Assembly (NCBI GenBank): GCA_945900945.1
Contig: CAMDKL010000033.1
Location: forward strand, 1-42,780
Reading direction: 5' to 3'
Origin: Pirellula staleyi DSM 6068
GTDB lineage: Bacteria > Planctomycetota > Planctomycetia > Pirellulales > Pirellulaceae
Length of the DNA stretch: 42,780 nucleotides
How positions within the stretch are numbered: the first letter of the stretch is position 1; each line of letters starts with the position of its first letter. Shown piece after piece: positions 1 to 42,780 of this stretch. The position numbers were made by a program, and so were the translations under genes. The notes under the pieces were generated by a model. The model had not been told where the DNA came from. It ran no database searches and saw only the letters and a program-made list of their open reading frames with translations.

Positions 1-43
1 GCGCTGCTGCGCATTTTCCCGTTTGTATCGAGCTATATCGTGA
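1..43 (+). CDS. 3' end of an upstream gene (partial, tentative)
   Basis: Frame 2 is open from the window edge and closes with TGA at 41-43, overlapping the GTG start at 40 in a GTGA arrangement. That 4-base overlap is typical of coupled operon genes, so this may be the tail of the gene before the efflux adaptor. In metal-efflux operons that gene is often a TolC-like outer-membrane protein. Only 13 codons are visible and nothing in them identifies a family. Frame 3 is also open, to a stop at 118-120, so the choice of frame is uncertain. Confidence 0.25.
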   Translation, partial: RCCAFSRLYRAIS

Positions 44-1629
44 AAAGCGACCTAAGCCGCATTTGGCCCTATTTGATGATTACTGGAGCCTCACTATATG
101 CCATTGGATGGTTTCATAGTCAGCTCGTCGGTCGGGTCTGGCCGTTTGCTGCGGTACCATCGGGTGCAGGGTACGCAGATGCAAACAAGTTACACGATGA
201 ACCTGCCAAGGATGACCACGCAGGCCACGATCACGCAGGGCATTCCGATATTAATTCGCTGGAGTTATCGGAGTCCGCAAAAAAAAATCTTGGCCTAACG
301 GACGAGTACCTGCAGCCGATTGAACTCCGGAATTACCAACAAATCATTACCGTTCCTGCCATCATCGTCGATAAACCTGGTCGCACTCGCACCGCCATTA
401 GTGCAGCCATGACTGGAATCGTTACGCATGTTCACGTCGCCACTGGTGAGGCAGTCGAAGCGGGAGATCTAATTCTTGAAATGCGATTGACCCACGAAGA
501 CTTGGTTACTGCGCAAAAGGACTATTTGCAATCGCTAGGTGATCGCGACATTGAACTTAAAGAAATTGCAAGGATTGAGGGAGTAGTCAATTCGGGAGCC
601 ATCTCTACTAAGCAACTGTTGGAACGTCAATATAGTCGCGACAAACTAGAATCGCTCCTTCGATCGCAGCGGGAGTCACTCCGATTGCATGGTTTGACCG
701 AAGCTCAAATCACGATCATTGATAGCCAGCGGCGTTTGCTAACTGACATCCACGTTTATGCTCCAACCCATGATGGACACTCAGAAGATGAGGTTCGGCT
801 CACTCGCCAAAGGCAACCGAAACCAAATCAAAACTCGGACTCGAATTCAGAGCGTCCTTTCGACGGACAGGGAAAGGATCATCCATTTCAAGTTGCTAGG
901 TTTCAAGACATCGGTGGCGCGCTTAGACCACAGGATGGAAATGCTGCATCGGCTGTTCTTACACCAAAGGACTCCAACGTAAAGCATTTGCTTGTATTGC
1001 AAGACCTACAAGTCCGAAAAGGACAGTTTGTAAATGCAGGGGAGACTCTTTGTGTACTGGGTGACTACGATGAACTCCTTGTAGAGGGGCAGGCATTCGA
1101 AACGGAAGTTACACAGGTTGCAACCGCTAAGCTGGAGGGAAGGTCCGTCTCTGCCATTGTCAACGCAAATGGAAAAGTCGAACGAATTGAGAACTTGCTA
1201 TTGAGCTGGATCAACAACGAAATTGATCCGGCAACACGTACCCTGAAGTTCTATGTGGCGCTGAAGAACGAACTAATCGAAGACAAGCTCAGTCCAACGG
1301 GGCAACGCTACATTTCTTGGAAGTACCGAGTTGGACAACGGATGGAGCTAGGAATACCAATTGCTGAGTGGACAGAACAGATCGTATTGCCGGTCGAAGC
1401 CGTCGTTCGCGACGGAATCGATAGTTTCGTCTTTCATCAAAATGGCGATCACTTCGAACGAGTTCCCGTTCACGAAAAGTATCGCGACCAAACCCATGTT
1501 GTCGCCGAAAACGACGGTGCTCTCTTTCCCGGTGACGTCGTTGCTCTTCGTGGTGCCCACCAAATGCAAATGGCGCTTAAGAGTAAATCAGGAGGGGGCA
1601 TAGATCCGCATGCGGGGCATAACCATTGA
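40..1629 (+). CDS. RND efflux periplasmic adaptor, CusB/CzcB-like, with His-rich ends
   Basis: This is a membrane-fusion (adaptor) subunit that links an inner-membrane RND pump to an outer-membrane channel, probably for metal cations. A hydrophobic segment at residues 9-25 anchors it. A His/Asp-rich stretch follows at about 51-69, and the protein ends in HAGHNH; both are plausible metal-binding sites. A lipoyl-like half (AAMTGIVTHVHVATGEAVEAG, about 122-142) precedes a helical hairpin (about 152-225). Beta-barrel and membrane-proximal regions follow, with VLPVEAVVRDGIDSFVF near 450. At 529 residues it is of normal length for the family. I chose the GTG at 40 because an upstream frame ends at 41-43, but the adaptor frame is open to the window edge, so a start outside the window is possible. 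The permease gene lies downstream, separated only by the S23 insertion. Metal specificity is inferred from the His-rich ends and the HME-type permease. Confidence 0.85.
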   Translation: MKSDLSRIWPYLMITGASLYAIGWFHSQLVGRVWPFAAVPSGAGYADANKLHDEPAKDDHAGHDHAGHSDINSLELSESAKKNLGLTDEYLQPIELRNYQQIITVPAIIVDKPGRTRTAISAAMTGIVTHVHVATGEAVEAGDLILEMRLTHEDLVTAQKDYLQSLGDRDIELKEIARIEGVVNSGAISTKQLLERQYSRDKLESLLRSQRESLRLHGLTEAQITIIDSQRRLLTDIHVYAPTHDGHSEDEVRLTRQRQPKPNQNSDSNSERPFDGQGKDHPFQVARFQDIGGALRPQDGNAASAVLTPKDSNVKHLLVLQDLQVRKGQFVNAGETLCVLGDYDELLVEGQAFETEVTQVATAKLEGRSVSAIVNANGKVERIENLLLSWINNEIDPATRTLKFYVALKNELIEDKLSPTGQRYISWKYRVGQRMELGIPIAEWTEQIVLPVEAVVRDGIDSFVFHQNGDHFERVPVHEKYRDQTHVVAENDGALFPGDVVALRGAHQMQMALKSKSGGGIDPHAGHNH

Positions 1630-1630
1630 G

Positions 1631-1658
1631 TTGAGGGTTGAGGGTTGAGGGTTGAGGG
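1631..1658 (+). repeat. Heptamer array TTGAGGG x4 (left arm)
   Basis: Four perfect tandem copies of TTGAGGG run from 1631 to 1658, preceded by a partial unit (TTGAG) that contains the stop codon of the adaptor gene. A following AGGG may serve as the ribosome binding site of the S23 gene (ATG at 1667). The array is the approximate reverse complement of the array at 2024-2058, so the two bracket the S23 gene as an inverted pair. Confidence 0.9.
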
Positions 1659-1666
1659 AGGGTGCG

Positions 1667-2023
1667 ATGTTTGGGTTTGAAAAACTGGATGTTTGGCAGA
1701 AGTCGGTTGAGTTTGCGGACCAGATCTATCGATGCACTGCTTCTTTTCCTAACGATGAAAGGTTTGGATTGACTAGTCAATTGCGCCGAGCGTCCGTTTC
1801 CATCTCCTCGAATATCGCGGAAGGGAGTGGGCGACAAACCGCAAATGATTTCATCCGATTTCTGTCTATTGCATACGGCTCGGTCATGGAGTGCGTTTCC
1901 CAGCTCCATATCGCCAATCGATTGAATTACATCAACCATGAAACCCTGCAATCATTATTGAAGTTGGCAGAAACCATCGCAAAAATGCTGAGCCGACTCC
2001 GCACTAGCCTCCAAGAAAAGTAA
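1667..2023 (+). CDS. Four-helix-bundle protein, S23/IVP (23S rRNA intervening sequence) family
   Basis: This 118-residue protein begins MFGFEKLDVWQKSVEFADQI and contains FGLTSQLRRASVSISSNIAEG followed by SGRQ, the signature pattern of the S23/IVP family (TIGR02436-like). Members form a four-helix bundle and are related to the Avd accessory protein of diversity-generating retroelements. They were first noted in intervening sequences of Leptospira 23S rRNA; their general function is unknown. An in-frame TTG at 1652 lies inside the heptamer array, so I prefer the ATG at 1667 with GGGAGGG about 8 bases upstream. The gene sits exactly between two oppositely oriented heptamer arrays and splits the adaptor/permease pair of an efflux operon. 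It has no evident role in efflux. That placement suggests insertion as a unit, which is inference. Confidence 0.9.
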   Translation: MFGFEKLDVWQKSVEFADQIYRCTASFPNDERFGLTSQLRRASVSISSNIAEGSGRQTANDFIRFLSIAYGSVMECVSQLHIANRLNYINHETLQSLLKLAETIAKMLSRLRTSLQEK

Positions 2024-2061
<38 letters not shown>

Positions 2062-5000
2062 ATGCTCAACGCCATTCTTCAATTCTCCCTGCGGCAGCGG
2101 CTGCTCGTTATTGCTATCGCGATATCGTTGTCGGGATACGGGCTTTGGACCGCGATGAGTTTACCGATTGATGTTTTTCCAGATCTTGACCGTCCTCGTG
2201 TGGTAATCATGACCGAGTCTCCCGGCATGGCACCGGAGGAAACCGAGACACGCGTTACGTTTCTGATCGAGACAGCCATGAACGGCGGCAACGGGGTGCA
2301 AGCAGTACGCAGCACGTCTTCGGTTGGACTCTCCGTGGTTTATGTCGAGTTTGAATTTGGTACAAACGTGTACACGGCGCGTCAAATCGTAACCGAGCGA
2401 CTGGGCATGGTCGCGGACCGACTCCCCAAAACCGCTAAGCCACAACTGGCTCCGATCTCATCGATCATGGGGCAAATTTTGGTTTTAGGAATGTGGAGCG
2501 AGGAGGGAACAATCAATCCGATCGAACTGCGCACACAGGCAGATTGGATTGTACGTCAGCGATTGCTTTCGATTCCTGGAGTTGCACAAGTCTTCACGAT
2601 GGGTGGTGGTCGGAAGCAATTTCAAGTCCAAATCGATCAGGATGCTTTGATCAAATTCGGTGTCACCATCGAGGACGTAAAACGCTCCGTCGAGAAGAGC
2701 AATGAAAATGCGACCGGTGGTTATCTTGACCAACGCGGGCCGAACGAATGGCTGGTCCGAGCAATTGGACGAGTTCAATCGATCGATGATTTGAATCGAA
2801 TCGCGGTGACGGTTCGTAATGGCAGGCCTGTTTCGCTCGCCATGGTCGCTAAAGTGGTCGAGGCGCCTCAAATCAAGCGAGGAGACGCGGCAGCTTATGT
2901 CCGAGAAAGCAGCGACCGATTCAGCGGCGGTGCTGCCGTCGTATTGACAGTAAGTAAACAACCGGGCGCAGACACTCGCGGTATCACCAAACAAATCGAA
3001 AAGGCTATTCAAGAAATCAGCCCCTCTCTTTCCAGGGGAATCCGATTAGAGTCCTTGTATGCCCAAGAGCACTTCATCGATCGAGCAATCGAAAACGTAA
3101 TGGTGGCACTGCGCGACGGCGGTATTCTGGTCGTGATCATTCTGTTTTTGTTTCTGATGAATTTCCGAACCACATTTATCTCACTCACCGCGATCCCGCT
3201 TTCGTTGCTGATGACAGTACTAGTTTTTCATTGGTTTGGACTGTCCATCAATACGATGACGTTAGGTGGACTTGCGGTCGCAATCGGTGAACTCGTGGAT
3301 GATGCAATAGTCGATGTGGAGAACATATTTAGGAGACTTAAGGAAAATGCAAATCTAGAAAAGCCTCGTTCGGCCTTGCAGGTTGTATATGCAGCGAGTC
3401 TCGAGGTGCGTAGCTCAATCGTATTCAGCACCATCATCGTATGCTTGGTATTCTTGCCCCTATTTGCTTTGTCCGGAATGGAGGGCCGATTGTTTGCACC
3501 TTTGGGAATAGCCTATGTCGTCTCTATCCTTTCGTCGTTGGTGGTTTCGTTGACTGTAACACCAGTTCTTTCCTATTGGCTTTTGCCATCCTCCCATGCG
3601 GCAGCGCGCGCGGAAGATGGATTTATCCTGAAATTTCTAAAATGGATCGTCACCTTTGTTATTCGCTTTAGTCTCCAATTTCCCGTTTTGAATATTGTCG
3701 CCGTACTCTTAATGGTGGCGGTAGCAGCATGGTCGGTGAGCCGATTGGATCGCGATTTTCTTCCGCCGTTCAATGAGGGTGCCATTCAGCTCAACGTACT
3801 ATTACCACCGGGCACATCCCTGGCCACCTGCATTGCGATCAACAAGAACGTCGAAAATGCATTGGTTCGCAACAGTGACGTCGTGAACTTTGTGCGTCGC
3901 ACGGGACGGGCTGAACTCGATGAGCACGCCGAGCCGGTCAGTGCCAGCGAGTACATTGTGGATTTGGATCCGAAATCGTCTAGGACGCGTGAACAACAGC
4001 TTGAAATAATCCGCAAAGAACTAGATGAGATTCCTGGAATCGTGTTCGCTGTCGAACAGCCCATCTCGCACTTGATCTCGCACATGCTCTCGGGAGTCAA
4101 AGCACAGATCGGTGTTAAGTTGTATGGAGATGATCTCGATTTGCTCCGTCGGAAGGCAGAGGAGGTAAAAGCAGAAATGAAGGAAGTTCGTGGAGTACGC
4201 GATTTATTGGTAGAACAGCAGACATTGATTCCTCAGCTCAAGATCGAATACAACCGCGACAAACTCCTCGCAGCCGGACTGACTGTCGAGGATTTAAATC
4301 AGTTTGTCGAGACGGCCATGAATGGCCAGATAGTCTCAGAAGTTATGCAGGGCCAACGCACGTTTGACTTAGTCGTTAGACTCAAGGAGGATGCGCGTGA
4401 AAACCTCGACGTCCTGCGGCGATTGACCATCGAACTGCCTGGTGGTGGAAGGATACCGCTCGAAGCAGTTGCCAACATTTACGACTCGCTCGGCCCCAAC
4501 ACGATTCAACGGGAAAAGATCCGTCGGCGCATCGTAATCCAGTGCAATGCAGCTGACCGTGGACTAGTGGAAGTAGTCGAGGAGATTCAAACGCGACTCA
4601 AAGATGTCAGCGAGACACTTCCACAAGGATACTACTTTGAATTTAGTGGCCAGTTCGAAAGCCAACAGAGTGCATCTAAGGCCATTGCTTGGTTGTTTGG
4701 CATCGCATTGATCGGCGTATTTCTTACTCTTTATACCATGTTTCGAAGTGTGAATCTGTCGTTGCAAGTGATGGCAGCGATTCCGATGGCGTTCATTGGT
4801 TCCGTGGCAGCCATCGTGTTGACCGGCCAGAATTTGACGATCGCCAGTATGGTTGGCTTCATTTCGTTAGGTGGTATCGCTTCACGAAATGGAATTCTGC
4901 TACTCCAGCACTACCTGCATTTAGTCAAGCATGAGGGAGAGAAATGGAGTCCCGAAATGATCGTCCGGGCGGGTCAAGAGCGACTTGCACCAGTACTCAT

Positions 5001-5229
5001 GACAGCCCTAACGGCTGGAATCGGACTGGTTCCGTTGGTACTGGCAGCCGGGCAGCCGGGAAAAGAGATTCTCTATCCGGTTGCTACGGTAATCTTGGGC
5101 GGTGTGATCAGTTCGACACTGCTCGATTTCTTCGTGCATCCAGCACTCTTTTGGCTATTTGGTCTTCGTTCCGCTCAACGAGTTATCGCGAATCAATCCG
5201 ATGAAAAATTTGGAGATACGATGCAATAA
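2062..5229 (+). CDS. RND efflux permease, heavy-metal (HME/CusA-CzcA) family
   Basis: This is the proton-driven inner-membrane pump of a tripartite efflux system. At 1055 residues it has the full length of the family. An N-terminal membrane helix (about 12-30) is followed by the first porter domain, with helices from about 345 to 510, then a second porter half and a second helix block from about 865. The fourth-helix motif GELVDDAIVDVENIFRR (about 409-425) carries the acidic residues used for proton relay in HME pumps. The pattern of LPIDVFPDLDRPRV near the start is also typical. The ATG at 2062 follows ACCC directly after the heptamer array, and no Shine-Dalgarno is visible. The permease may depend on read-through and coupling from the preceding genes. 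Substrate is probably a divalent or monovalent metal; which one cannot be told from sequence. Confidence 0.93.
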   Translation: MLNAILQFSLRQRLLVIAIAISLSGYGLWTAMSLPIDVFPDLDRPRVVIMTESPGMAPEETETRVTFLIETAMNGGNGVQAVRSTSSVGLSVVYVEFEFGTNVYTARQIVTERLGMVADRLPKTAKPQLAPISSIMGQILVLGMWSEEGTINPIELRTQADWIVRQRLLSIPGVAQVFTMGGGRKQFQVQIDQDALIKFGVTIEDVKRSVEKSNENATGGYLDQRGPNEWLVRAIGRVQSIDDLNRIAVTVRNGRPVSLAMVAKVVEAPQIKRGDAAAYVRESSDRFSGGAAVVLTVSKQPGADTRGITKQIEKAIQEISPSLSRGIRLESLYAQEHFIDRAIENVMVALRDGGILVVIILFLFLMNFRTTFISLTAIPLSLLMTVLVFHWFGLSINTMTLGGLAVAIGELVDDAIVDVENIFRRLKENANLEKPRSALQVVYAASLEVRSSIVFSTIIVCLVFLPLFALSGMEGRLFAPLGIAYVVSILSSLVVSLTVTPVLSYWLLPSSHAAARAEDGFILKFLKWIVTFVIRFSLQFPVLNIVAVLLMVAVAAWSVSRLDRDFLPPFNEGAIQLNVLLPPGTSLATCIAINKNVENALVRNSDVVNFVRRTGRAELDEHAEPVSASEYIVDLDPKSSRTREQQLEIIRKELDEIPGIVFAVEQPISHLISHMLSGVKAQIGVKLYGDDLDLLRRKAEEVKAEMKEVRGVRDLLVEQQTLIPQLKIEYNRDKLLAAGLTVEDLNQFVETAMNGQIVSEVMQGQRTFDLVVRLKEDARENLDVLRRLTIELPGGGRIPLEAVANIYDSLGPNTIQREKIRRRIVIQCNAADRGLVEVVEEIQTRLKDVSETLPQGYYFEFSGQFESQQSASKAIAWLFGIALIGVFLTLYTMFRSVNLSLQVMAAIPMAFIGSVAAIVLTGQNLTIASMVGFISLGGIASRNGILLLQHYLHLVKHEGEKWSPEMIVRAGQERLAPVLMTALTAGIGLVPLVLAAGQPGKEILYPVATVILGGVISSTLLDFFVHPALFWLFGLRSAQRVIANQSDEKFGDTMQ

Positions 5230-5257
5230 GGTGCATTAGTTTGATGACGTCGCCGAT

Positions 5258-5386
5258 CACGACTGTGGCTACTCGGTCCTGGACCTCTTTAACGAAACTG
5301 CCTAAGTCACGTCCTCGAACGTTTGCAGTCACTGTAATTCGCCTCTGTCCCCATTCTCGCGTAATCGTGGATGGCCCCTCAACAAC
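5258..5386 (-). pseudogene. Remnant of a second, different RND permease gene
   Basis: Reading the minus strand from 5386 gives 43 sense codons, including GPSTITREWGQRRITVTANV followed by RGRDLGSFVKEVQDRVA. This matches the conserved region of CusA/CzcA permeases just before the second membrane half (REwgqRRi-V--NVRGRDlgsFV). The codon immediately before is TAG and recognisable similarity stops after about residue 43, so it is a decayed internal fragment. The equivalent stretch of the intact pump at 2062-5229 (IQREKIRRRIVIQCNAADRG) is clearly different. The fragment is therefore not a duplicate of its neighbour but debris of another efflux gene in the opposite orientation. The remainder of 5230-5578 holds no gene I can identify. 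Confidence 0.7.
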
Positions 5387-5578
5387 CTACCAAGGCGATC
5401 GGCGGACTGAAAACTACCTGCCGGAAGGGCGAGGCACATTCCAGATGCGGTTCGCAGCAAGCTACTGTACATGGAATATGCCTGCTACTTTGGTATATTC
5501 GAACCTGCCGGTCGCCAAAGATCCAAGATTTATTGCGCCGAGTGCACTAGCCGCGTTTTCATGTTTCAAAGCGAGCCA

Positions 5579-6457
5579 ATGATAGAACTTAAAATCCCAA
5601 AGCTTCCGCCGCGCGCTGTAGAGGCACACAAGGGCTCGTTTGGTCATGCGTTACTTATCGGTGGAGCAACTGGTATGACCGGCGCGATCTCAATCGCTGG
5701 GATAGCCTGCTTGAGGATGGGAGCAGGTTTGGTAACCCTTGGAATCCCTCAGTGCAGCCATCCTGTCGTCGCATCGTTTGACCCGCATTATATGACCCTG
5801 CCATTGCCCTGCGATTCCGCTGGCCGATTAATATCGGATGCTGCTATTGCATTGTCGCCACATCTAATGCGAGTATCGTGTGTAGCAATCGGACCTGGGC
5901 TGGGGCGAAGCGATGCATCCGATAGAATCGTTGCTAGTTTTTTTGAGAATTTCGAGCGTCCATTGCTAGTGGACGCGGATGGTTTAAATGCTTTGTGCGA
6001 ATCGCAAATTTGGCAGGAAGTCGTTCAGGGAACTACTTCGCTTTTCAATCGAATACGAATACTCACGCCACATCCAGGAGAATGGGAGCGTCTATGTGGC
6101 GTCTCCGCTAAAGATCGAGCCGGACAAATTGCAGCTGCAAACGAACTTGCAGCTCGCACCAAGTGCATCGTTTTGCTAAAGGGCCATCAAACTCTAATCA
6201 CCAACGGTAAGGACTCGTTCATCAATTCGACAGGCAATTCAAGTATGGCAGTTGGTGGTAGCGGCGATTGCTTGACCGGGATAATTGCTGCGTTGGTCTG
6301 TCAGGGGATGGGTGGATTGGATGCCGCTCGATTGGGCGCTCATTTGCATGGACTTGCTGGCGATATTGCACATGAGGAACTAGGAACACCAAGTACACTT
6401 GCGATGGACCTGATTCGCTATTTGCCTGATGCACTTCGTAATTTGGGGGAGATTTGA
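5579..6457 (+). CDS. nnrD: ADP/ATP-dependent NAD(P)H-hydrate dehydratase (CARKD family)
   Basis: This enzyme repairs damaged nicotinamide cofactors by dehydrating the S form of NAD(P)HX at the expense of ADP or ATP. The 292-residue product has the ribokinase-like fold signature: GSFGHALLIGGATGMTGA near residues 19-36, CVAIGPGLGRS near 100, a DADGLNAL motif near 135, TPHPGEWERLCG near 165, and the nucleotide/catalytic GGSGDCLTGIIAAL near 230. The N-terminal epimerase domain (NnrE) found in fused homologues is absent, so this is a dehydratase-only form. An open frame extends back to 5471, but family similarity begins at MIELKIPKLPPR, so I place the start at the ATG 5579; the ATG at 5561 is an alternative. 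It overlaps the next gene by one base (TGATG). Confidence 0.88.
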   Translation: MIELKIPKLPPRAVEAHKGSFGHALLIGGATGMTGAISIAGIACLRMGAGLVTLGIPQCSHPVVASFDPHYMTLPLPCDSAGRLISDAAIALSPHLMRVSCVAIGPGLGRSDASDRIVASFFENFERPLLVDADGLNALCESQIWQEVVQGTTSLFNRIRILTPHPGEWERLCGVSAKDRAGQIAAANELAARTKCIVLLKGHQTLITNGKDSFINSTGNSSMAVGGSGDCLTGIIAALVCQGMGGLDAARLGAHLHGLAGDIAHEELGTPSTLAMDLIRYLPDALRNLGEI

Positions 6458-7467
6458 TGATTCAATCCAGCGAGATCCGGGCACACATGGATCGACTCAT
6501 CAAGCCTAAAGGTTCACTAGGCCAGTGGGAAGCGATAGCGGAACGCCTTTGCGTGGTTCAGCAGACCCTACATCCAGTCGTGCGCCCTGCGGAGCTGGTC
6601 GTATTTGCAGCAGATCACGGAGTTGTCGAATCGGGAGTGAGCCTGTGGCCAGCCATGATAACCACCGTCATGATCGAGCAAATAGCGCAGGGCAATTCAG
6701 CTTCGGCAGTACTTGCTCGACTCTATGATTTGGATTATCGCATCGTTGACGTTGGTTCCATGAACCCGCCGCGAATTACCCATCCAAGACTTTCGATACG
6801 TCGAATTGCACCTGGAACCAAGAATCTCTCGAAAGAATCTGCAATGACGGTTCATGAGTTTCGGGAAGCGTTTGCTATCGGCGTGGATGAGGCCAGAATG
6901 ACTTTGCAGCGTGGCGTCAAGGTTGTGATCGCCGGTGACATGGGAATTGGAAATACAACTTCAGCAAGTTGTCTAGCACGCTTGCTGGCAGACGTTTCAA
7001 TGGAGCATGTGGTTGGAACAGGAGCAGGGGCAACTGATCCGTCACTCGAAAGGAAGCGATCGATTGTTCGAATGGCAACCGATCGAGTGATTGAACGTTG
7101 CGGAAAAGCGATTGACGAAGCGGGAATGGCTGCAGTCTGTGGCTTTGAAGTCGCGTCCATCGCAGGTTTTTTTGTTCAGTCTGCTAAGCAGAAACAAACG
7201 ATTCTCTTAGACGGTATGATCGCTACCGCAGGGGCATTGATAGCCCAACAGTTTTATCCAGAAGTTGTGGAGCAGATGATCGCCGCACATGAATCCGAGG
7301 AGCCCGCGCATGCAATGATGCTATCGCAACTCACGCTGGTTCCCATGTTGAAATGGAATATGCGGCTGGGGGAGGGGACCGGGGCTTTAGCGCTATTTCC
7401 CTTGCTCGAAGGCGCTGCCGCATGGATAACCCAAATGACGAAGCTCGATGATCTTGAGTTGAGTTAG
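6457..7467 (+). CDS. cobT: Nicotinate-nucleotide--dimethylbenzimidazole phosphoribosyltransferase
   Basis: CobT transfers phosphoribose from nicotinate mononucleotide to dimethylbenzimidazole, forming alpha-ribazole phosphate for the lower ligand of cobalamin. The 336-residue protein carries the family motifs FAADHGVVESGVS (about 50-62), AGDMGIGNTTSAS (159-171) and RLGEGTGALAL (303-313). The Glu of GEGTGA (306) corresponds to the catalytic base in the Salmonella enzyme. A TTG at 6454 is in frame, but the ATG at 6457 overlaps the nnrD stop by one base and has GGGGGA about 6 bases upstream, which suggests translational coupling. No other corrin genes are in the window, so this may be a ligand-activation or salvage step; that is inference. 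A perfect 7-bp hairpin at 7652-7668 lies downstream. Confidence 0.93.
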   Translation: MIQSSEIRAHMDRLIKPKGSLGQWEAIAERLCVVQQTLHPVVRPAELVVFAADHGVVESGVSLWPAMITTVMIEQIAQGNSASAVLARLYDLDYRIVDVGSMNPPRITHPRLSIRRIAPGTKNLSKESAMTVHEFREAFAIGVDEARMTLQRGVKVVIAGDMGIGNTTSASCLARLLADVSMEHVVGTGAGATDPSLERKRSIVRMATDRVIERCGKAIDEAGMAAVCGFEVASIAGFFVQSAKQKQTILLDGMIATAGALIAQQFYPEVVEQMIAAHESEEPAHAMMLSQLTLVPMLKWNMRLGEGTGALALFPLLEGAAAWITQMTKLDDLELS

Positions 7468-7651
7468 CATCGAGTCGGACAATCCATTGTACAGAAACTG
7501 GTGCTGAAATCAGCGAGGAAACATGCTGATACGGTGGGATGGACGACACCACCGCAGGCAAGACAGACAGACCGAAGCTCGAGGCGAATCAGAATCGAGC
7601 TTGAATTCGATCTGGGCTCCCTCACGCGACTACAGTATCCAAGGTCAAACC

Positions 7652-7668
7652 GCTGTCCAAGGGACAGC
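7652..7668 (+). terminator. Small hairpin after cobT (possible weak terminator)
   Basis: GCTGTCC and GGACAGC form a perfect 7-bp stem with a 3-base loop between the convergent cobT and permease genes. The following bases (TACTTTCG) are only partly T-rich, so it is not a convincing intrinsic terminator. Nothing else was recognised in 7468-7682. Confidence 0.3.
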
Positions 7669-7682
7669 TACTTTCGCGGTGA

Positions 7683-9362
7683 CTACCGGGTCTGTTTCCT
7701 CGTGTGAAGCAGCGCCACTAGGCTGACCAATCCCAGCGCCAGCAGCAATAAACCAGTGACTCCAATGAGCTCCCCTTGCGATACAATTTGCCGGTCAGCA
7801 GCTTGCCCGTACGCGATGAAGACAATCCAGCCCAGCGTCGCCATCACGAGCAACAGTACGGCTGACGTGATCTGTTCCAAAAATCGCGTTCCACGCGATG
7901 CCGGTCGCTGCACCTGGTCATTTTCGGGGTTGATCAAGGGGTCGTTAGGCAGGGTTGACCCTGTTTGCTCTTCGGGAGCGCTCGACTTGAGCCTTGATCG
8001 CGACCAGCAAAAGTAATACGCCAGCCCAGCAACGTACAACCCGACCGTGACGGGGAGCACCTTAATATCGACACCGATATAAACCCATGCCGAAAAAACC
8101 GCTAACGCCATCACCGTAATGGGGAGCACGTTGGCCATAGGTGCCCGGTAATATCGAAACAACTGCGGCTCCCGTTTTCGCAGCAGGAAGAGACAGGCAA
8201 TCGCCATGATGTACCAGACCAGGGCCGTCAACGTCGAAACCAACAGCGCCAAGGCGATCGCGTCTTTGTATCGCAAGTTTGCCACAATGAACGCGACAAC
8301 AATCAGACTGCATACGGCCAGTGCGGGGACCGGTGTCCGTCGCTCAACGTGAACTTTTCCCAGAATCCCCGGAAGGTAACCGGCACGACCCAGGGCAAAC
8401 GCCTGCCGACTCGCCCCGTAAATCATACCGTGATAGCTGGCGATCATGCCAAACAAGGCCATGGACGCAAAACCGTAAACCGCCCATGGGGATCGCCCGA
8501 TTGGAATTTCGGAAATCACCTTGGCGAGGGGATAGCTGACGGCAATCTCGCCCAGGGCCTGAGTATCATCGACCGCACCGCAAGCAAACAGCCAGGTGAG
8601 GACCACTAGGACAATCAGCGTCAATTGCGACCAGACGAGGCCACGCGGGATCGTCCGCTGTGGCTCATCCGCTTCTTCCGCAGCCAAAGCGACCGTTTCG
8701 ATCATCAACAGCCACCATAGAGCATAAGGGACCGCATCCAGCACCGCCCGCCAGCCTTTCACTGCTGGCAAGAGTGGCGTCGTCCAAACGCGATCGAAAC
8801 GGAAACTCGTGGACGCAAGGATCCAGAAAATCACCAATCCCAGGATCGCACCGTAGGTCATCCAAACCATCACCGTCGACTGCTCTTTGACTCCCCAGCT
8901 ATGCAGCACGAAAAAGATCCCGACGGTGGCCAGTGCGGTCCAAACTGCGACCGAGTCACTCGGAGCAGCAGGATTAGCCAGAAAGGCAATGTATCCCCCC
9001 GTCGCCAGGGCGGTCGTGATCGTAGCGAACTGGCATTGGAGAAACATCGACCAACCCATTATGAATCCCATCGTCGGCCCTGCGGCGCGCCGCCCGTAAG
9101 CGAGTGGCCCGCCAGCGAATGGCATGGCCACCGACAATTCCGTCAGCACCAGCACCCACGTGAGATACAACAGACAGACAATCAGCGAAGCGAGCAGAAC
9201 CGCGACCGGCCCATTATCCTTGAGCGCAAAGTTCCAACCAAAGTACTCGCCGGTAATTACCACCCCGACGCCAAGCGCCCAAATGTCGCGAACCTTGAGC
9301 GGTTTTTTCAGTGCGAGATCCGCGAGGCGGGGATGAGCAGCAGGAGACGAGGGCTGAGTCAT
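7683..9362 (-). CDS. APC-superfamily permease, ethanolamine-permease-like
   Basis: This 559-residue integral membrane protein belongs to the amino acid-polyamine-organocation superfamily. The N-terminal part, with LKVRDIWALGVGVVITGEYF then GWNFAL (about 20-48) and LTELSVAMPFAGGPLAYGRR near 74-93, follows the pattern of ethanolamine permeases (EAT family). About twelve hydrophobic helices are visible up to residue 455, then a hydrophilic stretch (about 460-505) and two more helices near the C-terminus. It stands alone: no ethanolamine ammonia-lyase gene is in the window. To my eye its codons are richer in G and C than those of its neighbours, and it borders the transposase patch, so it could be a later arrival; this was not measured. 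The substrate could equally be an amino acid. Confidence 0.8.
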   Translation of the reverse strand: MTQPSSPAAHPRLADLALKKPLKVRDIWALGVGVVITGEYFGWNFALKDNGPVAVLLASLIVCLLYLTWVLVLTELSVAMPFAGGPLAYGRRAAGPTMGFIMGWSMFLQCQFATITTALATGGYIAFLANPAAPSDSVAVWTALATVGIFFVLHSWGVKEQSTVMVWMTYGAILGLVIFWILASTSFRFDRVWTTPLLPAVKGWRAVLDAVPYALWWLLMIETVALAAEEADEPQRTIPRGLVWSQLTLIVLVVLTWLFACGAVDDTQALGEIAVSYPLAKVISEIPIGRSPWAVYGFASMALFGMIASYHGMIYGASRQAFALGRAGYLPGILGKVHVERRTPVPALAVCSLIVVAFIVANLRYKDAIALALLVSTLTALVWYIMAIACLFLLRKREPQLFRYYRAPMANVLPITVMALAVFSAWVYIGVDIKVLPVTVGLYVAGLAYYFCWSRSRLKSSAPEEQTGSTLPNDPLINPENDQVQRPASRGTRFLEQITSAVLLLVMATLGWIVFIAYGQAADRQIVSQGELIGVTGLLLLALGLVSLVALLHTRKQTR

Positions 9363-9697
9363 TAGAAAGAGATCCAGTCAGCAGACACTCCGATCGCCGA
9401 AGTGAATTGGGTGAGGAAAAAAGGGAACGATTTCAGCAGCGGGGGCTTGGGAAACCGAATCGCCCCTTGGCGAATAGGTTCTCTTGTTGCGATCAATCAA
9501 ATGCCCGGAAGAGACTCGACTTGTCAATCGTACGCATCTAAAAGAAATTTCCAATTTCAAAAAAAATTTTGAATAAATTGTTTCATCGAAATTGTATGGT
9601 TAAAAAAACTTTTACGAAACAGTGAATCGCTTTCTCCTGCAAAAATAGTTTAATCGTGGAGCAATCTGCAGATAATGCAGATATTGCAGTGCGTCAT
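9363..9697. other. AT-rich spacer upstream of permease and transposase genes
   Basis: No gene is apparent. Positions 9541-9660 are strikingly rich in A and T (runs of A and T, including a run of eight A followed by TTTTG). This may contain the promoter of the minus-strand permease gene. A short pseudo-repeat TGCAGATA occurs twice near 9668 and 9678. Confidence 0.5.
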
Positions 9698-9741
9698 GGA
9701 ACTATAGGACTTTAGGGGACTATAGTTAGGGGACTATAGGG
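9698..9741 (+). repeat. Degenerate tandem array of GGGACTATAG-type units
   Basis: Units GGAACTATA, GGACTTTAG, GGGACTATAGTTAG and GGGACTATAG follow one another. Each contains the palindrome CTATAG or a close variant. The array lies about 90 bases upstream of the transposase start and may mark an edge of a mobile unit. Confidence 0.75.
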
Positions 9742-9833
9742 CCATCCATATAATATTGCGGCGATTCTGTATTTTGGTAGAATTTTAGCCTGTTCCGTTC
9801 ATTTCGATCCGGTTTGCATTGCGGGAGGCTCTT

Positions 9834-10946
9834 ATGGCTAGGCAAAATCGTCGTGATATTTTTGATCCGAATGAGGTTGGAGCTTTTCATGCCGTTCAGA
9901 GAACGGTACGTCGTGCGTGGCTCTGTGGAATGGATCCTGTCTCCGGCAATTCGTTCGAGCATCGCCGGACTTGGATTCAAAATCGACTGCAAGAACTTGC
10001 TGCCAGCTTCGGAATTGATTGTCTTTCCTTTGCGGTAATGGTCAATCACGTCCATATTATTCTGCGCAATAGGCCCGACGTGGTTGCGGGTTGGTCGGAC
10101 GAGGAGGTCGCTCAACGTTGGTGGCAGCTGTTCCCGCTTCGAAAGACCAAGGACAAGACAGCGGCAGTTCCTACCGAAAGTGAATTGAAGCTGTTTATGT
10201 CGCCCGCTCGAAGTAAGCAATTGCGGAGCCGTCTTAGCGATATATCCTGGTGGATGCGAGCGCTCGCCGAACCCATTGCGAGACGCAGTAATTTTGAAGA
10301 TAAGTGTACGGGGCGTTTTTGGGAGGGGCGCTTCAAGTGTCAGAAATTGGCTGATGAAACCGCGATTTTAGCATGTTCAGCTTATGTCGATCTCAATCCA
10401 GTTCGTGCTGGAGTTGCGGAGGTTCCGGAGGAGAGCCAATACACTTCGGTATACGAACGGGTGCAGGCGGAGAAAGCAAGTCGCAAGGATAAGGCTCGAG
10501 TCAAAGTGCGCAAGCGACAGGCATCGCGAAGCCGTTCGCCCGTTGCAGCAGGCGTGGGTCAGGCCACTTACGTTCGCGGTGACGACTGGCTGACGCCGGT
10601 CACGGTGGACGAGCGTTCGGCAGCTTATCGAGGCGCCATGCCGAGCAAGACTGGCAAACGGGCGAGTGACAAAGGTTTTCTGGGGATGAGTTTTGATCTG
10701 TATTTAAAGTTACTGGATTGGACAGGTCGGCAGATACGCCGCGACAACAAGAAGGGCCGTATCCCAAGCGATTTGGCACCGATCTTGGAAAGAGTTGGAC
10801 TGTCGGGCGAATTGTGGTGCGACTTAGTTAAGCGGTTCGGCAAGATCTTTAAACGGGTCGCGGGGACACCGGAGTCACTTGCTCAAGAAGCGATTCTTCG
10901 AGGGCAGAGCGGCTACCGAACCGGCGGATCGCCCCTACCAGCGTGA
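9834..10946 (+). CDS. REP-associated (IS200-like, Y1/HUH) transposase
   Basis: This 370-residue protein has a Y1 transposase (Transposase_17) core. HUH metal-binding histidines are H72 and H74 in MVNHVHIIL, and a probable catalytic tyrosine is Y184 in CSAYVDLNPVRAGV. The strand-transfer context CTGRFWEGRFKCQKL (158-172) is typical of the RAYT group. Such proteins cut and rejoin single-stranded DNA at REP palindromes. The C-terminal region is basic and longer than in short IS200 enzymes, as is usual for planctomycete members. The ATG at 9834 has GGGAGG 5 bases upstream; an in-frame TTG at 9819 lies before that site. The core and both catalytic motifs are intact, so it may be active. Different tandem arrays flank it at 9698-9741 and 11170-11201. 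Confidence 0.85.
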   Translation: MARQNRRDIFDPNEVGAFHAVQRTVRRAWLCGMDPVSGNSFEHRRTWIQNRLQELAASFGIDCLSFAVMVNHVHIILRNRPDVVAGWSDEEVAQRWWQLFPLRKTKDKTAAVPTESELKLFMSPARSKQLRSRLSDISWWMRALAEPIARRSNFEDKCTGRFWEGRFKCQKLADETAILACSAYVDLNPVRAGVAEVPEESQYTSVYERVQAEKASRKDKARVKVRKRQASRSRSPVAAGVGQATYVRGDDWLTPVTVDERSAAYRGAMPSKTGKRASDKGFLGMSFDLYLKLLDWTGRQIRRDNKKGRIPSDLAPILERVGLSGELWCDLVKRFGKIFKRVAGTPESLAQEAILRGQSGYRTGGSPLPA

Positions 10947-11169
10947 CATAAGTCCTTCGCTATTTGGTATTTATCCAATTTTCATTGTCGATTGTAGTCA
11001 ACATGGAGCCTTCGTTGCTTGATTGGCTACTTTCCCGATCACGAAGAGTAGATTCATGCAATCCTTGGTAGCGGAATTACTCTTCAGACTCGGATCCCAC
11101 AATAGTTGATATTCTCTGGGATAGAATTTCCGGATCGACCGAGCGCTACATCAAAAAGCTGGATGGCCC

Positions 11170-11201
11170 TAATTACTACTAATTACTAATTACCTAATTA
11201 C
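11170..11201 (+). repeat. Heptamer array TAATTAC x4
   Basis: Four copies of TAATTAC occur at 11170, 11180, 11187 and 11195, two adjacent and the others separated by TAC or C. The array abuts the point where DUF1559 similarity begins. The unit length of seven matches that of the unrelated-sequence arrays around the S23 gene at 1667. Positions 10947-11169 show no gene I can recognise. Confidence 0.8.
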
Positions 11202-11208
11202 CACTCCG

Positions 11209-11514
11209 GTGGGTGACGACACGATATTTGGAGGCACGAAGCCAGTCAAGTTTGGAGATATCGAAGATGGTAGTAGCAACACCCTATGGTTGGTCGAGGT
11301 CAAAGCTGAATTCGCCAAGCCGTGGACCTCGCCCGAAGATTATGTCTTCGACGCGACAAATCCAGCCATCGGATTGGCGGAATTGGCGGGCGAAAAGCCG
11401 TCTTTCTTAGGTGCTGTGGGGGATGGTTCGGTCACGAAGTTTCCGCTGAGTCTTCCTTCGAAAACTCTGCTCCATCTATTTCAGAAGATCGACGGAAATG
11501 CGCTGTCTTGGTAG
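11209..11514 (+). pseudogene. C-terminal fragment of a DUF1559 (prepilin-like) protein
   Basis: The frame reads VGDDTIFGGTKPVKFGDIED then GSSNTLWLVEV, followed by KPWTSPEDYVFD, FLGAVGDGSVTKFPL and LLHLFQKIDGNALSW. This is the C-terminal half of DUF1559 proteins, a large planctomycete family with an N-terminal prepilin-type methylation motif. The N-terminal half, including that motif, is missing: upstream in frame there is only the TAATTAC array and then a stop at 11170-11172. The first codon shown is GTG, which is unlikely to be a true start. The fragment ends with its own TAG just before the convergent toroid gene. It is best read as a 5'-truncated relic. Confidence 0.75.
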
Positions 11515-11528
11515 TGCCGCATTCGCCT

Positions 11529-13067
11529 TCAAAACTGAAAATCAGCTGTCGCCGGCTCGAATACGGGCATGTAGCGATAGTAGACTTCTAGGGTTAAGCA
11601 CGCCATAGCGGTAACGTAAAGCCGTCCGCCGGTTTGATTCGATGGATCACCGGGGAACCACCAACTGCCAGCCATGTGCCCCTCTTTCTCTTGCGAGTTG
11701 ATGAGATACTCTCTCAGGATAGTATTCCAGCTTTTCCATTGCTTGCCCCCGATTTGAAATAGAACCTGCGATCCATAGTAGTTGTAGTAAACATCTTTTG
11801 GAGATGGACCTTCTTTTGCCAAATAGTCGATCGCTTTTATGATCGTCGGATCCGTTTTGGGACGCCCACGAAAAATTCGCATCAACGTACCGATTGCTGT
11901 CATGCTCGCAGTTGGTTTAAGTCCATTGCGATAAACGAACATGAATTCGCCTTTCGAGTGTATCCGAAGAAACCGATCGATGCCGCGAACTGTGTCCGCG
12001 TTAACGTTGAGCTTCGCACCAACGGCGCTCTTCAAGGCCAATACTTGCCAACCAACGATGGAAAGGTCACCAGGAGACTTGGGATGGTAGTCCCAGCCGC
12101 CATCCGTATGTTGAGCGTATAGGATGTGATTGATGGCCGCTTGGCAGGATTCATTGAGACTGACGTCGCCTGTCATTTGAAGCGCTTCGCAAATGGCCAA
12201 GGTGGCGATGCCGTGTTCGTACATTTCGGACTTGGCAACCGAAGTGAGCCAAGTACCACGACCGCTTTGGATCTTGAGACTTTGAATGAGGAAATAGATT
12301 CCGCGACTGACTTGATCACTGTATTCGCCGGTGTGCATTGTATGGCCAGCCCCCATAAAGCAGAGCAATGCAAGACCCGTGGCGGCGATTTCATGAGGGT
12401 CTTTCTCCAACCCTCCATGGTCGCATTCTCCTTGGCAAGGCCCGTCTTCAAAACGGACCGTCCACGATCCGTTGTTGCGTTGGTGCCTAGCTATGTATGC
12501 GAGTGCCGCCTCGACTGAGGCTTCGCTCGCTGGGGTCGCACCGTTTCGTTCACCGGTAACGGCACGATTCTTCGGCGTCCGACCTTCGAGCGAGGAGCTC
12601 ACGAAAGCCGTCCCACTGACATTTCCATTCGCACCGGATAACCGAATCGAATCGGATAGAGTTTCTGACTTTTGAGGCAGCTCGCCAGGTTCAATTAGGA
12701 GTGTGGGTTGGGCGTCGGAGGCAATGATGGAGCTGCTGAATTCCTGAGTGCCAAGGTCTGTTTTGCTAGGGTCGTCGACTTTCTGCGACTCGATCACCAG
12801 CATATCTAAGGATTCGGATTCCTGATTTGTTAATCCAGAGTCGATCGAAAGCCGATCTCCCGTTCCTGTCCCTGATATAGTCCAAATTGCCATGATCAGC
12901 AGCAGAATCAGATGAATGGCAAAGCTACTGAGGCCTGCAATCCATGGACTTTTGGACTTGGAAGGGTTCACGAATGGCTCGCGTTTGGTCGAAAGTCTTT
13001 TCTTCGAATGTAGGTTGTCATGACTTGGCGGATAGGAATTTGCCACCTTTGGGAATTGCAATTCCAT
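11529..13067 (-). CDS. Squalene-cyclase/prenyltransferase-like alpha-toroid protein, membrane-anchored
   Basis: The 512-residue product (from ATG 13067; a TTG at 13088 is 7 codons upstream) has a cytoplasmic basic stretch, a membrane helix SFAIHLILLLIMAIWTI at about 50, a long Ser/Glu-rich linker, and a terpenoid-cyclase/protein-prenyltransferase-like toroid from about residue 185. Typical repeat units include YIARHQRNNGSW, LLCFMGAGH, ILYAQHTDGGWDYHP and AMACLTLEVYYRYMP. Soluble hopanoid cyclases carry a DxDD catalytic motif, and I do not see it here. A structural or binding role at the cell envelope is therefore more likely than cyclisation. Homologues of this layout are common in planctomycetes, without known function. 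It lies head to tail downstream of the SHD1 gene, with a dispersed repeat between them. Confidence 0.78.
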   Translation of the reverse strand: MELQFPKVANSYPPSHDNLHSKKRLSTKREPFVNPSKSKSPWIAGLSSFAIHLILLLIMAIWTISGTGTGDRLSIDSGLTNQESESLDMLVIESQKVDDPSKTDLGTQEFSSSIIASDAQPTLLIEPGELPQKSETLSDSIRLSGANGNVSGTAFVSSSLEGRTPKNRAVTGERNGATPASEASVEAALAYIARHQRNNGSWTVRFEDGPCQGECDHGGLEKDPHEIAATGLALLCFMGAGHTMHTGEYSDQVSRGIYFLIQSLKIQSGRGTWLTSVAKSEMYEHGIATLAICEALQMTGDVSLNESCQAAINHILYAQHTDGGWDYHPKSPGDLSIVGWQVLALKSAVGAKLNVNADTVRGIDRFLRIHSKGEFMFVYRNGLKPTASMTAIGTLMRIFRGRPKTDPTIIKAIDYLAKEGPSPKDVYYNYYGSQVLFQIGGKQWKSWNTILREYLINSQEKEGHMAGSWWFPGDPSNQTGGRLYVTAMACLTLEVYYRYMPVFEPATADFQF

Positions 13068-13121
13068 CCTAGACCAGATGGCCGTCAATCAAGACCAAAT
13101 GCGGGCAGTGCAAGCGAATAC

Positions 13122-13154
13122 GGGCCCGGGGCTAGCGCCCACCGGTTCACGAAA
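13122..13154 (+). repeat. Dispersed palindromic repeat, copy 1
   Basis: This stretch matches 32 bases of the 41-bp repeat at 20528-20568 with one mismatch (ACCGG for GCCGG), including the palindromic core GGGGCTAGCGCCC and the tail GGTTCACGAAA. It lies in the spacer 13068-13213 between two minus-strand genes. Confidence 0.85.
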
Positions 13155-13213
13155 ACACATAGCGTGTACCATTTGTCTTGCGCCGTTTTGGCCAATCATC
13201 GAACACCTGCGGC

Positions 13214-14566
13214 TCATGGCAGAACCAGGGCAGCGCCAGTCACCACATTGGCTTGCATCAATGCTCCGCGAAGACTGATTGGCACAGGTCCAACCGTCCA
13301 AGGTGCGCAGGATCCTGGTCGATAATGGCCGAGTGAGTATTGGCACTCGTTCATTGGATGGATACCCATTTTGTATGGCAATACGATTACGTCGCCAAAG
13401 AAATGTGCGGTAGAGATAATTGGTTGTGCGAGTGGCCCCCACTCATGTCCATAGCGTTCCAACTGGACGTCTTCGAAATAGAGCGGTTTGTGACAGGCTC
13501 CACTTGCCTTCCACGTCACAGTCGTGTCGACAAAATCGCGGCGAGGAAAGGAACGATCGTCGATGGAACACGTTACTGGCAAGCCCCATTTCTCACTCAC
13601 ATACACTTGATCTGCATCGCTCAGTTTGTTCAACAAATACGACTTTTGTGTTCCATCTGCAAGCTCGATAAAGACGGATCCAAGCCTTAAGTCCACGAGT
13701 TTCCCTTCCGCGACCAATTGCCCATCGAAGGATAGCCAAGGTCGAATCGGAGCGCTCGCTACAAATCCCATTTTTGTATTTTTATTTTCCAAAACACCCT
13801 CGACAAACCTCGGCGATGAATCAATACGAATCCTGGTGATGTCGGAATCCTGTGCATTCAGCCGAACCGAGTCGCAGTCACCCGAGCGTCTTTCTAATCG
13901 CAGAGGAGGCGACGGGGCAGGGTCATTGTCCGAAGAAGATGGGCCGTTGCTCTCCTGATTGGGAGTGCTAGGTCCAGAAAATGGGCTCTGTCGGATTTGC
14001 TCAGGTTCCAAAAGCGACCTGCCCGGCTTGCTTGGTAGGATGCTTTTTGGCTCACTAGGTTTCAAGTCTTTGGCAGGTGGAAGGTCTTGTGGTAGTAGGT
14101 TGAGAGGCGCGCCCGCTTGAGGCTCTTGAAATCTTGCTACCGATACGTTTTCCTTCATCGCAGAGCGATCAACCCATACTCCGCTCGTCCGTCTTTCTTG
14201 AGCTGGTGCCACCACCGAAGCTTCATTGTGTGAGGCCAACTGAACATGCGAAAATGGTTGGGCGATATCGACCGACTGGAAACGGCCTTCGTTTCGACTG
14301 ACTAGCGGCAGGGCTTGGGCGTAACTCTGTTCTTCACGTGAGGACCGCAACGAATTGTTTGGGGTTCCCCACCGCAGTACTTCTCCGTTTTGCTGTCCTT
14401 CGCTTCGACGCAGGCTATTTGGACGAGCAACGTCATGCGGAGTATTCGAAACTTCAGCAATCGGCTTCGGAAAAGGCTGTGGCGACCAACCGGTTGGCGC
14501 TTGAGCAAAGCATTGTGATGCGGCCACCAATCCGACGAGAGCACTTCCTAGTATGGCCGTAACCAT
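13214..14566 (-). CDS. Secreted protein with SHD1-like domain
   Basis: The frame is open back into guaB, but the ATG at 14566 starts a clear signal peptide (MVTAILGSALVGLVAASQCF, then AQA), so I place the start there, giving 450 residues. A Pro/Ser-rich low-complexity region (about 20-260) is followed by an SHD1-like domain (PWLSFDGQLVAEGKLVDLRL to KLSDADQVYVSEKWG, about 275-325). SHD1 is widespread in planctomycete surface proteins. The C-terminal part has CHKPLYFEDVQLERYGHEWG, STAHFFGDVIVLPYKMG and LGHYRPGSCAPW, a conserved planctomycete module of unknown function with paired cysteines. It is probably exported. The gene follows guaB by 67 bases on the same strand and may be co-transcribed. 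Function is not known. Confidence 0.75.
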   Translation of the reverse strand: MVTAILGSALVGLVAASQCFAQAPTGWSPQPFPKPIAEVSNTPHDVARPNSLRRSEGQQNGEVLRWGTPNNSLRSSREEQSYAQALPLVSRNEGRFQSVDIAQPFSHVQLASHNEASVVAPAQERRTSGVWVDRSAMKENVSVARFQEPQAGAPLNLLPQDLPPAKDLKPSEPKSILPSKPGRSLLEPEQIRQSPFSGPSTPNQESNGPSSSDNDPAPSPPLRLERRSGDCDSVRLNAQDSDITRIRIDSSPRFVEGVLENKNTKMGFVASAPIRPWLSFDGQLVAEGKLVDLRLGSVFIELADGTQKSYLLNKLSDADQVYVSEKWGLPVTCSIDDRSFPRRDFVDTTVTWKASGACHKPLYFEDVQLERYGHEWGPLAQPIISTAHFFGDVIVLPYKMGIHPMNECQYSLGHYRPGSCAPWTVGPVPISLRGALMQANVVTGAALVLP

Positions 14567-14633
14567 TGGAAGAGAATCATGAAAAGCCTGGATGGAATGA
14601 TCCCGCAGCACTCGATTCGCATGGGCCGTCCAA

Positions 14634-16112
14634 CTAGTTGTCAGACGACGTGGTGAGTTCGGAACTGTAATTTGGTGCTTCTTGCGTAATAGCGATGTCA
14701 TGGGGGTGATTCTCGCGGACCGTTGCGGCCGAAACCTGGATAAAACGTGCATCCCTGCGAAGCTCCGCGATGGTTTGGGAACCGCAGTACCCCATTCCAG
14801 CTCGTAGCCCGCCAACCAGTTGATAAACATAATCTGCCAGTGGTCCTTTGAACGGCACACGCCCCTCGACTCCTTCGGGAACCAGTTTTGACAACTGATC
14901 CTGTGAACCTTGGCGGTATCGTTCGCTCGAACCCTTGATCATCGCACCGAGTGAACCCATGCCCCGATAGGCTTTGAAGGTTCGACCTTGGTACAAAATC
15001 ATTTGACCTGGACTTTCAGCTAGCCCGGCAAACAAGCTGCCGATCATTACGCAATTGGCACCCGCTACGAGCGCCTTGGTAATGTCACCGCTGTAACGGA
15101 TTCCTCCGTCAGCGATCGTCGGTATGCCTGCTTGCTGGCACGCTTGGGTGGTTTGATAAATTGCGGTGATTTGCGGGACACCGACTCCGGAAATAATACG
15201 CGTTGTGCAGATGGAACCTGGACCAATCCCAACTTTGACCGCGTCAGCGCCAGCTTTGGCCAAATCGCGTCCGCCTTCAAACGTGGCTACGTTTCCGGCG
15301 ATGACATCGATTGACCACTGTCGCTTAACCTGTTTGACCGTCTCGATAACGTTGGCTGAATGACCGTGTGCGCTGTCGACGATGAGTACGTCCACGCCGC
15401 GTGCGATCAGTTGTTCAGCTCGTTCAAAATCGAACATCCCGATCGCGGCACCGACCCTCAACCTCCCTAACTCGTCTTTGCAAGCATTTGGGAAGCTTCG
15501 GATCATGTCGATGTCTTTGATCGTGATCAGACCTGTTAGTTTGTATTCATCGTCAACCAGTAAAAGTTTCTCCACCTTTTTATCCGTTAAAATCCGCTCA
15601 GCTTCCGCAAGCGTTACATTCCCCTGCGCCGTAACCAAATTTTCTTTGGTCATAACCGAGGAAATCGGCAAATCCGAAGACTCAAGGAACCGAAGATCCC
15701 GCCTGGTTAGAATGCCTGCTAATCGCCCGTTCGAATCTACGATTGGAATTCCAGAAACGTTTTGCTTGCGCATCATGTCCTGCGCGGTCGCAATGCTATC
15801 CGTCGGAACTAGCGTCACTGGGTCCGGTATGATTCCATTGGCCGAACGTTTTACCTTGGTGACTTCTTCTGCTTGAGCCTCGACGCTCATGTTTTTGTGG
15901 ATAACCCCTAGTCCTCCTACCTTCGCAAGTGCGATGGCCATTTGGCTTTCGGTCACTGTATCCATAGGAGAGGAAAGAAGCGGAACGGACAGTCGGATCC
16001 TCTCGGTCAACTGAGTGCTGACGTCCACTTGAGAGGGGAGGACCTCACTGTATCGAGGCTCTAGAAGGACATCGTCAAACGTGATTCCTTGATAAGCGAG
16101 CTTGTCGTCCAT
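14634..16112 (-). CDS. guaB: Inosine-5'-monophosphate dehydrogenase
   Basis: GuaB oxidises IMP to XMP with NAD, the committed step of guanine nucleotide synthesis, in the cytoplasm. The 492-residue protein is of standard length. The N-terminus [18 protein letters not shown] is typical. Two CBS domains lie at about 95-205, inserted in the TIM barrel. The substrate loop [20 protein letters not shown] holds the catalytic Cys302, and the IMP phosphate-binding DGGIRYSGD and the flap GMGSLGAM follow. The start at 16112 fits the family N-terminus. A 330-base spacer (16113-16442) separates it from the divergent secretin gene. Confidence 0.96.
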
Positions 16113-16442
16113 TGATTGTGTTTCCTCGATCAGAGCAGTTCTAGAGATTTCGAAAGATCTGGAAACCGTGAGATTATGGCTAAACCATGCAAATTGACCA
16201 GGGCCAGCAGGGCTTTCAGCTCATGAAGCCCATGTTTAGCCGTTCGTGGCCGTAAAGCCACAATCGCGTACGTCAGGGATACGGCCCACGGCTCAGAAAA
16301 GCCTCTTGGCCACATTAAATAAGATTTGCCGTCTTGGCAACCTATTTTGACTGTAGTGTCTATGCCGGTAAGTCCGATCACAACGATGAACACGGGCTTG
16401 AGTCATTTCGACTGCCCAAGATTTGAATAAGGGAATTGGCTT
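16113..16442. other. Divergent spacer between guaB and the secretin gene
   Basis: No gene is convincing. A minus-strand open frame of 87 codons (16130-16393) resembles nothing I know. Modest structure is visible: GGCTAAACCATG at 16177 against CATGTTTAGCC near 16230, and GTGGC/GCCAC around a 6-base loop near 16246. Both promoters should lie here, but I cannot assign -35 and -10 boxes. AAGGGAA near 16428 is a plausible ribosome binding site for the GTG at 16443. Confidence 0.4.
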
Positions 16443-19400
16443 GTGACAGTACGTAAAACCTTTCAACGCCCCAGCCGTCAAGTCCTCCGTATGGCTTTGT
16501 TAGCCGTCTCTCCGTGGTTTGCCGGAAGCCACATCCTTGCTCAAGGCCCCGTGCCGCAGCCAAACCTCGCACGGCCAACGACTCCTCGCGATGGTCTTAA
16601 TGCGGTTGCCAAACCTTCACGACAAGCCAATCCGCAAAACTCGGCTCAGCAACAGTTTACGTTGCCGCCGCCCCCACAAGCTCAGAATTCACTACCCGCT
16701 GCCACAACGACCTCACCCTTAAACGTGGATGCTCGGATCCAAGTCTACGACGTTCCGTTGGAATATGTGGGTGAGGTTGGTGCAAGAATCCAGGCTCAAT
16801 TTGGTACTGATAAACGTGTTCGTGTTACCAATGAGCCCAATACGGGTAGGCTCATGGTTTTGGCTCCCGGTGGAACACAAACCCAAATAGCCCAAGTTGT
16901 CGAAGCGGTTCGTCGTCAGGTTGGCAGCCTCAACATGGACCCCCGTGGCAACGTCATTCCCAGCACGATCCAGCAAAACCAATACAAGCTTCAACGTATT
17001 TCCTGGCGAGAGCTCGAGGACGCCGTCGGACGTTTGGCAGGCTCAAAACTCACCACATCGACAAGCAACAATGGCGAGCTAGCACAGCTAAAGTTGGTAT
17101 CGAAGGACTCTGTACAAGAAGTAATGCAAGTCGATCGCCGAAACAATGAAGTGAGGCTTCAAGGGACCCCGGCGAGTGTTATGGGATGGACCCAGGTCAT
17201 AACGGCTATCGATATCGGTCAAGCCGATCCAGCACGCCCTACGCAAATTATTCCGATCAACCCTGCGAGTCCGGAACGTATCGAACGCGCTATCAAACTA
17301 ATCCAACTCGCAACCTATCAGCAGCCCGGCCAGCCTCCCCTAGAAGACGAAGCAACCACGACGGCCCAGGTTCGGCCAGGCACAGATGGGAATGATCGTG
17401 CAACCATCGTTGCTTCGCCAGACGCAATCAGCTCAGGGAGTGGTCTCATCGGTGATGTCGATATCTCCTTTGTGCCTGAAATGGGATTGGTGATCATTAA
17501 GGGAAGCAAACGGGATGTACAACGTGTGCAAGAAGTGATCGACCAGATCAAAAAGCAGAGCACCGAAACGCAACCGGAAATCGACATTGTCATTCTAAAG
17601 CATGTCAATGGGCAATCTCTCGAGGTCATCCTCAAGGCTCTCAATACGGAAGTGTTTTCGCCACGCCAAGGTCAGATCAGCATCACCGCATTGGGACAGC
17701 CGAATGCATTGCTGCTGATCGGTCGTAGAGAAGCCATGTCGGGACTTAAAGAAGTGATCGAAAAACTGGATACGCCCATCGATCCAAACAGTCAATTGAA
17801 GGTTTTTAAATTAGTTAATTCGTCGGCAGTCGACGCCCAAGCGCTCATCACCAATTTCTTTGGAGCCCCGGCGGCAGCCAATCAGGCCGCCAATGCGGCA
17901 ACAACGACCGGTCTGACCGTTCGCGTTAAGGCAGTTGCTGACTATCGCACTAACTCGTTGATCGTCCAAGCGTCTCCCCGCGACCAAGCTGAAGTTGCTC
18001 GCCTCATACTGGAAATCGATTCGGACTCGAGTACCGCAGAGAGCGAAATAAAAATCTTTCCGATCAAGTATGCGCTCGCATCGGATTTGCAAACCATTCT
18101 GAGTAATGCTATCAGCGGAACGCAAGCGGCTGTGACTGGGGCAAACGGCCAGCAACAGCAGCAGCAACAACAGCAACAGCAGCAAGGTGGCGCAGCTGGA
18201 ACATCCACTGCTAAAGTGCCGAGCAGCCGTCTCAATGTCGGTGTCAACTCAGCCTTGTTGACAGGCGTGGTTGTCAACAACAGCCCAACCATCAATGCCC
18301 TGATCGTGCGTGCTCCCACCAAGAGCATGCCTCTCATCGAGGCGCTCATCAAGCAATTGGATATCCCATCGGGCGTCGAAGCTCGCATCAAGGTCTTTGA
18401 AGTCCAAAACGGCGACGCGGCCACGCTGGCAACAGCGTTGCAACAAGCATTCGGTTTGCCAACAACCCAGAGCAACACCCAAGCGAATCAAGCCAACAAT
18501 GGCCTCGGCGGATTATTCGCTCAAAATCTTGCAGCGCTATCGGGTGGTGCTGAAAGCTCGCTCGTTCCATTACGCATCGCAACGGAAACACGAACGAACT
18601 CGATTATTGTGTCCGGTTCGCAATCGGATCTCGAAGTCATCGAAGTATTGCTCTTGCGATTGGACGAAGACAATTCGAAACAAAGAATGACGGAAGTCAT
18701 TTGGCTGCGAAACAGCTCTGCTACCGATGTGGCCACTGCAATCACGAATTTAATTAGCCAGCAAAGGCAAAACCTGCAAGCAATTACAGCACCGGTAGGG
18801 CAAGCTGGTGGGGCACAGGGTGCGATTTACAGTGTGATCGAGCGAACAGACAGAGAAGTTTATGTCGTCGCCGAACCTAACACAAACAGCGTCATCATCA
18901 GCGCAATGCCGCGCTATTGGCCGATTATTCGAAAGGTTATCGAAAATCTTGATCGGCAACAGCCGATGATCGCGGTTGAAATCTTAATCGCGGAAGTAAC
19001 GCTCGAAGATAATTTTGATTTGGGAACGGAATTTGGTCTTCAAGATTCGTTGGTATTCGACCGCAACAGTGCCAGTGGTGGAACACTTACCAGCCCCGGG
19101 TTCAATGTCAATCCTGTTCCTCTCGCGATAACGACGCCCATTGCTCAACAGCGACGCATTCAAAACGTTGCCGGACAAGGTCAATCGGGGTTTGCACTAG
19201 GTCGTACTAACGCCTCCCTCGGATATGGTGGACTGGTTTTGGCGGCTGGTAGCGAATCGGTCAATATGCTCTTCCGAGCCTTGCAGGATGCAAACCGCAT
19301 TCAAATATTGTCTAGACCTTCTCTACTAACCATCGATAACAATATCGCAAACGTTCAAGTTGGACAACAAGTGCCTAGAATTTCTGCCTCTACCCTGAGC

Positions 19401-20273
19401 AATACCGGAACACAACAAAGCATAGGGGACGTACCGGTCGGTTTGCTCATGCAGATCCAACCGCGTACCAATCAAGACGGGTTGATCAATATGATCGTGG
19501 CGGTACAAAAGTCCTTCTTAGGTAAAATAGCCGATGGCGTGCCCATCGGTGTTGATTCCCTAGGCAATCCGATTCTTTCCCCCATTATCAACATCACACA
19601 GGCACAAACTCGAGTTACCGCCTACGACGGACAAACCGTCATCTTGTCAGGTCTGATCACCAAGAGTCGAACCACTCGATCGAAACGAATTCCGTGGTTA
19701 GCTGACATTCCATTGGCGGGTGTCCTGTTCCGATTCGATAGTCAGGCCGAGATACGTACCGAGTTGCTTGTTGTGATGACACCGCGTGTCATCAACTACA
19801 ACAACGATGAGAAACTTCAGACGATCAAACAAGTAGAGTCGTCTCGCATGAGCTGGTGCATGGCGGATGTCATGAACATCTACGGCGACGTTGGGCTTTC
19901 GCCTGGCAATGGTCTTTGGGGACCTGCTGCTGCACCGGTGATCTATCCAGATGAACAGCCGACAGTCGATTTCGAAAACGGACGTGGACAAAAAAGTATG
20001 ATCCCTGTGGAGCCCGAGCAAATGAATTTAGGTCCAGGAATTGAAATGCTGGACAGCAGTTCAATCAATACTCCGGTTCGTTCGAGCAAAAATGGTGCAC
20101 GAACATTTCTGGATTCGTCAACCAACGGTGCGGGAAAGCCATCGGTGAATTCTGCTTTACCTATTCAGAATTCGTCGTATCAGCAGAATATGCAACAGGG
20201 TGCGTATGGGATTGCACCGGCATCGTACCAACCCGCTTCGCAACCAACAGCGCGCATTGCAAATGGAAGGTAA
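16443..20273 (+). CDS. Giant secretin (GspD/PilQ-like outer-membrane channel protein)
   Basis: At 1276 residues this is much longer than a typical secretin. A signal peptide (about 1-34, ending SHILAQG) precedes a Pro/Gln-rich segment, then a series of secretin-N-type repeats, recognised by recurring units such as DIVILKHVNGQSLEVILKAL, IKIFPIKYALASDLQTIL, IKVFEVQNGDAATLATALQQ and VIWLRNSSATDVATAI, each followed by RTNSIIVSGS-like strands. A pure 12-Gln tract occupies residues 570-581. The C-terminal secretin domain (about 840-1130) contains IQILSRPSLLTIDNNIANVQ, VGLLMQIQPR, AYDGQTVILSGLI and TELLVVMTPRVI. The tail of about 140 residues is unstructured. Start is GTG 16443 with AAGGGAA upstream. 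Pore formation in the outer membrane follows from the family; the transported substrate is unknown. No GspE/F-type ATPase or platform gene is in the window. Confidence 0.92.
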   Translation: MTVRKTFQRPSRQVLRMALLAVSPWFAGSHILAQGPVPQPNLARPTTPRDGLNAVAKPSRQANPQNSAQQQFTLPPPPQAQNSLPAATTTSPLNVDARIQVYDVPLEYVGEVGARIQAQFGTDKRVRVTNEPNTGRLMVLAPGGTQTQIAQVVEAVRRQVGSLNMDPRGNVIPSTIQQNQYKLQRISWRELEDAVGRLAGSKLTTSTSNNGELAQLKLVSKDSVQEVMQVDRRNNEVRLQGTPASVMGWTQVITAIDIGQADPARPTQIIPINPASPERIERAIKLIQLATYQQPGQPPLEDEATTTAQVRPGTDGNDRATIVASPDAISSGSGLIGDVDISFVPEMGLVIIKGSKRDVQRVQEVIDQIKKQSTETQPEIDIVILKHVNGQSLEVILKALNTEVFSPRQGQISITALGQPNALLLIGRREAMSGLKEVIEKLDTPIDPNSQLKVFKLVNSSAVDAQALITNFFGAPAAANQAANAATTTGLTVRVKAVADYRTNSLIVQASPRDQAEVARLILEIDSDSSTAESEIKIFPIKYALASDLQTILSNAISGTQAAVTGANGQQQQQQQQQQQQGGAAGTSTAKVPSSRLNVGVNSALLTGVVVNNSPTINALIVRAPTKSMPLIEALIKQLDIPSGVEARIKVFEVQNGDAATLATALQQAFGLPTTQSNTQANQANNGLGGLFAQNLAALSGGAESSLVPLRIATETRTNSIIVSGSQSDLEVIEVLLLRLDEDNSKQRMTEVIWLRNSSATDVATAITNLISQQRQNLQAITAPVGQAGGAQGAIYSVIERTDREVYVVAEPNTNSVIISAMPRYWPIIRKVIENLDRQQPMIAVEILIAEVTLEDNFDLGTEFGLQDSLVFDRNSASGGTLTSPGFNVNPVPLAITTPIAQQRRIQNVAGQGQSGFALGRTNASLGYGGLVLAAGSESVNMLFRALQDANRIQILSRPSLLTIDNNIANVQVGQQVPRISASTLSNTGTQQSIGDVPVGLLMQIQPRTNQDGLINMIVAVQKSFLGKIADGVPIGVDSLGNPILSPIINITQAQTRVTAYDGQTVILSGLITKSRTTRSKRIPWLADIPLAGVLFRFDSQAEIRTELLVVMTPRVINYNNDEKLQTIKQVESSRMSWCMADVMNIYGDVGLSPGNGLWGPAAAPVIYPDEQPTVDFENGRGQKSMIPVEPEQMNLGPGIEMLDSSSINTPVRSSKNGARTFLDSSTNGAGKPSVNSALPIQNSSYQQNMQQGAYGIAPASYQPASQPTARIANGR
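18150..18185 (+). repeat. CAG/CAA poly-glutamine tract
   Basis: Twelve consecutive glutamine codons (mixed CAG and CAA) lie within the secretin gene between two N-domain repeats, immediately followed by Gly-Gly-Ala-Ala-Gly. Mixed codons suggest a protein-level linker rather than a recent slippage expansion. Confidence 0.9.
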
Positions 20274-20311
20274 CGTTTGGTAGCGGCACGGCGCATGTCG
20301 TCCGGTGCTAC

Positions 20312-20352
20312 CTTTGCGATTTCGTGAACCGGCGGGCGCTAGCCCCGGGCCT
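20312..20352 (-). repeat. 41-bp dispersed repeat, copy 2 (left arm of inverted pair)
   Basis: This is the exact reverse complement of 20528-20568 over 41 bases. It contains the core GGGCGCTAGCCCCGGG. With its partner it forms a 257-base inverted structure in the spacer between the secretin and lipoprotein genes. Confidence 0.93.
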
Positions 20353-20409
20353 GAATTCGTCAGAGAAAACAAGTTTAACCCAGCCGGTGTATTTGTTGAC
20401 CATCCGCAA

Positions 20410-20457
20410 GGCGCTAGCCCACGGTACTGGTCGCAATGACAACCGTCGGCTAGCGCC
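20410..20457 (+). repeat. Inner hairpin with GGCGCTAGCC arms
   Basis: Arms 20410-20425 and 20442-20457 are reverse complements over 16 bases with a single mismatch, around a 16-base loop. The GGCGCTAGCC core is shared with the flanking 41-bp repeats, so this is probably a shorter, diverged pair of the same family nested inside them. Confidence 0.88.
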
Positions 20458-20527
20458 CCATGGCACTCACTTTAAACAATTGTCGTTGTCCTCGGGCTTC
20501 GTATTAGGCGAATTCGCCAGCAAATTT

Positions 20528-20568
20528 AGGCCCGGGGCTAGCGCCCGCCGGTTCACGAAATCGCAAAG
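20528..20568 (+). repeat. 41-bp dispersed repeat, copy 3 (right arm of inverted pair)
   Basis: Perfect reverse complement of 20312-20352; it also matches 13122-13154 with one mismatch over 32 bases. A 12-bp perfect palindrome, GGCGAATTCGCC, lies just before it at 20507-20518. It ends 49 bases before the lipoprotein start codon. Confidence 0.93.
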
Positions 20569-20617
20569 TGTCATCTCAAATTCAACATCGGCATTTTACC
20601 AACCATCGGCAGAAATC

Positions 20618-21703
20618 ATGAACATCATCTCAATGAGCCCTTACAAAAAATACTTGCTCGGATTCACCGCAATTGCAATCGCCATGTCTACGATTGGCTG
20701 CGAAACTTTGACAACCGATTCCTCCGCGAGCAAGAAAAAGAAAAAGGACTCGAGCTGGTTTTCTTTTAAGAAAAAAGAATATCAAAATCCGCAAAGTATG
20801 ACGGTGACTTGGTCGGACGATATTTTAACTCTGCCTGGCAAAGCAGTAACTCGCGGCTTCGGCGGACGATTTTACTTTTACAACGAAAAGACCCAAGCGA
20901 TCCCAGTCGATGGGGATTTGGTCGTCTACGGGTTCGACGACACAAACAATCAACAAACAAGCGAGGACCTGAGCCAAGCAACAAAGTGTTTCCGATTTAC
21001 CGCCGAGCAGCTTAAAACCCACTTCACCGAGGGAGAGCTTGGGGGATCCTACAGTGTTTGGATTCCCTGGGATCAAGCCTACGGCGCGCCAAAGAAAATC
21101 ATGCTCATTCCGACTTTTGTAACCAAAGATGGACGAGTGATTCGTGGCGCCTCTACAAACTTAAATCTTCCTGGCACTACCAAGAACGATCCCATTGAAG
21201 CGACCATTCAACAAGCCTCAGCTACCACAACAAAGTTAATGCCAAATCCAATGCTAGACCCTCGTCATTCTAGCACACCAAGTACGACGAGCGGATTGCG
21301 AACGACAACCATTCAAGTTCCTTCCAATTCATTGATGCGTCAACAAAACTTTCCGCCATTGCTTTCCAATTTGACTGAAGCGCAGAATCAACAACTTTCA
21401 AATGCTTTCAGCCCGCAACCGAACCCATCAGGGACGAATGCTACAGTCCAGATGCCTACTATGGCGGCAACTCAGCCGCAATCGGCCTTTGCGCAATTTC
21501 CGCAAACAGCACCCTCGAACTCGAATGCGCTCAGTTCGATTCCTGCGACTCAATCCGGAATGGCTACGAAGAATGTTAACGGCTGGGCTTTGCCTGAATT
21601 CGCTCCAGCGGATTGGTCCGGACTGTCACCTCGTTCCGCACCAAGTCAATTCCCGGCTCCAACTTCACAAGTCGCTCAACCATCCTCTTTTCCGATTCGG
21701 TAG
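20618..21703 (+). CDS. Predicted lipoprotein, secretin-linked, unknown function
   Basis: The open frame extends to 20324 through the repeats, but the ATG at 20618 begins a lipoprotein signal (KKYLLGFTAIAIAMSTIGC, with the modified Cys at about residue 28), so I start there; 361 residues. After a Lys/Ser-rich linker comes a conserved-looking domain (about 52-190) with MTVTWSDDILTLPG, RGFGGRFYFYNEKTQAIPVD, GDLVVYGFDD, GGSYSVWIPWDQAYGAPKKI and MLIPTFVTKDGRVIRGAST. The rest is Pro/Gln/Ser/Thr-rich. I cannot name the family. Following the secretin gene on the same strand suggests a pilotin or accessory role, which is inference. Its last 128 bases overlap the convergent BON gene. Confidence 0.75.
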   Translation: MNIISMSPYKKYLLGFTAIAIAMSTIGCETLTTDSSASKKKKKDSSWFSFKKKEYQNPQSMTVTWSDDILTLPGKAVTRGFGGRFYFYNEKTQAIPVDGDLVVYGFDDTNNQQTSEDLSQATKCFRFTAEQLKTHFTEGELGGSYSVWIPWDQAYGAPKKIMLIPTFVTKDGRVIRGASTNLNLPGTTKNDPIEATIQQASATTTKLMPNPMLDPRHSSTPSTTSGLRTTTIQVPSNSLMRQQNFPPLLSNLTEAQNQQLSNAFSPQPNPSGTNATVQMPTMAATQPQSAFAQFPQTAPSNSNALSSIPATQSGMATKNVNGWALPEFAPADWSGLSPRSAPSQFPAPTSQVAQPSSFPIR

Positions 21704-22418
21704 CAACTTCACCGCGGAGCACGATCGTCTCTCCCTCGACGGACGAAATCACGCTTCGCAGTTTTTTTGGAAGTGGAATTCGGGATAAGCGACTTTGAGC
21801 GTTGGTTGCAATGGCTGCTGGGCTCGCGCGCTCGAACTCGATATCTGGTCTCACGATCGGTCGAATCAATTTCTTAGCCTGAGCAGAGGCGTTTCCTGCA
21901 CCGCCTCCACCGAGGCCTCCCAATCCACCGATTCCGCCAAGGCCACCAAATCGTCCACCACCAAGACCGCCACCTAACCCTGCTCCACCGATTGCGCTGC
22001 CACCAAGTCCACCCGCTGCTCCCGTTCCACCGGCTGTATTACTAAATGCAGTCGTGCCAAACGCACTACCGGAAGTGGTTTGTCCTGCAAGCGTAGGTGC
22101 ACCTGATACGCTTTGGCCGCTGGAAAAAGCCGCTGATGGATTGAGTGTGGTAAGCTCGAGCCTGGATTGACCCGTTACTCCCAGCCCGCCGAATGAACCT
22201 GGCAACTTGCTTGCGGCGGCCGCTCCGCCAACCGCTCCTCCCGCCGCTCCGCCAAATCCTGTCGCTCCACCTGTCGTGCCACCAAGCCCGCCCGTCGCGC
22301 CGCCAAGCCCGCCCGTCGAACCGCCAAGTCCGGTGAGTTGTGCATGCACAGCTTCCAGCGAGAAAACCAAGGTCAATGCGATTCCGAAAGATGCGTTGCT
22401 TAAAAGTGAGAATTTCAT
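21576..22418 (-). CDS. Exported Gly-rich protein with C-terminal BON domain
   Basis: From the ATG at 22418 the 280-residue product has a signal peptide (MKFSLLSNASFGIALTLVFS, then LEAVHAQ) and a very Gly/Ala/Thr-rich region with repeated GGLGG, GGATGG and GGTTGG units. A BON-type domain follows at the C-terminus (IPLPKKLRSVISSVEGETIV then LRGEVATESEKRMVERLVKL and VRNEVTVRT). BON domains bind membranes or lipids in exported proteins. The longer frame to 22511 adds a hydrophobic stretch unlike a signal peptide. The 3' end overlaps the lipoprotein gene by 128 bases, so the BON sequence and the lipoprotein tail share DNA in opposite orientation. The pairing with a secretin locus hints at a shared envelope structure. 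Confidence 0.78.
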   Translation of the reverse strand: MKFSLLSNASFGIALTLVFSLEAVHAQLTGLGGSTGGLGGATGGLGGTTGGATGFGGAAGGAVGGAAAASKLPGSFGGLGVTGQSRLELTTLNPSAAFSSGQSVSGAPTLAGQTTSGSAFGTTAFSNTAGGTGAAGGLGGSAIGGAGLGGGLGGGRFGGLGGIGGLGGLGGGGAGNASAQAKKLIRPIVRPDIEFERASPAAIATNAQSRLSRIPLPKKLRSVISSVEGETIVLRGEVATESEKRMVERLVKLEPGIDLVRNEVTVRTNPLERIQAKPSR

Positions 22419-22759
22419 GTTTGGCCCAATAAACTGGTTAAACATTCCGGTCGGTGAAAACGGACTGGTTCGATTATCTACGAAGAGTGCGATAATAATC
22501 AATGCAAGCAATTGCTTTTTTGTGTCGATTTTCTCGCATTCCCGGTTAATATCGAATCGACCTCATGGGAGGCTGGACACGAAGCTGCCGAATGACACCT
22601 ACAATGCATGCACTGGTTGTTCGCGGAATCCGGGCTGTGAGAGACTTTCCCATTGTAGGATCGCGGAGCCTCTCCCATTGGCTAGTCCTAAAACTAGACG
22701 TTGACGGACGACTAGGGCATATTCCCGATTAAAAATCGGGGTTGCAACAAAGAGTAGCT

Positions 22760-22796
22760 CGGCACTCCGTGCCGAGAAAAACGGCACGGAGTGCCG
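22760..22796. repeat. Perfect 15-bp inverted repeat, 7-base loop
   Basis: CGGCACTCCGTGCCG at 22760-22774 is the exact reverse complement of 22782-22796, around the loop AGAAAAA. Each arm is itself a near-palindrome (CGGCAC / GTGCCG around TCC). It is a very stable structure if transcribed. Confidence 0.9.
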
Positions 22797-22838
22797 TTCT
22801 ACACTGGTAACTCCAGGGGGTAATTGATGATACAGCGT

Positions 22839-22858
22839 AACGATCGCGGAGCGATCGG
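22839..22858. repeat. 20-bp palindromic repeat, copy A
   Basis: AACGATCGCGGAGCGATCGG, with inverted arms CGATCGC and GCGATCG around GGA (sharing bases), also occurs without change at 32155-32174, so it is a dispersed element. Confidence 0.85.
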
Positions 22859-22894
22859 CCACATTGCCGCATTTTTTGAGTTATCATTGCACCT

Positions 22895-25102
22895 ATGATT
22901 TTTTCCAAACAGTCCTTTACTTTTTCCACCGAGCCGTGGCTTGTTGGAATTTCGATTGTGGTGTGTGCAGTGACGTTCGGCCTGTCTTATTTTGCCTGGC
23001 TGCGCAGCGGATATCTGAAGTCTGTGTTTTGGTTGGAATTGCTTCGCTGCGGAATCGTTGTTGTCGGTGCGGTGTTGCTCAATCAACCGGAATGGGTTCA
23101 GGAGTTCAAATCGGACGAAAAACCAACCTTGATCGTGCTTTCGGATGGCTCACAGAGCATGCAAACCAAAGACGTATTGACCAAGATCGCGTCAGGGCAG
23201 ACTGAGGCACAATCTCGTGCTACTGCCATCTCACCCCTTTTGAATCAAGATGCTTGGAGTTCATTCGCATCGCGAATGGATGTGAGGGTAAACGCTTTTC
23301 CAACCGATAGTAAGTCGGACGGTACCGATCTTAACACAGCTCTCAATCAGGCGTTGGAATCGACCCAAAGAATACTCGGAGTAGTCTTGCTCTCCGACGG
23401 CGATTGGAACGCGGGACAATCACCCATGAACGCCGCTATGCGATATCGATCTCAAGGAATTCCAATCCTCTCGATACCTGTCGGTGCTGTCACACGACTG
23501 CCCGATATCGAACTACTGAGCGTCGACACACCTACCTTTGGCATCACCAATAAGGCCGTCCGCATTCCCTTTTCGATTGAGTCTTCACTACCTCGCGAGC
23601 ATGTCGCAAACGTCGTTGTGACCGGTTCCGATGGCGAGCGTATAACCAAGGAAGTTCGCATAACGGCCATGTCTCGGACCTCCGATGCCGTCCTTTGGAC
23701 CCCCAAGACGGAAGGAGATTTCACATTGACCGTCGAGATTCCTTCACATCCAGACGAGGTTATCGCCAGCAACAATACGATGTCGACGCCAATCGCGATT
23801 CGGCAAGAAAAACTCAAAGTGCTGGTCATCGATAGCTACCCACGTTGGGAATACCGCTACCTTAGGAACGCACTATCGCGCGATCCAGGTATTGACGTCG
23901 CTTGTTTGCTGTTCCACCCTGGACTGGGCAAAGTGGGGGGAGGGAACAAGGACTATATCAAAGAGTTCCCCAATGGGATGGACGAGCTTTCGAAGTACGA
24001 CGTTGTGTTTCTTGGCGACGTTGGACTCGACCAAGGGCATTTGAGCGAAGAGCAATGCAAATTGCTTCGTGGGTTAGTTGAATTTCAAGCCAGCGGACTC
24101 GTCTTCATGCCGGGTTGGCAAGGTCGAGAGCATTCGCTCGTCGATACTGCTCTCGAACCATTGATGCCTATAACTTTAGACCCTGCGCAGCCCTTTGGCT
24201 TTGGTTCAAAGACTCCCATGCGATTTGAATTAACCGAAGCTGGCCGGCGAAGCTTATTGACCAAGCTGGCTGATACGCCAGACGAAAACTTAGATGCTTG
24301 GAATACGCTACCTGGCTTTCAGTGGTACGCACCGGTGATTCGGGCCAAGGCCGGAAGCGAGGTACTCAGCGTGCACCAAGACATGAGCAACGAATTTGGA
24401 CGAATCCCGCTGCTGGTGACGAAGACTTTTGGCGCAGGTAAGGTACTGTTTATGGGTACCGATGGAGCATGGCGTTGGCGGAGAGGTGTCGAGGACAAAT
24501 ACCACTATCGATTTTGGGGCCAGGTCGTTCGATGGATGGCTTATCAACGGAACATGGCAGAGGGTGAGTCGATGCGGTTCTATTTTTCGCCGGACCAGCC
24601 GATGCTGGGACAGACGTTGGCGTTGCGAGCAAACGTGATGGAAACAAACGGCGAGCCTTTGGCAACGGGGGATGTCACGGTCAGAATCGAAGCTCCATCT
24701 GGAAAGTTCCAAGTGATGCGTTTGACCAGTGGCGGCGTCGATAGCTGGGGATCCTTTGAAGGTCGCTATGACGTCACCGAACCAGGCTCGCATTCAGTTG
24801 TTTTAACTTGCAAGCAGACCGGTGCAATATTGGAAACCACATTTTTTGTTCAGGGAGCAACACGAGAACGGATCGGATTGGCCGCTCGCCCGAAAGTGCT
24901 GGAGGAACTTTCCAAAGTGACCCATGGCAAAGTGTTTTCGTTAAATGATCGCGAAAAATTGCTGACCGCCATCGGCAACATTCCAGATCCGCCCTCGACG
25001 CTTCGTCGATTTCAGCTTTGGGCACATCCGTTGACGATCGCTTTGATGATCGCGGCCCTGGCTACATTCTGGATCGGCCGCAAATGGGTCGGTTTAATCT
25101 AA
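22895..25102 (+). CDS. Membrane protein with VWA-like and glutamine-amidotransferase-like domains
   Basis: This 735-residue protein has two N-terminal membrane helices (about 15-35 and 46-62) and one near the C-terminus (LTIALMIAALATFWIG). Between them, a von Willebrand A-like domain begins VLSDGSQSM, where DGSQS fits the MIDAS DxSxS metal site (84-88), with VVLLSDGDWNAG near 170. A class I glutamine-amidotransferase-like fold follows (LKVLVIDSYPRWEYRYLRNA near 305, FLGDVGLDQGHLSE, GLVFMPGWQG near 400). That fold seems to lack a catalytic Cys-His pair. Such proteins usually occur in MoxR/BatA-like clusters in planctomycetes, but none of those partners is nearby. The start ATG at 22895 places the first helix correctly. 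Role unknown; it is probably in the periplasm, anchored in the inner membrane. Confidence 0.8.
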   Translation: MIFSKQSFTFSTEPWLVGISIVVCAVTFGLSYFAWLRSGYLKSVFWLELLRCGIVVVGAVLLNQPEWVQEFKSDEKPTLIVLSDGSQSMQTKDVLTKIASGQTEAQSRATAISPLLNQDAWSSFASRMDVRVNAFPTDSKSDGTDLNTALNQALESTQRILGVVLLSDGDWNAGQSPMNAAMRYRSQGIPILSIPVGAVTRLPDIELLSVDTPTFGITNKAVRIPFSIESSLPREHVANVVVTGSDGERITKEVRITAMSRTSDAVLWTPKTEGDFTLTVEIPSHPDEVIASNNTMSTPIAIRQEKLKVLVIDSYPRWEYRYLRNALSRDPGIDVACLLFHPGLGKVGGGNKDYIKEFPNGMDELSKYDVVFLGDVGLDQGHLSEEQCKLLRGLVEFQASGLVFMPGWQGREHSLVDTALEPLMPITLDPAQPFGFGSKTPMRFELTEAGRRSLLTKLADTPDENLDAWNTLPGFQWYAPVIRAKAGSEVLSVHQDMSNEFGRIPLLVTKTFGAGKVLFMGTDGAWRWRRGVEDKYHYRFWGQVVRWMAYQRNMAEGESMRFYFSPDQPMLGQTLALRANVMETNGEPLATGDVTVRIEAPSGKFQVMRLTSGGVDSWGSFEGRYDVTEPGSHSVVLTCKQTGAILETTFFVQGATRERIGLAARPKVLEELSKVTHGKVFSLNDREKLLTAIGNIPDPPSTLRRFQLWAHPLTIALMIAALATFWIGRKWVGLI

Positions 25103-25106
25103 ACAC

Positions 25107-25198
25107 ACGTACATCAGCCTGTCCTCAGGCTGACACGGTAACTATCACGGTAACTATCATTTCGCTTAATGTCCAGCTGAGGACAGCCGGACCTACGT
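25107..25198. repeat. Intergenic imperfect inverted repeat with internal direct repeats
   Basis: Positions 25107-25134 and 25171-25198 are reverse complements at about 21 of 28 positions, sharing ACGTA ends and CTGTCCTCAG. The left arm contains its own hairpin (CAGCCTG/CAGGCTG, 25115-25132), and CACGGTAACTAT is directly repeated at 25134-25157. It lies between convergent genes and could act as a terminator on either strand. Confidence 0.75.
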
Positions 25199-25208
25199 GG
25201 AAAATGCA

Positions 25209-26810
25209 CTACTCAGGAGCCACAATCCCACGCGATTCTAGGTCATAGATTTGTCCTGCCACGACTCGTGTATTTGCCTCAATCTCTTCCGAACCGATAG
25301 GGCGATCAAAAAAGGCTACTTGGCCAGGGCCAATAACTTCCCCCTTGCTTCCTTTCACTACCAAACAGGTTCCTTCGTCGATGCCTATACCTAGTAATTG
25401 TGGATAGGTTCTTTTAAGCAAAGCCATGTCAGGGAATCGATTCCGTTGCGTGAAGTGCTGATCGATTGCGACCCCTGTAACGAAGCCCAAACCACGTTCG
25501 TATCCCTCAGCCATCATTTGTGTGTTCCCGATTGGATCACCACGTGGCATGTAATCACCTTGGATCGAGGCGCCAGCCGACGAGCCACCGATCACACCGC
25601 CACGCTCAAGTACCAAATGCATGAGCCGATGCGCTTCTGTATTTTCGTAAGAATCCACTAAATTCCACTGCCTTCCACCTCCAAACCAGATCCCAGTGGC
25701 CGTAGCCAGCTTTGCAACAAAAGCCGGGTCGTCCGCTAAGCCACGATCCTTGGTATGCATCCAGTCCACTTGCCCGGCTCCTGCCTTTCGAAACACCTTT
25801 ACCATTCCTGGCTCTTGCTCAATTGTTTTCACTTCCTCACAGGGTATGTAAACAATCTCCGCATTCTCACCACCTGCAAGCTGCACAAATGCCTTGAGTG
25901 CATCCGCTGGTAGACCTCCACCACCGACTATAAAAAGGCTACCGTTGACTACTTTCGGAGCAACTACTTGCTTAACAGGAAATGCCGCAGCCTGTCGGGA
26001 TTGTGCCGCACGTCTTAAGGCATTCAAATCTGCCCGCATCCCCGGTTTCAGAATTTCAGTTCGAGCAGCCCGATCCGCCGAAGCAGCAATGGTAATCAAA
26101 ACGTTTGACGCTCCCATGACCTCCAATTGCCGGCCTCGGACAATGAGTGCCGTCTTCTCATCGATCCCGAATCCGACTCGGTCCGGATGCTTGCCCACGG
26201 CCAGAAGGAGACGATCCGTACGTTTTTTTGCAAAAAAGTGTTGATCAACGATGCACCCGGGCAGGAAATCGAATCCCAGACGCATGTCGTCGTGCACCAA
26301 CATTACCTTGGACGCTATCGCCGCACCAGCCGATGTTCCGCCGACTATTCCGCCACGAGCTAGTAGCCTCATGATGCCGTCTTCGACTTTCGTGCCTGCG
26401 TAGATTTCGATGAGACGAGTCTGTTTTCCGCCACTGAACCAAACACCGGTTGCGTTATCCAAAAGCACGTCAAAACGTGAATTCGCTGCTAGTTCTTTTG
26501 ATTCAGCGTGCAAAAACTCTACGCTTTTGGGTTGTTGCTCTAGCCAACCCTCTATCTTCTTTGCGTCCAATGGATCGCTTGTGTCCGCTGTTGGAATCAC
26601 CACGATGCGGGCTTCTTTGCCACCAGCAAGCCTAGTGAAGCGCTGGCGCATATCGGAATCCACTGTACCGCCCCCGTGCAAGAATAAGGCACCTTCGAGA
26701 GGTGCAAGCGGTTCGGGAGCACTGGCATCGAACTGCGCAGCTGCCAATCCAGGCAAACCGAAGACGAGCACCACGACAACCAAGCCACCGAGTGCTGTTC
26801 CGTTTTTCAT
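25209..26810 (-). CDS. Tandem cyanophycinase-like (peptidase S51) protein, exported
   Basis: The 533-residue protein starts with a signal peptide (LVVVVLVFGLPGLAAAQ) and contains two copies of an S51 fold. Domain 1 (about 38-245) has GGIVGGTSAGAA with nucleophile Ser160 and VDQHFF. Domain 2 (about 288-525) has GGVIGGSSAGAS with Ser411 and IDQHF. Both keep the GxSAG nucleophile elbow and the DQHF motif, so both may be active. Cyanophycinases hydrolyse beta-Asp-Arg dipeptides from cyanophycin; related S51 enzymes cleave Asp-X peptides. A protein with two complete domains is unusual, and no cyanophycin synthetase gene is nearby. It is the last gene of a four-gene operon, 4 bases after the ankyrin gene. 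An alternative role is general peptide salvage. Confidence 0.85.
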   Translation of the reverse strand: MKNGTALGGLVVVVLVFGLPGLAAAQFDASAPEPLAPLEGALFLHGGGTVDSDMRQRFTRLAGGKEARIVVIPTADTSDPLDAKKIEGWLEQQPKSVEFLHAESKELAANSRFDVLLDNATGVWFSGGKQTRLIEIYAGTKVEDGIMRLLARGGIVGGTSAGAAIASKVMLVHDDMRLGFDFLPGCIVDQHFFAKKRTDRLLLAVGKHPDRVGFGIDEKTALIVRGRQLEVMGASNVLITIAASADRAARTEILKPGMRADLNALRRAAQSRQAAAFPVKQVVAPKVVNGSLFIVGGGGLPADALKAFVQLAGGENAEIVYIPCEEVKTIEQEPGMVKVFRKAGAGQVDWMHTKDRGLADDPAFVAKLATATGIWFGGGRQWNLVDSYENTEAHRLMHLVLERGGVIGGSSAGASIQGDYMPRGDPIGNTQMMAEGYERGLGFVTGVAIDQHFTQRNRFPDMALLKRTYPQLLGIGIDEGTCLVVKGSKGEVIGPGQVAFFDRPIGSEEIEANTRVVAGQIYDLESRGIVAPE

Positions 26811-26814
26811 TGAC

Positions 26815-28308
26815 TCACTTTGCTTTCAAGAGTTTTTCGAGGACTGCAATGACGGCTGGATCGGGCTTGACACTTCCTGGTCGACTACCTTGCGCAATCG
26901 TCATGGGCGTCCAATTGTGTTTATTCTTATGATTCCAGACGGAGGGCTTCGAACCACTTTGTGCGAGAAAATCTGCAACTTTAGGATAGGAGCGATAAGC
27001 AGCCCCATGCATGACGGTTTCCTTGTTGTTATCGACCGCGTTGATGTCCGCTCCGAGATCAAGCAGAAACTTGATCGTTTCGATCACTTCGGATTCAGTC
27101 CCAGGTTCCTCACCAACTGAAACGGTCCCAATCCCGGATGCTGCCAACAGCGAAGTACATTGATCGACGTTTACCACTTTCGGATCCGCCCCCAACTCAA
27201 GAAGCACCTTGAGCAATGGGAGATCGGCGGTCTTACAAGCAAGCAGAAATGGGGTTGCACCCTTCATGTTCAACTTGGCTTTTCCTCCCTGCCCTCGTTC
27301 CAATGGTGCATTCACATTCGCGCCTGCATATACCATTCGTCGAACGAACTCCAGACTTGGAACGCTCCCGGAACCGCGTGGCGACGGATCACCATCGATT
27401 CCATCTCCGCTGGCGGGCTTTCGCACCCAACTCAACGCATGCAAAGCGGTGAAATCACTTCTTTGGTCGTTCGGATCGGCTCCGCGGTCGACTAAATAGA
27501 GTGCCAATTCAAAGTGACCACTTTCAACGGCTAGCATCATAGCGGACGTTCCAGCCCGAGGCCCTCTACCTTGGCTTTTGTCGTTCCCCATGACCGCGTT
27601 AACGTCAATGCCCGAATCCAGTAGACGCCTCACCACCTCGATTCGTCCATCACGCGCTGCAAACATCATCGCATTGAAGCCCGATTTCAATTCTCGCTTT
27701 AGATCAGCGCCAGCGTCGATCAGAACTTGGACTGCTTCCCCGTTTCCCTCCGCCGCAGCCCACATCAATGCCGTTTGGCCTTTTCGCTCGTTCGCATCGA
27801 CATTGGCACCCTGCTTTAACAAGACCCTCAAAACGTCGGCATTTCCATTGCGTGCAGCAGTCATCAACGGCACCTCACCCCCTGGCATGATGCGATTTAC
27901 GTCTGCTCCGGCAACGGCTAACATTTTCACGCTAACAGCGTCTCCCTGAAGACATCCGATCGAGAGCGGTGTCACTTCATATTGCGTCAAAGCATCAGCG
28001 ACAGCCCCGTTAGAAAGTAGCTGTTGAACCAACTCCGTTCGCTTGTGAAAGACAGCCCAGTGCAAAGCGGTCATCCCATCTGGCTGTGACCTTTTTATTT
28101 GCTCAGGATCCGAACGGAGTTCTTCTACAGCGATCCAATCGCGATTCTCGATTGCGTTGGCAAGCGTTCCTTCGGCACCAATAGAAACAGGTGCAACAGC
28201 CGATAGCAAAAGGATAACTAGCAAAACAATCCCAATCGAACAGTCTCGGCGATTCGAGGTACTAGGAGGGACAAGCCACGTCGCTTGATAGTTTTGTTTC
28301 AAAGCCAT
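26815..28308 (-). CDS. Ankyrin-repeat protein, exported or membrane-anchored
   Basis: This 497-residue protein has a hydrophobic segment at about 25-45 (IGIVLLVILLLSAVAPVSIG) followed by AEG, fitting a signal peptide with a long n-region. Ankyrin repeats then run from about 75 to the end, with units such as DGMTALHWAVFHKRTELVQQ, GQTALMWAAAEGNGEAVQVL, GFNAMMFAARDGRIEVVRRL and TPFLLACKTADLPLLKVLLE. It probably mediates protein-protein contact in the periplasm. Genes of this type often accompany planctomycete cytochrome c/DUF1552 pairs, as here, where it lies 25 bases after DUF1552 and 4 bases before the cyanophycinase-like gene. Confidence 0.85.
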   Translation of the reverse strand: MALKQNYQATWLVPPSTSNRRDCSIGIVLLVILLLSAVAPVSIGAEGTLANAIENRDWIAVEELRSDPEQIKRSQPDGMTALHWAVFHKRTELVQQLLSNGAVADALTQYEVTPLSIGCLQGDAVSVKMLAVAGADVNRIMPGGEVPLMTAARNGNADVLRVLLKQGANVDANERKGQTALMWAAAEGNGEAVQVLIDAGADLKRELKSGFNAMMFAARDGRIEVVRRLLDSGIDVNAVMGNDKSQGRGPRAGTSAMMLAVESGHFELALYLVDRGADPNDQRSDFTALHALSWVRKPASGDGIDGDPSPRGSGSVPSLEFVRRMVYAGANVNAPLERGQGGKAKLNMKGATPFLLACKTADLPLLKVLLELGADPKVVNVDQCTSLLAASGIGTVSVGEEPGTESEVIETIKFLLDLGADINAVDNNKETVMHGAAYRSYPKVADFLAQSGSKPSVWNHKNKHNWTPMTIAQGSRPGSVKPDPAVIAVLEKLLKAK

Positions 28309-28333
28309 ATCCGCTTCCGAGACTGTTTCAAAA

Positions 28334-29680
28334 TTACAATGTTACTGGATCAAATAGATCTTCGACTCGACCGTTGCTATCCGCGAAGGTCTCTAGAGGA
28401 ACACCTACTTTGTTGAGCAATGTCAAATGCAAATTGGATAGTGGAGTTGGACTATCAAATCGAAGATGTCTGCCGCCCCGCATTTTCCCCGCAGCACCCC
28501 CTGCGACCAGAATTGGAAGATCCGAGTGGTCATGCCGATCGGAGTCGCCCATTCCGCTACCGTAGAGAAATAGCGAATGGTCGAGCAGAGATCCCCCCGC
28601 TTCAGGCGTCGCTTTGAGCTTCTTCAAGAACTCAGCAAACAAAGAGACATGAAACTGATTGATCTTTGCGATCTTGGCTAATTTCTCTGGGTCTTTACCG
28701 TGGTGCGTGATCGGATGATGCGGGTCAGGAACTCCAATCTCCGGATATGTTCGGTTGCTTGCCTCGCGGGCGAGCTGAAACGTAGTCACTCGCGTGATGT
28801 CACCCTGGAAAGCGAGAAGTTGCAAGTCGAACATCAATCGAGCATGATCTGCATATTCAAATGGGACACCAATAGGTCGATCCAAGTCCGGTAGTGGGTT
28901 GTCTTTTACGGCAGACTCGGCTTGATGGATGCGGCGTTCGACATCGCGAATGTTTTCAAGATAGCCGTCGATTTTATTGCGATCAGAAGGTCCTATTCGC
29001 AACTTCAATCGCTTGATCTCTTTGGTAACGGAGTCTAGGAGGCTGGCCCTTTTTTTCAAATTAGCGCGGCGTTGGTCTGGCGTTCCTCCCTCACCAAAGA
29101 GGCTCTCAAATACGAGGCGTGGGTGGGCTTCTGCTGGGAGCGGATTGCTAGGCGAAGACCATGACAAATTGTTTTGGTAAACACATGCGTATCCATTGTC
29201 GCATTGCCCGACAGTCGCCAACAAGTCCATGGACAATTCGAGCGAGGGGAGCGGCGTCGATTGTCCGATTTCTTTGGCGGCAATTTGGTCGACGGTCGTG
29301 CCGAGATAGTAGTCCGTGCTTTCGGTCAATTTTGCTCGCGCGGCACTTAGGAAGGCTGAGTTGGATGTCGCATGCGAACCAGGATAGGCATTCTTAAGAT
29401 CCATTCCACTGAGTACGCATACTCGATCTTTAACATCTTCGAGCGGTGACAAACTAGAGGGCAGAACATCGAGCGAAGTACTCTTGGGGGTCCATTCTGC
29501 GGGATTGCATCCCATCGGAATATAGATGTATCCAATTCTGCGAAGCTGTGCGCTTGCAGCCGGCGTTGCGGCGACGGCCGTCAGCGCTGGGATCATTGCA
29601 TCGAGCAACGGCAACGCTACGGTTGCGCCTGTCCCTCTCAGCATGGTCCTACGAGAAAGTGCTTTTTTTAAGATGGTCAT
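28334..29680 (-). CDS. DUF1552 protein with twin-arginine signal
   Basis: DUF1552 proteins are largely restricted to planctomycetes and some related bacteria and almost always follow a DUF1592-type cytochrome. This 448-residue member has a Tat signal, SRRTMLRGTGATVALPLLDA (about 9-28), indicating export in a folded state. Recognisable family features include YIPMGCNPAEWTP, VCVLSGMDLKNA, GSHATSNSAFLS and LFLYGSGMGDSDRHDHSDLP with GGAAGKMRGGRHL. Distant resemblance to the DUF1501/alkaline-phosphatase-like fold has been noted for such proteins; I cannot verify it here. Its ATG overlaps the stop of the upstream cytochrome gene by 4 bases, so the two are translationally coupled. The biochemical role is unknown. 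Confidence 0.9.
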   Translation of the reverse strand: MTILKKALSRRTMLRGTGATVALPLLDAMIPALTAVAATPAASAQLRRIGYIYIPMGCNPAEWTPKSTSLDVLPSSLSPLEDVKDRVCVLSGMDLKNAYPGSHATSNSAFLSAARAKLTESTDYYLGTTVDQIAAKEIGQSTPLPSLELSMDLLATVGQCDNGYACVYQNNLSWSSPSNPLPAEAHPRLVFESLFGEGGTPDQRRANLKKRASLLDSVTKEIKRLKLRIGPSDRNKIDGYLENIRDVERRIHQAESAVKDNPLPDLDRPIGVPFEYADHARLMFDLQLLAFQGDITRVTTFQLAREASNRTYPEIGVPDPHHPITHHGKDPEKLAKIAKINQFHVSLFAEFLKKLKATPEAGGSLLDHSLFLYGSGMGDSDRHDHSDLPILVAGGAAGKMRGGRHLRFDSPTPLSNLHLTLLNKVGVPLETFADSNGRVEDLFDPVTL

Positions 29681-32046
29681 TCGGAGTCCCTCATCAAGAA
29701 CGGCTTACTCAGTACGATTCCCTGAACAATCGCAGAAAATCGAAAGTCCTTTTCAGCAGCATAATCTACTATTTTACGCACTTCCGGGCCATCGCGAAGT
29801 TCGATACCTCTCCCCAGTGCAAACGTCAACAACTTCTCTGTCATTGTACCAACAAAAACCTTGGGGCGTTTCAAAATACTATCCTCCAGTGTTGCAACAT
29901 CGTGCACCTGCGAACCGTCAGGCATGATTCCGGCTGTGTCGAGCGGCTGTCCATCGTCGAATTGCCGCCATCTACCCAAGGCATCAAAGTTATCGAGCGC
30001 GAAACCGACCGGGTCCATCAAATTATGGCAGGATGCACAGGCTGAGTCGGAACGGTGCATGGCAAGACGTTCTCGCAACGATTTTCCCTCCGTATCCTGC
30101 TTTTCTTTCAAAGCAGGAATATTCGGCGGCGGTGGAGGAGGTGGCGTTCCGATGACATTCTCCAAAATCCAGTTGCCTCGAATCGTGGGAGATGTGCGGG
30201 TTGCATAAGAAGTTACAGTCAAAATACTGCCATGCCGAAGGATACCACCCCGTTCGCTCGAAGAGGGTAGTTCCACTTTGCGGAAGTGGCTACCCGTGAC
30301 GTTCGGGATCCCATAATGCCTAGCAAGTCGCTGGTTTAAAAATGTGAAATCGGACCGAATCAAAGCAAGGACATTGCGATCGTGTGATATGACATTGTCA
30401 ACCAGCAATTCCGTCTCTCGCCTAAAAGCGTGTCGCAGATTGTCATCGAAATCAGGATAGAGCCGAAGATCGGGTGTGATGGACTCCAGGTTGCGCAGAT
30501 AGAGCCATTGAGAAGCGAAATTGGTGACCAAGGAACTTGATCGCTCGTCCTTGAGCATGCGATCTACTTCTAGGGTCAAGACCGCAGGTTGATGAAGCGT
30601 GCCTGAATCAGCGAGGGCTAGAAGACGCTCATCTGGAATACTGCTCCACAAAAAGAAGGAGAGTCGCGACGCCAGTTCTAAATCGTTGATCGCGTAGTTC
30701 GAACCTCCTTTTACGGAACCAGGCTGTTCTTCAATTCGGAACAAGAAATTGGGGTTCACCAGGATCGAAGTCAAGGCGGCTTCGAGTCCAGCATCGAAGT
30801 CACCGTCACGGAACGATTCTTCAAAAAACCACATCGGCGACGCAAGATCTTCTTCGCTCACGGGACGGCGAAACGCCAAACGTGCCAGCCGAGTTAGGAT
30901 GCGTTTCGCTGTTTCAGTGGTCTGTATTGCATCCCTCTTTTCCTGTCCGAAGATTGCCTTTCGGCTCAGCGGATTGCCAGGAGATTCGGAATCGAAAGGA
31001 CCGACGATGGAGAGTTCGAAAAGAGCTGGATTGATTCGGGGATGTCTATGTCGATTATACGCGGCATCGAAGGGTTGACGTTTCGTTTCAATCAAGGGCG
31101 AGCCCACATGAGCGAAGGCAACACCGACTGAATGACGCCCGGCTGCTACATTGATTCGAGCTTTCAAATGAGAATCGACATGCGTAAAGTCTTCGCGATT
31201 AGGTGGCGGCTTCACGGAAAAACGATATTTTTGTGCTCGGTCGATGAGCAGATCAATCGAATGCGGTTGGGAAAGCCCCTCCACTTTTTCATCCCGATCG
31301 CGGGCCAATCGCAATTGAACTTCGTAGTTTCCATCGCGAGGGAAAGTATGCTCGATGAGTACGCCGCCACGGGTGCCAAATGGCAATCCCTCGACATGCA
31401 ATTCCTGCGTTCGATCGGCCGGCACGCGAACGTTAATTCCCATTGGACCAAGCCCCTCTCGACCAAGGGCGATGCGGCTGATCGTTTGGGAAGCGGTCAA
31501 ATACCGATTCAAGAGTGACGGGGAAAGTTCACCGACAGTGATATTGTCAAACCCTTGACTCGATTCATCTTTAGGCAGCAAGGCAGTTGCATCGATGTCC
31601 AACGCGAGCAGATCGCGAACAGCGTTCTGGTATTCGGTTCGGTTCATTCTGCGAAGCGTATCCGTCCGACCGACGTAGGGATGCAGCCGACTGCCATCGT
31701 TTAACCACTTTTCAATTGCGCGCGTCGCAAAAATGGTGTCCGCTTCGTTGGGTCGATCTGCATCAGGGGGTGGCATCTGCCCGGCGCGCAATCGTCGTAC
31801 TATGCGTTCCCATTCGTCGCTAAAGACTGACGAACCTCCCACCGATTCGCGATTCGGCTTTAGTTTTTCGATCGAAAAGTCACCGGATGGCTTTGGCCCG
31901 GTATGGCAGTCTTGACAGTGGTTGTCGAAGAGCGATTGAACCGACTGAACGTCTGCTTCATCGGCATCAGGCGGGGGGGTGAGAAACAACAGAGCGATAA
32001 TGAAAAGCAAAATTTTGCACCGCCTAAACGAAGGTTCGATTGCCAA
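29677..32046 (-). CDS. Planctomycete cytochrome c protein (DUF1587/1595/1592/1588/1585)
   Basis: This 789-residue exported protein has an N-terminal hydrophobic signal (about 10-23) and a PSCyt1-type heme site, C44-Q-D-C47-H48. DUF1587 follows (LRRMNRTEYQNAVRDLLALD), then a carbohydrate-binding-like region, then DUF1595, DUF1592 (LASRLSFFLWSSIPDERLLA), DUF1588 (LTVTSYATRTSPTIRGNWIL with a second heme-type CASCH at 670-674) and DUF1585 at the end. A proline run PPPPPPP sits in DUF1588, as usual for the family. The protein is probably a periplasmic redox or substrate-degrading component; the reaction is unknown. It heads the minus-strand operon with DUF1552, the ankyrin and the S51 genes. Confidence 0.92.
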   Translation of the reverse strand: MAIEPSFRRCKILLFIIALLFLTPPPDADEADVQSVQSLFDNHCQDCHTGPKPSGDFSIEKLKPNRESVGGSSVFSDEWERIVRRLRAGQMPPPDADRPNEADTIFATRAIEKWLNDGSRLHPYVGRTDTLRRMNRTEYQNAVRDLLALDIDATALLPKDESSQGFDNITVGELSPSLLNRYLTASQTISRIALGREGLGPMGINVRVPADRTQELHVEGLPFGTRGGVLIEHTFPRDGNYEVQLRLARDRDEKVEGLSQPHSIDLLIDRAQKYRFSVKPPPNREDFTHVDSHLKARINVAAGRHSVGVAFAHVGSPLIETKRQPFDAAYNRHRHPRINPALFELSIVGPFDSESPGNPLSRKAIFGQEKRDAIQTTETAKRILTRLARLAFRRPVSEEDLASPMWFFEESFRDGDFDAGLEAALTSILVNPNFLFRIEEQPGSVKGGSNYAINDLELASRLSFFLWSSIPDERLLALADSGTLHQPAVLTLEVDRMLKDERSSSLVTNFASQWLYLRNLESITPDLRLYPDFDDNLRHAFRRETELLVDNVISHDRNVLALIRSDFTFLNQRLARHYGIPNVTGSHFRKVELPSSSERGGILRHGSILTVTSYATRTSPTIRGNWILENVIGTPPPPPPPNIPALKEKQDTEGKSLRERLAMHRSDSACASCHNLMDPVGFALDNFDALGRWRQFDDGQPLDTAGIMPDGSQVHDVATLEDSILKRPKVFVGTMTEKLLTFALGRGIELRDGPEVRKIVDYAAEKDFRFSAIVQGIVLSKPFLMRDSE

Positions 32047-32154
32047 ACGAGTAAATCAATTGGCCAGGAACTTCATTCAGGGTACCACAATGGTTACTGC
32101 GATACAAACGAATGAAACATGTTTTTGAGGAAATAGAGTGTAGTCAACCCAAGC

Positions 32155-32174
32155 AACGATCGCGGAGCGATCGG
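32155..32174. repeat. 20-bp palindromic repeat, copy B
   Basis: Identical over 20 bases to 22839-22858 and followed by the same C. It lies in the short spacer (32047-32180) between the FAD oxidoreductase and cytochrome genes, just past the stop of the former, so it might also act as a termination hairpin. Confidence 0.85.
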
Positions 32175-32180
32175 CGGCTA

Positions 32181-33587
32181 TTAGTCCACAAGCAAGCAGT
32201 GTTGATTTGCCATCGAAATTCCACTGACGATTGCGCCCACAATTCCAACGAAACCTTGATCGGTTCCGCATAGGAATAGGTTGTTTAGGCGAGTGGTTCC
32301 GTCGAGTTGTTTTTGGGGAGCACCGTAGACGGCTCCGTTGTCATGCGATGTAAAGCGACGAATCGTTTTCGGCGTAAAAATGTCTGTATCGATAACATGG
32401 CGGCGGAAATCCGGCATAAACCGCACCGCAGCTGCGACCGATGCGTCGTACCAACGGAGTTTCGCGGTCGCGTACTGTTCATTCGAAAGCGCCGACCATC
32501 TGTTATGATCGGCGATCGTCGTTAGTCTTACGAAGCCTGCTTCCAACTCTCCTTCGGAACTAGAGTAGGCGTAATTGTTTGGCGAGCAGATAACGCCCGT
32601 TCGAAGATCGCACAACTGATTAGCGGGTTTGCTCCAATGGAACTGGTCTGACTCGTTGAAAAAGACGATCGTCTTGTCAAAACCAAATGCTTTGGGTTGG
32701 CATTCCAGTACAGAAATAGATTCGATGAACGACATCTCGCCTGCCAGGTAGACTTCGGAAACGGAATTGTCGTCGCATAGTCTCATGGTTTCCACCACGC
32801 CAGCACTAGAAAGGATTCGCTTGGCCGTAAGCATCGTTCCATTATCAAGCTCGACCCCCATTGCATGATTGCCGTCGACGCAGATCCGAGCAACTCCGCT
32901 TCGCAATCTTAAGTCACCTCCGAGTTCACGAAAACGACGAACCAAATGTTTGAGAATTAATCTCACGCCTTTAAACGGTCTCGCGAAGCCCTCTAGGAAA
33001 ATACTGCGGAACATGATGCAAAACTGTCCCCAGTCCATATCGTGTTCTCGAGCGTTTCCGTACCACATCAGTGGGCAGAGGAGCATTTCGATTAGCAGCG
33101 GATCGCTCAGAATCTCAGAAAGAATCTTGCGAGTGGACCGATGAAAATCCTCTTGTGCCAAATCGTCGTATTCAACAAGTCGATTTAATAGATTTTCAAA
33201 GGCATCCTTTTGACTAGGGAATTTGGCGTTCACTTCCGTTTGAAGCATTTGGATGTCATTATTGAAATCCAAGTGGACATTTGGGAAGGCAATTCGGGAG
33301 CCTTTTTGCTCTGCCAATTGAAAATCATCCCATCGGAATCGAAGCTGTTTGAGAAGTCGAGCCAAAGGACCTTTCTTAGCCCCTTTTTCAGTGAAATTGG
33401 TCATTGCATGAAGTCCAACATCGTAATTCCTACCGTTGACGCGGTAAAACGAATTCAACCCTCCGATAGTCCAATGCTTTTCTAAAACACAGACTCTTTG
33501 GTCGAAATGAGCCAACCGAATGCCAGCGGCCAACCCGCTCATTCCAGCGCCAATAATGATGGTGTCATAATCGATAGACGAATTCAT
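32181..33587 (-). CDS. FAD-dependent oxidoreductase, phytoene desaturase (CrtI)/carotenoid isomerase-like
   Basis: This 468-residue flavoprotein starts YDTIIIGAGMSGLAAGIRLA followed by VCVLEKHWTIGGLNSFY, the Rossmann dinucleotide-binding signature of the CrtI/CrtISO/retinol saturase group. GVARICVDGNHAMGVELDNG (about 265-285) fits the second FAD contact, and LNNLFLCGTDQGFVGIVGAI near the C-terminus matches the family's closing FAD motif. The open frame extends to 33653, but ATG 33587 (MNSSIDYD) puts the FAD motif at the usual distance from the N-terminus. Pigmented planctomycetes make carotenoids, so a desaturation or isomerisation role is plausible. No other crt gene is in the window, and the substrate cannot be told from sequence. 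Confidence 0.82.
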   Translation of the reverse strand: MNSSIDYDTIIIGAGMSGLAAGIRLAHFDQRVCVLEKHWTIGGLNSFYRVNGRNYDVGLHAMTNFTEKGAKKGPLARLLKQLRFRWDDFQLAEQKGSRIAFPNVHLDFNNDIQMLQTEVNAKFPSQKDAFENLLNRLVEYDDLAQEDFHRSTRKILSEILSDPLLIEMLLCPLMWYGNAREHDMDWGQFCIMFRSIFLEGFARPFKGVRLILKHLVRRFRELGGDLRLRSGVARICVDGNHAMGVELDNGTMLTAKRILSSAGVVETMRLCDDNSVSEVYLAGEMSFIESISVLECQPKAFGFDKTIVFFNESDQFHWSKPANQLCDLRTGVICSPNNYAYSSSEGELEAGFVRLTTIADHNRWSALSNEQYATAKLRWYDASVAAAVRFMPDFRRHVIDTDIFTPKTIRRFTSHDNGAVYGAPQKQLDGTTRLNNLFLCGTDQGFVGIVGAIVSGISMANQHCLLVD

Positions 33588-33865
33588 GGATTCTATTATC
33601 AGCAAGGAACAAGGCTGCGCCCAGGGGCGTCGAGTAGGCTGATGAAAATACAAGCCCGACGCGCAAGCGAGAGGTCGGAACTTAATCCGTTAGTTCAACT
33701 ATTGGAAGATAGCACAACGGCGTAAGTTCAATTCGCGGTTGACATTTCAAAGGAGTGGCGTTAGCTTTTCCACCTGTTGCGCACGACACGGGGGGGTAGT
33801 GAAAACTGGGCTCTGAATTCACCACCGCCCTACCAAAAACTACCAACCCAACAGATAACAACGGA
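33588..33865. other. Divergent spacer upstream of nusA
   Basis: No gene is seen. The stretch holds a repeat-like AAGCCCGACGCGCAAGCGAG near 33651 and a run of seven G near 33791. The nusA start lacks a strong Shine-Dalgarno (ACAACGGAATG). I cannot define the promoter. Confidence 0.4.
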
Positions 33866-35296
33866 ATGAATCCACAAGAATTGCTCCGAATTGTAGATTC
33901 GTTGCGTCGAGAAAAGCAGATTGACCCGGAGTTGGTCATCTTGGCAATTGAATCTGCTTTGATTACTGCTGCCAAAAGGCAATTCGGCGAAGAATCCGAG
34001 GTCTTGGTGAAGATCGCGAGGGATGGCGGCGCGATTTTAGCCACTGTTAATGGCCGGAATTTGAGCGAAGACGAAATTGGGCGAATCGGTGCACAGACGG
34101 CAAAGCAAGTTATTATTCAGAAGCTAAAGGAAGCTGAACGGGACGCTCGTTTGGATGAGTTTTATGCCCAGATCGGACAACTTGTCACGGGAATCGTTCA
34201 GCGTACGGAACGTGGGGTAACCATCGTTCAGTTAGGGAATGTCGAGGCGATCCTTCCTCGAAGCGAGCAAATTCCGGGTGAAAGTTATCACAATGGCTCG
34301 CGAGTTCGGGCCGTCATCTACGAGGTCAAAGCCGCTGGCAACCGCGTTAAAATTATCTTGTCTCGTACGAAAACAACGTTGATTCAGCGTTTGTTTGAAC
34401 AGGAAATTCCGGAAATCGCAGACGGCGTCATCCGTATCAATGCGATCAGCCGCGAACCAGGTTACCGCAGCAAAGTCGCGGTCAGCAGTAGCGATCAGCG
34501 GATTGATTGCGTCGGAGCCTGCGTTGGAATGCGTGGAAATCGAATCAAAAACGTGACGGGGGAGCTTGCGGGCGAGCGAATCGATATTGTCCGCTGGAGC
34601 GATGATCCAATGGTATTGATTCCAAACGCTTTGCAGCCCGCCGAAGTCGAGCAAGTACTGCTTTGCGACATGATCGGGCGAGCAATTGCCTTGGTCAGCG
34701 ACGAGCACTTGTCTCAAGCGATTGGACGTTACGGCCAAAATGTTCGCTTAGCGAGCAAGCTTTGCGGCTGGGACATTGAGATCATGACTGCCCCCGAATT
34801 GGAGCGACAAATCGAGCGAGCCATGGAAGGATTCATGGAAATTGAGGGAATGAACGAGTCTGTTGCCCAGCAACTGGTCGAACAAGGATACTTGTCTTAC
34901 GACGATTTGTCGGTCATTGAGCCCGATGCATTGATGGAAATGGGGAATTGGACGGAAGAAGAAGTGGACGCAATTGTCGAACAGGCAGATGCCAAGGCAG
35001 TTGAACAAGAAGCTGTCGAGGAAGAGCGAAAGCAACAAGACAAGCTAGAGCGTGAACGAAAAGCAACGGAGGAGCTTGATCGGAAGGAAGGTGTATCGAC
35101 TCCTGCCCCCCCTCCCACAGCGGAATTATCGTCCGAGGAAATCGCTCCGGAGGCGATTGTTGAGGAATCGCTCTCTGCCGACGAGCCGACTAGCGAAGAA
35201 CAGACCGTGACTGATTCAACTGCGGAAAAGTCAATCGCGGACGAGCAAGCCATTGAAAATCCAAGTTCAGAAACGCAAACGGGCGGCAACGTCTGA
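33866..35296 (+). CDS. nusA: Transcription termination/antitermination factor NusA
   Basis: NusA binds RNA polymerase and nascent RNA, affecting pausing, termination and antitermination. The 476-residue protein shows the RNAP-binding N-terminal domain (MNPQELLRIVDSLRREKQID to about 105), an S1 domain (IGQLVTGIVQRTERGVTIVQ to about 180), and two KH domains (DCVGACVGMRGNRIKNVTGE near 215; AIGRYGQNVRLASKLCGWDI near 285). A helix-hairpin-helix/acidic segment follows (VAQQLVEQGYLSYDDL), then a disordered Glu/Ser-rich tail from about 375. A rimP gene, which commonly precedes nusA, is absent. infB follows after 244 bases that include a structured region. Confidence 0.95.
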   Translation: MNPQELLRIVDSLRREKQIDPELVILAIESALITAAKRQFGEESEVLVKIARDGGAILATVNGRNLSEDEIGRIGAQTAKQVIIQKLKEAERDARLDEFYAQIGQLVTGIVQRTERGVTIVQLGNVEAILPRSEQIPGESYHNGSRVRAVIYEVKAAGNRVKIILSRTKTTLIQRLFEQEIPEIADGVIRINAISREPGYRSKVAVSSSDQRIDCVGACVGMRGNRIKNVTGELAGERIDIVRWSDDPMVLIPNALQPAEVEQVLLCDMIGRAIALVSDEHLSQAIGRYGQNVRLASKLCGWDIEIMTAPELERQIERAMEGFMEIEGMNESVAQQLVEQGYLSYDDLSVIEPDALMEMGNWTEEEVDAIVEQADAKAVEQEAVEEERKQQDKLERERKATEELDRKEGVSTPAPPPTAELSSEEIAPEAIVEESLSADEPTSEEQTVTDSTAEKSIADEQAIENPSSETQTGGNV

Positions 35297-35540
35297 TGCA
35301 GGAATGATTTATGCATTACCATCGTAGGCAGCATAAGTTAACATCCTCGAAGCACTACGTGCTTTGGGGTATACTAGATCGTTCGGCATGTGTCGTGTCG
35401 AATCGTGTTGGGGACCCGCTGCAACAGCGTGGGGGCGTCCTAATGAAATAATTATTCGCAGAGACAGTTGAGCAACTAACGCCGAACGATCGGCCGACTT
35501 GCCTCGTTTCACAGGGCATATGCCCAAGGAATTTTGCTCA
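35297..35540 (+). promoter_or_regulatory. Structured infB leader region
   Basis: The 244 bases between nusA and infB contain a perfect 11-bp inverted repeat, GATCGTTCGGC (35377-35387) with GCCGAACGATC (35481-35491). Inside it is a smaller hairpin with CCCGCTG/CAGC-GT-GGG arms around CAA near 35415-35435. A TATACT box at 35370-35375 lies just before the outer stem and could be a -10 element. AGCAC/GTGCT forms a small hairpin at 35351-35363. The arrangement would put a stem-bounded leader RNA ahead of infB. The class is not one I recognise. Confidence 0.45.
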
Positions 35541-38474
35541 GTGGCAGTAAGAATTTATTCGCTGGCTAAAGATCTAGGAATGGACAGCAAGGAGCTGGTC
35601 GACCTGTGTACCCGTCTGGGCATTCAGGGCAAGGGTAGTGCGCTCGCAAGCCTGGAAGACGAGGAAATTGCGAAAATCAAAAGGCACATTGAGGAGAAAG
35701 CAGCGCCAGTTGCTGCCTCTACTGTTGGAGTTCAAGCGGCAAAACCAGCGCGAGAGCCAGTCAAGGATACGCCGATCCGTGATCTGAGTGGTCGCATGGG
35801 TGCAGCCAAACGCGACCTTTCTTCGGTTCGCACCAAGCCGATAACCGCCGTCGAGGAGGTTTCCTCGGCTTCGGAGGTAGTGGAGCTAGAACCGGAGCTA
35901 GAACCGGAGCTGGAAACAAGTGCGGTAGAGCCCGTTGCCATCGAAAAACCAGCTCCGAAACCGATTGGGTTTGGTCCCAGAGTCATTGCTCCGGTCAAAG
36001 AATTGCAAAACGAAGGCGCGGCGGTTTCGTCTGATGATGAAGCCGAAGAAGGAAGGCCAGAACGAACCCCGGATTCTCCGAATCGTAAGGATTTTTACTC
36101 GCCAGCCAACACCAGCGGTCGAGTTCGAGTGATAGGAAGTCCGAGGCCTGCTTCGGACGCAAAGCCAGGAATCGACAAACCGAAGAGGAGCCGCGAGGCG
36201 GTACTCAACATCAATCTTGCCAAAATTCCAAAGTCCGCAACGCCGAGTCCATCAGCAAAACCCCAAGAGCAAGCGACTCAAAAACCCATCGTTAAGTTGA
36301 CCCCGGATGTGATCCAAGGGGCTCGTAAAGGGATGGAAAAGCAAGCAGAGAAACCCGTTTCTCCCGCTAAGCCCGGATCCTCTCAAACGGCTGCTGGTCG
36401 TTCCCCGACTCCAGGCCGAACACAGCACTCCGGTTTGGCAGACTTCAAGGCAAATGCCGAGAACAAGCTCAATCTGAAAGCTAAGAAACCAACCGTTGAG
36501 GAAGAAACACCGGCGAAGAAAAAAGGGTTGGCTGGCCTCGAATCGAGTCGGAAAGATCGCGGACCTCGAATTCAAACGTCGCGGGACTTGGCTTCCTTGG
36601 AGGAGGATGACGGAGGACGTCGCGGTGGTAGAGGTCCTCGCCGAAAGCCCACGCCGACCGCCGTGCGCAAGGAAAAAGTTGTCCTTGCGATGCCTTGTAC
36701 GATTCGAAGTTTCTCGGAAGCAGCAGGGGTTACGGCAGCTCGCATTTTGCGATCTTTGATGACGATGGGAACGATGCAAAACATCAATTCCTACCTCAAT
36801 CAGGAACAGGCCGAGTTGATCGCTGCGGATCTCGGTGTGGAGCTCGAATTCCGTCAAGCGGAAACCTTGGAAACCAGCTTGATCGGCAAGATGGATGACA
36901 TCGAGGATAATCTTGAAGATTTGATCACTCGACCTCCGATTGTAACTTTCCTCGGCCACGTCGACCACGGCAAGACATCGTTGCTCGATTATTTGATTGG
37001 TACCAAGATTGTTTCTGGCGAAGCTGGCGGTATCACTCAACAGATCCGTGCCTATCAAGTAAAAAAAGATGGTCGCGCGATCTCCTTTGTGGATACGCCA
37101 GGCCACGAAGCGTTTACTGAGATGCGAGCTCGAGGTGCAAATGTCACCGATATTGCGATCTTGGTTATCGCAGCAGACGACGGAATCATGCCACAAACGA
37201 TAGAAGCAATATCTCACGCGAAAGCGGCTGGAGTTCCAATCGTGGTAGCGGCCAACAAGTGCGATTTGCCAGGTGCCGACATCAATCGCATCATGACCCA
37301 GATGACGGAATACGGTTTGACTCCGAGTGCTTGGGGTGGTGACGTCGAAGTCGTGCCAACCAGCGCTACGACAGGCGAAGGGATGGACGAACTTTTAGAA
37401 ACCGTTCTGACTGTTGCCGAAATGCACGACTACAAGGCCAATCCGAAACGTGCAGCAATGGGTGTTTGTTTAGAAAGCGAGCAAGCATCGGACCGAGGCG
37501 TGATCGCCAAGGTTATGGTTCAAAGCGGTACGTTGCGTGTCGGTGATATCGTTGTCTGCGGTTCGTCCTTCGGGCGCATTAAGGCTCTGTACGATACAAT
37601 GAAACGCAAAAAGCAAATGACCGAAGCAAGTCCGTCGATGCCTATCAACATCACCGGTTTGGACAAAGCGCCGGAAGCAGGCGAGCGCTTTTATGTCCTC
37701 GATGATATCGGACAAGCGCGTCAAATTGCTGCGAGTCGCGAGACAATTGTTCGATCTCAATCTTTATCGGGCACATCCCCCAAAGTTTCCTTTGAGACTT
37801 TCCAGGAATTGTTGCAATCCGGCAAGTTGGGAGTCAAGGAAGACAAGGTTGTACTCAATTTGATTATTCGAGCCGATGCACGCGGTTCGCTCGAAGCCAT
37901 CGAAAAGGAATTGACCAAACTGGATCACCCCGAGGTCGAAATCAAGATCCTTCAGAGATCGGTTGGTGGAATCACTGCGGCGGACGTCACGCTCGCAAGT
38001 GCTTCGCAAGCGGTTATTGTTGGCTTCAATGTGATTCCAGATGAGCCGGCACGTATCTTGGCTGACGCTCGCAATGTCGAAATTCGTCGTTATGACATCA
38101 TTTATAATTTGGCATTGGACATCAAGGCGATTATCGAAGGGCGTCTCAAGCCAGAAGAACGAGTGGTGGAACTGGGACGGGCAGTGGTCAAGCAGGTCTT
38201 TACCGTATCCCGAGTTGGAACCATTGCCGGTTGCTATGTTGCCCAGGGAGCCATCGAAAGAGGGTGTCGTATTCGCGTCAATCGCGAACAACGATTTATC
38301 GGTGATTATGCCCTGGAAACATTGAAGAGGATCAAGGATGACGCGAAGGAAGTTGCGCGCGGGTTAGAATGCGGTATTCGACTCGCTGGATTCAACGACA
38401 TCAAAGTGGACGACGTTTTAGAAGCGTATCGCATTGAAGAGGTTGCGAGAACTCTTGAATTGTCGAGGAACTAA
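35541..38474 (+). CDS. infB: Translation initiation factor IF-2
   Basis: IF-2 is the GTPase that delivers initiator tRNA to the ribosome. From GTG 35541 the product is 977 residues. The N-terminus [20 protein letters not shown] is the usual IF2_N start, which favours this GTG (AAGGA 11 bases upstream) over ATG 35520 or 35499. A long charged Ala/Pro/Lys/Glu linker follows, including a short [11 protein letters not shown] repeat. Then come a second IF2_N motif (about 370-430) and the G domain with GHVDHGKTS (from 472), DTPGHEAF and ANKCDLPG. Domains II, III ([20 protein letters not shown]) and IV ([13 protein letters not shown]) complete it. The stop overlaps the rbfA start (TAATG). Confidence 0.95.
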
Positions 38475-38914
38475 TGAGCGCACGCAGACTACTAAAAGCA
38501 GGCGAAGCTATCAGAGAAGTCGTCTCGATGGCGATTTTGACTGAACTACGCGACCCTCGCGTTAAGAATGTCACCGTAATCGGAGTGGAGGTCGCTCCCG
38601 ACATGCGTGAGGCCAAGGTGCTAATCAGCATCATGGGTAGCGAAAGCCAACAGGCGACCAGTCTGCGAGGGTTGAAAAACTCGGCTGGATTTTTGCAGTC
38701 CAAGATCGCTGAACGAATCGACACTCGCTACACGCCAAAGCTTACCTTTGTCGCAGATGAAGGCGTGAAGAAATCGCTTGCCGTCGCGCAAATCCTCGAC
38801 CAAATCGCACATGAAAAACAAGTGAGCGAATCCGCTACCGAAAAGCCAACGGATTCAGAATCTCTTTCTTCGGATACATCAAACAGCGAGCAAGCTAAGT
38901 CCGACGAAGAATAG
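38474..38914 (+). CDS. rbfA: 30S ribosome-binding factor A
   Basis: RbfA assists late maturation of the 30S subunit and 16S rRNA 5'-end processing. The 146-residue protein shows the KH-like fold pattern: LLKAGEAIREVVSMAILTEL then RDPRVKNVTVIGVEVAPDMR, and FLQSKIAERIDTRYTPKLTF. A Ser/Glu-rich tail of about 30 residues extends beyond the usual core. The ATG shares one base with the infB stop, so translation is coupled, in the conserved nusA-infB-rbfA order. Confidence 0.93.
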   Translation: MSARRLLKAGEAIREVVSMAILTELRDPRVKNVTVIGVEVAPDMREAKVLISIMGSESQQATSLRGLKNSAGFLQSKIAERIDTRYTPKLTFVADEGVKKSLAVAQILDQIAHEKQVSESATEKPTDSESLSSDTSNSEQAKSDEE

Positions 38915-38972
38915 TTCCTTAACGCCTTACTCCCTCCATCCCAAGCAAAACAAGATCCACATAATCGACAAC

Positions 38973-40202
38973 ATGACCAATCGAGCAGCCAAATACGAGC
39001 AACTCCATAAGTCGCTGAAAAAGCACTTTAAGACTCAGCCTGAACCCGGCGAACGAAGTGTTATTGAACACCTGATCTACGCTTGTTGTCTAGAAGATGC
39101 TAGATGCGAGCAAGCGGACGAAGCGTTTGCAAAATTGCAACAGGTTTATGTCGACTGGAATGAAGTTCGAGTTACGACGGTAATTGAGCTAAGTGAAGCG
39201 ATGAGTAGTTTGCCGAATGCAACACAGGCAGGTCATCGAATCAAGCGATGTCTTCAATCGCTTTTTGAGGCCAGGTATCAATACGACATCGACGATATGA
39301 AGAAGTCGAATCTGAGCAAGGCAACTGAGGAAATCTCAGCTTGGAAAGGGATTTCGCCCTTCATTTTGAACTACGTTTCTCAGAATGCATTAGGAGGGCA
39401 CGCGATTCCTGCGGACACTTTGACAATGGAAATATTGGTCCAATGCGAAATCCTTACTCAGAGTGAGGCAGATAAAAAATGCGTTCTTGGAGTGGAGCGT
39501 GCCATTCCAAAGAACAAAGGCTTTGAATTTGGTTCGTTATTGCACCAGTTTGCCGTTGAGTTCAAGCAGAATTCAAAAAGCGCTGGTGTTATGGCGGTAT
39601 TCAAGGATCTCGGCGTATCACCGAAAGCAAAGGCCGTCGAAAAGCATGTACCGAAGAAAGAGGCCAAACTGGCCCCTGTAGAAACACCCTCGCCTGCCCC
39701 TGCACCCATTGTACAATCCAAAGCAAAAATCGCTTCGGCGGTACTCGAAGCGGCAAAGACGCAGCGAAAACCAGAATCAGCTTCGTCTGCAAAGAAGACC
39801 GAGAAACCGAAAAAAGGATTGGCGGCGTCTGAAAAGTCGAAAGAAGTGTCCGCCAACCCGCAGTCCAAGGCCGAATCGGCCAAGGTAGCCGATACAAAAA
39901 AGATGCCTGAGGGGAAACCTGCTGAAGTTAAAAAAACGGACGTTAAAAAGACGGATGCCAAAAAGCCGGAAACACCGTCGGCAAGCAAGAAGCAGCAGGA
40001 AAAGCCAGCATTGAAAAAGCCTGAACCAAAGCCGACGTCAAAACACACGGACAAGAAAGCCGTCGCTCCCGCAAAGTTAAATAAGCCGGAGCCTCCAAGC
40101 AAAAAAAATGCTCCCGCAAATAAGCCGTCGCTCGAAAGCGTGAAGCCGTCGGCTACGAAGCTAGATAGAAATGCTAAGCCCGCAAAGAAAAAGCCTCGAT
40201 AA
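38973..40202 (+). CDS. Endonuclease III-like (HhH-GPD) protein with lysine-rich tail
   Basis: Residues 1-210 resemble the HhH-GPD DNA glycosylase fold: ERSVIEHLIYACCLEDARCE near the start, then SAWKGISPFILNYVSQNALG followed by GHAIPADTLTM, which aligns with the helix-hairpin-helix and catalytic loop of endonuclease III (LPGVGRKTANVVLNTAFGWP then TIAVDTH). In this alignment the catalytic Asp is kept (PADT), but the Lys of GRKTAN is replaced by Phe. There is no C-terminal four-Cys iron-sulfur motif. Residues from about 215 to 409 form a Lys/Pro/Ala-rich, low-complexity tail (for example KKTDVKKTDAKKPET), reminiscent of histone H1-like DNA-binding tails. It may bind DNA structurally or act as a monofunctional glycosylase. 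It lies between rbfA and yebC. Confidence 0.72.
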   Translation: MTNRAAKYEQLHKSLKKHFKTQPEPGERSVIEHLIYACCLEDARCEQADEAFAKLQQVYVDWNEVRVTTVIELSEAMSSLPNATQAGHRIKRCLQSLFEARYQYDIDDMKKSNLSKATEEISAWKGISPFILNYVSQNALGGHAIPADTLTMEILVQCEILTQSEADKKCVLGVERAIPKNKGFEFGSLLHQFAVEFKQNSKSAGVMAVFKDLGVSPKAKAVEKHVPKKEAKLAPVETPSPAPAPIVQSKAKIASAVLEAAKTQRKPESASSAKKTEKPKKGLAASEKSKEVSANPQSKAESAKVADTKKMPEGKPAEVKKTDVKKTDAKKPETPSASKKQQEKPALKKPEPKPTSKHTDKKAVAPAKLNKPEPPSKKNAPANKPSLESVKPSATKLDRNAKPAKKKPR

Positions 40203-40284
40203 GTCGTCCATGGTTGTTCCCTCGACTTTTCGAACCATACAATGACCCTTTGAATACTCCTCGATCGCGATAGGAGCAAAAAAC

Positions 40285-41031
40285 ATGGCCGGACATTCTC
40301 AGTACTCGAATATCAAACACCGTAAGGCACTGGTAGATAGCAAACGAAGTAAGCTTTGGAGCAAACTATCCAAAGCGATCATCGTTGCAGCAAAGCTAGG
40401 TGGCGGTGATCCGAGTGGCAACGTGAGACTTCGCACGGCCATCCAAGACGCAAAAGCGGTTTCGTTGCCAAGAGACAATATCGAGCGAGCGATCAAAAAA
40501 GGAACTGGCGAGATTGACGGAGGCGATGTTGAAGAAATCCTCTACGAAGGTTACGGACCGGGTGGAGTGGCAGTACTTTGCGACATCATGACCGACAATA
40601 GAAATCGCACTGCTCCCGAAATGCGAAAACTATTTGAGAATCATGGCGGAAAGCTTGGTTCAACGAACTGTGTGGCCTATCTCTTTGAAAGAAAAGGGAT
40701 GATCGCAATCAAGCAATCGGCGGTGGATCTGGAAAAGCTGATGGAAATTGCGCTCGAAAATGGAGCCGATGACGTAACGGACGTCGGCGATCTTTATGAA
40801 ATAACTTGCGCTCCGGATGTTTACAGTACGGTCGTGGAAGCGATCGAGTCGCAGAGCATTGAGATTGAAATCAAAGTGGTCTCGCGTCTCCCAAGCAATT
40901 CGGTAGAAGTGGACTCGGAGACGGCTATTGCGGTTATGAAATTACTTGAACTGCTCGAGGATCATGACGACATTCAGTCTGTTGCATCCAACGTGAACTT
41001 TACCGAAGCGCAGTTGGCCTCCTTTGGCTGA
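40285..41031 (+). CDS. YebC/PmpR (TACO1) family protein
   Basis: The 248-residue protein begins MAGHSQYSNIKHRKALVDSK, matching the family's nearly invariant start. LPRDNIERAIKKGTGE, YEGYGPGGVAVLCDIMTDN, RNRTAPEMRKLFENHGGKLG and VAYLFERKGMI follow in the expected order. YebC proteins were annotated as transcriptional regulators; more recent work links the family to translation of difficult peptide stretches on the ribosome. It is full length. Start ATG 40285 has TAGGAG about 9 bases upstream. It precedes hisD by 14 bases and may be co-transcribed with it. Confidence 0.94.
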   Translation: MAGHSQYSNIKHRKALVDSKRSKLWSKLSKAIIVAAKLGGGDPSGNVRLRTAIQDAKAVSLPRDNIERAIKKGTGEIDGGDVEEILYEGYGPGGVAVLCDIMTDNRNRTAPEMRKLFENHGGKLGSTNCVAYLFERKGMIAIKQSAVDLEKLMEIALENGADDVTDVGDLYEITCAPDVYSTVVEAIESQSIEIEIKVVSRLPSNSVEVDSETAIAVMKLLELLEDHDDIQSVASNVNFTEAQLASFG

Positions 41032-41045
41032 CCAATAAGGATTCA

Positions 41046-42401
41046 ATGACACTAAATTCTCTTAGCATCGAGAGACTCGATGCGAGTTGCAATTCGTTTG
41101 CTGTCGATATTGCCAATCTGCGAAAAAAGCTGAGTCCAGATGGTTCGGTCGTGTCGGAGCGAGGGCGGCAATTGACGCTATCGGTTTTTGGCGAACCGCT
41201 TTCTCCTCAGAATGTTGTCGAACGCATTTGCACCGACGTGAAAAACCGAGGTACAGAAGCCGTACTCCATTATGCACGTGCGCTAGACAATCCAGGCACG
41301 ACGGCTGAAACACTTCGCGTCCCATTGGAATTGCTAAGCCAGTCACATGCAAAGGCTTCGCCCGCGTTTTTGAAGACGATCCGTCGCATTCGCGACAACA
41401 TAACGGGATTCCAATCGGCCATACTTCACCAAAATGTAGTAACAAAGCCGAGGCCTGGTGTGATTTTGGAACAACGCTACGCACCACTTCGCCGAGTTGG
41501 CATCTGTGTTCCCGGAGGTGCTGCGGCATATCCGTCCACCGTATTGATGACAGCGATACCTGCACAGTGCGCTGGCGTTGACCAAATTGCCATCGTCGCT
41601 CCTCCAACTTCTTTGGGCGCTTACAATCCGGATGTACTTGCCGTCTGCCATGAGTTGGGTATTCGCGAAGTCTACGCGGTCGGCGGAGCACAAGCGGTAG
41701 CTGCGTTAGCGTATGGAATTCCCGAAATCGCTTCCGTGGACAAGATCGTTGGTCCTGGAAATATGTTTGTCGCTTTGGCGAAACGCTTTGTTTATGGGGT
41801 TGTGGACATCGATTCCATCGCGGGCCCCAGTGAGGTGGTGGTGCTGGCGGACGAAACAACGAATTCCGACTTTGCAGCTTCGGATATGTTGGCTCAAGCG
41901 GAGCACTCACCTGGCGCAAGTATCGTAGTCAGCTGGGACAGAAGCGTTTTGGATCGCATTGAGCGCTCCATGATTCAGCAACTCTCAGGATTAGAAAGGG
42001 CAGAACTTACCCTCGCCTCGCTCACCGCTTTCGGGGCATTGATCCTTTGCCGAGATGAGGATCAAGCGTGTGAAGTAACCAGTCTGATCGCACCGGAGCA
42101 CCTTCAAATTGCAGTCGATGAACCTCGACGTTTGCTCGCCAAGATTCGAAACAGTGGCGCAACTTTTTTGGGGCATTATTCTCCAGTAGCATTGGGCGAC
42201 TATGCCGCTGGCCCCTCTCACGTGTTGCCGACAGGCGGAACGGCGCGTTGGGCGTCTGGCCTATCATCGAATCATTTCCTGCGTTCAAGCAGTGTGATCG
42301 AATTCGACCAAAGTGCACTCAAGGAGATCGCGGCGGATGTTGCCCTGTTGGCTGACAAAGAAGGTCTCACCGCACATAAAAATAGCGTTCTAATGCGGTA
42401 G
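41046..42401 (+). CDS. hisD: Histidinol dehydrogenase
   Basis: HisD catalyses the last two steps of histidine synthesis, oxidising L-histidinol to L-histidine with NAD and zinc. The 451-residue protein is of normal length. Motifs include RRVGICVPGGAAAYPSTVLM, AVGGAQAVAALAYG, VDKIVGPGNMFVALAKR, DSIAGPSEVVVLAD and DMLAQAEHSPGA (zinc-binding His). APEHLQI carries the catalytic Glu/His pair, GDYAAGPSHVLPTGGTARW the zinc Asp, and GLTAHKNSV the C-terminal zinc His. An upstream AATAAGGATTCA gives an AGGA ribosome binding site 5 bases before the ATG. No other his gene is visible; the gene ends in a repeat-dense spacer. Confidence 0.96.
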   Translation: MTLNSLSIERLDASCNSFAVDIANLRKKLSPDGSVVSERGRQLTLSVFGEPLSPQNVVERICTDVKNRGTEAVLHYARALDNPGTTAETLRVPLELLSQSHAKASPAFLKTIRRIRDNITGFQSAILHQNVVTKPRPGVILEQRYAPLRRVGICVPGGAAAYPSTVLMTAIPAQCAGVDQIAIVAPPTSLGAYNPDVLAVCHELGIREVYAVGGAQAVAALAYGIPEIASVDKIVGPGNMFVALAKRFVYGVVDIDSIAGPSEVVVLADETTNSDFAASDMLAQAEHSPGASIVVSWDRSVLDRIERSMIQQLSGLERAELTLASLTAFGALILCRDEDQACEVTSLIAPEHLQIAVDEPRRLLAKIRNSGATFLGHYSPVALGDYAAGPSHVLPTGGTARWASGLSSNHFLRSSSVIEFDQSALKEIAADVALLADKEGLTAHKNSVLMR

Positions 42402-42427
42402 GCATTTTCGCTCGAGTAGCCAGAGCA

Positions 42428-42711
42428 CGACGTGCAAGTTTTGAAGTTGCACACTTTTGGGGCTATCGGGCCAAGGGCCTAGCAATTTACCTAGCCTAGC
42501 CCAACGGGCTGGGTATGACGATCAGGGACACGCAAGGGGCCGAAGGGCCGACAGTTTGTTGTAAAGGATATGTTGGTCGGACAAACGGCTAGGCCTTTGG
42601 CCCTATGTTTCGCTCGGCGACTGCCTTTCCCAGCCCGTTAGGCTGGGCTAGGTAAACGAACAGGGCGTTGCCCTTAAATCCGAATAGTGCAACTTCAAAA
42701 CTTGCGCGTCG
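42428..42711. repeat. Compound inverted-repeat region after hisD
   Basis: Outer arms 42428-42452 and 42687-42711 are reverse complements over 25 bases with one mismatch (core GCAAGTTTTGAAGTTGCAC). Inside, a TTTACCTAGC...CGGGCTGGG stretch of 28 bases from about 42485 is mirrored with a few mismatches near 42629-42656. GGGCCAAGGGCCTAGC (about 42469-42484) is mirrored by GCTAGGCCTTTGGCCC (about 42587-42602). Both AGCCCAACGGGCT-type units also fold on themselves. No gene is recognised from 42402 to the window end. Confidence 0.82.
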
Positions 42712-42780
42712 CGTTAGCGGGTAAATTTCACCAAGTCGCTCGCCTTTCAGGCCGATAGCGAGGAGGCCCCTGATCAAACA

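Follow-up and report, generated by a model that had tools for sequence, protein, structure and literature searches.

The perfect inverted repeat at positions 20312-20568 of the window (the whole stretch of DNA that we analysed, 42,780 nucleotides) is very probably a chance, oppositely oriented pair of copies from an intergenic MITE family that is specific to this species. Alignment with the family showed that the right copy, as it now reads, abuts the palindromic unit of an inner hairpin and is truncated at its right end, and that the left copy is a reversed fragment devoid of the MITE left arm. Comparison of loci likewise showed, at the level of sequence, that the full MITE form abuts GGCTAACGCCC-type palindromes, as do autonomous IS4-family elements of relatives. 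A conspicuous sequence would in this way be explained as ordinary repeat biology, i.e., as a further member of an already known class of genome repeat and not as a novel switch, and a named mechanism (IS4-type ends and a palindromic target) could be given to part of the intergenic repeat load in a Pirellula-like genome.

A sequence check of the window revealed that 20312-20352 and 20528-20568 are perfect reverse complements (41/41), confirming both the coordinates and the sequence of the arms as described in an earlier reading of this DNA (the sequence-only reading), and that pairing of the arms reaches further, to 20312-20357 and 20523-20568 (46 bp, 98%, one mismatch). The hairpin that the same reading had placed between the arms and assigned to the same family was also recovered; 20410-20425 and 20442-20457 form a stem of 15 pairs with one mismatch and carry the GGCTAGCGCC core that is present in the arms. 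The RNA fold of 20274-20620 reached -170.8 kcal/mol versus -110.5 kcal/mol (SD 5.0) for shuffled sequences (z = -12), with none of 100 shuffles being equally stable, and GGCTAGCGCC at ≤1 mismatch occurred 6 times in the window versus a mean of 1.85 and a maximum of 5 in 100 shuffles. The fold and motif content of the structure are far beyond chance as sequence, and strong folding would be expected of any transcript from the secretin-lipoprotein spacer.

The left arm (20312..20357, minus strand) is a reversed fragment of an older family copy, comprising the core and the inner right flank and ending at AAAG; within it, the MITE left arm was not detectable (z = 0.0), and the right flank scored z = 4.3. 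A linker follows (20360..20409, unstranded) that by eye is like the sequence beside palindromes of other copies, e.g., L017. According to sequence and fold, the inner hairpin (20410..20457, unstranded) is a palindromic unit whose arms are GGCGCTAGCCC and GGCTAGCGCC, and its right arm (20448-20457) is, by the target consensus, the target-type sequence abutted by the MITE. The MITE itself, a truncated copy of the ~125-bp element (L248; 20459..20570, plus strand, from sequence and consensus alignment), begins with its left terminal repeat at 20459..20473 (plus strand), which reads CATGGCACTCACTTT here and AATGGCACTCACTTT in the family, and family alignment placed the 32-bp family core at 20528..20559 (plus strand), inside the right arm 20528-20568. 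Relative to the consensus, this copy matched at 67/70 positions of the left arm, had 0 mismatches in the core, and matched at 11/23 positions of the right part; its right terminal repeat stops after AAAGTG at 20570, the family form being AAAGTGAGTGCCATT. Because the right end is truncated, no target duplication can be read for this copy, and its insertion is not reconstructable because right end and target duplication are both missing. A third core copy of the window lies at 13122..13153 (plus strand), with 60 bp between it and the 3' end of a gene called on the minus strand (13214-14566).

Our searches of the host genome (G000; 6.47 Mb, a draft in 313 contigs) revealed a dispersed family. The 257-bp query gave at least 81 matches (40 of 198 candidates scored, with many places counted per strand). 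Exact GGGCTAGCGCC occurred 127 times in the host genome versus 9 times for the backwards-read control, and the 25-base core CCCGGGGCTAGCGCCCRCCGGTTCA at ≤1 mismatch occurred 119 times versus 0 for the backwards control, bearing out the assumption of the sequence-only reading that the arms belong to a single repeat family with further copies. No match to the 25-base core at ≤1 mismatch was found in 59 relatives, of which 26 share the genus of the host. Likewise, the 25-base core pattern had 0 matches in a viral contig collection and a 31-base core pattern had 0 matches in a genome contig collection from which the host or very near genomes are possibly excluded, and the family element is not named in the listed titles and abstract openings of papers on REPs, MITEs, and IS4 elements. 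The target palindrome GGCTARCGCCC ranged in abundance from 0 to 183 per genome across 60 genomes (G000 to G059); it greatly exceeded the backwards control in the host, G021, G023, G002, and G032 and fell short of it in many others; lineage-specific spread is therefore directly comparable, and the patchiness of this spread would be as expected of mobile repeats.

For the copies themselves, we examined 104 distinct sequences, later 106 (≤8 mismatches in 32), which are a subset of the genome's copies. Long copies extend from a left end AATGGCACTCACTTT to a right end AAAGTGAGTGCCATT over ~125 bp in total. A simple end match classed 31 of the 106 copies as long, with a few near-complete copies (e.g., L168, L170, and L180) standing among the short ones, and both ends were present at ≤4 mismatches in 28 of the 31; the three skipped include the window copy, the right end of which is missing. 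The flanks of many host copies resemble GGCTAACGCCC. When the left and right flanks of the 28 copies were compared over 10 bp, own flanks shared 6.50 matches versus 6.04 for flanks of other copies (permutation p = 0.0045, the best of 14 values obtained from 15 length/shift settings, which would fail strict correction); lengths of 11 and 12 bp in that register gave p = 0.0065 and 0.017, respectively, and the remaining settings gave 0.08 or more. Taken by itself, this flank similarity would be weak evidence for target duplication, in degenerate form, in the host copies.

A 133-nt family consensus matched in 10 of the 60 genomes, host included, and the matches reached the right end in G002, G003, G009, G015, G021, G023, and G032 and covered the core region only in G022 and G024. 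The 15-bp ends of the host MITE family bound elements of 1485-1491 bp in G032, G015, and G021. More specifically, the transposases of G032 and G015 (two proteins, 60% identical to each other) scored 150.2 and 145 bits against the NCBIfam model IS4_1 (NF033592; cut-off, 115), and both features by which we assigned IS4-family membership, i.e., D(60-110)D(100-150)E spacing and YREK, were found in these two proteins as D79D107E and as the signatures YWKRNDIEVDIRNIK and YFQRNHIEIDIRNIK. The element in G032 is present in eight near-identical copies. MITEs of 121-132 bp with the same ends and other middles were found at L077, L089, L090, L092, and L095 (in G009, G021, G002, and G003). With offsets of 0-2 bases permitted per end, exact target duplications of 10-11 bp were detected at 7 of 10 IS/MITE loci of relatives (L082, L091, L096, L077, L089, L090, and L092, among which L082 and L091 are alike in their flanks and possibly not independent); no exact duplication was detected at L084, L095, or L098, of which L098 is truncated by the locus boundary. 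Six of the seven duplications contain GGCTNNCGCC or its complement GGCGNNAGCC, the exception being L092 (GGGCGAGAGGC). These comparisons showed that, judged from its ends, the host family is at the family level a MITE sharing 15-bp terminal inverted repeats with autonomous IS4-family elements of relatives.

As a query, the G032 transposase had 0 matches in the 313-contig draft of the host; at E ≤ 0.001 it matched in 29 of the 60 genomes, in many cases distantly or with low identity. The sole DDE_Tnp_1 match in the host (24.4 bits; cut-off, 23) was without useful similarity to the G032-type transposase (best E value, 6.6) and lacked MITE-type ends. Several contigs of G023 terminate in short pieces of the IS4-type transposase, which suggests that the assembly is interrupted by copies; because these G023 matches are such short pieces at contig ends, draft assemblies can conceal IS elements of this type.

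We propose that an IS4-family transposase acting in trans placed the copies, and that this transposase may later have been lost from the host or be absent from its draft assembly. The core's own GGGCTAGCGCCC palindrome, which is of the target type, could favour clustering of copies. The pair would be without an evolved joint function. A secretin-to-lipoprotein transcript would carry a hairpin of ~46 bp, and a side effect on RNA stability or downstream expression may follow. In its table for subgroup IS4, PMC2266710 gives lengths of 1400-1650 bp, ends of the form -AATR--------WTW----, and duplications of 10-13 bp. The elements of the relatives are like those tabulated, with 1485-1491 bp between AATGG ends (N-AATG with TTT further in), duplications of 10-11 bp, YREK, and a DDE spacing of 79/107, their placement in the subgroup being made from ends and motifs rather than from a tree. 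Unlike the subgroup members, the window element is geneless and its transposase was not found in the host genome. A further parallel is ISRm22 of Sinorhizobium meliloti, described in PMC1525189 as an IS4-family element that inserts at the axis of extragenic palindromes/REPs. Both cases involve an IS4-family element that targets extragenic palindromes; PMC1525189 reports repeats of 6 bp for an IS that is complete, whereas here the duplications are 10-11 bp long and non-coding derivatives bear a target-type palindrome.

The gene context of the copies was counted with our own gene caller and a loosened overlap rule. Outside called genes were 103 of the 106 copies; in 68 of 103 cases the right-hand gene is oriented with its end toward the core (p = 0.0015), as is the left-hand gene in 39 of 100 (p = 0.035). 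Short copies between co-directional genes were found 37 times in one sense and 15 times in the opposite one, and long copies had no significant sense bias (19/30; p = 0.2). Among older copies, a position 3' of genes is preferred. Immediately before the core, 38 of 75 short copies have C and 17 have T, and in 31 long copies T (19) outnumbers C (11); the left arm of the window pair reads AATTC and the right arm AATTT. As a guide to the type of copy, this C/T state would be suggestive, not diagnostic.

To compare divergence, we placed 97 of the 106 copies in three groups and measured the core at 20 sites outside the 11-mer by which most copies had been found. Mean pairwise differences per site for left arm, right 25 nt, and core, in which the arm values contain alignment error and the core is favoured by most copies having been found via it, were 0.436, 0.328, and 0.063, respectively, in 34 older copies with a left arm; 0.136, 0.174, and 0.042 in 20 recent copies; and 0.639, 0.521, and 0.137 in 43 copies without a left arm. 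The left arm alone as query gave at least 36 matches (40 of 67 candidates scored), and 30 of these loci were fetched. A script alignment found the core at 0-3 mismatches in 26 of the 30, and the apparent core loss at L263 (identical to L041) proved to be an offset resulting from a deletion, the core there having 3 mismatches and making a 27th; L252, L266, and L267 were without an intact core. At the ten loci with arms of <90% identity, mean core mismatch was 0.148, the two lost cores being counted, versus 0.175 for the arms, and in the eight of these loci that keep the core, 11 of 248 core sites were mismatched. The mean difference between core and arms nearly vanishes once lost cores are counted, and the core of core-keeping copies is much better preserved than the element arms. 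A core that changes so slowly in the copies retaining it is not what a purely parasitic, decaying element would lead one to expect; the constancy of the core possibly reflects selection, core-limited conversion, or separate mobility of the core. Homogenisation of copies, which the sequence-only reading had raised for the arms, is possible in a form limited to the core, the core varying far less than the flanks in core-keeping copies.

The structure lies, as previously placed, between a secretin gene (16491..20273, plus strand; Pfam Secretin and Secretin_N) and a putative lipoprotein gene (20618..21703, plus strand; without a Pfam match, assigned from its N-terminus by eye, the start being backed by alignment of relatives). 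The secretin is 72% and 64% identical to those of Pirellula-like metagenome assemblies, and the two genes are adjacent and co-directional in relatives, where the spacer sequence differs. Among 24 loci compared, 21 were readable at both genes (all except L207, L219, and L228), one of which (L213) is the window itself. The spacer is 344 bp in the window versus about 0 to 250 bp at the 20 other loci, which include two near-identical spacers, maybe of one species (L209 and L226), and one lipoprotein aligned only from residue 47 (L232). None of these 20 spacers contained GGCTARCGCC or the core at better than 11 mismatches of 31, and because the core is absent from all of them, the insert is not a conserved control element of the gene pair. 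At L208, L214, and L218, the spacer holds other, unrelated-looking repeats. Within 20100-20800, 0 U-tract terminators (shuffle mean, 1.0) and no promoter-like site were found. An intrinsic terminator was rejected, the GC-rich hairpin being without a U-tract in this interval, and a known RNA family was rejected on the basis of Rfam 15, which gave 0 matches in the window at the gathering score and, for 20250-20620, a single match (E = 5.2) far below it.

The sequence-only reading had held that the perfect identity of the arms implies recent duplication. We consider it improbable that a local inverted duplication, or gene conversion from arm to arm, produced or maintains the perfect arms: a likeness of 41/41 is reached by 1.5% of copy pairs (81 of 5565; median difference, 6), as would suit a local event, but the exact 41-mer is carried by 12 of the 106 copies examined, ten of them outside the window locus, so perfect arm identity has no need of one. 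The identity moreover covers what is anyway the most conserved part of the family, only the right arm carries the MITE left arm and left terminal repeat, and the arms differ in their flanking contexts and in the base before the core. Dispersed identical copies together with these differing contexts most likely render a local duplication event unnecessary. The further copies of the 41-mer that the earlier reading had anticipated are thus present, and orientation pairs, which it had suggested checking, were also found: two close pairs occur among the 106 copies, both inverted (the window pair at 207 bp and L147 at 149 bp), and L055 and L056 show further, looser pairs of the 10-base core in inverted orientation. 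A simple simulation that scattered 119 copies over an assumed set of 5500 spacers, each 180 bp long, gave on average 0.94 inverted neighbours at ≤300 bp, with two or more in 26% of 400 runs; the pairing of two copies is itself within chance expectation. It is likewise improbable that the structure serves in the secretin-lipoprotein spacer as an attenuator or RNA processing site specific to that operon, in line with the earlier suggestion that it could block or process read-through RNA. Such a role would fit the very stable fold (z = -12) and the location between co-directional genes with an order conserved among relatives, but not the lack of a U-tract terminator in 20100-20800 or the absence of the core from 20/20 other readable spacers.

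That the core is instead a functional REP-like unit under selection (an RNA 3' end processing/stability or protein-binding site), with the MITE as only one of several carriers, we regard as somewhat unlikely. The low core divergence of the 34 older copies relative to their arms, the retention of the core at most loci selected by left arm, the location of nearly all copies outside called genes, and the sense bias of short copies all argue for it. Against it, the core is not in the 59 relatives, the advantage of core over arms at the ten diverged loci is slight with lost cores counted, long copies are without significant sense bias, no partner protein was found, and core-limited conversion or recombination would yield the same pattern. 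A related possibility, that the 32-bp core, a target-type palindrome in the MITE middle, is now a maintained genomic signal, with over 100 copies of which the older stand 3' of genes in a preferred sense and keep the core almost intact while their arms decay, is doubtful; if true, a parasite would have spread a new genome-wide 3' element within a single species. The conserved core in any case offers a test case for whether dispersed parasites become functional 3' elements. Very improbable is a REP or REPIN family mobilised by a RAYT. According to PMC3733652, REP elements are intergenic, of high copy number, mostly downstream of coding regions, and frequently in opposite-oriented pairs, and the present family is like them in its intergenic high-copy location, downstream bias, and inverted pairing, as well as in size and palindrome; the host genome also has 11 Y1_Tnp matches. 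However, no GTAG/CGTC or GTGG tag was seen by eye, the core flanks being GTTCACGAA and AGGCC, no RAYT association was found, and the family in its full form is a MITE bounded by ends of the IS4 type. Among eight Y1 loci fetched of the 11 matches, GGCTAGCGCC was present at one, L013, where the core is one-sided and ~500 bp from the Y1 gene, beyond another ORF. The TnpA-Y1 class 3 of Planctomycetes, for which PMC6006769 describes high-copy atypical hairpins in a genome, is alike in phylum and in high-copy hairpins; in contrast to that class, the class-3 Y motif was present in 0 of 6 host Y1 proteins read by eye, and the core was at 1 of 8 Y1 loci.

Small hairpins of varying sequence (GCACC..GGTGC, ATTGC..GCAAT, and TTCGC..GCGAA) were observed beside the core in short copies, e.g., L057, L119, L136, and L147. 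In 74 short copies, 31-nt windows adjoining the core had a mean fold z of -0.78 versus -0.47 for controls 100 nt away, and z was below -1.5 in 20 versus 13 of the 74 (Mann-Whitney p = 0.04, with shuffles that preserve single-base content only); this excess over controls is too weak to claim a covarying hairpin beside the core. The left flanks of L164 and L169 suggested a MITE nested in the core of another, which was not borne out, as the older copy does not resume in their right flanks. Elsewhere in the window, a GTG-started frame (20324-21703) is open through most of the insert in the phase of the lipoprotein, probably by chance, and the last 128 bp of the lipoprotein gene (21576-21703) are shared with a minus-strand gene for a BON-domain protein (21576-22511). 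Another strong hairpin, of the CGGCACTCCGTGCCG type, is located at 22751-22805, and an exact 21-bp repeat is present at 22839-22859 and 32155-32175.
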